64,000 nucleotides of DNA from Tomocerus qinae (taxonomy: Eukaryota > Arthropoda > Collembola > Entomobryomorpha > Tomoceridae): NCBI GenBank assembly GCA_020055645.1, contig CM034546.1:19592001-19656000 (forward strand), written 5' to 3'. This document shows, in pieces, positions 1 through 64,000 of this stretch (the stretch's first letter is position 1; the number at the start of each line of letters is the position of its first letter). The notes under the pieces are model-generated. The model saw nothing but the letters and a program-made list of their open reading frames with translations, did no database searches and was not told the origin of the DNA. The translations under genes and the position numbers were made by a program.

Positions 1-166
1 TACTTAGAGATGTACAACATTCAAATTACAAAAATGCATTTCAATGATGATTACTTAGAATATATTATTATATTATTTATTGTAATGCTACTTTTAAAAG
101 TCTCTATAGGAGTATTTTATTTATTTCGTAGTATTAAATTATTAAACTGAGCTAATTTGCAGCGGG

Positions 167-1709
167 TTAAGTTGTAATTTGCAGTTTGATCAGTTCATCA
201 CCATCTGCTAAATTTAGCTCATTTTCTATGTCAGTGTTTCTGTGTGAACATAAGTACTTCCACTGTGAATATACAAATATTAGACAACCAAGTACAATTA
301 GTGTACCTACTATTTCTAATAAAAAGTAAATATTAATAGCTTTATTAGGCTCCGAATTTTTAAACTCTGTTTTCCTCAGATTCAAATAATGGTGTGTAGT
401 GTTAGCGATTTCTTCTATCCACGCTACAATCATTTCATCCACACGAGTAAAAACTACAAGAGCTGAAGCTGCGGAATATGAAAGAATGCCGGCCAATATT
501 TTTTCATTTCCCGTTAAGTAAAACGCCCCGCCTCCACTGTCACCAAGAGAAGGTGTAGCATTATCATTGAAACCGCACAGAGCACCAGAAAAGTCTTCAT
601 TGCTATCTGTATCAAAGTATTCCTGTTCACAAGTTTTTGTATCAATGACTTCCAGAATGACTTTTTGCAAGATATCTGGAAATTCAAATGGCCCACCAGG
701 TTCAGGCTTCTTATTAACTCCAAAACCAGAAAATGACAGTTCACCTTCCAAACAAAGATAATGCTTATTAATATAAATACTTGAGATATGGTATAAACAT
801 ACTCCCTATCTCCACGAATAAATCATAACAAATATATTGTTAATAACAGAGATAAATTGATTTATTCTGTAAACAGAATTTATTCCCTGAATTACAATAA
901 CAAACTCGGCAAACTTAATTTTTATACTAATCATCATGTGTAACTATATATAAGTTTAAATATCACTACGCAGAAAAATTTATCATTCAGTTTTGACCAT
1001 GCGGATGATAAATTTATCTGCTCTCTTTGATAATAAAATATTCGTTAATATCCACGAATTCGTGATCAGTTCATCTATTCATGACAACGTTTGTTAAACG
1101 TTGTAACTCAAAATCAAAATGAAATGTTCTACATTTGTTCCTATACTGATATAAGTAAAAATACAAAATTTTTACCTTTGGCGTCATAACCCTTTTTTGG
1201 CAGAGTGGCGGAAATAACTCATTCGCCAAATATTAAAGGCGAGTCTAAACGTAAAATTGTTAAGTCATAGCGCCTGGCATGTTCACTGTAATATATATAC
1301 AATAGAGTTAAATTTTGTAGTTAATGAAAATGGACTGTTTTTGTATTCATGTAAAATAATAAAACAACTTTGTAATTTCTTACTAGTCCATCAAATCATG
1401 GTCATAATTTTCCACAACTTGTCTGCTTTGTTCAGTATCCTCAATTGTGATGCGATGATGATCTCCAGCAATTACTTCAATGTTTTTCAAATCTTGAACG
1501 TCTTTTAGGCAATGGCCAGCAGTCAGAACTAAAATCTCATTTAATATCACACCAGTACATAGCGGTTGCCCGGTGTTATTTCCGCTTTTAAAAATTATTC
1601 TCACAGTAGCCGCAAACTCGTTTCTTTGTGCAGATTCGCCATTGATGACACAGTCAGTATTAAACATTAGAAAACTACTAATATTAAACATGAACACAGT
1701 TTTTCTCAT
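167..1709 (-). CDS. Membrane-anchored trypsin-like (S1) serine protease, possibly disabled by one TGA
   Basis: Three exons fit in phase: 1709-1384, 1285-1176 and 744-167, giving 338 codons. Seen: an INGESAQ-type start of the protease domain near residue 22, catalytic His in TAGHC (H66), catalytic Asp in RRYDLTILRL (D116, exon 2), catalytic Ser in GDSGGG (S215), and a hydrophobic span at about 281-304 followed by a short polar tail. The protein would therefore be a type I membrane-anchored S1 peptidase. The usual Cys before GDSGG (chymotrypsin C191) is Ser here and the S1-pocket position 189 is Thr, which is atypical. One TGA at 1219-1221 (residue 131) interrupts exon 2, where otherwise the frame reads smoothly into VISATLPKKGYD. 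This could be a young pseudogene, a polymorphism or a read error. Splice sites are GT-AG: GTAAGA and GTAAAA donors, ATTACAG and TTGGAAG acceptors. The family assignment is firm; activity is doubtful. Confidence 0.75.
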
Positions 1710-1865
1710 CTTGAATTAAAGTAAATAACACAAAGACGATGATCCAAACGAAACTTTAAATGTTCTACAGCAAAAATCAAATGATTTGAATGCATGTTAA
1801 GCAGTATAATGAGTATGTAATTATCGAAATTGTTGTATTGATGACATTATTGAGAAAATCATTCG

Positions 1866-1912
1866 TATTTATATAAAGCTTATCATTCTCCTTGATAGGG
1901 AACTGATAATGC
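1866..1912 (-). promoter_or_regulatory. Likely core promoter of the serine protease with GATA-type motifs
   Basis: On the minus strand TATATAAATA lies at 1875-1866, about 160 bp upstream of the protease ATG. Immediately upstream are three GATA-like sites (CTTATC at 1879-1884, TTGATA near 1892 and CTGATA near 1902, written on the plus strand). GATA clusters are common upstream of arthropod gut digestive enzymes, so gut expression is a reasonable inference only. Confidence 0.4.
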
Positions 1913-1965
1913 ATCAGTTTTCAACTTTTCGGTAGCATATCAATGACATTTTGCGCACATATATG

Positions 1966-2295
1966 TATATTTGTCAACAGTCAACAATAATAATTCTTAT
2001 CAGAATCTGGCGTGATTCGATTCATCCTATAAAATGGTCGTATGATCCTTCGTACGATCTGTCATTTGGTTTGCAATAATATGTATACATAACCTCATTT
2101 GTTGTCATTGACGTTTAATTTGCATTGCTACAATTTAAAGATGAGGAAGAGGAAAAACTAACTACCATACAAACTCTTAAGCTGTTTTAACGCAGAGAAA
2201 ATGATTGAATGCAAAGTAGTGAAGTACTAAATTAGCCTATTGACTTTATTCAGCTCAGCCATTTAGCAATTCAAAACAAAAAAATTATTAAGCAT
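1966..2295. repeat. Local duplicated block, copy 1 (partner 6789-7110)
   Basis: About 320 bp matches 6789-7110 in direct orientation. Both hold GTCAACAGTCAACAATAATA, then a CCTATAAAATGGTCG stretch with the inverted pair CGTATGATCCTTCGTACGA, then CTCTTAAGCTGTTTTAACG. No coding frame is open across it. It bounds the 4.5-kb transposon mosaic between the copies. Confidence 0.7.
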
Positions 2296-4689
2296 TTGGT
2301 ATTCCTAACGCTTGAGTTTCAAGCGTGTCTTTAATCTCAAATGGATTGTAGCATACTGAAAACGAAGGCAGTAAAAACAACAAGTTATAAGTAACATATA
2401 ACAATATCTTATGATGACTAAAGTATAAAGATAAACTGGCGCACGCGTATTGAATAATTAATGTTTTTAATAATGTACCCCAAAACAGTTTACCCGATGT
2501 CCACCACACGCAACGTGCATTTGTCTGATGCCTTCCGAAGTTACCTGACAAAGGCACTTTGATTACAGTGGACTTCGGGTCAACTGCTTTGGGGTACATT
2601 ATTAAAAACATTTGTATGTACGTATGTTTGTATGTGTCTATATGTATTTATGAGAATAGGGCAAGCCATAACGTTTCAAAACAGAATGGTCTCTTGCTTA
2701 ATTTATGCATACACGCTTGCGCGTTTTAAAGGCAAAGTATGATAAAATTATTAAATTTAAATACACCGTTGTGTGACGTGGTAGTAGAAACTTCTTCCTT
2801 CAATTAAGTATCGTTTGTTGTACTTATTAATTTTCAATCGCATATTGAAGTTTTGTTGTGCTATTGTGACAAGAAAGTTTAATGGACTCATTGACTTTTG
2901 GGATTCTATATAATATAATAATATGATAGAGTTGACTAAAATTTCTTCACATTACTACTATCATAAAACATTTATTTGACCGTTTTAACGGCTCTTTGCC
3001 AAATAAAGCAGACTTGACCATTTGTTGGTCCATTGCCGATAAGGCAGACTTGACCATTTGTTGGCCCATCTCTTCTTATAAGAGTAAAGTGGGACATACG
3101 CGTAGATAATTCCGTATGTGTACCCGTGTAGGTTTGTATGTTTGTATCAAGAGATTTTCGTGCCACTGCTGCATTACTATAATTTCGAAACGTTTAGGTA
3201 TCAAAATTTGATTTGGTTTCGAAAGTTACAAAATTTTGCGCACGTTAGAGTCAATTGTTTTGTCCACCAGAATTGAATGACACATTACACAACTATCATC
3301 CCTCTATATGATAAACGTAGACTGGTTCATGCGCGTTGAATGTAACAATGTTGATATATTACATTACTTCTAATATTCAAATATTTCATAACAGAAGTAG
3401 TGCATGCATCATTCTATAATATAATCTTCTTGTCTATAATATAAACGTCATCGAAATGTATGTTGTATGTTTGTGTGTACGGATGTTGTAATGTTATGAA
3501 TGTTATTACTCGGCCACCGTACCGTTATTTCAAAATGTATTAACAACACAGTTTGATTTATTTGCAAAAGATGCTAAATTCCATCCAGATAGAACTTGGT
3601 TTTATGCATACACGCTTGCGCGGTGATAAAATTATGAAAGTCACAGTTGTGAGACGTGGTAGTTGAAATTCTTTCTTTCAAATTTAATATATCGTGCCGT
3701 GACCTTATTTTATACGCAGGAAAGTTTAAAATTTGGCTATTCACATTAAAACTATATTTTTTTCAATTCGCAAATGGTTTTAAGCTAATAGGAGATTAAA
3801 CATGTTTTACGTCTTAAATAGAAAAACTAAGTCCATTCTTAAATAGAAAATATTCAGAGCGGGATGAAGTGGTAAACTATTTTTTATTTCAAATGTGTAC
3901 GTTTTGAATCTGCCACTTATGTGTTAAAGAGATTTATTATCATAAAATTATGACTTCTAATATGACGTCACAAATCGTGATGATGATAGGATTAGGAAGA
4001 GTATAAGTAGCCCTTAAAAAGTTTAGGTAGGTGAATATTTATGAATGTAGAATATTTCTTTAATGTGATTCCATTTTCGTTGGTCATAGTCATGTGAATG
4101 TCATGGAAGTTGACATTTTCCTTGCATTGACACTATACAACGGTAGTATATGTAATTAGTTATTCCAAATCAAAAAAACAAAATTTTCTAAAACTTCAGC
4201 GTATTACGACCAAGGGCCAATATTTTTGTGTTGGAATTTTATTGTGACTATCGGTACTTACTCTGGTCACCCATTATGGTCACATTTTTGACTTGGGGTA
4301 TAATGTTACGCCCACGTTACTCTGACTCATCATTATGCATACTGCCAAGCTTAGATGTAAGCATCCCATCCATTATACCCAACATCCCCATCCATGTGTA
4401 TGAATTGGCTGAAAGGGATGTGTTGGTGATGGCTGTAATGGTACTTTATTTGGAAACTGGGGATGGGCTATATTAGATAGATTACTTTATTTGAATATTG
4501 GTGGTGGGCTGGATAAGATGTTGCTCTTTTCTTGGGGTTTGGTGATGATGGAATGGATGGGGTTGGGTGCAACTTACATCTATGCTGCAAAGTGTTATTC
4601 TGTTTTATCCGACCAAGCAAATAAACTGCTTCCCCTCACGCACCAGGCGGGTGAGGGAAAGAAGTTTCTGAAATACATTCTATCCATCT
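2296..4689. repeat. Transposon-derived mosaic without genes
   Basis: No protein-coding signal was recognised. Two internal repeat pairs are visible. TATGCATACACGCTTGCGCG followed by a GACGTGGTAGT stretch occurs at about 2695-2825 and 3602-3725. A block of about 145 bp containing GATAAACGTAGACTGG and CATGCGCGTTGAATGTAACA occurs at about 3265-3412 and 4770-4918. These are pieces of dispersed elements of unassigned family. A TCTTCTTGTCTATAATATAAACG stretch near 3425, followed by GTATGT-rich DNA, resembles a Helitron 5' end. Confidence 0.5.
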
Positions 4690-4756
4690 TACAATATTGC
4701 CCCGGAATACACACTAGCTTTATTTATAACAGGGCCTGGGCCCTGTGACCGGCTAG
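4690..4756 (+). mobile_element. Helitron-like 3' terminus, copy 1
   Basis: The segment ends with a perfect palindromic stem ACAGGGCC/GGCCCTGT, then GACCGG, then CTAG followed by T. That arrangement (GC-rich hairpin, short linker, CTRR, insertion before T) is characteristic of Helitron 3' ends. A close relative ends at 6141. The 5' end may lie near 3425 but is not proven. Confidence 0.5.
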
Positions 4757-4769
4757 TAACTATATATTA

Positions 4770-5488
4770 GTCAAGAATTAAGACTGACATAATACAAAAC
4801 TATCATCACTCTATAGGATAAACGTAGACTGGCTCATGCGCGTTGAATGTAACAATGTTTAAACATTACATTCTTTGTAATATTCAAATGTTTCATAACA
4901 AAAATGGTGCATGCCTTCTGTATGTAAACTTTTTCAGCTTTCAGTGCTAAGTGCTCTCAAGGACCTCATTATGAGCGGGAAAATGTATAATTGATCCATT
5001 TACATTGAATTATGATATTTCTCAATTTCACAACCAATTTCTCAATTTCAGAACTCAAAAATAATGGGATCAGCTCGAAAAGTCCCAGATAAAAGTTCAA
5101 ACTCTTTTATGGAACCATAAAGTAACAATGAAAATTATACAGTTTTCTAATTGACTACTTGACTCCACATTGCCAATTAAGGCTAACTTGCCCTCAAAAT
5201 GGTCCATTATCAATTAATATGGCAGTATATATAAAGGCTGGTTCGAGTACCGTAAACCGCGATGTGATCAAAGTAGGTGACCGGACTAAGTTACCAGTAC
5301 CCACAATCATATTTCAAAACAAAAAGTTGACTCTAGGTCGTACTAAGGCGAAGTTTTGGAATACTTATTGAATCTATTAATGAGAAATCTCTACCTACCG
5401 TCCCACTAAATGAGAAACTGTGGGAAGATCAATCGGAATGAATATAAAAAATCTGCATCTGTTAGATGAATTCTAATCATCGTGGAAT
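4770..5488. other. Gene-free stretch
   Basis: It starts with the second copy of the 145-bp block seen at 3265-3412. The rest is AT-rich DNA with no credible coding frame, since the 70-codon frame at 5159-5371 lacks any recognisable motif. A duplicated phrase TTTCTCAATTTCA occurs near 5035. Confidence 0.5.
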
Positions 5489-6071
5489 CAGTGTACAAAA
5501 TACCATTTACCAATTACCAGTGGTAAGTGGTTTTTAATGGTATTTAACGTTAAATACCACTACGTAAAAAGTAGTGGTAAGTGGTATAAATGGTAAAAAT
5601 GGTAAAAAATAGTTCCTTTTAAATTTCGTGTTTGAATTTTGAATAAATTTCGGTGCCAAAGTATGAAATAGCTTAGCAGATGATCATTGTTGTCACAAAT
5701 TGATAAGTGTTCATCAATCAGAGTCAGAGTAGAATTCAAGCAATGGGGGCGCTAGCAACCCTTGCCGATTGAGAAATTAATTGCAATTAAATTAGCATTA
5801 ATTTTAAATGGGCGATACCAAATACAATCTTTCTTTCTTCATTTTTTTATAACTTTTGGTATACAATCAAATAAATATGATTAATTTAATTGATTAAGGG
5901 GCTAATTGGAAGTCATGAAAAATAAAATTTTAAAACTTATATTTTAGGAAGTCTAGTGTGTCTGCACTCAGCTGCCTAATCAATCGCTAAAATTTACCAT
6001 TTTTACCATTAAGTGCATTTTTACCACTGTGATGGTAAAAAAGGCTAAAAAGTGGTAAATTTTGTACACTG
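5489..6071. mobile_element. Non-autonomous hAT element (MITE) with 8-bp target duplication
   Basis: The termini CAGTGTACAAAAT and ATTTTGTACACTG are inverted repeats, flanked by the identical 8-mer CGTGGAAT at 5481-5488 and 6072-6079. CAGTG-type ends with an 8-bp target duplication are diagnostic of hAT transposons. Subterminal DNA is packed with GGTAA motifs on both arms, probably transposase binding sites. There is no transposase frame. A reverse-oriented relative lies at 34135-34724. Confidence 0.88.
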
Positions 6072-6074
6072 CGT

Positions 6075-6141
6075 GGAATTTATACCCTGGAATAAACACT
6101 AGCTTTATTTATAACAGAGCCTGGACCCTGTGACCGGCTAG
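6075..6141 (+). mobile_element. Helitron-like 3' terminus, copy 2
   Basis: Nearly the same 3' segment as at 4690-4756: AACACTAGCTTTATTTATAA, a slightly decayed stem, GACCGG and terminal CTAG followed by T. The hAT element inserted directly upstream, so the body of this copy is disrupted. Confidence 0.5.
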
Positions 6142-6788
6142 TTATAATATATTTATCTAGGTAGGTCTCATAACAGATAAAATAGAGGTACAAGCAAAAC
6201 CCTCTATATCTAAACATACGCATAAACAATTCAAACCCTTTATCTTAACACATACATTTACATTTTTAACCCGGTTTTCTCCGGTTGGAGTCGCTTGAAC
6301 CGCCAAACATACTTCATTATTCATTACTTACTTCCACAAAAGAGAGGTTTTTATCTTTACATCAAATATATGAAAGTCAAACCTTACCTATACATATGCA
6401 GTTATTCTCGTTTTAGCTTTATATACTTAAGTTAAAAACATTCTGTTCGTTTTTCCTTCGAGTTTGTCGAAGCAAATTGCTTTTATAATTTCTAAGATTG
6501 CTGATTGAAAAATGAATTTTATTTGTTTAATTTTTGAGTGTTTTGTGTTTTATTTATTTGTGTGCTACTTTACAATGTTTAATTCATGCTCTTCAACCAT
6601 CTCCTAGTCCTTACTCATTACTCAATACATTGCGCCATTATATCCACTAGTCCACTTGATTGTGCAATCCTTCACTAGGTGTGCATATACCTCGGTGAGC
6701 CCAATCGAGCGAGAGCTTTCATTGTCTTCTTATCTTTCAATCTTTTTGTTTTCGAGGTCTATTCAGGAAACTAACGTGCATACTATAA
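6142..6788. other. Gene-free stretch
   Basis: AT-rich DNA with a 60-codon frame at 6656-6838 that shows no domain and runs into the duplicated block. Nothing else was recognised. Confidence 0.4.
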
Positions 6789-7110
6789 TATATTTGTCAA
6801 CAGTCAACAATAATACTTCTTATCAGAACCTGGCGTGATCACGCGTTATTCGATTCGTCCTATAAAATGGTCGTATGATCCTTCGTACGATCTGTCACTT
6901 GGTTTTTCGTCTACATAACCTCCTTTCTTGTCATTGACATTTACTTTGTTTTGTTACATTTTAAAGATGATGAAGACGAATAACCAACTACCATACAACT
7001 CTTAAGCTGTTTTAACGTTAATGATTACTAGCATTGAAGTACTAAATTACCACATAGATTTTATTCAAACTTTTGGCATTTCAAAACAGAAAAATATTAA
7101 ACGTGACAAA
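6789..7110. repeat. Local duplicated block, copy 2 (partner 1966-2295)
   Basis: Direct-orientation partner of 1966-2295, differing by scattered substitutions and small indels. It is longer by a few bases after TGGCGTGAT. It has no protease gene beside it, so if the block was a promoter it has lost its gene. Confidence 0.7.
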
Positions 7111-7812
7111 ATACTTATTTAATATTTATTTTAATACTTAAATACTTATTTTAGCAAATATTGATAGAAATGCAGCACTTAACCTATACTTGTTTTGGAA
7201 AATAGCAATAAGTATAAGAGATTTTATCCGTGAATTTTGATGTATATATAAGTTAAGAAATCCAATTATAATTCAGAATTTGCGAGTTGGGTATCTGTTT
7301 TTTTTTAAATATTTAGGATAAGTTATGATAACTACATGAAACTGAATAACTAATTTTACTTTACTCTACTTAATAAATGATAATTGTATGTAATAATATG
7401 TAATGCGATTGATATTGAAAATCGATCAATAAATCACTACTACTACTCTACTATTACTACGAACTATGAAGTATATAGTCATATTAGAATACTCCTTTCC
7501 AATATAGGTAGACGATTTGGATTTGATGTTGGAGTGACGGCTCATACAATTCATTTCTTATAGACTAAAATTGAGTTGTAGCATCCACTTGCTTTTACTA
7601 TAAATAATATATGTGGGATGTGTCTTCGATGAATATTTGATTAAGTAAGAATTATAAACAAGTTGAGCTGACCAGACCTTTACTTTTAGTTCTTCTTGTC
7701 CTCCTGTTATAAAAATATCCTAAGCATTTCACCCAAAGGATGAGATGAGAAAAACCGTTACGAAAATCCAAAACAATTTAGATAGGTAAAATGGTTGAAA
7801 TTGATTTGCTTC
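7111..7812. other. Gene-free stretch
   Basis: AT-rich DNA with a short ACT-rich microsatellite at about 7436-7461. No gene was recognised. Confidence 0.4.
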
Positions 7813-8130
7813 GGGACGATCCACATATGACGTCTGCGATTTTTGGCACTTTTTAGATCCCCTCCCCCCTATAGTCTTCCAACGTCTGTTTTTGAACACC
7901 CCCTCCTCCCCTAATGACGTCTGCAAATGCAAAATGTAATTACCCAAAATAGCAACTTTATTTATTTGCGTCTTATAAATTTATTAAATGTCACTAACTA
8001 ATATTTGCCATCCTCAAATGGGGGACGCAACCAGTTTAAATTGAAATCATTCACATAGTACAATGCAGACGTCCTTTTCCTCTGTACCCCCTTCGCCCCT
8101 AAATCGCAGACGTCATATGTGGATCGTCCC
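7813..8130. mobile_element. MITE with perfect 30-bp terminal inverted repeats
   Basis: Left end starts GGGACGATCCACATATGACG and the right end is its exact inverse over 30 bp. The interior holds C-rich tracts (CCCCTCCCCCC and CCCCCTCCTCCCC) in one orientation. A TTC on each side may be a 3-bp target duplication. The perfect match of the ends suggests recent activity. A shorter relative with CATATATTACGT ends lies at 16349-16472. Confidence 0.85.
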
Positions 8131-8691
8131 TTCCCTTTTGTCCATTTATTCATTAATATGCATACGACATTTATTATTTGTTCCAAAATTTAAATTCTTC
8201 AGGTCTATTCTCATAAAATTTTGAATTGCAACCCAGTTGACAATAAATAGTCTCACTTATAAATTGCAAATAGACAATTATGAAATGAATTACTAATTAA
8301 ACAAGGTTATTGTCCCAGAAAACGTAAATAGTCAATTTAAACTTGTTTCACCATTATATCATTATAAATATCTACTCCCTACTGCGTTGAAACGTAGATT
8401 ATATTGAAATAAAGAAATGGAGAAATTATGGGAAATGTCCAGCTTTGATAAATCCAAGAAAAAATAAATATTTTTTGAGGCTATTACTTTGAGATTATAA
8501 ATATTCCATTTACCCAATATTGACTCGCTTTGTCATGATCATAAATTTTTACATTTATATTTTTGCAAATGTCCCCATTTCGATTTTCTGTAATCTGATC
8601 AGCTTATAAATGTCTTTTAAAGCAAATTAAATTGCTTCTAACATTAACGTCAACAACTTTAGTAGGAAATCGCGAACGTAGTAGTAAAGAT

Positions 8692-8701
8692 TATATAAAA
8701 G
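8692..8701 (+). promoter_or_regulatory. TATA box of receptor 1A
   Basis: TATATAAAAG lies about 85 bp upstream of the ATG at 8780. The two paralogues carry TATATAG-type boxes at a similar short distance from their start codons. Confidence 0.5.
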
Positions 8702-8779
8702 TGTGTGCAATATTCTCTGCAAAGTAATCCGAAACTAATTATTTAACTTGAACTTATTGGAGCATACAAACATAGAGTT

Positions 8780-10733
8780 ATGAGAGAACGAAATATTTTG
8801 CCACTTCGAGAAGAGAAAATGAAACTGATCTACTCAATTCCAGCTGGAATATTTGATCAATTCGAAATAATTATCAATGTGGCATACAATTTACGGATAT
8901 CTCCGTATTATTGGTGCAAAAGAGAATATGCAGTCAAGAAGAGAAATACTAAAACTCCAATATACATTTCTTATGCAAACCTGGCATTATATATTGCACT
9001 TTTCATATTCTACGCATTTCGGTTCATAAGATTTTCAAAATATGCTGATTTTTCATTGTCGTATATTTTGTCACTACTTTTCAGCGGAACAGGCATGGGT
9101 GTATGTCTCATTCAAATCGTATGGATAAGATGCTCAGAGTGTATCGCTGCAGGTTTAAACGACGGGTTGAGAATTTTACGTGACTTTGAAGGTAATCGTC
9201 TCATATATACCAGATTTGGTTCAAATCAGGGTTGGGTCGTGGTTAAAACCGTTTTGACCACTTTCGGTCAAAACGGTCAAAACGGCCCAGTCAAAACATA
9301 CCAAAAAGGCGGTCAAAATGGTCAAAATGGACAAAATACCCGTTTGGGGTACATTGAGACCCCAAGGTAGCTTTTACTGCAACAGTAAAGAACAAATATA
9401 ACTTTCTAAAGATTGCAGTTAAAAATGATTAGAGTGTGTCATTTTGTAGTTAGATGTTAGTAGATTAGTTTTTCATTGGTTTTAGGTAATATTTCATTCT
9501 CTAAATATTTTAAATACGCTTTGCTAGCCTAAGTAACTGTATGCTGATATTTTGACCGTTTTGACCGTTTTAGCCGTTTTGACCGTTTTGACCACCCGGC
9601 CCGGTCAAAATGCAAAAAAGTGGTCAATTTCCCAACACTGGTTCAAATATGTAAACTAAATTGGAAATATATTATATATATTGATTTTAGAAAAGTATAT
9701 GCTAAACAAGAAAGAAACCCAAAATGAAAGTATGGTGAAGATGATGAAAATCATGAATAAACTGCTTTATGTTTTCACCTTCTATTTGTTGGCTTCGTAT
9801 CTGTATTACCATAGAGAACCTGTATTTCTCTTAGTACATCTTCCAACAGAATATCAACATTTCTCGATTGTAGTCATCTCTGCAATTGTATTATTTTGGG
9901 CGAACATTACCATTACATGCACGACATTCATCCTAGTACAGATATTAATGATTTCATTCCAAATGGTTCGCATCTTCGTAGAGGAATTAAGGTAATCTCA
10001 ATTATTTATTTACTTTATTTATTGTAAAAGTCATACCATTATTAATAAGGTAGCATTTAAAATGCTTCATCATTGTCTAACAATGCTCTAATATTCCATT
10101 CGTCCGTAGATGTTCTTAGGTACATTCATTACATTAGATACGGGAGAGGATATTATTAATTACTACTACTAATGAAATCTCAAGTTTCTAACACAAATTA
10201 TTAACAGGTTGGGACAAGAAAAGTATCGCTCGGATGACATTGTTCGTCAAAATCCGTCAATCGTGTTAAAATACAATTCAATTGTCAGATACTACACACA
10301 ATTTGCACAAATTGAACTTGGATTCATACTTGGACCCATACAGTGTCTAATGACAAGGGTGGTAATAACAGGAGTAGTCATTTGTGTAAGATATTACGAC
10401 ACGTTTCCTGGGATTATTCTATACTCCTTTTGTTTTATTATATTTATTCTTTTTTTACTCTGGTGCGTAGTTTTAGTTAGCTTTTACAAGATTACAGAGA
10501 GTGTCAACAACTCTGTCAAAAGCTACTCAAAACTGTATTCTTCCAAAAGCAAAGTAGATGTCTTGTATGTAAAAAAGGTATTAAATTCCCTTAAGGACAT
10601 GAATTTTAGAATAGGGTTGGACGAACCGGTTACTAGTCAAAGTGTTCCAATATTTGTATTGAGTCTGAGCAGGGGCATAATGAAACTGCTGATGTCTACT
10701 GGTGATATGGGAGAAATGTTTGATTTCATTTGA
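8780..10733 (+). CDS. Chemoreceptor-like multi-span membrane protein, family 1 member A
   Basis: Exons 8780-9191, 9691-9991 and 10208-10733 join in phase (412 residues). Seen: N-terminal IYSIPAGIFDQFE, then RISPYYWCKREYAVKKRNTK before the first hydrophobic span, further spans in YILSLLFSGTGMGVCLIQIVW, LYVFTFYLLASYLYY, FSIVVISAIVLFW and several in exon 3, and a conserved tail with FRIGLDEPVTSQSVP and LLMSTGD. The number of spans and the C-terminal arrangement fit the arthropod gustatory/odorant receptor superfamily as it appears in divergent hexapods. The classical TYhhhhhQF motif is absent, so ligand and subfamily are unknown. Exons 2 and 3 are the same length in paralogue 1B. Intron 1 carries a hAT insertion. 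A polyadenylation signal AATAAA lies at 10782-10787. Confidence 0.72.
9227..9640. mobile_element. hAT MITE inside intron 1 of receptor 1A
   Basis: Ends CAGGGTTGGG and CCCAACACTG, with 8-bp target duplication GTTCAAAT at 9219-9226 and 9641-9648. Both arms are filled with repeated TTTTGACCG / CGGTCAAAA motifs in opposite orientation, likely transposase binding sites. It makes up most of the intron (9192-9690) and leaves both splice sites intact. Confidence 0.9.
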
Positions 10734-10781
10734 AAATATAATTGTAAAATATTTCTGAATCGGTTTTTGTAATTTTAAGGG

Positions 10782-10787
10782 AATAAA
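10782..10787 (+). terminator. Polyadenylation signal of receptor 1A
   Basis: AATAAA 49 bp after the stop codon. Confidence 0.5.
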
Positions 10788-10989
10788 TTAATTCTGCTTT
10801 TCTAAATAAAAGTAATAAATATTGTTTCGGTGATTTTTTTATTATTGAAATTAATCTAAAAACATTCAAATCAGGGTGACCCACTAAGGCTATAAGCTTT
10901 TTTAATAAGATTTCTTCGGAGCAGAATGAATCATCAAATAAGTTTGCCGAGTAAGGCTTTGTTTTCATTATTGCTAATAGAATAGGCTT

Positions 10990-12137
10990 TCAAACCATTT
11001 ATTTCCAACGTGACTTTAACGTGACATAGAAATTATAAAGATAATGTCTTTACTGTAACCATCGGAAAGGAATACCCTTTCATCAATTATACATAAAAGC
11101 ATGTGAAAACCAACGGGTTTTCTCATGCGGAATACATGCGATTACTTCAAGGCTTTAAACTTTTATAATATAATGGACAAGTTAAAAGTACCTAGTTAAT
11201 ATCGTTCAAAATTTAATTTGATTACCTACATACGAATTTAGTTTTAGATGATCTAGTGTGGATTATTTAGCTATGTATGGCTTCTCTGTCACTACTAGTA
11301 TGCTCTACTATCTAAAATCTCTATTATTATGATTTATGTGGCTTTTAGTAATAAATATGTCTCTTGCCTTTCAGTCTAAGCACGAACATACAATATAATA
11401 TTATTGTGGAAACCTCCTGTAAATAGTATGTAAAATTGTATTCTGGAATGGATAGGATCATACGATGTCTCCTATCATCTTTTCTTGAATTGTTGTCCTA
11501 CTTTTTCTGTAAATGTGTGAACAGAAGTCCACTTCCAGACATCTAATTGCATAATTGGTACTTGGAAGCGGACTGTCATTTCCAATGTATGGACTAAGGT
11601 CGGACCCTATCAATATATGGATAGCTAAGTATGTCAATGCTAGGTTATTTAGTTAGAATCTAACTTGTCCTAAATATAGAGTTCAAAACAAACTTGGTAT
11701 TAATTTCGCTATTAAAAACAAAAACTACGTACCGTATATTTAGGTATAGTTCTCCCCAACTTGATTGTAGAAACGTGTGCAGATATATTTATTGAACACA
11801 ATAAAGGATTAACATTTCATTAATTATGCAAAAGCACATGAAAAAAGAATTGAGTTTCTCTTTTGGAATATAGACAACGAGGCGACTGCTTAGACCTTCT
11901 AGAATATACTTGGCTTAATACTAAAATCAAATGTACCAAATAAGCAGGTAATAGCGAAAACCCATATCCACATTAAATATCACAATGTATCAAACATTCT
12001 ATCAGTTTATACATTAGAAGAAATTATTATTATAATGCTAATGTAAAGCTGAACTAATAAAATAAAGCATCCATAATGGCATGGAATTGTAAAGCAAAAA
12101 CTACGTAAATCTAGAAATAAATCTCTTCTACTTGACT
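10990..12137. repeat. Intergenic blocks shared with the flanks of receptors 1B and 1C
   Basis: No gene. Several stretches recur: 11065-11165 and 11795-11945 (GGAAAGGAATA or its variant, then CATTAATTATGCAAAAGCAC and so on) match 12950-13130, 21303-21490 and 24283-24440. The stretch 11690-11830 matches 21205-21320, and 11948-12060 matches 23735-23850. These look like remnants of duplicated receptor loci rather than a single transposon. Confidence 0.55.
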
Positions 12138-12928
12138 CAGGGTTGTGGGTCGGGTTTTTTATGGGTTGGGGTTTTTTGGGTTTTTTTGGCAAAAAACCCA
12201 CCCCGCTTCACTTAAAAAACCCGGGGTTTATTGGGTTTTTTGGGTTTTTTACAAAACATGCTATAATGTACGCTAAAGCTCCATCTATATAAGTAAAACA
12301 TACTAAGTTTGTCATATTTCTATTTGAAAATGTAAACAAATGCATAATCAGGTGGAAGCAAAATATTTAGCTTTTATACTTTATAAAATATACTTGCAGT
12401 AATTCGTGTGAATATATATAAACATCACGATCGTGATGTGATTATTTGTTTTATGTATATATTTTAATCGCCGTGAAGATATTAGTTTAATTACATTTAA
12501 CTTCTACTTACGAAATGCCAATGAATGCATAAGTGGAAACATTAATTATACTGAATTTTAATTAATCACTTACATATTTATTACTGTACTGCTTTAAGCT
12601 CCATATTAATTAAAAATTTCTTTAAGTCATTTTAATCAGTAATATATAATAATACATAGTTTTTCACTAGTTATCAAATATAGGTGCTCACGAAAAATAC
12701 TTCGTGTTAACTGTGCTAAAACATGTTAAAAATTAAATTTTTATGCCTTAATTTTTGAAGACGTTAATACTGGTAGTTTTAGGATTACATGGTTGTTGTT
12801 ATTGTCAGCTGTAGTTTTCCTATATGTAGGCTTGTATTTATGCCTATAATTATATAAAAAACCCTTAAACCCAAAAAACCCGGGGTCGAGGGTTTTTTCC
12901 TAAAAAACCAGGGTTTTTCGATACCTTG
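12138..12928. mobile_element. Non-autonomous hAT element
   Basis: CAGGGTTGTGGG at the left and CGATACCTTG at the right, with target duplication ACTTGACT at 12130-12137 and 12929-12936. Arms contain runs of GGGTTTTTT and AAAAAACCC. The interior is AT-rich and non-coding. A decayed relative of its left arm is at 57011-57150. Confidence 0.88.
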
Positions 12929-12949
12929 ACTTGACTATTATGTTAATCA

Positions 12950-13130
12950 AAAGAAAGGAATAAACCTTCGTCGATTATTCAAAAGCATGTGGAAAACAAC
13001 GGGTTCTCCTTATGGAATGCTTATATTTCTTTGGCAATATAATTAATGAAGCAAAATAAAATAAATATGCTCTAAGCTAATTTGGTTAAATTGGACTATC
13101 AAATGAACATTGTAAATCTTTCCACATTAC
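12950..13130. repeat. Dispersed block shared with 21303-21490
   Basis: About 180 bp beginning AAGAAAGGAATAAACCTT and running through GGTTAAATTGGACTATCAAA closely matches 21303-21490. A short 60-codon frame over its end is not credible as a gene. Confidence 0.65.
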
Positions 13131-13762
13131 GTATTTGTCCATCTGAAGAGAAAGTTATAAGTTTCATACAGTTAAAAATTATTACCAACTATCAACATTT
13201 TATATACATTATAAACTTACTTAGGTATGTATTATATTGTAGTATATTATGGTTAAATTTATAGGCCGAGAAACATGAATCGCAAGAATGATGCATTAAT
13301 TCTAAGTATGCGGTATACATTGATATTATGAGTCTTATAAATATATTGATTTTGAGACTATTAGTTTGGTTTATTTACAGTCATAAACAATTCGATAGGA
13401 ATGGCGTGATGACATTATAAGAAAGTAGCCAAATAATTTAGGCTGAAAATGTGAAGAAATGATGAAGCAAGAAACTCTGACAAGCTAACTCAATAAATGA
13501 AGACTACACTATATGGCTATACAATAATACAATTGTCTTAATATACCACATTAATACATTATATCTCAAATGGAATGGAATAACATTATTTTTGCAAGTT
13601 AGGTATTATCTCTTCACCCTTCGAAATTGGATTTAAAATAATTTTATTTTTGACCCTTACAACGTAAGTTCTAAACTTCCCCCTTTCCTTCACCTTTTCA
13701 TTACGAGTCCCTAATATAAAAATACAAACCTTGTGTTAAATCATTGAATGAAAAAGACAGTT
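13131..13762. other. Gene-free stretch downstream of receptor 3
   Basis: AT-rich DNA with no recognised feature. Confidence 0.4.
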
Positions 13763-15091
13763 CTACAACCATTTGTTGTATTTAGTATGATCTACTTTAA
13801 GTGACAAAACCATATTCATTGTGTGTATTGCCATTATTTCCAAAATGGAAAATGACGATGACCTCTTGAAAGTAAAAAATGGACCGATGTTGTATGTCAT
13901 TGGTCGACAGCTTTTTAATATTCGTCGAATTAGTGGATGTCCATTTCTCTTCCAGCTTTGGATAAAATTTAGTGATTTTATATTCACCTTAGCAGCTAAA
14001 GGAAATGCAACTGATTCTCCACATAAAAAGAGTACACTTATAAATGGTAAAACTATGTAGGACTGGAAGGGTAAAATTCTATAGAATTTGATACTTCCAA
14101 AATTAGTTATTATATTCGTTACACATACCGCAAATATAATCACTGGGGAACAATAAAAGATTAATAGGTTATTTACATCTGAATTGAGGGCATACAAAGC
14201 CTTATAAACCGTCAAACAAACTAACGGATGGCGGAGGAAATTGGATTTTGTTTTATGGAGTGCTTTGTATTTACATTTTTGTGGAGTTATCAAGTTAAGC
14301 CAAAATACTACTACTATTGCATATGTCATAGCCCATTCAAATACTAAAACAATAGGGCAAGCAATGTGCATTACAAGAAGAGCACCAAATGGCAATGCTA
14401 GCAATCTCAGGAATAAATAATCTATATTAAGTAATTGTAACAAATACACAACCGGACTGAAAGGAATAGTGACAAGTGAAATGGATGTAAATATCGCTAA
14501 AGCTATCGCAGCTGGCGTCAAAAACTTCAAAAAAAATATAATGGTCTTAAATTCTTGGATTTCTGTAGATTCCGATGGATGTATGTGTCCTACACACAAA
14601 ATATAAATATACATAAATATATTGTGTTGTAGATGTATATGCACCTGCATCGTATATTGTACCGGGCATTATAACTTCATTCCCGTAGAAACGCTACATC
14701 ATATTTATTTACTTAACTTACCAGTTAATTTCTTGTCCAATGCTATTACGCTGTTCACAGTGGAGCAAACATGATTTCTAAAACAGAATAAAATACAATG
14801 GAAAATGTGAGATGCTGGCAGTAACAATCCGAGTATTAAATGAACGATGACTTGTTCCAATGGAAAGGATGGATAGAATATTTGCAGTAGCAGAGTTCCT
14901 GTGATAAAAATATTTACTATAACACTTGCAGCAAATCCAAAAAACCACATTAGTAATTTTCGTTTGTCTGTAACTACAAAAAAGTTATTCTCTTCCCTTG
15001 ACCAGTTAATTGGCGCTCCACACAATTTATCTACGAATATGTCGAAAAAATTTTGTACACTACAAAGAAGTTTGTAACCCAAAGTACCCAT
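13763..15091 (-). CDS. Chemoreceptor-like multi-span membrane protein, separate lineage (receptor 3)
   Basis: Exons 15091-14722 and 14589-13763 join in phase for 398 residues. Exon 1 holds two hydrophobic spans (MWFFGFAASVIVNIFITG and LEQVIVHLILGLLLPASHIF) and ends CSTVNSVIALDKKLTG. Exon 2 contributes about five more spans. The C terminus RRILKSCRPMTYNIGPFFTF followed by a SILEIM..HTMNMVLSL helix resembles the last loop and helix of arthropod gustatory/odorant receptors. It shares the phase-1 intron after a KKLTG-type exon end with family 2 (KLKG) but little sequence. The encoded protein looks complete. The ligand is unknown. It could alternatively be called only a seven-span orphan receptor. 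Confidence 0.72.
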
Positions 15092-16348
15092 TTCTTTACT
15101 CCAATCTTAATTTCGTGAATTTGTTTTGAAAATATTTATATACAGCCTAATTTTTATACTTGTATTCAATCCTAGTTGTGTTATCATTTGACATGTATGT
15201 TACTGGATTGAAAACTGTTTTAGTAATGACCGATTTCGATTAAGTTTTCCTACCTTCTTCCTGACAAATGTAGACAGCGGTGATCTACGCTGTTCATACG
15301 TGGACAAAAGTTGTCTGGATTTCGTAATAAGCTAAGTTAAACGTATAGTCATAATATATATCCGAGCATGTGAAGGTTTTCAAAATTTTCACATCTCAGG
15401 TTTTACATCTCTTGATATTGAAATTTACAACCACGTACTGCAGTTTTGCAACCACATATTGAAGTTTTACAACAACTGCCATTATACAACCGAGAACTTA
15501 AGCATTACTTTCAAAATCTATACTTTATATGACCGCGAAACACACTATTAAAATTATCACACAAGTAAATTGTAAATTTTTATTTAAAACTAGTGAACCC
15601 AGCTAAGGGGGCAAATCTAGCACTCAAGAGAAATTCAGCAGGCCACCCATCACAGTAATAAAAACAATTTCGAAAACATCCCATTAGGTTGTTAACTTTG
15701 TAAATACAAAGTACATTTAAATTAATACACCTTTATTTTCTACAGTGGTTGGAAAAATTATAGCTGCAGCCCCATGCAACTTCCTGATAAAAAGGAATTT
15801 CCTACACCAAAATAATAACTGTAGATAGTAGCATCAAATATAGGGAACAATGAAAGACTATTTCCGAAAAAAATCACACAAAGTTACCAAAACTTTTAAA
15901 ATCGAAAAAATAAGATTCCCTCTAGGATTTTGGAAAAACGTTCAAATCCCATGAGTACAACTTACGAATAAATATTTTTAAAGAATAGTTAATTACCCAG
16001 TGCTGTTATTTAATTCTACAAAAAGATATCCCAACTGGCACAAAGGAATTAAGAGGGTAGTAAAAAGTAAACCTAGCTCTATTAAAAACTGTTGAATAAG
16101 TTTTTCGATATTATAGCAGAACCAATTTGGGTTAGAAGTTTTGAAATGCTATTTAATACGCACATTCATTCAACATTACGATCATTACGAAATGTTCCCT
16201 TTCGCTAATCATTTCCATTCGATCCCCAGTCACCTTTTAACCTTCTTATGTAAACTATTATTATTTAGATGTTATAACAATAATATGAAACAACTCATTT
16301 CGTTGGTTTAGAGGAATTGGGCTTGCGCATTTTACTTTTTTTGCTTTT
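15092..16348. other. Gene-free stretch with remnants of an inverted-repeat element
   Basis: At about 15365-15500 there are phrases (AATTTTCACATCTCAGGTTT, TTTACAACCA) related to the mariner-type MITE at 31183-31653. The rest shows nothing recognisable. Confidence 0.35.
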
Positions 16349-16472
16349 AAGGAGCCTGCATATATTACGTGTGCAGTTGATGGGAGGAGGGGATACCCAA
16401 AAGTGTTGCAGTCAGCACTTGCGTTACACATGTGGGAGGGGGTTTTGCTTTACGTAATATATGCAGGTTCCC
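16349..16472. mobile_element. Short MITE with CATATATTACGT ends
   Basis: GGAGCCTGCATATATTACGT at the left and its near-perfect inverse at the right (one mismatch), with G-rich tracts between. Same general design as the MITE at 7813-8130. Confidence 0.75.
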
Positions 16473-17604
16473 TAGGTTCTCCCTACCACACGTACATACA
16501 TATATATATATATAAATATATATAGACAGGTAAATTTATCAAGTCTGCGATTATATATAGAGATACATCAATCAGATTTTCAGAATTTTCAAACTGGAGT
16601 TTAACGTACTCATTCGAAATTATATGCTTGGTCTTCATTTTTCATTAAGACATTTTGAAGCACGAATAACGGATGGTAATGCCATATAAAAATACGAATT
16701 CTTGTGTACTCCTATATGTGAAAATTATCATCTCTTAAAGCTGACTCGACGATGCGCAAAACATTGGTAACACATACTCTGTGTTGAATACAAATGTCAT
16801 ATTTTTTAAAACATGTACTACATATTTTCAGAGGGGATTTTGTGCCTCCTAATTTTTCAAAATTTATTAGTTTGCGTAGTAAGAGAAATACAAGGGAATT
16901 GAAAAACTCGCCTCATTCTCTGTTTTATGAAAATATTTATAAAAAATCAGGAGACAATACCCACTGCAAAATTTTGTGCTTTATTCTTTAAAGTACTTCG
17001 ACATACAAGTGGATTTGATAATTTGAAACCTTTTGCTGAAAAATCACCACAATGACGAAAGAAAAAAGAAGCTGCAAACAAAAAATTCTGCAACTAATGC
17101 AACTAATGGAATTTTTTCTGCTTAAAGTCAGGCTACAAGTGGGACAAGGAAAATGTAAGGTCGTACATTATTAAGATTCATTACATAACTTTGCATCATT
17201 TATTTCCTTTTAAAATACTTTAAATTTTTACTATTTGACATTGACCATGCTTACATTTCTCATTGGCTATTTTCGATAAATGCAATAAAAAGTTATATTA
17301 ATTAGTAATGCAAGCACATCGGCTCATCTTAATACAAGAATTTATTATTTAATTACTAGCTTTGTTATTATACCACAGCCTTTTTATTTAATTTAGCATC
17401 CATTACATGTCTACGGTTGTGTAACCGCAGTTCATAGCTGCGAAAATTTCTACCTGTAGATGTAAAACTTTAGATGGGAAAATTCCTAGTTTCTAAGTAT
17501 ATAGAGAGTGAAAGTGGAATGTACCTCATTTCATTATATTGAAATGTTTTACTGTTTTCTTGGAAGTTCTCCTACCTCCTCCTGGCAGAAAATATGGAGA
17601 ACAC
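16473..17604. other. Gene-free stretch
   Basis: An AT dinucleotide tract sits at about 16498-16530. A 65-codon frame at 16794-16991 has no recognisable content. At about 17395-17480 there is a fragment related to the 31183-31653 element (GTAAAACTTTAGATGGGAAA). Confidence 0.35.
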
Positions 17605-18228
17605 ACTCTAAAAAAAATTCAGCACAAGCAGTTGAGTAAACTGCTTTTTGATCAACCTTGTCTAAAATTTTGACAACTGTTGTTTAAATCTAACTCAATG
17701 AGTTGGAATGTGCAACTGTTGTATAATATTTTAGCAATGGATGAGTAAATTGCTGTTATCGTCAACGATTAAATATAATTTACTCAACCATTGCTGATTA
17801 TTAAATCATTGTTGTATAAATTTTTAGCAATGGTTAATTAAACTGCTGGTATCGTCAACGGTTAGATATAATTTACTCAACCATTGCTAATTGATTAGTC
17901 AATGATCGGACTAATAATACTCAAAATGTTGAGCATTTCCCAGAAAGGAATAAGTACAGGCTATTCCTTCCATTATGACAACAAGTAAATGTAGGTATGT
18001 GGTAATGTGCCTCGATAGTACAGAGCAGGAGCAAGGCTTCGGTACCCGCATCGGGTTATACTTTTTGCACATGTTTACTCTGGCATTGAGTAAAAACTTA
18101 AATCAAGAGTTGAGGAATACGTTTATACACCATGTTGAGTAAACTGAACTCAATATGTCAGTCGGCGCATTTTTAACTCAGTTGTTGAGTTCAGTTTACT
18201 CAAATTTGACTGAAAATTTCTTAGAGTG
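17605..18228. mobile_element. Inverted-repeat DNA transposon remnant with CACTCTAA ends
   Basis: Left end CACTCTAAAAAAAATTCAG and right end CTGAAAATTTCTTAGAGTG are inverted. Subterminal GTTGAGTAAACTG phrases appear on both arms in opposite orientation, and TTTACTCAACCATTGCT recurs inside. No clear target duplication, so the superfamily is open. No transposase frame. Confidence 0.7.
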
Positions 18229-19924
18229 CACAAGCAAAGTAATGTAAAATCCAATTTCTTTAAAAGTATTTGAGGTAGTAGTGAACCACATTGCACATAC
18301 ATGAACAAAAAGTTTCGCAATAGAACGGTTGACCGGGTTGACTGTATACTTAGTGTTTGGACGAGGATTTCTCTCTGTCGTGATTCCGTGACGTGGCTAA
18401 GCCAAGTAGAATTCAAGCCTGTTTTTTTACCAGCAACCTTCCAAGTAAAGGTATCGATATTGTAGTGGAGGAGTGTAAGCATAAGACATAAATATAGTGA
18501 AGACATTTGTTATTATTCTACTGAATAAATTATAAATGAATAGTGAGTTAAAATTATTAGGTGTGTATGAATTTAAGAAATATTATTATTAATTTATTAC
18601 AAGATATCTTCCTCGAAAGGTCATTAATATATCAGGGTAATATATGTATGAAAAAAATTTGAAATTTGATATTGGATCTCAACTAATGAAAACCTATGCA
18701 GATAGGGGAATGTAAAAAACAGTTTCTTTCCCATTTTTGATACATCGCCCCCTTCTCTCAGGACACACCCCCCCCAAGGTCGAAAAGCATATACAAAAAA
18801 TCTCGGTAACTATACTTGACCGATTTGGATAAAAATGTTTTTAAATTGAATAAGACAATATTTGCTCCAGGGGTTCTGCGATCCGTTTCAAAATTCTAAC
18901 TCCAACATTCAAAATAAATTTCAAAATTTTGAAAAAAGTCGTTTTTTGAAATTTACCGCTTATAAAGCAAATTTTACTGTAATAGCTATAGGAACAGCCA
19001 GTTTTCATATTACATCAATTTGACCTCTAAAAATGTCAGTGGTCAACTTTTTGAAACACTCCAATATATCTTTTGTTTCCTATCAATCAGCATCTAAATA
19101 ACTCGAGCAGAACGATTATTGACACAAATTTTGTACCAGTAATAGGTCAAAGATCAATTTCTATACAATAGCAAAAATGACATTCTCACAAATTTATCTT
19201 TGACTTAGCTTACTTAGCTTACTAGCTTTAGCTTACTTTGATTAGCCAAACTTCCTTCTCTAAGCTAATGCAATACTAGTTAAAATTCCGGAATGCATTC
19301 CATCTCTTGACATACTAGGTGATAGGTGAAGGGCATGCAGCTTTAGTGGACAAATCAATGGAAATCAAACAAAAAAAGATTTAGCAGTTAACAAAAATGA
19401 GTACAAAAAATATACGAAATTCAAAACTTTTTTTCACCGTTTGCAAATATTTTAAATATAGTCATATCGCTTTCAACCCCCAAAATAGAAAAATTTCTAC
19501 TTGGAAAATTAAAAGCGGCCGATTCTCCTTGTAGTATACTGGATTTGTACTAAATGCTTTTGGAATGTTTTTGATGGCAATGATGGCATTGTTGTTAGAA
19601 CAAACTTTTATTAAGCAGCCATATCTCTCTGTGACCGAAATTATGTTTGCCAAATACTTCACATTTCACATTGTGCATTGCCATTACAGATGCTCTTTTG
19701 ATGCCATTCGTTTATCATTAACAAATCGCAATACAATCTTTTAATTGTATATTTCACAACGACTTCATTCTACGACGTAATTCATTTCATTACAATAAAT
19801 AATATTTTTAAAAAACCTATAAAAATTATGTACTATCAAAGTTTTCATTTTTAACTTTCAATCCTTGATGGTGTACTACGATTTATAAAATAACATTCTA
19901 AAAGTTCCTAAATGCATCGCTGAG
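18229..19924. other. Gene-free stretch
   Basis: The frame at 18150-18506 (minus) overlaps the transposon end and has no domain. No gene is supported. A C-rich CACACCCCCCCC tract lies near 18765. Confidence 0.35.
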
Positions 19925-20443
19925 GTGATAAAAAATAATTTCATAATTTTGTACAGGAACAAATCAGGACATCAAATCGTCGAAAATAACCCAATTCATA
20001 TAACTTTTCCAACCAGTAGTTATCCCTTTGATGCTTGGAGGGAGTATATTAACCGCTGGGTTGATAGTCCATGTAGAATTAGATCCGACCTATTTCCTGT
20101 GTCGTGTATTATACCACACTACAAAAACAATTTAGTTCTTCGATTATTTCAGTTTGCAATATATTTCCCAGGTGTTGTTCATGTTGGACTCACTTATGTT
20201 TTGTACTTGTTCTTTTTTTATTATTTTTACTCTTTACTCGGATGGCTGGAAATAATCACTCCACGCAAACAAAAACCTTTTGGAAGTCTATTATTATCAA
20301 TAAGAATCGCATCAGACGTCAATTTGAAAAGGCTAAAATTATCGTCAAACAACAACTGTACATCAACAAACTCTAAAACGAGACAATTGGACTGTCGTTA
20401 TCCTGCTGCTGGCTGTAACAATCGGCTGTGTTCTTATTGCTAA
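19925..20443 (+). CDS. Uncertain open frame with hydrophobic segments
   Basis: A 172-codon frame with two adjacent hydrophobic stretches (LRLFQFAIYFPGVVHVGLTY, YLFFFYYFYSLL) followed by WLEIITPRKQ. The last phrase is loosely like the FWLNLITPQKCK loop of receptor 3. It may be a receptor exon remnant or chance. No start context or splice structure could be established. Confidence 0.2.
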   Translation: MIKNNFIILYRNKSGHQIVENNPIHITFPTSSYPFDAWREYINRWVDSPCRIRSDLFPVSCIIPHYKNNLVLRLFQFAIYFPGVVHVGLTYVLYLFFFYYFYSLLGWLEIITPRKQKPFGSLLLSIRIASDVNLKRLKLSSNNNCTSTNSKTRQLDCRYPAAGCNNRLCSYC

Positions 20444-21190
20444 TTTCAGCACTATCAAATTGCACCATCTGATTCAAATGCCCTTTTTCCTTTTAATGCC
20501 AGGTGCTTCCTTTTCTCTCCCATGCAATTATTGCTAGCATTTTAATTTACTCCGCGTCCTTGTTTTTTGAAAATTCAAGTACATTCTTGCAATCCTTGCG
20601 TCATATCTGCAATCCTCTACAGACCCGATAACTTGCAGCTTTGCCTTACCTAAAAGTACAAGTTCACAACTACTTTTTCTTTAAGCGAAGTACCTTGTTG
20701 GATGTATTTGCTTTTGTATTGTACAATACAAATAAAACTCCTGATGTTAATAAATGTGTAGACAACATGTACTAAAAAGAAATGTTAGAAATAATTAATA
20801 TATCCTAAATAAATTACGAAAAATAAAAACGACCGAGAATTTGGTTTGTATATTGTATATACGTGTATTCTCTCGTATCTTGCTTTTAGCATAGTTGTTC
20901 GACTTTCCCTCTTTTCGTAATTTTAACCATTTCCACCGATGTACATAATATAGTGTATATATGATGAAGTAAACTCTACTCGAATGGAATTTATTGCTTT
21001 ACAAAACTAGACATTATAAAACACAAATTAAAATTAGAAAAAGTGATTGAATGTTGACAGAAAAATAAAGACCGTCACAATACTAGATTTTCCCGGTCGG
21101 TGTCTTAAGTTAGTGCTAAATGTAATGAGCCCAATCTAAGAAATATGTGGCTAATTAAACGATATTTTAGTGTTTGAAGTCTAAACTTCT
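20444..21190. other. Gene-free stretch
   Basis: No repeat structure, RNA gene or coding signal recognised. Confidence 0.35.
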
Positions 21191-21194
21191 TCCA

Positions 21195-21490
21195 GAGCAG
21201 AGTTCAAAACACTTTCAGTGTTAGTTTCGCTAAAAGCAAAGACCACGTATACCTAGGTATAATTCTTCCCAACTTATAGAAACATGTACAGAGACATTTA
21301 TTAAGTTAAACATAAGAAAGGAATAACCTTTCATCAATTATTCAAAAGCACGTGGAAAACAACGGATTCCCTCTTATGGAATGTATACATTTCTCCGCTA
21401 ATATAATTGATAAAGCAAAATGAAATAAATAGGCTCTATTTGAATTTGGTTAAATTGGACTATCAAACGAAGCTTGTAAAATCTTTCCAG
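21195..21490. repeat. Dispersed block 3' of receptor 1B
   Basis: 21205-21320 matches 11690-11830 and 21303-21490 matches 12950-13130. It lies just beyond the 3' end of receptor 1B. Confidence 0.65.
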
Positions 21491-21863
21491 TTCACGTAAT
21501 TATGCATCCCAAGAGCAAGTTATAAATTCTACATTGTTTACAATACCAACGTTGTTAAAATTACATCATATTATAGTTATTCAAACTTTGACATTGTCGT
21601 AACGCAGGCTCTTGATCAGGAATTAAGAAGAAAATAATGTAAATTAGTAAAACGTTTATTTTCGAAGCAGATTGCAGGTGATGCCTTGTATTGTATTACC
21701 TTGTATTGTGTATTGCTGATAGTCGGTGTTTAATTTTATATTTTCGAATGAACATGAGTACATTGTGCTTTAATATTAATTTAGCAGTAAACATGTATTT
21801 TCCTTGATTTTTGCCTTTATTGATATTGCATTAAGTAATTAATACCGATATACATTATGCACA

Positions 21864-21869
21864 TTTATT
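21864..21869 (-). terminator. Polyadenylation signal of receptor 1B
   Basis: AATAAA on the minus strand, about 30 bp after the stop codon. Confidence 0.5.
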
Positions 21870-21897
21870 GCACAGACAATTTTAATTAAATGATTAT

Positions 21898-23328
21898 TTA
21901 AATGGCATCAAACACTTGACCCAAGTCGCCAGTAGACATTAACAATTTCGTCGCCCCCATACTAATGCTCAAAACAAACCGTGGAACGCTTTTAGTAGTG
22001 ATTGGGTCGTCCAACCCTATTTTAAAATGTATTTCTTTTTGGGAGCACAGAACTTTCTTTGCATATTTGGCATCCACGGTGTTTTGGGAAGAGTAAAGCT
22101 TTGAGTAGCTTTTAATAGAATCATTTAACATTTCTGTGCATTTATGTATAGTTACTAAAATTATACACCAGACAAGAAAAACGCTAAAGCCAGCAATACA
22201 AAGTAGGATAAAGGAAATGACAGATAGGACCTTGTAATACTTTATAATAATGACTACACCAATTATAATTACTCTCGTGACCAAAGATTGAATTGGACCA
22301 AGAATCAAGCCAAGGTCATTTTGGGCATATTGTATGTAATATCTGCATATGTAGCCGTATTTTAAAACGATCAAGGGATCCTGGCGAACAATATCGTCTG
22401 ATTTATACTCTTTTTGTCCCAGCCTGTTGAATAAAATTTGCTGGAAATAAATTTATCAAATTTAGTAATATATAGTGATAAGTATTTATAAAATTGGTTA
22501 GTTACCTTAACTCGTTTTGTAAAACATAAATATTTTCATATCCAATTAGCATTAGACCAATAATGGCAGCAAGTAAGCTTGTAGTAGTAAGACTCATCCA
22601 AAATATTACAATTGAACATAAAACGACAAGCGAGAAATGTTGATATTTTGTAGGTAGGTCAACATAGAGAAATAATGGTTCCCGGTAGAAAAACAAATAA
22701 GATATTGTTACAATAAAGGGAAAAGCATACGGTAGTTTGGAAATCAACGTGATTATCTTTTCCACTTTGTGAGCTGGACATTCTTGCTGATTTTGAATAT
22801 ACCGCTCTGCAAAACATATGATTATCAATAAAATGGTTAGATGTCAATGTTTGTCTTAAATTTTGAAACATAAACTGGAATACGACAGATAAATAAATTA
22901 CTTTCAAAATCACGAAGAATGCGCAAGCCATCAGCAATTCCTGCTGCAAGATCCCATGCCATTGTTATCCAAATGAAGTCAACCGCAAGTAGCACGATGC
23001 TTACTCCGCTCAAAAGTAGTGACAAAATGTACGACAATGAAAAGTCGTCATATTGAGAAAATCTTATGAATTGAATTACGTAGAAAATTGTTATTATCAC
23101 GTATATTATGATGTGTAGATAAGTAATGCAAGTTGTAATTTTGTTGTTCCTCCTTTTAACGGCATAGTCTTTTTTGCACCAATAATATGGAGATATTTTT
23201 AAAAAGTAACCTAGCTGGAGGATTTTGTCCAACTGGTTAAATATCTTTCCTGGAATTGAATATATGACATTTGAATCATCGTTATTGGATGGCCTGCTTG
23301 CTGAATTTAAAACTTTTAGTTCCTTCAT
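21898..23328 (-). CDS. Chemoreceptor-like multi-span membrane protein, family 1 member B
   Basis: Exons 23328-22902, 22806-22506 and 22423-21898 join in phase for 417 residues. Exons 2 and 3 (301 and 526 nt) have exactly the lengths seen in member A. Shared signatures: VIYSIPGKIFNQL, KISPYYWCKKDYAVKRRN, FSQYDDFSLSYILSLLLSG, GLRILRDFE at the first exon end, YVDLPTKYQHFS in exon 2, and FKIGLDDPITTKSVPRFVLS with LLMSTGDLG at the tail. All introns are short and GT-AG. A TATATAG box lies on the minus strand near 23396-23386. The gene appears intact. Role: putative membrane receptor of the gustatory-receptor type, ligand unknown. Confidence 0.75.
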
Positions 23329-23734
23329 GGCGGTTTTGTACGCTTTATTAACTGGTGTAATTTGTTTTTGTTTGTATAGGTATTCCTATATAAAACCCAA
23401 CCTTATTTTACAATACGGCACAGTATAGAATGAAAGTCTTATTTGCAACTAGGTAAATAATTTTAACTCTTTGAGACTTTGATTTGTTTTAATGGGCCGT
23501 TGGTGGCTTACATTGTGTAATTGTGTATTGACTTTACAAACGATTTGTACCTACTGAAGACTTTCAAAAGAATAAAATAAGATGAAATATAGAAAGTTTG
23601 GATATTACAGTAGTGTATGATCTAGGTATTTATCAGTATTCAGTATGCACAGAGGAAACCAATTGAATCACACCCGGGTCATATCACGACTATTTTGGAA
23701 AATGTATCGCAGTGTAATATTTAACAGTAGGTAA

Positions 23735-23850
23735 TGGCGCAAACCAATATACACATTAAATATCACAATTTATCAGAAATGCTATCTGTTTATATTCCTA
23801 AGAAGTCTAAGGAAATATTATTATTTGGATAATGTAAATCTAAACTATTC
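23735..23850. repeat. Intergenic block shared with 11948-12060
   Basis: Both contain CACATTAAATATCACAAT, a TATC(A)AAA..TATC.GTTTATA phrase and an ATTATTATT..ATAATG tail. The surrounding 23430-24280 holds nothing else recognisable. Confidence 0.55.
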
Positions 23851-24282
23851 GAATAAGACATCAACCAGGGAATGGAATAGGCAGCTTTTTGGTTTTTCGC
23901 CTTTGTAGTTATTTTAAATTAATTATAATAAATTCCAAAATTGCATATTAAACGTTTTTAAAGTAATAGAAAATGGCAATAGGATTTTTTCTTGTCAAAT
24001 AGAGAAGTGTATACTAACTTCAAATTCAATGGCAAAAAATCTTTACCTATTGCGAATGCCGTAGCAAAAAGCGGCCTTTAACCAAAACGGTGCCTTTTTA
24101 TCTACTTGCTAGCAAAAAGGTAACCTTTATAGTATCCTGGCACCATTAATAATATTCCTAACATAATATAATGGTCTACACACAATTATACTTATATTTT
24201 TTATCTTGATGTTCTAATCACATTTTTTCCCAATGTGACTATTTTACTAAAGGTTATACAATTATTTTCATTGCCTTAAACA

Positions 24283-24440
24283 CAAGAAAGGAATAAACTT
24301 TCATCAATTATTCAAAAGCACGCGAAAGCCAACGGTTTTCTCTTATAGAAAATACAGACAACTAGGCGACTAATGCCAGGCTTAAACCTTCTGGAATTTA
24401 CTTGGCCTAATATTAAAATCAATTGAACCGACTAAGAGCA
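24283..24440. repeat. Dispersed block 3' of receptor 1C
   Basis: AAGAAAGGAATAAACTTTCA followed by a GACAACTAGGCGACT phrase. The second half matches 11860-11945 (CAACGAGGCGACTGC, ACTTGGC.TAATA.TAAAATC). Confidence 0.6.
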
Positions 24441-24906
24441 TTTAATTTTGCATTATCAAGTGAGAGTTACTCAGTTATGTATGATTTGTATTCTATATTA
24501 TTATGCTGAATTTGTACTAATGTCGGTAGTTGAAAAAGATGGACTATAATAAAATCTTACTTGACAAGAATTAAACTCCATGAAACCGAATACATTTTAT
24601 TAATGCTTAAATAATTCGCAGTGTATAATAGTAATAATAGTTAGTGATATAGCATTATTCTACCTAGGTATGTGTAAATGTATTTTAGCAGTATCAGTAA
24701 AACCATTTGGAAAAGCTTGCAAGCGGCAACTATTTTATCCTGTGTTTATTTTTACAAGCAATTTGTGGTTATTATTACAATGATAGGCTACACAAAGATA
24801 TAAATACACAATTGCACTACAATCCTAGTGAATTTAAGACTGTTACTACTTTTATTTTATATTACACACATTCATACATTAGCATTATGAAGATAGTACC
24901 TTATCA

Positions 24907-26469
24907 TTAAATTGCATCAAAAACTGCCCCAACATCACCTGTTGACATCAGCAATTTAACTGCTCCCCTACTAATGCTCAATACACATCTAGGGATGCTT
25001 TGAACATCTATTGGCTCGTCTAATCCAATCCTAAAAGTAAAATCTTTATGCGATTTCAAATACTTTTTCATATATCTGATATCCTGGGTATTTTGTGAAG
25101 TATAATGTTTTGAATAGCTTTCTACAGTATGGTTGTGCATTTGGGAAAGTTTGTGCAATAATGCTAGAATCGAACACCAGGTTACAAAAACAGTTAACGA
25201 ATTTAAAGATAGTAAAACGAGATAGAATGGGTGAAAAGCTTTGCTGTATTTTAGAATGGTGACAATATTAATTATTGACCATCGTGTGGCCAACGATTGA
25301 ATGGGAGCTAATATGGTGACAATCATATCCTGAATATACTGCATATAATACTTATACACAATGATGTATTTTATAGTGGTCTTTGGCGAATTCCGGACGA
25401 CATTTTCGGATGTGTATTGTCTTTCTCCCAACCTGCAATAAATTTAACATTAAAAAAATGTAAATACTTAAGCCTTCGTCCATAGCTATTGGTGGTCATT
25501 TCGTAAAGTTTATTAATAACACAATATTAGATTATGAAACTAGGAATCGAATCAGAGAACTTTCTTTATTAGAACTCTCCTAGCCAAGTTTGCATCCGAC
25601 CATACTTAACTTTACGACATACCCTGGCACTTAAATTTTTATTTTGTTATAAACAATTTAAATTTACATGAAATTGCTAAAAACGACTTACTTCAACTCC
25701 TTATCTAAATCATATGCAAATGTGTATCCAATGAGCAATAACCCCATGGTGGTGTGAATAATGTATGCAAAAACAACCACCATCCAATATATGAACGTTG
25801 CCATGAAAATTACAATCGAGAGATGTTGGTATTCTGTCGGAAGATCCACGTATATAAATACAGGACCTCTGTGAAAGAAGAGGTAGAACATAGGCGATAC
25901 AGGGGGCATAAGGAAAGGAAAAATCTTCCACACTTTCATAAATTTTACCAGAGCTAGATGATTTTTATCTGCTTCAGTTTCAGGTATGTATTTTTCTAAA
26001 TAAAAATTAGTTTTATTTTAATGGTCGATGTTAATTTGATTGTTATACAGATTAATGAAGTCGATAATATTTAAAATTTAAGTACCTTCAAAATCAGCAA
26101 GAATCTGCAATGCATCGTTGACGATTCCAACTATGTCGTCTAAAAATCTTATCCAAAGGAGATCTGTCAAAAAAATGCCCCAGTTTATGACGCTCACAAA
26201 CATAGCTAGAGCACACGACAATGTGATATCACCACGCATAGCATATCTTGCCAACTGAATTGTGAAATATATGGCAAGCAGAAAACACAAAATAGCGTGA
26301 CAATAAAGCATGGCAGTTGGGATCTTCCTGTTTGTCTTCTTCAGAGCATTATCACTTTTGCTCCAATGATATGGGGATATCCTTAACGAATATCCTAACT
26401 TGAGGATGACCTCAAATTGGCTAAAGCCTCTTCTGGTATTGACCGTATTATTTTCTTTTTCTGTACCAT
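24907..26469 (-). pseudogene. Chemoreceptor-like family 1 member C, single frameshift in exon 1
   Basis: Exons 26469-26086, 25995-25692 and 25432-24907 show the family structure. Exon 3 is again 526 nt. The start MVQKKKIIRSIPEE aligns with the other members, but the next segment (GFSQFEVILKLGYSLRISPYHW) is in another frame, so one base appears to be missing near 26427-26435. The summed exon length is 2 modulo 3, in agreement. Downstream all signatures are kept: ALQILADFEG, FIYVDLPTEYQHLS, FTFRIGLDEPIDVQSIPRCV and LLMSTGDVG. It may be a recent pseudogene or a single-base assembly error. A TATATAG promoter box lies on the minus strand near 26508. Confidence 0.7.
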
Positions 26470-26509
26470 GGTAGGGATGCTAATGCTACATGAATGAATC
26501 TATATAACC

Positions 26510-28425
26510 CTCCAGGTGGCTATTATTCTCGGATGAGATGGAAAAGGACATGGAAATGTATCCATGATCCAGTTTAATAATTTGACCTGGGTAGTAAGCT
26601 ATTTCGCTAGCCCATTTAGGACCGACTCCTGAGATAAAAATGATATCACCTATCGATTACATAATATATAGATTCCACCTATTTTATTCAGCTTCGTCAG
26701 ACTTAAAATACCAACATTCTTACTCTTGCTAGCCTTACAATGCAATGCTAAAATGTATGTTTTTATACTTATAAGTCACTCTGAAGCGTCGTCATCAACT
26801 GAGATAGAATAACATGTATATATGACGCATTTAAGAACGTTTTAAACTGTTTGCTCATTCATCGACCCGCCTTTTTCATTTTGCATTAAATGATGTCTTG
26901 TAAACTGAAATGAAGTCGAGAAATATTAAAGTACGAAAGAAATTCCAATGCATTTTCAACTACTTCAATCCACGTGTAGCATCCATTTCCCAATGCTATT
27001 TAGCATTTAGGTTGCCTAAATTGGTCACCTATTTACGTAATCCATTAAAAGTTGTTTACAAAGTTTAACTCCGCAGTTTGGTTTCTCCAGGAATAATAGA
27101 GCGATAGCGCAGACGACGTAACCGTAAGACGTAATAAGTGAGAAGTAAAAATTGGGCACCTTTTAGAATTGACACTCAGCGGTAAACTTTCAAAATCAAA
27201 ACTATATTGGAATTATTGTATTTGGTTTTTTGGAAAAGGACAAGTCGTCGTTAGTTGAGCATTCTCAACCCTTTTTTTCACTCCCCAGCAATGTCGCAAA
27301 ATTTAACTTCTTTGGGACTTGAAGTTACGTCAACGTAAGTGTGGACGTAAATGTATAAATTTACGTCCGCGTTAACCATTTTTGCGACTTAGACGTAATT
27401 AGAATAATGATATATTAGAATCGGTAAATTATTTGCCTTTAACTGAATTGTTTGGGGATGCTTATAATTGTCTATACTCTATACACTTACGGGGTTCATA
27501 ATATAATGATATATAACAATACCAGATTACGCATAGTGTTTTGTTTTAGTCGCCAAAAAGTTGCCAAAAGTAAAGCAACATGGTTTCATTTTAGCTACTA
27601 CTATTTAAGCCAGTTGGTCAAACCAGCCATTTGGTCAGTCATACATTGATTATGGATATGAATAAGCTGACAATAATATTATTCCGGCGCGAAGTTATAT
27701 ACATTTATTATTAAGGATGCGGTGATAATGAATGTCTGTTGCTCGTATAAACAATTTATATTTGTCAAGTTTTCTGCCAGGTTCTGCCACAGCGTAAAGC
27801 AATTATGTATGTTTACAAAATTATGGATTATGTGAATAAAATCATTGCACATTACACAGCGAATAACTTAAAAACAAATTAAAGGTTAGGAGTGCAGTGG
27901 TGGAATATGATAAGAAGTTTTTAAGAAAATTTCTATAAAACTATAGCAAACTTCTTAACAAAGCTGAAATACATAAACTTCAGAGCAAACCACTATCAAT
28001 CAAGTGTTAATTCAACTTAATTGGGACAGCAATTTAGTAAATCTTGGTGATTTACTAAAACAAACAGCGAATTGTGACTTGGATCACTTTTTGCTATTAC
28101 TCGCAGCAAAACAGTAACTTACACAGATCACTATATAAACTTAAAACTTAACAGAAGTACTTAACTCGGGATCCGATCTGACCAGAGCGGAGCAAAGTTT
28201 CCAGCACGAAACAAGACAAAGAAATCAGCCATGAATTAACTGTGTTCAACGCTTCTACAACTTTGGGTTAATCCTACACAGTTAGCATTTTGCTCCAGTA
28301 GTAATTAAACAAGGAGCTGAACAGGGATATTCCAGCAATATCTTACATACCATTATATTGTATTTGCCTAAAAGCATAATATTATTATCATGTTAAAGTA
28401 AAAGTCAACGTTATTACCACATTAA
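26510..28425. other. Gene-free stretch
   Basis: No coding frame with recognisable content. At about 27100-27400 ACGT-rich phrases (TTACGTC, GACGTAA) recur in both orientations, hinting at an eroded inverted-repeat element, but ends could not be drawn. Confidence 0.35.
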
Positions 28426-28872
28426 ATGTATATGTTAGCGGCAATAAGTGAATTCAGGCATTAAGCTTAATGCCTAGGCATTAAGTGTAATTTTGAAACA
28501 TTTTAGTTTTTCGTACTTAAAATTTGAAAGAACATTCATATACCATTATTTCGTATTTGTATGTGAATAAGGACAATTTTAGAAGCCCAAAAAGGTAAAT
28601 ATGTTTACGGTGTCATGAATAAGGACCGAGTTATAGACCTTCAAACTTTTGCATAAAAACCTCCACAATGTCTCAAGTCTTAGTCGCACTCTATTCATAT
28701 GCGGCATTTTAATTTCCTTACAATGTCCTTATTTAGGAAAAATAATATAATTGACTAAATAAATGGTCTTCTAAATTTCAAATACTAAAAACTGGAATTC
28801 TTCAAAAATTTTACTATTGCCTAGGCATTAAGCTTAATGCCTGAATTCACTTATTGCCGCTAACATATACAT
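28426..28872. mobile_element. Inverted-repeat element with about 54-bp ends
   Basis: Left arm ATGTATATGTTAGCGGCAAT continues through GAATTCAGGCATTAAGCTTA and GCCTAGGC. The right arm is its inverse, ending GCCGCTAACATATACAT. Each arm itself contains the small palindrome GGCATTAAGCTTAATGCC. A TA next to TGTTAGCGGC on both sides is compatible with a Tc1/mariner-type TA insertion. No frame inside. Confidence 0.8.
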
Positions 28873-29044
28873 TGTTATACTATAGTAAACTTCAAATTTT
28901 CACACTTGACTGTATTTCCACAGTTGTTACTGAATAAATATGCTTAGTCGTAGTTCGTAACTGTAGTTGCACATGAGTATGTGGTACTAATGGTATTTAT
29001 GCAGTAAAACTTTAAGTTGCAAGAACTGTTGCATCTCCTCGTCA

Positions 29045-29343
29045 TCAATTTAAAGTAGTGTTTATCTGGCAGACGATTCCTACTACGGCTTGTGGCACAT
29101 AACCACAGATAGTGGATACGTCATCGTTCCAATTTTTCAAAGAAATCCATACGCCCAAGAAGTTTGACAGACTGAATAGAGTAGTGACTACAATGGCATG
29201 GTAAAGTATACTTTCCTTAACAGGCAGTAACTCCAATCCAACTTGTGTTTTTCTGTAATGAATTTAAACGGCAGAAGCGTCCATTTACAACCAAAGGTCA
29301 GGTACTTTCTTACAGTACTAATAATCATTTCTGAGGAACGCAT
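29045..29343 (-). pseudogene. Broken N-terminal exon of a chemoreceptor-like gene
   Basis: From the ATG at 29343 the minus strand reads MRSSEMIISTVRKYLTFGCK and on to KLDWSYCLLRK. The sequence then continues sensibly only in a different frame (SILYHAIVVTTLFSLSNFLG and a further hydrophobic span) up to 29045. A basic N terminus followed by a hydrophobic span is the layout of receptor first exons in this window, but the match is by layout, not by clear homology. No further exons were found. Confidence 0.35.
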
Positions 29344-29987
29344 TTTATTGATTTTTTATCTGTTATCATTTTTCAAGGTATCATTGCGATTCTCTTAATA
29401 GGAGGGCGTTGTCTGTCTGTCTATATATCTATCTATCTGGTCCCACGTAACTTTGGTCGTCACTATCACTACATTCTTCATCCAGTCTCCGGTCAAATCA
29501 ACGAATTACCTGCATCAAAATTTAATTGCTCATCGTGATCCAGCTTACAAATTTTTCGAACATTTTATTTGGGTGAGAGAAAGCAGAAATGAGCTTAAGC
29601 TTACTTAAGCATTACCACATTTTAGATTTCATTTCAAATTTTAAGTTTCAAAGTGGTGCTATTGGGCTAAACATACAAGTACATAAATGTCCTAATGATA
29701 TACGCTACCACACACGTTTTATCGTTCTTTACATAGCTAATGGATAGGTATCCGCTTAGTTTACATGGATATAAGTAGGCATGAAGAATTAAAAGAACAG
29801 CTAAGAGCTAAATCTTAAATAAATGTATCAAATATTTTATTCTAATATATTCTTCTTTTTCCTATTTTATATTGTAAGGGAAATATAAGAAATAGCCAGA
29901 TTTCATATGCATTTCCTGTATTTCATCTAATATACAGTATTGCATATTAATAGGTTGCCATAGGGGTTTGTACATGTATGTATAAGG
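29344..29987. other. Gene-free stretch
   Basis: A short CTGT/CTAT microsatellite lies at about 29410-29440. Nothing else recognised. Confidence 0.35.
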
Positions 29988-29996
29988 AATATATGG

Positions 29997-31165
29997 GGAT
30001 ACCTTTTTACGGGGCTTTCAAAGTAATTCTTTGGGCAGTAAATATATGTTTTGGGGCAGTTTTTTTAATTGGCAGTAACCGGTATTGCTAGAGGGCTGTA
30101 AAACAAATGCATTAGGCAGTAGAACCCATGCAAATGGCAGTAATACAAAACTGTATATTACATATTATTTTTGTAGAATAGATTTACTTGTCTACATAAA
30201 TCTTACAACTTGGAAGCTTATGAATATTGTTAGTGGGTATTCCGATAATGAATTTAGCTAACGGTAACGAACTTATTGAAATGTACCTGCTTTACATAAG
30301 ATTGTCTTATCATGTGTATCTTATCTTGTTTGAGTTGGCTGAATGCTGCTGTTTTATACTTCCATCTCAGTTTGAAAGCAATACTGAAACTATAAAGACT
30401 GACTAACAAGTCAGAGAACGGCTTCCCAACTTACATATTATTCTAGTGATTCCGACAATGACTCAGAACGTGAAAATACTAACTTAAATAAAAAGAAAAT
30501 TGACTGGAATCTTTTAAAAACGTATAATACAGAAGAAGATGCATTTTCCGAAATTGAAGGTGATTAGTCAATTCGTTATAAAAAAATTAACCAAGGGTGC
30601 AAAGTTATTTATTTTTTGCAAGGGCAATAAAAAATGTCCACGTAAGCGAAAGTTAGAAGTTAAAAGTGTTGTAAATTTATGGAAAAATAACTGTGCCCAT
30701 TTTCAATTCAAAATTCTTTATGCCCATGTCCCATATTCCAGAAGAATTATATATGTAAGCACATTATTGGCATTGCCAACATGCGTACAAAGCTCACAAT
30801 TCCTCCCTCTGCTAAGAAAGTACCCATTGCAGGGAAAAAAAACGAGGACGACCTGCAGGTGTAACTAAAGCTCTGGTGAATCCATTAATCTTGACTGATA
30901 TGGTCTTTTCCATTATTTACTATCTATTACCATTACATAATATTGGCAAATAATCAGGCTTAATTTTCTTTTTGAATTTACTTTTGACTGAATATTAGAA
31001 ATAAATAACATTTTTGTGTTACTGCCAATAATATTATTTTTACTGCCTATCGCATTTGTTTCTTACTGCCCCGAAAAATTAAAAAAACTGCCGATAAAAA
31101 ACTGCCTAAAAGAATTATTTTTACTGCCCAAAGAATTACTTTGAAAGCCCCATAAAAATTTACCC
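29997..31165. mobile_element. Internally deleted Mutator-like (MULE) transposon
   Basis: Flanked by the 9-bp direct repeat AATATATGG (29988-29996 and 31166-31174), the target-duplication size of Mutator-like elements. Long imperfect terminal inverted repeats contain GGGGCTTTCAAAGTAATTCT and several GGCAGTAA phrases. Inside, the plus-strand frame near 30539-30868 reads KGAKLFIFCKGNKKCPRKRK, which fits the FLYWCH/WRKY-like zinc-binding N terminus of MULE proteins. At 30836-30880 an adjacent frame reads KKRGRPAGVTKALVNPL, an AT-hook. The central transposase core is missing, so the element is non-autonomous. Confidence 0.78.
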
Positions 31166-31182
31166 AATATATGGCTATTTTA

Positions 31183-31653
31183 CTACAGACTAATTTGACT
31201 TACAAACTTTTGCTAATCAGATGCACTTGTTCCACTTCCAACAGATACAAGGGAACAGCTGGTGACAATTAATCAAATAACGGAAATTGTGGAATGGTTC
31301 ACGAGTGTATCGATAAGGGATAGGGGGTATAAAATCGAAGAGTACCTCTATAGAGGTACGCATATCCCACACCGGCATACAAATAATCTTATCTAAAACC
31401 AAATTACACCAACAGTCATTGTTTGGCTGGGCTATACATGGTTGTAAAACTGCATTACCTGGTTGTAAATGTTTTCACTGCTCATAGATGTGAAACTTTA
31501 GATGTGAAAATTCCCAATACTCATTCGACCTTACTTTCCCGATACAATTTCAAACGAACGCTAAGATTGCCGATTGCCTTTATGCATTGCATTGGAAAAG
31601 AGTAATTGAGTACTTCTGATTAGTCAAAGTTTGTAAGTCAAATTAGTCTGTAG
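31183..31653. mobile_element. Tc1/mariner-type MITE
   Basis: CTACAGACTAATTTGACTTA at the left and its inverse at the right over more than 35 bp, with TA on both sides (31181-31182, 31654-31655). The 60-codon frames inside are not credible genes. Related fragments lie at about 15365-15500 and 17395-17480. Confidence 0.75.
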
Positions 31654-31720
31654 TAAACTGTAATTCTGTCGACATACAAACTACTCCTACTTTTTAATAG
31701 GCCATACTGTATACATTTTA

Positions 31721-31860
31721 TAGGAAACAGAAATGTTTTCATTTATAATTGTTTCCTATTGTCCATGTACACGATATTGTAGAAACTCTTTGTTTCACAG
31801 AAATATTTCCTTATTGAATCGAACTTCCTGGTTAAAACTTCCTTAAAAGTTTGTATAAAA
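31721..31860 (+). promoter_or_regulatory. Core promoter of receptor 2A with one 22-bp unit remnant
   Basis: TAGGAAACAGAAATGTTTTC at 31721-31740 is a single relic of the 22-bp unit amplified at 35447-36260. It is followed by a block conserved in all three copies (CTTATTGAATCGAACTTCCT ... TTAAAACTTCCTTAAAA) and TATAAAA at 31854-31860. The ATG is about 315 bp downstream, so the 5' leader is long. Confidence 0.6.
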
Positions 31861-32175
31861 GCATTGATGTGGCAAATAAAAATTTTACTTGACCGACCTA
31901 TCATTTTCTCGTCTACTATACTTAACAAACATTGTATAATTGTAAGATAATACCAATACCTAAAACTATTGAAAATTAAAAAGTTATTACCACGCATTTG
32001 TTGTCAATCACACTCTACTTAATATCAATTTGTAATTAGTAGTACTCTACATTCAATCTCGCTCACACAAAAAAAATTGAAAATAAAAAAAGTAGATATG
32101 AAAATTTAAAAGCCATTTTGTTGCTTGAAGTAGCCCTTTAAAAATCATTACGACTTAACTTTAATTGGCACGAAA

Positions 32176-33824
32176 ATGACTTCAACGGTGGCTTTTAGGG
32201 CGTTGGATAAAAGCATTCGATTTAAAATATTTCTGAAGTGCTCAGTATTTGCATGGAATGGAAAAACACTAAGCCTATGCAAATGCAAATGGCAACTCTA
32301 TTTTGTATATAATTTGGCCATTTTGGATTTAATTGTCCTATCCTATGGCTCGTTACGATTATTGAAAGAAATATTTATTAGGGATGAAAATTTCGAAGTG
32401 TACCAGATAATTATGTATATCTTCTATATGTCACTATTAGCAATAACATTTATTATTGCATCAGCGATTCTTATAGACCCAAAGCAAATGGTGGATATGA
32501 TAAACTCATTCTTTTTAATGGATACGAAATTAAAAGGTAATACACTAACTACTAAATATAATATATCCATACAATCCAAAAACTACATTTTCATACAATC
32601 CAAGACGTGCAAGATTCGTCTATATGGTAACAGGTTAGTCGGTCCGGTAGTTGACAACTTAAAAATTCACTTTTGTCACTTCTGGAGGACAAATTCTATA
32701 ATTTGTCCTCCACTGCTTGGATAGGATAAAGGACTGCCATTGCTAACTACCATGGTGATTACAGGCAGGTGAATATGGAGGTGAAAAAAGTGAACTTTTA
32801 ATTTGCCAACTCCCGCACCAACTAACCTTCGTTTGCAAGACGTGATTGTGTCAACATTACTCCCACACCCAATCACCAAACTAACATTGTGGAAAGCAAT
32901 GTAATAGATAAGAACAATGCATAATAAGCTGCTATGGGCAAATTATACTTTTATACATCATAATTTTCAAACATAATGTGATTTTATTCATTGAATTAAC
33001 TTTATTTGCAGAATGGCAAAGAAAATTGTGTCAATCTCAATCAAGTAAAGAAAATGTTCAGATTTATGAGAAAGTTATTGACCAGATGGTTCCCATCGTG
33101 GTACTTTGCTCGTTTTTAGGGGCTGCTTTATCTTTGATATCTCCTTTAGATCCTATTCAGAGATTCATTCTGGATCACCTGCCACATTTTTATGATAACT
33201 ACACTTTAATGGTCAAAATTTTTAGTTTCTTTGCTATATTTATATGTGGATGCTACCTTACGGCTCCTATGGTTTTCGCAATTACCGGTGGTCTTATGTA
33301 CACCAATGCTTTCAGATATTGGATGACCATTTTAAATGGAGAAAACGACGATGCATCTGCTACAGAATTGATAGAATTACTGAGAAGAAGACCAGATTTG
33401 TCAATGTTGCTATATCAAATGTTCACAATTAACGATATTATGTTTAACGAATTTATAAAATTCGGACTTGCACCTATTTTAGGAGTAATTGGTTCTACGG
33501 CCCTTATTGCCAATTATATATGCAACAGTTAAATTATCAAGCCAAATTCCAATGCCGGGATATTTGCTAATGCCTCTGTATTCAGTCATATTTTACGTGG
33601 TTGTTGGATTATTTCTGCGCGCGGCCTATTCCTTAAGTGAAGAGTCGGAAAAGTGTATGAACGTATACAGATTTCATCAGAATGGATACGTCCGAAAGAA
33701 ATCTAAATCATTAAAGCCACTCGGCCTACAGGCTAATAACTTCTTCTCATTAAATAAAAATTCGGTCACGCAATATTTCCAGCTTGTTACAGAGAAGTCA
33801 ATAGATTTAATTATGACTATATAA
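32176..33824 (+). pseudogene. Chemoreceptor-like family 2 member A with a 4-bp frameshift
   Basis: Exon 1 is 32176-32536 and exon 2 is 33012-33824. Exon 1 (MTSTVAFRALDKSIRFKIFL to MDTKLKG) and exon 2 (EWQRKLCQSQSSKENVQIYE onward) match the intact members B and C closely. Exon 2 is 813 nt against 809 in B and C: an additional ATAT at about 33516-33520, a likely replication slip in TATATA, shifts the frame after ALIANY. The remaining 100 codons (SSQIPMPGYLLMPLYS to VTEKSIDLIMTI) continue unbroken in the new frame. It is therefore a very young pseudogene, a segregating null allele or an assembly slip. The intron holds a 226-bp inverted-repeat insertion. Confidence 0.78.
32610..32835. mobile_element. 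Inverted-repeat element with 9-bp target duplication, in intron of receptor 2A
   Basis: CAAGACGTG at 32601-32609 and 32836-32844 flanks a 226-bp palindromic insert with arms GGTTAGT(C/T)GGT...TTCACTTTT. Near the centre is a perfect hairpin GGAGGACAAATT/AATTTGTCCTCC. The 9-bp duplication suggests Mutator-type mobilisation. Confidence 0.75.
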
Positions 33825-33933
33825 ATGCTTGAATAAATACATAATGATATTCTTCAGAAAATATTTATCCGTGGATAATATTAATTAAGCAATAAACTAA
33901 ACAATTTAAAATAAATTAAAGTTATTCAGCAAA

Positions 33934-34107
33934 CACGTATCCATTAAGGGGGCTATGGGCACACCGCTCTCACTATATCTAAGAAAAGTAAAAGATTTTT
34001 TCAAAAAGACTAAAAAAATGCAAAACGTTTTCGAACTTCGCGCGATTATGTGCGATTTTGACATTATTTTTGGGTGCGCCCTCCTTGGCCAAATTGCTGG
34101 ATACGTG
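33934..34107. mobile_element. Short MITE, CACGTATCC ends, copy 1
   Basis: CACGTATCCA at the left and TGGATACGTG at the right, with TTTTTGACATT and GCGCGATTATGTG phrases inside. A second copy is at 40549-40725 in the intron of receptor 2C. Confidence 0.65.
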
Positions 34108-34134
34108 CCTGCTTCTGAATAACTCTTAAAACTA

Positions 34135-34724
34135 CAGTGTACAAAATTTACTCCATTTTAGGCTTCTTTGCCATCACAGTGGTAAAAATACATTGAATGG
34201 TAAAAATGGTAAATTTTAGCGATTTATTAGACAGAATAGTACAGATATACAATGCTTATTAAATATAGATTTTAAAACTTTATTTTCTATGAAATATTTT
34301 TGCAACTATTAACCCCTTAATTAATTTAATTAATCCTATTCATTTGATTGTTCGCCGAAAGTGAAGCAAACGTTACTAAACCGAAGATTGCATTTGGTAT
34401 CGCCAATATAAAATTGATTCGAATGCGCCAATTTAATTGCAATTAATATATCAATCGGCAAATAAGGGCGATTAGTGTCCCCATCCCCATTGATGGAACC
34501 CAACTCTGGTTTATGAACACGTATTTATTAATTTTATGATAACAACCATCAGCTGCTGTGCTAAGCTATTTCATACTTTGACACCAAATTTAATTCTAAA
34601 TTTAAACACTAAATTTAAATACAACTTTTTTTAACCATTTTTACCATTTATACCACTTAACACCACTTTTAAGGTGGTGGTATTTAACGTTTAATACCAA
34701 TAAAAACCACTTACCACTTCACTG
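34135..34724. mobile_element. hAT MITE, reverse-oriented relative of 5489-6071
   Basis: Starts CAGTGTACAAAATTTACTCC, the inverse of the right end of the first copy, and carries the same GGTAA-rich arms. The far terminus is eroded (only CACTG visible) and no exact target duplication was found, so it is older. Confidence 0.7.
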
Positions 34725-34744
34725 AAACTGCATGACTAATAAAA

Positions 34745-34920
34745 TGAACAGTGTACCAATGTAATTATTGCTGACCCAAATAAAAATGTTCGTCAAAACA
34801 TAAATGCTGATCTAAATGTAAATGCTGATCTAAATGTAAATGCTGACCAAAATGTGAATGCTGACCAAGATGTGAATGCTGACCTTCATGTAAATTCCTA
34901 CCAATAAATGTGTTGTGTAG
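34745..34920 (+). repeat. 18-bp tandem repeat encoding a six-residue NAD..NV motif
   Basis: The plus strand repeats AATGCTGA(T/C)C(T/A)AAATGT about seven times with an open frame reading NADLNV, NADQNV, NADQDV and ending NSYQ-stop. A similar DP/NAD-type peptide repeat lies inside the piggyBac-like element at 50960-51127, suggesting a shared transposon origin. Confidence 0.5.
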
Positions 34921-34989
34921 TATCTCCAAGTCTTGTATATAACATAGAGTGTTTAGCATGCAAACGAAATCAGAGAATTTTGATTCCAT

Positions 34990-35157
34990 CCAGTTGAATT
35001 AATTTTATTTCCACAATAGCAAAGTAAATTGTTCCAACCTAAATCAAGGAAAGCAAATTTTCAAATTTATAGACCAGGTAATTCCTTTCGCTGTGTTTGG
35101 ATTATTTTTAGGACCTGCTTTATCTTTGATATCTCCATTAGATCCTATTCAGAGATA
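34990..35157 (+). pseudogene. Fragment of family 2 receptor exon 2
   Basis: Starts with the intron end and CAGAATAGCAAAGTAAATTG, then has blocks matching exon 2 (LGPALSLISPLDPIQR) before losing similarity. Only the first 40 or so codons of the exon remain, with several disruptions. Confidence 0.65.
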
Positions 35158-35446
35158 AGGAGAATAAGAAATATCAATTCCGCGTTTGTTTCAAATTGCA
35201 TAAGGTAATGATTAATAAATGCTGTCAAAAAGTCAAAAAAGTGTCAAGTCTTCTAACTACGGCAACTGTTGTTTGAGATTCAGTGAGCTTCTCCAATCCT
35301 AAATTTAGACCTTCATTCAAATAGCCTGTAACTAAGCCAAAGAAAAAATAACTGCCAATCTCTTCAAATTAAATTGAATGGTAACAGTTGCTGCAAAACG
35401 AGGACATCTACTTTAAATGATTCTATAGGAAATAGAATTACTTTTT
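35158..35446. other. Spacer before the satellite
   Basis: Nothing recognised. Confidence 0.3.
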
Positions 35447-36260
35447 AAGTAGGAAATAAAAATATTTCAAGTAGGAAATAGAAATATTTCAAGTAGGAAA
35501 TAGAAATATTTCAAGTAGGAAATAGAAATATTTCAAGTAGGAAATAGAAATATTTCAAGTAGGAAATAAAAATATTTCAAGTAGGAAATAGAAATATTTC
35601 AAGTAGGAAATAGAAATATTTCAAGTAGGAAATAGAAATATTTCAAGTAGGAAATAGAAATATTTCAAGTAGGAAATAGAAATATTTCAAGTAGGAAATA
35701 GAAATATTTCAAGTAGGAAATAGAAATATTTCAAGTAGGAAATAGAAATATTTCAAGTAGGAAATAGAAATATTTCAAGTAGGAAATAGAAATATTTCAA
35801 GTAGGAAATAGAAATATTTCAAGTAGGAAATAGAAATATTTCAAGTAGGAAATAGAAATATTTCAAGTAGGAAATAGAAATATTTCAAGTAGGAAATAGA
35901 AATATTTCAAGTAGGAAATAGAAATATTTCAAGTAGGAAATAGAAATATTTCAAGTAGGAAATAAAAATATTTCAAGTAGGAAATAGAAATATTTCAAGT
36001 AGGAAATAGAAATATTTCAAGTAGGAAATAAAAATATTTCAAGTAGGAAATAGAAATATTTCAAGTAGGAAATAGAAATATTTCAAGTAGGAAATAGAAA
36101 TATATCAAGTAGGAAATAGAAATATTTCAAGTAGGAAATAGAAATATTTTAAGTAGGAAATAGAAATATTTCAAGTAGGAAATAGAAATACTTCAAGTAG
36201 GAAATAGAAATATTTTAAATAAGAAAAAGAAATATTTTAAGTGCGAAATAGAATTGTTTT
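35447..36260. repeat. 22-bp satellite array, about 37 units, upstream of receptor 2B
   Basis: Unit starts AAGTAGGAAATAGAAA and ends in ATTTC. Period 22 holds without interruption. Most units are identical; the common variant has AAATAAAAAT, and the last few units at the 3' edge decay (TTTTAAATAAG, AAGTGCGAAATAG). Each unit contains the palindrome GAAATATTTC. It ends about 100 bp before the TATA box of receptor 2B. Homologous short arrays are at 39492-39623 (receptor 2C) and one unit at 31721-31740 (receptor 2A). There are no unique spacers, so this is not a CRISPR array. Confidence 0.95.
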
Positions 36261-36299
36261 TATGTCTATTTGTTTTCTAATTTCCATGTGGACGACAAC

Positions 36300-36371
36300 G
36301 TAGTAGCTCATAGAAATATTTCCTTATTGAATCACTGTCTTGTTGAAACTTCCTCAAAACTGTGTATAAAA
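36300..36371 (+). promoter_or_regulatory. Core promoter of receptor 2B
   Basis: The block shared with 31801-31860 and 39640-39697: TTCCTTATTGAATC, CTTGTTGAAACTTCCT and GTATAAAAGCAG with TATAAAA at 36365-36371. About 390 bp of leader precede the ATG. Confidence 0.6.
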
Positions 36372-36763
36372 GCAGTGGTGTTGTGATTGAAATATTTAGC
36401 TGACCGAAATAAGAAAGTTTTGTCTAATTATCATAATCTTGTCTTCATAATAATATATCATTTTTGGTATATACTGTAAAATTGTAAGATATAATACCCA
36501 GCCAAAAACAAATTGCATATTGCAAATTATCGAATCATTATCTAGTATTTATCGTCGACATCAATCACAATCACACTATTTAGTAGTTCTCAATAAAAAT
36601 CAATTTACAATCACTAGAATTCTACAATTCGCTCACTCAAAAACAATTGATAATCATTAAAATCACAGGAAAGTTAGTATTATTTAAATTTGAACGTCAG
36701 TACTTTTGTTATTAGAAATAGCCCTTTAAAGTTAATTCATTGTTAAATTTCAATAACAAGGAA

Positions 36764-38149
36764 ATGGCTTCAACGGTGGCTTGGAGGGCGTTGGATAAAA
36801 GTATTCGATTTTCTATATTTCTGAAGTGCACACCATATGCATGGAATGGAAGAGCACTAAGTCAATGCAAAAGCAAATGGCAAATCTATTTTGTAAATAT
36901 TTTGGCAATTTTGGATTTAATTGTCCTATCATATGGCTCGTTACGACTGTTGAAAGAAATATTTATTAGGGATGAAAATTTCAAAGTGTACCAGATAATT
37001 ATGTACATCTTCTATATGTTATTATTAACGTCAACGTTTACTATTGCAGCGTTGGTTTTAATAGATCCAAAGGGAATGGCAGATGTGATAAACTCATTGA
37101 TTTTCCTTGATTCTAAATTAAAAGGTAATATTCTAGCTACTAAATATAATATATTCCTATACTAATACAAGAATTCATTTGAATACAATCCGAAGAAAGG
37201 CCTTAGCCTCTTTTGCTTTCTTCTACATTGCTCCTTGCACAGAAAAAAATTGAGAACAATGCATAAACTGGTACTATGGTAGCCGCTTTTGTACATCTTT
37301 ATATTTTGATTTGATCCTGTTGAATTAATTATTTTTACAGAATGGCAAAGAAAATTGTGTCAATCTAAATCAAGGAAAGAAAATGTTAAAATTTATGAAA
37401 AAGTTATGGACCAGCTAGTTCCAGTTGTGGTAGTTGGCAGCTTTTTAGGGGGTGCGTTATCTTTCATATCTCCATTAGATCCTATTCAGAGATTCATACT
37501 GGATCACCTTCCACATGTTTACGAGAACTACACTTTGATGGTTAAAATTGTCAGTTTCTTTGCCATATTTATATTTGGATGCTACATTTCTTCTCCCTTG
37601 GTTTTCATAACTACATGCGCCCTAATCTATACCAATGCCTATGGATATTGGCTGAGCATTTTAAATGGAGAAAACGACGATGTTTCTGCTACCGAATTGA
37701 TAAAGTTGCTGAGAAGAAGACCAGAATTATCAATGTTCCTATATCAAATGTTCACAATTAACGATTTTATGTTTAGCGAATTCTCAAAGTATGCACTTGC
37801 ACCTGTTTTAGGAGTAATTGGTTCTATGGCCCTTATTGCTAATTATGCAACAGTTAAATTATCAAGTCAAATTCCAATGCCTGGATATTTGCTAATGCCT
37901 TTATATTCAGTATTGTTTTACGTGGTTTGTGGATTATTTCTGCGTGCGGCATATTCCTTTAGAGAAGAGTCAGAAAAGTGTATGAATGTATACAGATTTC
38001 ATCAGAATGAATACGTCCGAAAGAAATCAAAATCATTAAAACCACTAGGCCTACGGGCGGATAATATGTTCTCACTAAATAAGAGTTCGGTCACGCAATA
38101 TTTTCAGCTTGTTACCGAAAAGTCTATAGATTTAATTATGACTATATAA
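36764..38149 (+). CDS. Chemoreceptor-like multi-span membrane protein, family 2 member B (intact)
   Basis: Exons 36764-37124 and 37341-38149 (361 and 809 nt) give 389 residues. I start at MASTVAWRALDKS because this ATG is shared by all copies; an in-frame ATG at 36740 is not. Exon 1 has two hydrophobic spans (VNILAILDLIVLSYGSL, IIMYIFYMLLLTSTFTIA) and ends LDSKLKG, a phase-1 junction. Exon 2 carries further spans around VPVVVVGSFLGGALSFIS, VSFFAIFIFGCYISSPLV, LGVIGSMALIANYA and YLLMPLYSVLFYVVCGLF, a basic loop RRRPELSMFLYQMF, and a tail LKPLGLRADNMFSLNKSSVT followed by the helix YFQLVTEKSIDLIMTI. That tail is laid out like the final loop and helix of arthropod gustatory/odorant receptors. AATAAA follows the stop at 38157-38162. 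Ligand unknown. Confidence 0.75.
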
Positions 38150-38364
38150 ATGCTTGAATAAATATGTAATGATATGCTTCTATAAATGTCTCAACCGTCC
38201 ATGATTTTAGTTAAGCAATAAACTACACATCACAATTTAAAATAAAGTTTTTTATCAGTAAATATTGAAACCTAAGATAAGTTGCATAGCACTACCTATG
38301 CACTTGAATGGGACCAAAGAATATATATATACAGAATTTCTAATTACTATAGTACACAGTACAC

Positions 38365-39396
38365 CAGGGTTACCAGATTTTCTTCGACGAATTTAAGTAT
38401 ACTGGCCAACAACAGCCATTTATCAACCTGCGCCCTTCGGGTGCGTCTTGGTATATGCTATCAAATGTCATATATCCGTATGTTGCGTTATCATATGAGC
38501 GCAAGAAACAAATAACGGTTTTTTGTTGAAAAATAAGCAAAAAGAAGTAAATTCTGTATCTTGAAATAAATATTCTTGCATATTACTTCATATATGAAGG
38601 ATGAAATGATTCGCGCGAGAAAGTTTTGAAAATCAACTTCAAAACTGATCAATTAAGACTGAATTTTGAGTAATTTAATTTAGTTTTAACGGTTTAGTGA
38701 CATTGTTGAGGAAGAGAGGTTTGTTATTTATACCCCACTGTAATGGATTTCCTTCGAAATCGGAAGACAAATTTGACTATTAAACTGGCTTTAAAGACAA
38801 AAAATATTTAAATTCACGAGAAGTATTTTGTAAGTCAACATATCTGATCTATAACAAAGTGTGTTCTAATATTAAAGGATTTCAAGTTATTTCACTGTTT
38901 TGTATTTTAGCTGTATTACTAAGAATATTTACTACTGATACTTGATACTTGCTTTATTAACATGTCAAAATGTACAATCAGTCGAAACAAAGTTAATCGA
39001 ACAGAATCAGCATTTCTAACACAGTTAGCCGCTGCTCTAACACCCCAGACATGACTAACTAACACCCCAGATTACTTTCAAATGATTTGGTTGCAACCAC
39101 CAATTACTAACAATAATTAAAATATTTATTGGAGAAGACCGATCATGCACCTTTCATCTTTTTTTTCACTGATCCACTCATATTTTTGAAATAACAACTA
39201 ACAATTTTATGACAATGCGATATGTGTAGACAAACAATAAATTATAAATGCTCTTAGCAACAAGCTGATTTAATTATATTTAAGTATAATTTAAGTATTT
39301 TAAAATACTTGCAAGTATTTTAAAATACTTGCAAGTATTTTAAGTATAGGGCCCAATAGTATTATACTTGCCATTTAAGTATACCTGGTAACCCTG
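38365..39396. mobile_element. Non-autonomous hAT element
   Basis: CAGGGTTACCAG and CTGGTAACCCTG termini with an exact 8-bp target duplication CAGTACAC at 38357-38364 and 39397-39404. AAGTATTTTAAAATACTTGC palindromic repeats lie near the right end. No transposase frame in 1032 bp. Confidence 0.92.
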
Positions 39397-39491
39397 CAGT
39401 ACACCTAATACACTTAAAATAGTGTTTATTAACAGAGAAAATTAATTACAAAAAATCATCATGTCTTTTCCTGCATTTATATGAATATTTT

Positions 39492-39623
39492 AAGTAGGAA
39501 ATAGAAATATTTTAAGTGGGAAATCGAAATATTTGAAGTAGGAAATAGAAGTATTTTAAGTAGGAAATAGAAATATTTGAAGTAGGAAATACAAATATTT
39601 TAGTTAGGAAATATAAATTTCCT
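39492..39623. repeat. Short 22-bp array upstream of receptor 2C
   Basis: About six diverged units of the same 22-bp repeat as at 35447-36260, ending about 70 bp before the TATA box. Confidence 0.9.
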
Positions 39624-39639
39624 ACTGATATAATTACAG

Positions 39640-39697
39640 AAATTTCTATATTGAATCGAACTTCCTTGTTGAAACTTCCTTAAAACTTCGTATAAAA
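39640..39697 (+). promoter_or_regulatory. Core promoter of receptor 2C
   Basis: Conserved block TTGAATCGAACTTCCTTG, then GAAACTTCCTTAAAACTTCG and TATAAAA at 39691-39697. Confidence 0.6.
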
Positions 39698-40139
39698 GCA
39701 GAAATGCGACGAATGAAAACCTTACTTGACCGAAATAAGAAAAATCTATTTAATCATCAGCATGGTTTCGATTGGGAAATGAAAGAAGTGGGACAATTCC
39801 CAAAATCAAGTGAGAGATAGACCCTAATTCCGCAAAATGGCGACACTCATATCCCACTATTTCCCAAAATGGTGAGAATTCCCGGTGTCCAACAAAATTT
39901 GCTGGGAAATGGGAATATCCGAAACCATGATTATCAGTATTGTGAGATATACCCATACCTACTGAAAATTAACATACCATAACCGAATATTTGTCTTTAA
40001 TCATATCATAGTGTTACATAATCTGGTCACACAAGAATATTTGAGGATCAAAATAGTCATATAGAAGAAAAATCAGTAATTTGGTCATTTAAAATAGCCT
40101 TTTAAAGTTAGGCCAAGTTTAAACTTAATTCACACACAA

Positions 40140-42535
40140 ATGGCTTCAACGGTGGCTTGGAGAGCGTTGGATAAAAGTATTCGATTTTCTATGTTTCTGA
40201 AGTGCACACCATATGCATGGAATGGAAGAGCACTAAGTCCATGCAAAAGCAAATGGCAAATCTATTTTGTAAATATTTTGGCCATTTTTGATTTAAGTGT
40301 CCTGTCATATGGCTCGTTACGACTGTTGAAAGAAATATTTATTAGGGATGAAAATTTCAAAGTGTACCAGATGATTATGTACATCTTCTATATGTTATTA
40401 TTAACGTTAACGTTTATTATTGCAGCGTTGGTTTTAATAGATCCAAAGGGAAGGGCAGATGTGATAAACTCATTGATTTTCCTTGATTCTAAATTAAAAG
40501 GTAATAATATTCTAACTACTAAAATATAATATTCATATACTTTTACAAGCACGTATCCAGTAGGAGGCGGGGGGCGCAGCGCCTCCCTAAATCTGAGAAA
40601 ATAAGTCGGTCTTTTCCCAAACAGGCCAAAACGTGAAAAAGTTTTTGCGCTTTGCGCGAATATGTATTCTTTTTGACATCATTTTTGGTTGCTGCCCCCT
40701 TTGATCAAATTTCTGAATACATGTCTGTACTATTATAAAAATACATTTTAATACTATGCAATCAGCCATTTAACACAGTGTTTCCAGGAAGGTTTTCACC
40801 GGAAATGAGTACATTTTTTAATTACTATACTCAATTAGATTGTCAATATTTTCAGATTGAAAAAAATCTCATTCCAAATAATAAGATTGATCTACTTAAA
40901 ATTTTTTCCGGCACGTACAACGGATGATACTGCCTTACAAAAATGTAAAATTCCTATACTCCTATGTTAAATGTAAAAGTTCTGAAATCTTTAAAGCTCT
41001 CCACCCTTCACAGTGTCGCCATTACCGTATTTTCCAGAAATTTGGTTTAATATGGTTTTATTTTATTGAAACCAATCTTTAAAAAAATCGTAAGTAGTCC
41101 AAACATATTATTTAGATTGAATAGGTTAAATCCCAGTTTGAAAATACTGAATATCTGATTGATATTTTTAAGTAATAAATGTGCTCATTTCCGCTATTGA
41201 CTGTAATGGCGATACTGCATGTGCCCTTCCCCATTAAGACTGTGGCCAAAAACTTACCAATTATGCGCAGAAATTTTCAAAAATTTTTCCTCTGCCCAAT
41301 CAGGAGATTTTGCTAGCCCAAGAAAGCGAGTTTATAGAACCCTAAAGTCTCTGTCAGTTTGTTAGCGTGATAACTTTCTAACACATAGACGTATTTGGAC
41401 AAAACTTATGAAAGCCATAGCTAATCGGCCCGTGATGAACTGTATTAAATTTGGGTCAAATCAGCTCTTTGGTTGTCCGATTGTGTTAGCTTTCCCCTAT
41501 TACCACAACGGGCGATGGGTCTTAGTCTTGAACCTAAGGTTTTAGAAAAATCAAAAATATTTTTGTTTTAATTTTAAAACACAATTTCATACAACTAAAG
41601 GTTAAAAATATTGATTTTAATAAATTAAACCATATTTAACGAAATGTAGAAAGCAAAAAAATGGTCAAGCCGCTTTTGTACGCCTTTATATTTTGATATC
41701 ATCCAGTGGAATTATTTTATTTGCAGAATGGCAAAGAAAATTGTGTCAATCTAAATCAAGGAAAGAAAATGTTCAGATTTATGAAAAAGTTATGGATCAG
41801 CTTGTACCCGTCGCAGTGGTGTGCTCCTTTTTAGGGGCTGCTTTATCTTTGATATCTCCTTTAGATCCTATCCAGAGATTCATTCTGGATCATCTACCAC
41901 ATGTTTATGAGAATTACACTTTGATGGTTAAAGTTGTCAGCTTCTTTGCTATATTTATATGTGGATGCTACCTGTCTTCTCCTATGGCTTTCATAACTAC
42001 ATGCGCCCTAATCTATGCCAATGCCTATGGATATTGGCTGAGCATTTTAAATGGAGAAAATGACGATGTATCTGCCACCGAATTGATAAAGTTGCTGAGA
42101 AGAAGACCAGAATTATCAATGTTGCTATATCAAATGTTCACAATTAACGATTTTATGCTTAGCGAATTTTCAAAATATGCACTTGCACCTATTTTAGGAT
42201 CATTTGGTACGATGGCCCTTATTACTAATTATGCAACAGTTAAATTATCAAGCCAAATTCCAATGCCGGGATATTTGCTAATGCCACTGTATTCAACTTT
42301 ATTTTACGTGGTTTGTGGATTATTTCTGCGGGCAGCATATTTATTTAGTGAAGAGTCAGAAAAGTGTGTGAATGTATACAGATTTCATCAGAATGCATAC
42401 GTCCGGAAGAAATCCAAATCGCTAAAGCCGCTCGGCCTACGGGCGGATAATATGTTCTCACTAAATAAAAGTTCGGTCACACAATATTTCCAGCTTGTCA
42501 CCGAAAAGTCTATAGATTTAATTATTACTATATAA
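40140..42535 (+). CDS. Chemoreceptor-like multi-span membrane protein, family 2 member C (intact)
   Basis: Exons 40140-40500 and 41727-42535 have exactly the lengths of member B and give 389 residues. Protein identity to B is high by eye, with changes such as MFLKCTPYAWNGRALSPCKS, LIFLDSKLKG, VPVAVVCSFLGAALSLIS, CVNVYRFHQNAYVRKK and the same tail LRADNMFSLNKSSVTQYFQL with VTEKSIDLIITI. The intron is 1.2 kb, against 0.2 kb in B, and holds a 177-bp MITE and other repetitive DNA. The 3' part of this gene and its downstream DNA were copied to 59690 onward. Role as for member B. Confidence 0.75.
40549..40725. mobile_element. Short MITE, CACGTATCC ends, copy 2
   Basis: GCACGTATCCAGTAGGAGGC at the left and a decayed TGAATACATGTC at the right, sharing internal phrases with 33934-34107. 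It lies in the intron of receptor 2C. A GC-rich GCGCAGCGC phrase near its left end recalls the GCGCGTAGCGC phrase at 49840. Confidence 0.6.
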
Positions 42536-45500
42536 ATGCTTGAATAAACATATTTTAATATGCTTCTGAAAATATCTCAGTCGTCCATGATTTTAGTTAA
42601 GCTATAAATTACACATTAAAAAATAAAGTTTTTTAATAGTAAATAATAAAACCTAAGATAAGTAAACATACATAGCACGACCTACCATATGCACTTGGAT
42701 GGAAGAAAAGAATAAACAGAATTTCTAATTACTAAAGCTCCACTATAAAATGTCTTTTAGCAACCTCCTATATTGGAAGGTATGGGCCCCAGAAATAAGC
42801 TTGATATAAAATCTGTTGTGTAGCTTCTCTAAATTTTCTTTTATTAGTATTAAGTATATAAAAACTTGTATGGATATCTCCGTGAAAAACACAAACAATA
42901 AGCCAGATCTCAATTAAATGTATATATTTTGAATTGATAATACATTCTAAATCATAGGAATAATAAGGAAGTACACCTAAAACACTTAAAATAGTGTTTA
43001 TTAACAGAGTAAATTAATTAGGAGGAATCATCACGCTAATTCAATTTTTTCCTGTTCAGGAGGAACCTCTGCTTGCTTCTTGTGGGTACGCATGTGAACA
43101 TGCAAATAATTCCAGATTGGAAATCTTTTATGACAAACTTTGCATTTTCTTTTGCAAAGGCTTTTTTCCATCTGAATGACAAATTTGTTCATGCCGTTTC
43201 AATTCGTTACTGTCTGAAAATTTCTTGCTACATTTTTTGCAAGGAAAAGGTCTCTCATTCCTGTGGATCTTTCGGATGTGATTTTTGAGCTGTTTAACTG
43301 TTTTGAATGATTTTCCACATTCTTCGCATAATTCGTGTTTCTCTTCTTTATGAATCAGTAAATGAGCTTTCAAGAGGCTCTGGAAATCGAAACCTCGATT
43401 GCAAACTGGGCAAAAATATTTATGCTGTCCTAAATGCATACTTCTAACATGAGTTTTTAAATTCCATGGAGTTTCAAATATTTTCTCACAATATTCACAC
43501 TTAAAGGGTTCAAGGCCCAGCTGTTCGTAATGTTTACCTCGCTGATGAGACTTTAGCTGTTTGATATTTCTGAAGGTTTTCCCACAAAAGTCACAAACAT
43601 AGGGTCTCAGTTTAAGATGTGTATTGATATGGTCTTGCATGTAACATTTTGTAGTTTCAAACGGGCAGTGAGGACATGGATAGACCTTCTTATATATATT
43701 ACTGTAATACTTTACTTTAAATACTCTGGGATGCTCTTTTTCATAGTGAGATTTCAAATCTTGCCGAAAGGGGAAACTTTCATTGCATTCAGTGCAAGTC
43801 TTATCGTCGGTTGTTTCAAATATTTTAAGTTGACTATCAGGGTGTTTTCTTTTACAGTGCTTTTTCAAAGTTTTCAAGCAAACATACTTGATTCCACATA
43901 TTTCACAAGCGACAGTGTCTTTGGTCGATTGGTTACGTGGAAAAATTTTGTCGCATTCTTCCCGGTGATACGTTTTGCAATGCGTCCGCAGACTATTTTG
44001 CGATTTAAAAATACTCTTAACACATATTGGACATGTAAGTTTTTCAGCTTCGTTGTGATATTTTTCTATGTGTATTTTCATATGATATTCATTAACAATT
44101 TTCGCACTGCATTTGTTGCAAGACAGTGGTAGTACGCCATGAACATTTAAGTAATGTTCTGTGCGATTGTAGACATTTGCATAGGACTTTGGACAACTTT
44201 CACATATTAATCTTTTGTCAGTTAAATTGTAACCTTCAGTTGTGTTCAAGTTTGACGAAGAAACTTCATTAGGAATCGAGCGTAACCCTAATTCAGAAAA
44301 TAAATTATAAATAAATTCAGATTAGAACCTAAAACATTTATATAAATGGTCAAAACAGAATGTAGAAACATAAGTAGTGTAATTTTTCTTACTTTGATAT
44401 TTAAGTGAAGGTGTTTCTGGTTGAGACTCAATCTGTCGATTCTTGACTTGTAAAAAGATCGTTTTCAGCAGACGGATTTGGGTTATTGTGTTTGCTAATT
44501 TGGGTCGCCAGGTTAGTCTTGCTTGAAATTTCGCCAAACATTTCCTCGTAATCTTCACGATGATAATTTCTACAGTGTGCCTTCATGATTTTTTCACTTA
44601 CAAATAGTTTTCCACACTTTTTACAAGGTACGGTTTTTTTCGGAGGAAAAATATCTTCGAATTCCTCCGGATGATCGTTTCTGCAGTGTACCCGTAAAGT
44701 TTTTTTATGCGCAAAAATTTTGCCAGGGCATATTGGGCATAAAACCTTACGAGAGTTGTTGTCGTGATGTGCTTCATTGGATTTCCATAATTTATTTTTA
44801 TTGCATTTTCTGGGGGATTTTTGCCGCTCTTCAGGCAAGTTATCTGAACAAATATTGTTTTTCTCAGAAAAATCGGGATCGTCAAAATCTTTATCTACTA
44901 AAACAACAAATACCTTTTATAATTTTTCTTCTAAAATTACTAAAAACAGAGTATATTTAATTAAGTGCAATCTTTTTGTGTTAAAATTGTGTTTAGGTAC
45001 AAGAATAATGAAAAAAATAAATTAATTGTTTTACCTGTACTCGAGTTATTTCCACTGTTATTATTAAGTGTGAAGGGTAGATTTGCATCTGATTCCAGTA
45101 AAGAAAAGCTATTTTCTGGAATTTCTCCATTTTTGTCTGTCTGAATATCTACATTTTTAACCTCCGATTCAATTGATAGATCAACATTTTTGTTCGGCTT
45201 ATCCAAAATAGTTAGGTTTTTGTTGTGTTTTTTCAAGTGCATTTGAAGGTAATCCTCTTTATATGCTTTGAAGGGACAATGAGAACACGATAATAATCTT
45301 TTCTTTCTCTGATCGTAGTAACGTAACTTAAAGTCTTTCGGGTGTTCTTTTTGATAATGTTCCTTCAAACGTATTTTGTTTGCGAACTTAGCATCGCATT
45401 TATCACAAGTGTCGCTACGTATGTTTTTAAACATTTCAGAATAGCATTCAGCATGATATTTTTTGCAATGAAGTCGTAAACTTCCAAGGTGAGCAAATAT

Positions 45501-46800
45501 TTTTCCACATTTTTTGCAATCTAAGGAGTTTTCCAAAGTAGCAATGTTACGTATTTTATTTTTTCGAGGAAACATGTCGAAGTATTCTTCCTTATGCTTT
45601 CTTCTGCAATGGTGGCGCAAAGTTATTTCATTGAGGAAAGTTTTCATTGGGCATTTCGGACAGGAGACGGTGTGAGTTCTTTTATGGAATATTTCATTAT
45701 GCTTCTTCAATTCGTTATCGTTTAACAATTTTTTACCACATTTTTGGCAAGAAATTGGCAACTCTCCGTGGGCAGTGATAAAATGTTCTTTCAATGAATG
45801 AATCCTTTTGTATGTGCGCATACATTTTTCGCATTTGAAATTTCCTTTTCCTTTAAAATCGGCCACATATTCCGTTTCTTCGGGATCTTCAGAATTTGAA
45901 ACATTTTCTTCTCCAGAAGAGGCCAAACTTTTGTCCGCATTAACTGATGACAGAAAAGGCATGAAATTAATTAGGGAGATTGAATTATGACAATTTTAAG
46001 CAAAAATCGATTAAAAGAAATAAATTTACCGTAATTTTTACTTTTTACACATTTTTTTTATGCGACTAGAAAATCTTCGATTGTAAAGCTGTGATTCAAA
46101 GATTTTTGTATCTAAATCCATGAGTGGGTCCGTTTCGTCTTCTTCAGAAGTTGAATCCTCTTGAAAAAATAATGAACATTCATATTCATTGCCAAGTACT
46201 TCTTCATTTTCAACCTTAACTTCCCTATCTGATAGGGAATTTTCCAAGTTAGCGTCACCTGTCCAAAAGTACAAAACGATCAATATTTCTCAGTCGTAAT
46301 TTATAACAACTAATAAAAGAAATCAAAACCGCCTTACCTTTGTAATCATAGCTTTTCGTAAAACAATCTCGAATTATTTCTGTGGCTCCCCGTCTAGAAG
46401 AATTTTTCTCTATTTCTTCAAGTATCTGTTGATTATTTTCAGAAGACTGAACAGCTGTTTTCAATTCTTCTTGTAACGCACCAAATTGTTTTTTAAGCAG
46501 TGTAATCTGATCAAATACGCATTTAGCTCTCTTTACCAAAAACGAGCAGGAATTGCACCAATCAACCCATTCACTAGGATTTCCATATTCTTCCAAAAGC
46601 TGTAGACATATATCTTGAGGTGTTTCAAAAAATTCCCGCAGTAAAAATATGACAGTAAGTTGTTGATTTAAAACTGTATCTTTCCCGAAATTGCTGAATT
46701 CTAAATAAAATGTAAACCATATTAAATGTCAAATCTAAAAGAATAACATTATATCATTGACTAACTACATTTTCATGTTTTAAGGTTATTTTTATATTAC
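42310..46800. repeat. Segmental duplication, copy A (partner 59690-63801)
   Basis: From inside the last exon of receptor 2C through the zinc-finger gene to its intron 1, the sequence matches 59690-63801 at high identity. Copy B lacks about 42402-42826. The right edge in B coincides with a transposon terminus at 63802. Confidence 0.9.
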
Positions 46801-46914
46801 TAAAATTAAGTGAAGGAAATTAAACATTTGGTTATATCAAAACTTACTGTTAATATTTGCATTGTGTCCACTCGTGGTTGTTGTGTAACATATTATACAC
46901 CTTTTAACTTCCAT
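43128..46914 (-). pseudogene. ZAD-type C2H2 zinc-finger gene, copy A, truncated by a frameshift
   Basis: Exons: 46914-46848, 46700-46338, 46258-46049, 45943-45035, 44897-44393, 44287-43128. Exons 1-2 encode a ZAD-like N terminus with two Cys pairs (MEVKRCIICYT and DWCNSCSF) about 60 residues apart, the insect-type dimerisation domain. Exon 3 is acidic. Exon 4 encodes six C2H2 fingers, exon 5 two and exon 6 eleven. Exons 1-4 splice in phase; exon 3 needs the donor ATGT|GTAAAA. Exon 5 lacks 14 bp present in copy B, between ACAGAT and GAGTCTC, so it stops at 44428 and the eleven fingers of exon 6 are out of frame. It also lacks 30 bp in frame (ten residues before VPCKKCGK). It may still make an eight-finger protein. 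Predicted role: sequence-specific nuclear DNA-binding regulator. Confidence 0.8.
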
Positions 46915-47690
46915 TACTGACTGACTTTTATCCAAAACTGCAAAAAAGTGATTTTTTATTGATTTTTATGGTTTGGCTGAAAGACAAGAAATACTAAGAA
47001 ACTGATGTTAGCGGCGAAGGAACGAAGTTTGAAATTGAGATAGACACGCGCCCAGAAATCATTAACACATAACGGAGCATTCTGAGATTCAATTCAAGTG
47101 AAACATTGGCAAATATTCCATTTTTAATTCAAGATTTTAATTTTCGGTAATAATTACTATAAAATACTACTAATTACCGCATACTTTACAGAAATGCAAC
47201 TCGATTGTTTTGAAAAATACTGCAAAATAAAATATGAAAATGAATGAACTAGTTGGCTACTCACGCAACACCCGTTAAATGAGACACTGAGAAACTAATA
47301 ACTATGGAAATTTTGTTGCTTCATGAATTGAGAAGCAGTAGTTCGAATAATGTTTCAAATAAGGATTTTCATGTAAACTAAAGGGCTGTGAACTGCTCTT
47401 TCAACAATTTATTACGAGCAAAAAGTATTCGTCTTCAAAGTCGTCCATTTTCATTTACGGATAAATTCATTAGGTACACTTATTCTGCAGAAGGCAAACA
47501 GCCCTTATTTCAGAATTGTTAAAACAGTAATTTTCAATCGTAGTAGTATTGCAGTTGAAATTATTTTGGCTTTATTAGATATCCTTTGCCTGAGGGTAGC
47601 ATAATATTTATTAGCCTTCTTCTACTTTCAATATTTTTGCTACAATTTCTATTTTAAAATATTTAACATATCAGGCATTTTTCTATCTTG
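46915..47690. other. Gene-free stretch upstream of zinc-finger gene A
   Basis: It contains the gene's putative promoter side but no clear TATA box. Nothing else recognised. Confidence 0.35.
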
Positions 47691-47935
47691 GAGTCATATT
47701 ATGATATTCATTAACAATTTTTGCACTGCACTTATCGCAATACATCAGAAGTTCGCCATGAACATTTAAATAATGTTCTTTGAGACTGTAGACATTTGCA
47801 TAGGAATTTGGACAAGTTTCACATATTTTAATCTTTTGTCAGTTAAATTGTGGCGTATAGTTGTGTTCAGGTTGGACGAAGAAATTTCGCTTGGAATCGA
47901 CCGTAATTCTAATTCAGAAAATACGCAAATTTTGA
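47691..47935 (-). pseudogene. Fragment of the zinc-finger gene (start of exon 6)
   Basis: On the minus strand it resembles the first two fingers of exon 6 and the exon's splice acceptor region (compare 44060-44290), with several disruptions. It is a third, older partial copy of the gene. Confidence 0.7.
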
Positions 47936-48193
47936 AAAGGTTAAAACCTAAGACATTTATATAAATGATCGCATCTGAATGTAGAAAAATAAAGTGTCAC
48001 ATTTTTCTTACTTTGATATTCATTCACTGAGCAAAAATATTTGTGCTGTCTCAAAGGTAGATTTATTTAGATGGTAGATCACATTGTGGTATACGGCTGC
48101 ATCATTTTCAATTCAACAAAATCGTTCCAGCAGTAATTTGATAGTAAATTTATTTGCTAAAAGTTAAAACACTTTGAGTACTAGTTGCTTTTT

Positions 48194-48600
48194 GGCTAAA
48201 CTGCAGTTATCCGGCCAGGTTTTCTATTGAACCCCTGAACCCCGAACCCCTAAACCCCGAACCCCTGAACCCCACTATAGTCACGTTATGAGCCACCCGT
48301 CACTATTTTCGCCTTTTTCTAACCTAACCTAATAAAAACGAATAAAATAAATGATTGGTTGTGTCAATTTTATTAGGTTAGGTCAAAAAAGAAACAAATA
48401 GTGACTTGTTTTGAAAATACTTGCTTCTTTTTTGACCTAACCTATTAAAATTGAAACAACCAAACATTTACTATATTCATTTTTATTAGGTTAGGTTAGA
48501 AAATGCGAAAATAGTGACGGGTGGTCCATAACGTGACTATAGTGGGGTTCAGGGTTCAGGGGTTCAATAGAAAACCTGGCCGGATAACTGCAGTTTAGCC
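48194..48600. mobile_element. Foldback element with 9-bp target duplication
   Basis: GGCTAAACTGCAGTTATCCG at the left and its inverse at the right, target duplication TTGCTTTTT at 48185-48193 and 48601-48609. Nearly the whole 407 bp can fold on itself: AACCCCTGAACCCC tracts outside, then CACTATAGTCACGTTATG, and TTAGGTTAGGT arms around the centre. The 9-bp duplication suggests a Mutator-type element. The same terminus starts at 63802. Confidence 0.88.
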
Positions 48601-48609
48601 TTGCTTTTT

Positions 48610-50444
48610 TGTCGTATGTACAATTAATTTTATTCCCAGATCCCACATATTAACTCCAGTTCCTGTTTACAGAATGGTCAGTCACCATTGGTGACTTACA
48701 AAAATAAAAAAAAACAAGAATATTAAAATTTATTATGTATTTTGGTTAATAATTATTACATGAGATTATAATAGTATCACCATCTCATCCTCCAAGTTTG
48801 TCTATAAATTGATGATTATGATTCTATCATTCAGTCAAAAGTAGATTGTCTCCAAAATCTTGCATATATATTTCCTGTTCTCAATAATAAATACAGTAAA
48901 CAGCTATAATTTTAAATTTATTTACCCGGTATTGAACAAGGGTGGGTCAGAACAGCCAGTTCGACGAGATGTTAGTCGACAGGTAATAGTAGCAGTAGCA
49001 ATCTTCTCGTTCTTCTACTCCCCCAAACGTACCATTTAAAAACTAAAAGCATATTATTTCTTATTTAACTGAAAGTTTAAACCTCTCTGCTTTGCAATTC
49101 TTTTGGCCATCCTATAGGATTATCACTACGTGTTTTATCTATTGATGTCACCCATTTGCAAAAATAAGGTGTGTTTCAGTCACGCCATTTTTCTACAGGG
49201 TGTCCCAATTTTCTCCAAATGGTTTTATCTTTCCAGTAGTGTATTGAAGGAATGTAGACAATAAAGTCCAGTTGTAAGTATACTTTTCTCAGTTTGGTGA
49301 AATTAAAAGTATTGTCTACATTTAGTCAACCTTTAACATTTAGTTCGACTCTGTGATGCGGATCAAAATCAAAATTTATAAATCATTTTTGTGGACATGC
49401 CAATTAAAATTATTATTACGAGAAAGCTGATGCCATTTTTAAAACGTAGAATACTTGCAAATTCACTTCATAAAAATGAACTTTGGTGTTCATTAATTAA
49501 TAATAATTCGAAGTTAAGCAGCAAACTAAATTTTGTAAACTGGAATTTTAAAGTATTTGGGATATTTATAAAAGTGTGTTCCTTCTATCCCAACTTCGTA
49601 TATTTAAAAAGCTATATCTGCCACAAAGTAGATAAAAATGGCAAGTATAACGTATATGATGTGTATGTTATTTAGAATGTACGGCCTTAATACAAAGTGA
49701 TAGTACTTGGGAGCAGGCCCCTTTACGGACCCATCGCTACCTTCCTCAACATTGACATCAAACACGTATACAGAACTGAGTTTCGGAGGGGGATAAGGGC
49801 TAAGACTTCCAATACAAATTCTAACTATATATATTCGCGCGTAGCGCGAAAATTTTTGTCATTTTTTAACGAAAATTAGTCAAAAATGGCCTACAAATGG
49901 CAAATAATTGCGCGGAGCGTGAAAATTTTTGCTATTTTGAGAAAAAAATTCCCCTTTTCTTGGATTTCGAGGGGGGCTTCAGCCCGTAAAGCCCATCCCT
50001 CTGATTGACATTGTTGTTTATCAATGCCCGAGAAGCCTAAGGCTGTCATTGTGAGTCATTGTTGTGGGACTTTTATGGAAGTCCACGAATTCAACAAAGA
50101 CCTACGCAATCCAAACTACTTTCACGAGGATCGAGGTATCCCCCCTTGCCAATAGTTGATTCGTACTTAACATGTGTCTACCTCACATTTACAACTCCAG
50201 CACTCGCCTTAAACAGCTCCCTGTCCTTTTACAGAGCCAAACCTCGAATTATCAGTAGAATCCCACATTGAATAAATAGTCAGTCAAAACTGTGTGCGCC
50301 ACCAGGCCAATATGGCTTGGCATGCATGCAGGTATAAAGAATTGAGGTTCGGAGTTCTGCATGGGAAGGTTGAAATCAGTATTATATTATTATTGGCTGT
50401 ATTCAATTGTATGCATATCAATAATATTTGCATTTATTCATTAT
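48610..50444. other. Gene-free stretch
   Basis: A 94-codon frame at 49391-49675 is lysine-rich without a domain and is not credible. At 49690-50000 there is a GC-richer segment with GCGCGTAGCGCGAAAATTTT and GCGCGGAGCGTGAAAATTTT phrases, which looks like a decayed MITE related to 33934-34107. Confidence 0.35.
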
Positions 50445-50689
50445 TTAACCCTTAAATGCGCAACTATCCCGACGATCTGTATCACGTAGCTTCTCCATGT
50501 GTGGAGAGTCGTCTCATTGGCTTAATTTTCGCACATTTTTGATATGCGACTCTATATGTTTCTTCTGGCTAGTGGTCAGGTACAAACGGCATAATGATTT
50601 AATGGCCCAATTGGCAAAGTGACATAATGGTACAAATGGCATAATACCATGATGACACCAATGTCGTAATGACATGATGGCACAAATGG

Positions 50690-50815
50690 CATAATTACAT
50701 GTTGGTATAAATGGCATAATTACATATTGGTATAAATGGCATAATTACATATTGGTATAAATGGCATAATTACATATTGGTATAAATGGCATAATTACAT
50801 ATTGGCATAAATGGT
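50690..50815. repeat. 25-bp tandem repeat inside the piggyBac-like element
   Basis: Unit begins ATTGGTATAAATGGCATAAT; about five near-perfect copies, preceded by some 110 bp of diverged units (ATGGCATAAT / TGACATAATGG). Confidence 0.9.
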
Positions 50816-50959
50816 ATGACATAAATAAATACCCTAATAAGCATCTTTTAGTTACATATGTAATATTCTTTATATTTGTAAAATATCTATAAAATAAGCA
50901 TTATATGTATAAAATAGCCACCATGTGTATAAAATAGCCACTTTATTGTTATTGACCCA

Positions 50960-51127
50960 ATGTATGTAGACCCCATTGTTGTAGATCCAATTGCTGTAGA
51001 CCCAAATGTTGCTGACCCAATTATTGTAGATCCAATTGTTGCTGACCCAAATTCAGACCCAAATGTTAATCCAAATCGTAATGTCGACCCAATTGTTAAT
51101 GCTAATGATATTGAATATTTTTACTGA
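50960..51127 (+). CDS. Short frame with a DPxxxV-type peptide repeat
   Basis: Fifty-five codons reading MYVDPIVVDPIAVDPNVADP and onward, with about eight six-residue repeats, ending NANDIEYFY. Codons vary at third positions among repeats (GACCCA, GATCCA). It lies in the piggyBac-like element and resembles the peptide repeat at 34745-34920. It may be a relic of a longer low-complexity protein. Expression is unproven. Confidence 0.3.
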   Translation: MYVDPIVVDPIAVDPNVADPIIVDPIVADPNSDPNVNPNRNVDPIVNANDIEYFY

Positions 51128-51604
51128 TTTTTGTAGTCTAAGTTGACAAAGAAAGATGTAGAAAATGAATTCTGCCTATATTATATCAAATTATTGCAGC
51201 ATTATTTACTTTTCATCAATTCCATGAGTGCCAAGTACTTGTAATGTAGGATATACCATATTTCCGTTTATGTCATCCTAATGTAGCCAATTTGTCCACT
51301 GGCCACTGGCATAAGTGTCCCTTCATTCACTATCACGTAGCATCTCCACCTATGGCGTAGCATATACCTCCTCCATTCATGGAGAAGCTACGTTTGAGTG
51401 GAATAAACTGCCACTTTCTTGGGTTCTTTTATTTTTTGTGCATCCTTAAAAGCCTCCAAACACTTTCAATTTAAAAATGTAAGCACAGAGATGCATTTGT
51501 GACAAATACAAAAAATCCCAAGGTTATACGGCCAACCCGTACAAAGCTAAGGTAAACAACTCAAAACCTCCATGGATGGAGGATGTTACGCATTTAAGGG
51601 TTAA

Positions 51605-52440
51605 AGCTGGTTGTGTTAACTATATATTGAGCTTTAAAGAAACGTTTAATTGCAGAAGGTCGTTGATAATTTTTGTAGAGAGCTGTTATCTGTATTACGC
51701 AAATACAGGGTTTCGATGAATACAAGAATGTAAAGGAATAGTGAATTGATGGAATAATTAATTAAATAAAAGTTGATACCTCTCATACAATCAGGCAAAC
51801 TTTAACGATTTCTGATCAACCAAAAAAGGAAATTATACAGATTCAGCATGAAGTGATGCGTATAGTTTTGTGAGGCTTGTACTAAATGTCTGGCTATAAC
51901 GTCACGTCATTTAAAAGACTGCCCCTGAAAAAATAATAGAAATAAATCAAAACAATAACGGAAATGTAAAATTACGGAAGTCATCGAATAAATATCTGGA
52001 CTAAAATAAAACAAATCTAATAACTATTCTATTGCATGGTAACAAGTTTGGCTAGTTGTGCAACCTAAAAATGATTTTATCCAAATCCAGGATATCAATA
52101 TAAGAAATAATTCTAGGGCGTTTAGGCATCTCCCAATAATTTTTTATTAAAATTCGTCCTCTACATGGTCACTCCAATAAGAAAATGGAAAGCATCTGAA
52201 TCCTAGGGGTCTTGTCATTTTCCAAAAATAAGTTTGGAAATCTCATTATGAAAAAGAAAAAAATGAGCTTAATATCACTATCACTTGATATAACGATAGG
52301 AGAAAATATTTTCATAAGACAGGCCTTGCCTTCAGGATGATTTCATAATCATATTTATTAAAAAATGGATACATCCCGTTGATTGGAAATAATTCCTACC
52401 GTAGCAGGTTATATTTGAGAATTGTCCAATTTAGCATAAC
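51605..52440. other. Gene-free stretch upstream of the CARD/NB-ARC gene
   Basis: No coding or repeat structure recognised. Confidence 0.35.
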
Positions 52441-52462
52441 AAGTCATTTTAAACACCAAAAA

Positions 52463-52470
52463 TATAAAAA
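52463..52470 (+). promoter_or_regulatory. TATA box of the CARD/NB-ARC gene
   Basis: TATAAAAA about 85 bp upstream of the ATG at 52554. This leaves room for a leader of 50-60 nt. Confidence 0.5.
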
Positions 52471-52553
52471 GCCTGTAGTAATGAAACATTGGATTAACCA
52501 GCATTTAGGGCATAGTTGAATTGTTTGATTTTCATCAACGCCGGATAAGCAAA

Positions 52554-55500
52554 ATGGCTGAAGACATTATTAATAACTTTGTTTTTCTTGTAAAAAACTT
52601 AACAAGTATAAATTTGGTGTTAATTCATTGTGTCGAACACAAGATCATCACAATTGATGATAAGGATAGGATTGTAAGCAAAATTTGTTATTTATACATT
52701 AATTAATTAATTAACTGCAGTTTATCTTACAAACTATTAATTATGCAATTTTATTGTAACTATAGATGGCGGGTGAAACATCATTAGATAAAAATGATCG
52801 ATTTTTTCAAAATATACTGAAGAAAAACTGGAAAGACATTAAAATGAAAATCGTTAAAATTTTACGAGAGACGTCAAATGAACATTGTGCTGACAAAATA
52901 GAAGGCAAGGAAACTCATCCTAATATGCAAACGTTTTTGCAAGTGCAGTCAGTTGATTCAAGTCATCAGATGTCGAATTCCGAAGAACGTAAAACTTTTA
53001 AAGTTCTTGACTCTCAATGGTGGCCAGAGAAAAAGAAACTTCCAAAGGCGTTTCTAGAAAGGAAACAAGACGACAAAAAATTGATAGTTATTTTAAAAGA
53101 GTATTTAACGAACAGTAAAAACAAAACGACTGTAATCAACCAAGGAGCCGCCGTTTCCGGGATGGGAGGCGTTGGAAAAACGACTATTGCAAAGTGGTTT
53201 GCTTTGAACAGTCGGGATTTTTACGACCATACTATTTGGATAGACTGTGGCGAGGAAAATTTATTGACTTCATTTATCGATTTGGCTGAAGAATTAAAAA
53301 TTGATTCTACTCTTCGACTCAATACTTTATCGAAAAAATGTTTTTCTAAATTGGAGAAAGCCAAATGTCTTTTTATTTTCGACAACGCGGAATGTTATCT
53401 AGGGAACCAGGGAATACGAGAAGTTCTTCCAAACCATGAAAACTTCCACACCATAATCACATCAAGGACTAAAGAGTGGGGAAATGAGTCAGGAGACGGA
53501 GAAATTCCACAGATGCACCTCGATGCATTTGCTACTAAAGATAGCGTCGAATTCTTGACAAAGAACTTGAATGATAAACGTTCTACAAAATCTCAGTTGG
53601 AAACATTGAGTAAAAAGCTTGGAAATCTTCCGTTGGCTTTGCAAATCGCAGTTGCGACAATAAACAAGCGGAATCTATCTATAAGCGAGTACATAGAAAG
53701 GATTAAAACAACTGATCAGATCATCAATGTAAACTTTGATGACTATGAAAAGACGATCAATAAAACAATGAAAATATCTCTGGATATCATCAAAAATCTT
53801 GAAGAGGATCCCAAGCAAACAGCCCACAAAATTCTGCTAATTTTAGGTTACATTAAACCTGATTTTGTTAACATCAAATTAATTGAATTGGTCGAAGGAT
53901 TAACACCAATTGAAACAAGGGTAGCAATTGAATTGCTTGAGAAATACTCTTTGGTGACAATACATTTAAATCAGCGTACTAAAAAAACAGAATCATGTAG
54001 CATTCATCGACTGCTGCAGCAAGTAATTCGCCACAATAACAAAGACAATGAACAAGTCACCTTAAAAAAGATTTTAAGCGTTGAAGGATTTTTAGGCTAC
54101 AAATTACTTCCCTATTTGCATGCTGATAAGGAAATACAAAATCTGTTCCCCAAAGTAAAAGCCCAGTTGATTGATTACAAGAATTTGGAAACAGTTCTGC
54201 AAAAAAGAGAATTCAAGGAGGCACTTGAAATATCCCGAATGATTAAAAACACCTTGAACACTCCGATGGCTGATTACAACTACGCAGTGTGTTTAGAAAA
54301 GATGGACGAATTGACTGAAGCTCAATCTGTACTACAGGCGATTCTCAATCATTTTCTAAAAGAGGAGAATAAGTCAAACAAAATAGAATATTTTTCGTTT
54401 GCTCAACAACTCAAAGTGTTACAAGATAGAATTGATGATAACGTTAACGAAGATGGACTGTGGGATTTAAAAATAAAAATCGAACCTGATTTAGTTAAAG
54501 GTTTGTTGTTCCTGGTTTATAGCAGGCTTGGATTGAATGATGCAGCCCATGTCATTATAAACGAAGATCAGCAGCTAATAACCTGCTATATTTCTCAGTC
54601 CTTGGATTATGTGATTAAATACTTGAAAAGTTCTTCAAGTTGCAACTACAAATTGCAATGTGAAAACAAATTCATTTTCCTAAAACTTGGAAACAATTTT
54701 GGGAAGGAAATTGACCTCTACGATTGCAGTCTTGGTGAAGTTTTACCGAGTAATTTAGACTACTTAAATTATGACTATGCCAACTTTCTGTTTCGGGAAC
54801 CTTTTGAAATCGGTAACCTAAAGAGTCTTTCATATAAGTGCAATACTTCAAATCCATTAGGTATTACAGGCACATTCTTTGGCTTTTGTAACGACATTAT
54901 TTTAGTGAACTGTGTGGTGAATCTCACAGAAGGACCCAGATCAACTCCAATTGAAATTAATTTAGAAAAAATTAAGTTTATGCGAGGCGAAGAAGAAGTT
55001 AAAAACTGTTGTCTTAACGATTGGATTGATTTCCAGAAAACAAAGATTTTGAATCTCGAAGGCAGCAATATGTCCATGAAATTGGACAAGTCACTCAGCA
55101 TAAACAAAATCTTCCTTGATGGATTTAACGGTTTGGATTGGAATGATTTCAACTGCACAGTCAAGGAGATGTCTATTTATAATACAATTGTCCCAATAGT
55201 TGACCAAAATATTGAATTGAGGGTAGATTTTCTTTGCCTGTCCAAATGCTCTGTTCACCTGAAGTCACTTTTCTTTCTAACACAGAGTGTAAAAGACATT
55301 GTGCTTGAAAAAGCCACAATTGAAATTGATGAGGTTAACAATGAAAAGAAATTCAGAATCTGCGCAGCAGAAGTGGAATTGCAATATGTTAAAATTACTC
55401 AGGACCCTGTTGAAGTGACGGAAATCCTCCTCAACGACATTCTGGATTTGACACAAATAAAAAGTTTGCTATTGTGGGATAAGAAAGGTACAAAGATGAC

Positions 55501-56932
55501 TTTCGACATGAGCCAACAGTTTTCCCTTGATGAATTAAACTTGAAAAGAATCAATTTAATAAATTTTGATAAATCAACCAGTAGCGTCAAAGATCTTACT
55601 TTATGGAATTATGACGTTTTTGATGTATCGAGTACTCAGTTTAGAGTAACGGAGTCTTTGAATGTTAACAATTCTCACCTTAATGTAACCTCCCTTGACA
55701 ATCTTTTAAAAGCTACAAACAAAGTGACCCTTGACGAAACGTCAATTCATTTGGATTGTGATCTCGGCAAAAATAATGCTGCTGCCAAATCCCATTATCT
55801 TAACGGCCAAATAAAAGAAGTCGAAGTGGAAAATATCACTTTCTTTAAAGATGGGAAAGAAATTGAGAAATTCCTAGTTAACGATTTCATCAACATCTCT
55901 GACTTGAATAGTTTGGTTTTAGTTTCAAAGAATGGGGAAAGTGGTCGCATGTTATTGGATATGAAAAACATTTCACTGTCACTTGACACTCTTGAATTGC
56001 ACAATATCGAACTCCTCAATTGGGATAAAGGTGAGGGACACGTTAATGAAATGATTTTATTTGGCATTCCGTTTTTGAATAAGAACAATATACAAATTAA
56101 TTACTTGTCCATTGAAGATGCTTCCATTAAACTTTCTTGCCTACCAAAAACGATCCAACGACTTGATTTGAATGAGGGTAGCGTTGTAATTTGCAATGCC
56201 CAAATCCCGAATAGTTTGAATGGTCTTTGTTTCTACTGCAATCCTTCTAACTTGAAATATTTCTCTGGCTGTGCTAACTTGACCAAACTTTTCCTCGGAT
56301 ATTCACATGATTACGAATTACGCGAGAGTTCAGATGAAGACAGCAGCAGCAGTGGTGGTGACTTAAGTTCATTTGATGACGAAAGTTTAAATGAAGACGA
56401 AATTTCCAATGAAGAGAAAAACTCAGATGAAGAAGAAATTTTGGATGAAGAGGAAAACTCAGATGATGAATACGAGGATGTCAACGAAAACAATTTACTT
56501 TTAAATTTTAAGTGGCTTCCAAAATCTATCAAAGCAATAAAATTAAATTGGAAGCACAAATCTTCCCCTCCTCTCTCTCCACTGACTCTCTCACACATAT
56601 ACAACTGGCGACAGAAAGTGGAAACAGTAATAATTCGAAACTTTCTTTTGTCGCAGGTTAAAGCTGCCCTAGATGTACTACAACCGTCAAATGTAATATT
56701 TGCAGGATATCCTATAAGATTAACAAACACCGAACTAGATATAGTTACTGCGTTAATCAAGTCGAATAAATCGTTAGCTATTGGTAAGTTTGTATGGGAA
56801 AGTGATGAGCAATTTAAAAATTGTCCACTTGCCAAATTCGTTGACGAAAAAGGAGAGTATTACGTCATTGAAAATCAAAGGGGAATTGTGGTGAAGGAAA
56901 TAGAATTCACAGATATGACACACCTATTCTAA
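52554..56932 (+). CDS. CARD-NB-ARC (Apaf-1/NLR-like) protein with novel C-terminal repeats
   Basis: Exon 1 52554-52673 and exon 2 52766-56932 join in phase (1428 residues) across a 92-bp GT-AG intron. Residues 1-87 look like a CARD: MAEDIINNFVFLVKN, LIHCVEHKIITIDDKDRI, then FFQNILKKNWKDIKMKIVKI and ETSNEHCADKIE. NB-ARC features: P-loop GMGGVGKTT (about 171), Walker B CLFIFDNAE (about 240), sensor ITSRTKEW (about 272), GNLPLALQ (about 326) and a winged-helix end CSIHRLLQQVIR (about 452), where STAND proteins have MHD. A helical stretch with a TPR-like unit follows (AVCLEKMDELTEAQSVLQAI). Residues about 690-1200 are Leu/Asn/Asp-rich with three tandem repeats of about 140 residues (767-902, 903-1053, 1054-1191), then an acidic Ser/Glu/Asp linker (about 1227-1285). 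There are no WD40 repeats. The family is a cytosolic signal-dependent oligomerising ATPase; an immune or apoptotic role is inferred. It appears intact. Confidence 0.85.
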
Positions 56933-57010
56933 AGAAAATTTCTACTTCCGTAATTTATAGTTACAAATAAGAAATTAATTCAATATTGACTCTTAAGTAT
57001 AATCTGTCTA

Positions 57011-57150
57011 AAATATGGTTGCGGGTGGGGTTTTTTATGAGTTGGGTTTATTTGGGAACTTAAACTAATTATATGTGGGTTATTGTTTCTCTATTATAAA
57101 ACTAATAATGTGCACTAAGCCATCTAGATATAAGTAATTTACTAATATAC
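57011..57150. mobile_element. Decayed hAT fragment related to 12138-12928
   Basis: GGTTGCGGGTGGGGTTTTTT, then GAGTTGGGTTTATTTGGG and ATCTAGATATAAGTAA echo the left arm of the 12138 element. No right end. Confidence 0.5.
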
Positions 57151-57159
57151 CAATACCAA

Positions 57160-57430
57160 ATTTTCGCAATTAACGATTTAATGTTCAATGATGTTGATTG
57201 GATATTTGCTCATGCCTATTTTCAGAACTATTTTAGGTTGGGGGATTACTTCTTATGAATGTAAACAGATTTCATCGAAATAAATATCACCGGAAGAAAG
57301 CCAAATCATCAAATCACTCTGCCTGAAGGTAAATAAGTTATCAATAAAATATGTTCCACCACAAAATATTTCCAGCTTGTTAACCGTGAAGTCTGTAGAT
57401 TTAATTATGACTGTATAAATGGTTGAATAA
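57160..57430 (+). pseudogene. Fragment of family 2 receptor exon 2 (3' part)
   Basis: Matches the C-terminal part of family 2 (TTCGCAATTAACGATTTAAT; GATTTCATCG; CCAGCTTGTTAACCGTGAAG; end ATTATGACTGTATAAATGG with AATAAA after it). Internal deletions and frame breaks are numerous. Its 3' flank (57430-58010) resembles the flank of receptors 2B and 2C. Confidence 0.75.
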
Positions 57431-58014
57431 ATAATATATCTTAATATCCTAATATTCTTCTGAAAATATCTGCGTTATTTTAGTCAAGCAACAAAACTAC
57501 ACATTTTAAAATAAAACATATTTTTTAATAAATAATAAAATTCAAGATACTTAAAAGAAAGGCTATTGTTACATACCACGACCTACCCTGTGAATGGAAG
57601 AAAAGAGTCCATAATTTAGTATAGAAACTTGCGAAGAAGATACAGATACTTTCACCACTCAGCTATACTAGGTTCCCACCCTAATATAAACAAAACAATT
57701 TCGCACACAACGATATTACTTACTACTATACTAACTAGCCCCACTATAAAATGCCTTTCTAACAGCAGTCCTCCTCATATTGGAAAGTATGGGTCCCAGT
57801 CATAAGCTTGATATAAAATTTGTTTGGCTTAAGGTGTAGCTTCTCTAAATTTTCTATTATTTATTACGTATTTAAAAACTTGTGTGACAAGCAAAACAAT
57901 AAGCCAGATCTTACTTACATGTACAATAAATATTATATTTTGAATTGATAAATGTATTCTACATGCTACATCATATAGGAACAAAAGGAAGTACACATAA
58001 AAGTAATTTCTTTT

Positions 58015-58162
58015 ATGACAAATATGAAATCTTTTAAGACAAACTTAACTTTCATAGGTTTATGTTCCATCTGAATGAACACCTTCTTCGTGTCGTTTCA
58101 ACCTGTTACTGTATAAAAATTTCTTGCTACATTTTTTGCATGGAAAAGGTCAAACTCCATTG
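58015..58162 (-). pseudogene. Fragment of the zinc-finger gene's last exon
   Basis: On the minus strand it carries the last finger region (compare 43130-43250): KCSKKF-type sequence and the CATTCAGATGGAA phrase. It is joined directly to a receptor exon 1 fragment at about 58163. Confidence 0.7.
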
Positions 58163-59780
58163 TAGCATTTAGGGCGATGGATAAATGTATTCGATTTACC
58201 ATATTTCTGAAGGGCTCAGTGTTTACATGGAATGGAAAAACACTAAGCCTAGATGCAAAAACAAGTGTTAACTCTATTTTGTATATAATTTAGCCATTTT
58301 GGATTTAGTTGTTCTTCTATATGGCTCCTTACGACTATTAAAAGAAATATTTATCAGGGATGAAAATTTCAAAGTGTTCCAGATAATTATGTACATCTTC
58401 CATATATGCCACTATTAGAACTAACTTTTATTGTTGCAATGATGATTCTTATAGACCCAAAGCAAATGGCGGATATAATTGTCATATGAAATCCCCTCTG
58501 TATTTCATGTCCATTAGCTCAGGGTGCTGATGAATGCAAGAAATGAATTGAACGCTCAATTACATCCTAGCTCACACTACTTTATTAACGTTTGTGTCAG
58601 CCTTTTTATACCAAAGAATAAGAAAGACTTGACCTACAACTAGAATGTTTTGTCGCATACAAAAGATTCCTTTACCGTATCGGTAAGAAATAGCATCTAA
58701 TAAAACACTTGTGTAATAGGTACATTTTACAATGCTACCAAACCTTAGCTCATCTCTCATACACAAAGTTAAACTTAGATTTCATTCATATCCGCATACT
58801 CCACTCTTGCATCATGTCATTGCATTCCAACACTCTGCAATACAATTACACACACGGATAAACATTGACATACTTATATTATTAGCAATACATTACTACA
58901 ACTCAAGTAACTTCCTATTACATATATTTATCCTCATAAAATATCGTAACAATAATAAACTCATTCTTTTTATTTGATACTAAATTGAAAGATAATACAC
59001 TGACTACTAAATATATATCCATATACTTACCAAAAATTACATTTTAATACAATCCAAGACGTAATTTTTGTCTCCAATCTCCCAACTAACATTGTGGAAA
59101 GCAATGTAATAGATAAGAACAAAAGCTGTTACGGTCAAAATTTTGTACATCTGTATATTTTCATTTTGTTCATTGAATTAATTTTATTTGCAGAATGGCA
59201 AAGGAAATTGTGTCACTCTCAATCAAGTAAAGAAAATGTTCAGATTTATGAAAAACTGGTAGACCACTTTGTTCCTAGAGCAGTACTTTTCTCATTTTTA
59301 GGATCTGCTTTATCTCCATTAGATCCTATTCAAAGATTCATTCTGGATCATCTGCAACATATTTATGATAACTACACTTTAATGGTCAAAATTTTTAGTT
59401 TCTTTGCCATATTTACATGCAGATGCTACCTTACTGCTCCAATTGTTTTCGTAACTACAGGTGTTCTCTTATGTACACCAATGCCTTTCGATATTGGATG
59501 ACCATTTTAAATGGAGAAAACAACGAAGTTATTGCTACCGAGTTGATGAAATTGCTGAGAAGAAGACCATGCAGAATCATCAATGTTGCTGTATCAAATG
59601 TTTACAATTAATGATATTATGTTTAACGAATTTTCAAAATTGGCACTTGGTCCTATTTTAGGAGTAATTGGTACTATATAATATGGCCTTATTTGTGGAT
59701 TACTTCTGCGGGCAGCATATTTATTTAGTGAAGAGTCAGAAAAGTGTGTGAATGTATACAGATTTCATCAGAATGCATAC
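58163..59780 (+). pseudogene. Chemoreceptor-like family 2 member D, degenerate
   Basis: Exon 1 homology spans 58163-58479 and resumes at 58957-58995 after a solo LTR insertion. Exon 2 homology begins at 59193 (EWQRKLCHSQSSKENVQIYE) and runs to about 59690 with frame breaks and a lost middle. From 59690 the sequence is instead a near-identical copy of the end of receptor 2C (CGLLLRAAYLFSEESEKCVN). The conserved start codon of exon 1 is gone. It is a pseudogene assembled from two events: decay of an old copy and arrival of the segmental duplication. Confidence 0.85.
58480..58951. mobile_element. Solo LTR of an LTR retrotransposon
   Basis: 472 bp starting TG and ending CA, with 5-bp target duplication ATAAT on both sides (58475-58479, 58952-58956), inserted into receptor pseudogene exon 1. 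No internal region remains, so the element was reduced by recombination between its LTRs. The superfamily (Gypsy, BEL or Copia) cannot be told from the LTR alone. The clean duplication implies moderate to young age. Confidence 0.85.
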
Positions 59781-62700
59781 GTTAGCTTCTCTAAATTTTC
59801 TATTATTAGTATTTAAAAACTTGCATGGATATCTCCGTGATAAACACAAACAATAAGCCAGATCTCAATTACATGTATATATTTTGAATTGATAATACAT
59901 TCTACATCATAGGAATAATAAGGAAGTACACCTAAAACACTTAAAATAGTGTTTATTAACAGAGTATATTAATTAGGAGGAATCATCACGCTAATTCAAT
60001 TTTTTCCTGTTCAGGAGGAACCTCTGCTTGTTTCTTGTGGGTACGCATGTGAACATGCAAATAATTCCAGATTGGAAATCTTTTATGACAAACTTTGCAT
60101 TTTCTTTTGCAAAGGCTTTTTTCCATCTGAATGACAAATTTGTTCATGCCGTTTCAATTCGTTACTGTATGAAAATTTCTTGCTACATTTTTTGCAAGGA
60201 AAAGGTCTCTCATTCCTGTGGATCGATCGGATGTGATTTTTGAGCTTATAAACTGTTTTGAAAGATTTTCCACATTCTTCGCATAATTCCGATTTCTCTT
60301 CTTTATGAATCAGTAGATGAATTTTCAGGGCTCCCTGGAAATCGAAGCCTCGATTGCAAATTTCGCAAAAATATCTGTGCTGTCCTAAATGCATATTTCT
60401 AACATGAGATTTTAAATACGAAGGAGTTTCAAACATTTTCCCACAATATTCACATTTAAAGGGTTCAAGGCCCAGCTGTTCGTAATGTTTACCTCGCTGA
60501 TGAGACTTTAGCTTTTTGATATTTGTGAAGGTTTTCCCACAAAAGTCACAAACATAGGGTCTCAGTTTAAGATGTGTATTGATATGGTCTTGCATGTAAT
60601 ATTTTGTAGTTTCAAACGGGCAGTGAGGACATGGATAGAGCTTCTTAAATTTATCACTGTAATACTTTACTTTAAATACTCTGGGATGCTCTTTTTCATA
60701 GTGAGATTTCAAATCTTGCCGAAAGGGGAAACTTTCATTGCATTCAGTGCAAGTCTTATCGTCGGTTTTTTCAAATATTTTAAGTTGACTATCAGGGTGT
60801 TTTTTTTTACAGTGCGTTTTCAAAGTTTTCAAGCATACAAACTTAATTCCACATATTTCACAAGCGACAGTGTCTTTGGTCGATTGTTTATTTGGAACAA
60901 TTTTGTCGCATTCTTCCGGGTGATACGTTTTGCAATGCGCCCGCAGACTTTTTTGCGAACTAAAAATACTCTTAACACATATTGGACATGTAAGTTTTTC
61001 AGCTTCGTTGTGATATTTTTCTTTGTGTATTTTCATATGATATTCATTAACAATTTTCGCACTGCATTTATCGCAAGACAGCGGTAATTCCCCATGAACA
61101 TTTAAGTAATGTTCTGTGAGAGTTTGGACATTTGCATAGGAATTTGGACAACTTTCACATTTTAATCTTTGGTCAGTTAAATTGTAACTTTCAGTTGTGT
61201 TCAAGTTTGACGAAGAAACTTTATTAGGAATGGGGCGTAACCCTAATTTAGAAAATAAATTATAAATAAATTCAGATTAGAACATAAAAAATTCATACAA
61301 ATGGTCAAAACAGAATGTAGAAACATAATTAGTGTCATTTTTCTTACTTTGATATTTAAGTGAAGGTGTTTCTGGTTGAGACTCAGGAAGCGGTACTAAA
61401 TCTGTCGATTCTTGACTTGTGAAAAGATCGTTTTCATCAGACGGATTTGGGTTATTGTGTTTGCTAATATGGGTCGCCAGGTTAGTCTTACTTGAAATTT
61501 CGCCAAACATTTCCTCGTAATCTTCACGATGATAATTTCTACAGTGTGCCTTCATGGTTATTTCACTTACAAATAGTTTTCCACACTTTTTACAAGGAAC
61601 GGTGTTCTTCAAAGTAGAATAACGCGATTTCGTTTTTTTCGGAGGAAAAATATCTTCGAATTCCTCCGGATGATCGTTTCGGCAGTGTTTTCGTAAATTT
61701 TTTTTATGCGCAAAAATTTTGCCAGGGCATATAGGGCATGGAACATTACGAGAGTTGTTGTGATGTGCTTCATTGGGTTTCCATAATTTATTTTTATTGC
61801 ATTGCCTGGGGGATTTTTGCCGCTCCTCAGGCAAGTTGTCTGAACAAATATTGTTTTTCTCAGAAAAATCGGAGTCGTCAAAATCTTTATCTACTAAAAC
61901 AAGAAATACCTTTTATAATTTTTCTTCTAAAATTATTAAAAACAGAGTATACTTAATTAAGTGCAATATTTTTGTGTTAAAATTGTGTTAAGGTACAAGA
62001 ATAATGAAAAAAATTAATTAATTGTTTTACCTGTACCCGAGTTATTTCCGCTGTTAGGTGTGAAGGGTAGATTTGCATCTGATTCCAGTAAAGAAAAGCT
62101 ATTTTCTGAAACTTCTCTATTTTTTTCTGTCTCTATATCTACATTTTCAACCTCCGATTTAATCGATAGATCAACATTTTTGTTCTGCTGATCCAAAATA
62201 GTTAGGCCTTTGTTGTGTTTTTTCAGGTGCATTTGAAGGTAATCCGCTTTATATGCTTTGAAGGGACAATGAGAACACGATAATAATCTTTTCTTTCTCT
62301 GCTCGTAGTAACGTAATTTAAAGTCTTTCGGGTGTTCTTTTTGATAATGTTCCTTTAAACGTATTATGTTTGCGAACTTAGCATCGCATTTGTCACAAGT
62401 GTCGCTACGTATGTTTTTAAACATTTCAGAATAGCATTCAGCATGATATTTTCTGCAATGAAGTCGTAAACTTCCAAGGTGAGCAAATATTTTTCCACAT
62501 TTTTTGCAATCTAAGGAGTTTTCCAAAGTAGCAATGTTACGTATTTTATTTTTTCGAGGAAACATGTCGAAGAATTCTTCCTTATGCTTTCTTCTGCAAT
62601 GGTGGCGCAAATTTATTTCATTGAGGAAAGTCTTCATTGGGCATTTCGGACAGGAGACGGTGTGAGTTCTTTTATGTAATATTTCATTATGCTTCTTCAG

Positions 62701-63801
62701 TTCGTTTTCGTTTAACAATTTTTTACCACATTTTTGGCAAGAAATTGGCAACTCTCCGTGGGCAGTGATAAAATGTTCTTTTAATGAATAAATCCTTTTG
62801 TATGTGCGCAAACATTTTTCGCATTTGAAATTCCCTTTTCCTTTAAAATCGGGCACATATTCCGTTTCTTCGAGATCTTCAGAATTTGAAACATTTTCTT
62901 CTCCAGACAAGGCCAAACTTTTATCAGCATTAACTGTTGACAGAAAAGGCATGAAATTAATTAAGGAAATTGAAATATGACAATTTTAAGCAAAATTCGA
63001 TTAAAAGAAATAAATTTACCGGTATTTTTACTGTTTAGAGATTTTTTCCTTAAAAGGCGATTAGAAAATCGTCGATTGCAATGCTGTGATTCAGGAAAAA
63101 CGATTTTTGCATCTAAATCCATGAGTGGGTCCGTTTCGTCTTCTTCAGAAAATGAATCCTCTTGAGTAAATAATGAACATTCATCTTCATTGTCAAGTAC
63201 TTCTTCATTTTCAACTTTAACTTCCCCCTCTGATAGGGAAATTTCCAATTTAGAACCTGTCCAAAAGTACAAAACGATCAATATTTCTCAGTCGTAATTT
63301 ATAATAACAACTAATAAAAGAAATCAAAATCGCCTTACCTTTGTAATCATAGCTTTTCGTAAGACAGTCTCTAATTATTTCTGTGGCTCCCAAACTAGAA
63401 GAATTTTTCTCTATTTCTTCAAGTATCTGTTGATTATTTTCAGAAGACAGAACAGCTGTTATTAATTCTTCTTGTAATGCATCAAATTGTTTTTTAAGCA
63501 GTGTAATCTGATCAAATACGCATTTAGCTCTCTTTACTAAAAACGAACAGGAATTGCACCAATCAACCCATTCACTAGGATTTCCATATTCTTCCAAAAA
63601 CTGTAGACATATGTCTTGAGGTGTTTCAAAAAATTCCCGCAGTAAAAATATGACAGTCAGTTGTCGATTTAAAGCTGTATCGTTCCCGAAATTACTGAAT
63701 TCTAAATAAAATATAAATCATATTAAATGTCAAACCTAAAAGGATAACATTATATCATCAATCATTGACTAACTACATTTTCATGTTTTAAGGTTATTTT
63801 T
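59690..63801. repeat. Segmental duplication, copy B (partner 42310-46800)
   Basis: Starts inside the receptor pseudogene and runs to AAGGTTATTTTT directly before the transposon end at 63802. Orientation is direct. Confidence 0.9.
60083..63701 (-). CDS. ZAD-type C2H2 zinc-finger protein, copy B (frame intact, first exon not in window)
   Basis: Exons 63701-63339, 63256-63032, 62933-62031, 61893-61348 and 61242-60083 all splice in phase (about 1065 residues). Exon 2 has the second ZAD Cys pair (NPSEWVDWCNSCSF). The exon with the first Cys pair, seen in copy A at 46914-46848, would lie beyond the transposon at 63802. Then comes an acidic region (EEVLDNEDECSLFTQEDSFS). There are six fingers in exon 4 (first CEKCLRTYKRIYSLKEHF), two in exon 5 and eleven in exon 6 (last CKKCSKKFSYSNELKRHEQI), 19 in all. 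The protein ends KKPLQKKMQSLS. A further finger (CKVCHKRFPIWNYLHVHMRT) follows out of frame in both copies. Predicted nuclear transcription regulator, target unknown. Finger residues differ from copy A mainly in exon 6. Confidence 0.82.
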
Positions 63802-64000
63802 GGCTAAACTGCAGTTATCCGGCCAGGTTTTTTAGCACCCCAGCACCCCGGCATCCCAGCATCTTGAAAATATTTCAGATTTTGAAAAAATAGATTTTTG
63901 AGAGTTTGTTCAAAATCTGAAATATTTTCAAGGTGCTGGGGTGCAGTCAGTGTATCAAAGCGAATCTCAATTCCGCTTTATAAACTGACCTAACCTAAAT
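63802..64000. mobile_element. Left end of a foldback/MULE-type element, cut by the window end
   Basis: GGCTAAACTGCAGTTATCCG is identical to the terminus at 48194. Then come AGCACCCC repeats and a long hairpin (TCTTGAAAATATTTCAGATT at 63861 on, inverse at 63910-63935). The other end should lie just beyond 64000. Confidence 0.7.

Follow-up and report, generated by a model that had tools for sequence, protein, structure and literature searches.

Does a gene that joins a CARD to an NB-ARC switch and carries no WD40 repeats encode a relative of Apaf-1, or an intracellular receptor of another kind? This question is raised by a gene on the forward strand of the window, by which we mean the whole stretch of 64,000 nucleotides that was analysed. 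An earlier, sequence-only reading proposed that the protein is an NLR-like sensor, which pairs the engine of Apaf-1 with a different sensing end. Here, we compare its parts with profiles, structures and its relatives in the same genome.

Gene structure

Joining 52554-52673 to 52766-56932 yields a predicted protein of 1429 residues that contains a CARD and an NB-ARC domain and no WD40 repeats. When the coordinates were re-derived, exon 1, the intron and the large open frame were all found as originally described. The features are as follows, with the evidence for each in brackets.

52554..52673, + strand: exon 1 of 40 codons, which encodes the CARD's first half and ends at a GTAAGC donor (frame analysis, Pfam, paralogue exons)
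52674..52765, + strand: intron, phase 0, 92 nt, GTAAGC...TATAG (paralogous introns of 67-174 nt, n=9)
52766..56932, + strand: exon 2, a single 1388-codon open frame up to the stop (open frame, selection)
52766..52906, + strand: remainder of the CARD, from residue 41 to residue 87 of the protein (Pfam, family profile against PDB)
53147..53785, + strand: NB-ARC domain (Pfam match)
53159-53185, + strand: P-loop GMGGVGKTT (within NB-ARC)
53786..54055, + strand: remaining ARC and winged-helix region, domain borders estimated (motif alignment, weak DUF7779 match)
53999-54031, + strand: SIHRLLQQVIR at the expected place of the MHD motif (motif alignment)
54056..54685, + strand: TPR-like helical linker, borders estimated (weak ANAPC3 match, family profile against PPR/alpha-solenoid structures)
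54848..55285, + strand: C-terminal repeat 1, a slice of ~150 residues (hhalign with repeat 2, E 2.6e-11, one comparison)
55283..55735, + strand: C-terminal repeat 2 (hhalign with repeat 3, E 7e-11)
55733..56215, + strand: C-terminal repeat 3, which runs into an LRR/FNIP-like stretch (hhalign with repeat 1, E 1.8e-7)
56324..56494, + strand: acidic insert rich in Asp, Glu and Ser, which four close paralogues lack (alignment)
56495..56929, + strand: C-terminal tail, alignable among close paralogues (alignment, dN/dS)

A CARD split by an intron precedes an NB-ARC switch

The CARD had been described as the product of joining the 40-codon exon to the large exon, and the profile searches agree. Against the Pfam CARD family (PF00619), the joined N-terminus scores 31.2 bits (cut-off, 23.9) over residues 12-87, which match profile positions 11-84 of 85, whereas exon 1 alone scores 15.2 bits. 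Exon 2 alone gave no CARD row up to E 10, in a search whose HMMER filters remove most matches above ~0.1. All 10 of the joined paralogous N-termini matched CARD at E <= 0.1, and a profile of the 10 found the CARDs of CARD8, MDA5, ASC, CED-3, Apaf-1, RAIDD, NLRP1 and BCL10 among the 23 PDB sequences listed.

The junction recurs in the relatives of the gene. Exon 1-like sequence, followed each time by GTAAG, is present at 12 of 25 paralogous loci and was not found at the other 13 in the ~3.2 kb of upstream DNA searched. An in-phase acceptor occurs at 9 of 9 loci tested; because one is also present in 73% of random stretches, this count is weak by itself, and the case for the junction rests on the residues after the acceptor, which can be aligned between paralogous loci. 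Genome-wide, we obtained 141 CARD matches (16 above the cut-off), of which 49 precede a same-strand NB-ARC match by no more than 8 kb, none was so placed on the opposite strand, two were in the wrong order, and 92 were unpaired with NB-ARC within 8 kb. The predicted domain order of CARD then NB-ARC is firmly supported.

The NB-ARC assignment in exon 2 also held, with a Pfam score (PF00931) of 42.9 bits against a cut-off of 23.5. NACHT scores 14.1 bits, under its cut-off of 26.7. The P-loop, Walker B, sensor, GLPL and winged-helix His motifs are all present, and their columns are invariant or nearly so in an alignment of 11 proteins. PDB searches with the NB-ARC part list bacterial AfsR and plant NLRs, with neither an Apaf-1 nor a CED-4 chain among the matches listed, and the family profile matches the NB-ARCs of Roq1, MLA13 and NRC.

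Divergent leucine-rich-type repeats are the likeliest reading of the C-terminal half

The C-terminal half had been claimed not to be WD40, and a WD40 C-terminus was rejected because Pfam searches gave no WD40 row for the window protein; a genome-wide WD40 search scored 150 of 530 candidates. The LRR side of the comparison is more mixed. Taken alone, the window protein shows no FNIP or LRR match, nor any Pfam match over threshold in its C-terminal half, whereas a profile of 14 paralogues (55796-56380 and relatives) finds LRR structures in PDB. Eight of the 10 structures listed for that profile are LRR proteins by name or by known fold, with a best E of 4.4e-5 and one structure alone below E 0.01. 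The LRR matches fall at positions 88-192 of the 195 in the profile, which cover the last part of repeat 3 and the sequence after it. FNIP was matched in 7 of the 14 profile members at E <= 1 (best, 5.1e-5), and one paralogue, L029, exceeds the Pfam cut-off for FNIP. Across the genome, FNIP gives weak matches (E 0.013-0.83), the majority of them outside any listed NB-ARC frame; at least 5 of the 18 share an open frame with a family NB-ARC, as judged by frame length and position.

Profile-profile comparison with hhalign revealed three homologous repeats of ~150 residues in the C-terminal half, and self-BLAST of this part returned no internal repeats at E <= 10. Ahead of the repeats, the family profile matches PPR/alpha-solenoid structures around 476-532, where no single stretch passes alone. 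Fourier analysis of the C-terminal half gave no simple hydrophobic periodicity. The LRR core pattern LxxLxLxxxxL occurs 7 times in the C-terminal part of the window protein, compared with a shuffled mean of 0.47 and with none of 2000 shuffles reaching that number, and 9 times in the reversed sequence. Because the excess is as large in reverse, it shows strand-rich repeats rather than LRRs, and we did not use it as proof of LRRs. A simpler LRR pattern was non-significant (10 versus 8.0 in shuffles, reached by 551 of 2000). No relatives of the C-terminal part were confirmed in viral contigs or prokaryote genomes.

The strongest of the alternatives starts from these results. It holds that the repeats of the C-terminal half are beta-rich but form a domain other than LRR, in which case the protein would be a CARD-NB-ARC receptor whose sensor has a new fold. 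The lack of a Pfam match over threshold, the LRR signature that reads equally well in either direction, and a profile of the five closest C-termini, which found no PDB structure at E <= 10, all favor this alternative. However, most structures found with the broader 14-member profile are LRRs, FNIP repeats also match, and some FNIP matches sit in frame with a family NB-ARC. We regard a new fold as unlikely, with a real minority chance. The LRR nature of the C-terminal half is moderately supported, at the level of the family, and the most fitting reading of the sensing end is a set of divergent leucine-rich-type repeats that follow a TPR-like hairpin.

The gene belongs to a large family concentrated on one contig

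The sequence-only reading saw one gene and suggested that paralogues be sought. By NB-ARC, at least 116 close relatives are present in the same genome, all at E <= 3.4e-77, a lower bound that comes from scoring 116 of 325 candidates. The genome has 156 NB-ARC places, but these include Apaf-1 and NB-ARC-TPR genes, and the size of the family is therefore given as at least 116. All but two (114 of 116) lie on contig C1, a concentration with P 2.5e-40 against that contig's share of bases. The gene structure recurs, and the family is large, paralogous and concentrated on one contig.

At similar synonymous difference, dN/dS is 0.145 for the NB-ARC and 0.416 for the C-terminal repeats; the tail region (56495..56929) gives 0.504, and every region stays below 1, which shows no diversifying selection. 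Purifying selection prevails overall, and the C-terminal half has accumulated amino-acid changes faster than the NB-ARC. The low NB-ARC value, together with the similar exon 1 and GTAAG at 12 of 25 loci, indicates that the architecture described for the gene is more than chance.

A family of this kind might serve self/non-self recognition or development, or form a chromosome-linked selfish system, rather than sense pathogens. The strong concentration on one contig fits such a role, as do recent tandem copies such as L017 and L020, which share stretches of 97.4% and 100% DNA identity; a cluster of recent tandem copies lies at C1:10.42-10.57 Mb. Nevertheless, the CARD, the intact switch motifs and the faster-changing sensor end are traits of NLRs, and nothing in the analysis points specifically to allorecognition or drive; we consider these roles unlikely.

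By profile, the switch is not of the Apaf-1 type

The genome encodes a separate Apaf-1 with CARD, NB-ARC and WD40. The family NB-ARC profile scores at most 1.4 bits against the exons of this Apaf-1, with one Apaf-1 NB-ARC exon left out of the comparison, versus 74-105 bits against local NB-ARC-TPR proteins (L024, 105; L036, 74). Because of these scores, the separate Apaf-1, and PDB lists that contain AfsR and plant NLRs and neither Apaf-1 nor CED-4, the proposed Apaf-1 engine is unsupported. Of the original proposal, an NLR-like sensor with a non-WD40 end is supported, and the engine is not.

The same results bear on the idea that the gene arose by duplication of Apaf-1/Dark, shed its WD40 repeats and continues to act as an apoptosome scaffold for a caspase. 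CARD then NB-ARC is also the order in Apaf-1/Dark, the family CARD profile finds Apaf-1 CARDs weakly (E ~0.001), and by our reading of the sequence, an intron also interrupts the CARD of the genome's Apaf-1, at a point three codons later. The genome also has a candidate CARD-caspase at C4:17.6486-17.650 Mb, whose half-CARD scores 23.1 bits, just below the 23.9 cut-off. Against this idea stand the retained CARD-NB-ARC-WD40 Apaf-1, the profile scores above and the number of relatives, which is far above the one NB-ARC gene each listed for fly, worm and human in PMC2246300. We consider such a scaffold very unlikely.

An origin in which a mobile element spread the copies, most of them non-functional and the window gene among these, would suit the high copy number, the 16 of 116 frames under 600 codons and the shortened frame of L020, but is highly improbable given an in-frame stop in 2 of 116 NB-ARC matches, frames of at least 900 codons in 79 of 116, the NB-ARC dN/dS, and a first intron that is retained at every locus with a recognised exon 1, a pattern that speaks against retrocopies.

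A putative NLR-like receptor

Judged by its domains, the gene probably encodes an NLR-like cytosolic receptor, built from an intron-split CARD, an NB-ARC with winged helix, a TPR-like linker and divergent leucine-rich-type repeats arranged as three ~150-residue super-repeats. At rest, the C-terminal half would keep the NB-ARC in its ADP form. This variable half may respond to a ligand, or to the alteration of a protein that the receptor guards, and exchange for ATP would then lead to a wheel-like oligomer. The gathered CARDs could recruit a CARD protein, for which the CARD-caspase on C4 is one candidate, and the recruited protein might set off cell death or some other defence.

NB-ARC with LRRs is regarded as a plant design and NACHT with LRRs as an animal design. 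A broader reading, for which we see the case as evenly balanced, is that this animal, probably an arthropod, has built its own plant-style NB-ARC-LRR repertoire beside Apaf-1 and NACHT genes and independently of both. In it, a CARD would have been added to a switch from the NB-ARC-TPR lineage, the divergent LRR end would change fast, and the family would have grown to well over 100 copies, almost all on one chromosome. We found no such family among the open-licence PMC papers covered: none came up on NB-ARC in springtails or Collembola or on arthropod NLRs, and no title or abstract start among the papers listed in further searches describes one. If true, a large CARD/NB-ARC/LRR-like family in an animal would mean that the same receptor logic had been assembled once more by convergence, and a small invertebrate could then serve to test convergence in NLR evolution. 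Should the host be an arthropod, the family would also give an arthropod lineage an intracellular receptor repertoire, which to our knowledge the standard insect models do not have. A condensation-domain search is compatible with a springtail host, as a hint and not as proof.

Comparison with known systems

The NB-ARC sets of placozoans, amphioxus, sea urchin and sea anemone resemble this family in having several copies of NB-ARC proteins with CARD or other death-fold domains. Their repeats are WD40 or TPR, whereas the family here is larger and has an LRR-like end: 39 NB-ARC genes are reported for Trichoplax sp. H2, where the repeats are of the WD40 or TPR type and LRRs are absent (PMC6321704), and 16 for amphioxus (PMC2246300). 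Animal NACHT-LRR NLRs, including shrimp LvNLRC, whose N-terminus is described as of unknown function (PMC12370184), share the central nucleotide switch and, on the probable reading of the C-terminal half, an LRR-type sensor end, but the switch here is NB-ARC and not NACHT.

Apaf-1, Dark and CED-4 share the order of CARD then NB-ARC, in contrast to which the window protein lacks WD40, has an NB-ARC that by profile is not of the Apaf-1 type, and exists in many copies. The NB-ARC-TPR proteins of the same genome (L024 and L036) are alike in the switch, and the window family keeps a TPR-like linker; they differ in their clear TPR matches, with no LRR-like half seen in those frames and no exon 1 match in their upstream DNA.

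Plant NB-ARC-LRR proteins such as Roq1, MLA13 and NRC are alike in their central NB-ARC and large family and, on the probable reading of the sensing end, in C-terminal leucine-rich-type repeats. They begin with a coiled coil, TIR or RPW8 domain where this family has a CARD, and carry the His-Asp of MHD where it has His-Arg; the TPR-like linker and the divergent, FNIP-like repeats are further differences. Taken together, the predicted layout looks closer to plant disease-resistance proteins than to the usual animal sensors.

A split CARD precedes an NB-ARC domain

The window gene comprises two exons:

52554-52673, + strand, exon 1, 40 codons, GTAAGC at its end
52766-56932, + strand, exon 2 open frame, 1388 codons

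The exons join in phase 0 across an intron of 92 nt, which yields a total of 1429 codons including the stop. The joined N-terminus matched the Pfam CARD profile at residues 12-87 with 31.2 bits (cut-off 23.9), whereas exon 1 by itself scored 15.2 bits and exon 2 by itself returned no CARD match, which bears out the proposal of the sequence-only reading that the CARD arises by joining the 40-codon exon to the large exon. The top single match of this N-terminus in a PDB search was MDA5 (IFIH1; E 0.001). As that reading had also stated, the protein contains an NB-ARC (42.9 bits) and the Pfam search returned no WD40; NACHT scored 14.1 bits, below its cut-off of 26.7.

The gene belongs to a large family on one contig

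Genome-wide, the Pfam NB-ARC profile gave at least 126 matches, every one above cut-off (126 of 253 candidates scored). With the NB-ARC region of the window protein as the query, we scored 116 of 325 candidates and obtained at least 116 matches, none with an E value above 3.4e-77. Contig C1, which accounts for 42% of the bases, carries 114 of them (P 2.5e-40 for the concentration of the family there), and C5 and C14 carry one each. Pooling both searches marks 156 places, 146 of them on C1, and because this union takes in the Apaf-1 gene and NB-ARC-TPR genes, we put the family at no fewer than 116. Among the 116, frames reach at least 900 codons in 79 and fall below 600 in 16, and two matches contain an in-frame stop. 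Searching with the C-terminal part of the window protein alone, we scored 73 of 521 candidates and obtained at least 88 matches at E <= 0.001; all the matches listed lie on C1 save one on C5. Architecture was examined in 26 of the 126 NB-ARC regions drawn up. The four closest full-length paralogues among those retrieved are ~50-52% identical in the main alignment; an acidic Asp/Glu/Ser-rich insert of ~57 residues (56324-56494) is missing from four close paralogues. Two loci 14 kb apart, L017 and L020, share DNA stretches that are 97.4% and 100% identical, and the L020 frame is shortened, which indicates that family copies are still arising and decaying.

The exon junction recurs in paralogues

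An exon-1-like exon, followed each time by GTAAG, occurs in 12 of 25 paralogous loci, and no such match was found in the ~3.2 kb examined upstream of the other 13. All nine loci tested have an in-phase acceptor leading into the NB-ARC frame, with introns of 67-174 nt; because an in-phase AG is also present in 73% of random stretches, the residues that can be aligned behind the acceptor weigh more than this count. In three paralogues (L016, L033 and L012), exon 2 begins with a residue other than Met, so these copies cannot start where the exon 2 of the window gene could. Each of ten joined paralogous N-termini matched CARD at E <= 0.1 (best 7.4e-15). The genome contains 141 CARD matches, 16 of which exceed the cut-off, and most span profile positions ~2-40 or 40-83, which is the same split as in the window CARD. 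Forty-nine of the 141 lie on the same strand as an NB-ARC match and no more than 8 kb upstream of it, and the controls gave none on the opposite strand and two in the wrong order. Furthermore, 66 have an NB-ARC place from the set of 156 no more than 9 kb away, against 1.9% of random C1 positions.

The switch probably groups with NB-ARC-TPR proteins

The sequence-only reading had proposed that the protein may pair the Apaf-1 engine with a different ligand-sensing end. However, the same genome contains a separate multi-exon gene, L011 (G000:C1:106750364-106760264, at C1:106.75 Mb), with CARD halves, WD40 repeats and an NB-ARC (70 bits for a single exon); Apaf-1 chains are the top PDB matches of its largest WD40 exon. 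L011 is the Apaf-1 gene of this genome. In our reading of its sequence, the L011 CARD intron sits three codons downstream of the family intron position. The family NB-ARC profile scored at most 1.4 bits on the L011 exons other than the one that separates the P-loop exon from the 170-residue exon, versus 105, 90 and 74 bits on the NB-ARC proteins L024, L025 and L036, so the Apaf-1 description is not sustained. TPR matches are present in L024 (C1:125.66 Mb) and L036 (C1:23.92 Mb). Bacterial AfsR topped the PDB searches of both the window protein and its NB-ARC, the family profile search added plant Roq1, MLA13 and NRC proteins, and Apaf-1 was absent from all three lists. We infer that the family switch is allied to the NB-ARC-TPR branch and not to Apaf-1.

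The C-terminal half is probably an LRR-type solenoid

A TPR-like hairpin is suggested after the winged helix, where the window protein has a weak ANAPC3 match; some family members have weak TPR-type matches, and positions ~476-532 of the family profile match alpha-solenoid PDB structures, with no single stretch passing alone. The remainder of the C-terminal half had no Pfam match over threshold in the window protein. Profile comparison revealed three homologous ~150-residue repeats (54848-55285, 55283-55735 and 55733-56215), with E values of 2.6e-11, 7e-11 and 1.8e-7 that come from single comparisons of shallow profiles. A profile built from 14 members, covering repeat 3 and the part behind it, retrieved ten PDB sequences at E <= 10: Crov588 (4.4e-5), KDM2B twice (0.011 and 0.016), LGR5 four times (0.12-0.13), FBXL2 (6.4), and the non-LRR proteins bicaudal C (0.5) and SGNH hydrolase (0.53). 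Crov588 and KDM2B contain LRR-type repeats. FNIP, a repeat of the LRR clan, matched seven of the 14 members at E <= 1, LRR_4 two, and the Jak1 domain model likewise two (best 8.1e-4); one member, L029, exceeds the FNIP cut-off (22.1 versus 21.0). Genome-wide, FNIP matched 18 times at E <= 1, always weakly (0.013-0.83) and 17 times on C1; of these 18, five lie within 8 kb downstream of a Pfam NB-ARC match and at least five, judged by frame length and position, share a frame with a family NB-ARC. Three results count against LRRs: Pfam and PDB searches of the five closest C-termini were empty, simple periodicity was not found in the C-terminal part, and the LRR pattern excess was equally large in reversed sequence. 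Overall, we consider it quite probable that the C-terminal half is an LRR-type solenoid. In a diverged member, L023, the N-terminus (frame residues 112-165) resembles a DZIP3-like HEPN domain at 24.5 bits (cut-off 27).

We also compared regions by dN/dS (Nei-Gojobori) across the window protein and its four closest paralogues (ten pairs, dS 0.52-2.29). NB-ARC averaged 0.145 and the TPR-like part 0.254, and the means for the exon 2 portion of the CARD, the C-terminal repeats and the tail were 0.32, 0.416 and 0.504, respectively; the winged-helix part gave 0.153 and the linker 0.24, with saturated-dS pairs included and counted as zero.

A proposed mechanism

Alignment columns for the P-loop, the Walker-B Asp, TSR, PLxL and the winged-helix H-R-x-x-Q vary little or not at all, which implies, at the level of sequence, a functional nucleotide switch. 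NLRs and Apaf-1 are the models for the steps proposed here. By analogy, the C-terminal half would keep the protein inactive and would sense either a ligand or a guarded protein of the host, exchange to ATP would permit oligomerisation, and other CARD proteins would be recruited through the CARDs. A candidate for such a partner maps to C4:17648602-17649970. At this probable CARD-caspase locus, two caspase matches lie 471 and 740 bases downstream of a half-CARD match that shares their strand; the half-CARD scored 23.1 bits, slightly under the cut-off.

Other genes in the genome and window

A second expanded switch family comprises 29 NACHT matches above cut-off, 24 of them on C1 and about a dozen within frames 1500-2200 codons long, and could represent NACHT-type NLRs. 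Condensation domains gave nine matches on C1, several in long frames (up to 2456 codons), which are peptide-synthetase-like genes in an animal genome; such genes are known from springtails. Two zinc-finger frames, perhaps paralogues, flank the window gene, one on each side, and a further one lies nearby:

43128-44321, - strand, C2H2 zinc-finger frame, 397 codons
44961-45995, - strand, further zinc-finger frame
60083-61276, - strand, C2H2 zinc-finger frame, 397 codons

Comparison with known systems

Among the titles and abstract openings listed from open-licence PMC papers, we found no description of a CARD / NB-ARC / LRR-like architecture in an arthropod. Shrimp LvNLRC is a NACHT-LRR protein, according to PMC12370184. 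PMC2246300 lists one NB-ARC gene each for fly, worm and human and several for amphioxus, sea urchin and sea anemone; some of the latter genes lack WD40 or carry TPR in its place. Trichoplax sp. H2 has 39 NB-ARC genes, whose repeats, according to PMC6321704, are always WD40 or TPR, with LRRs in none. Within T. qinae itself, the family profile scores the NB-ARC-TPR proteins L024 and L036 far above Apaf-1.
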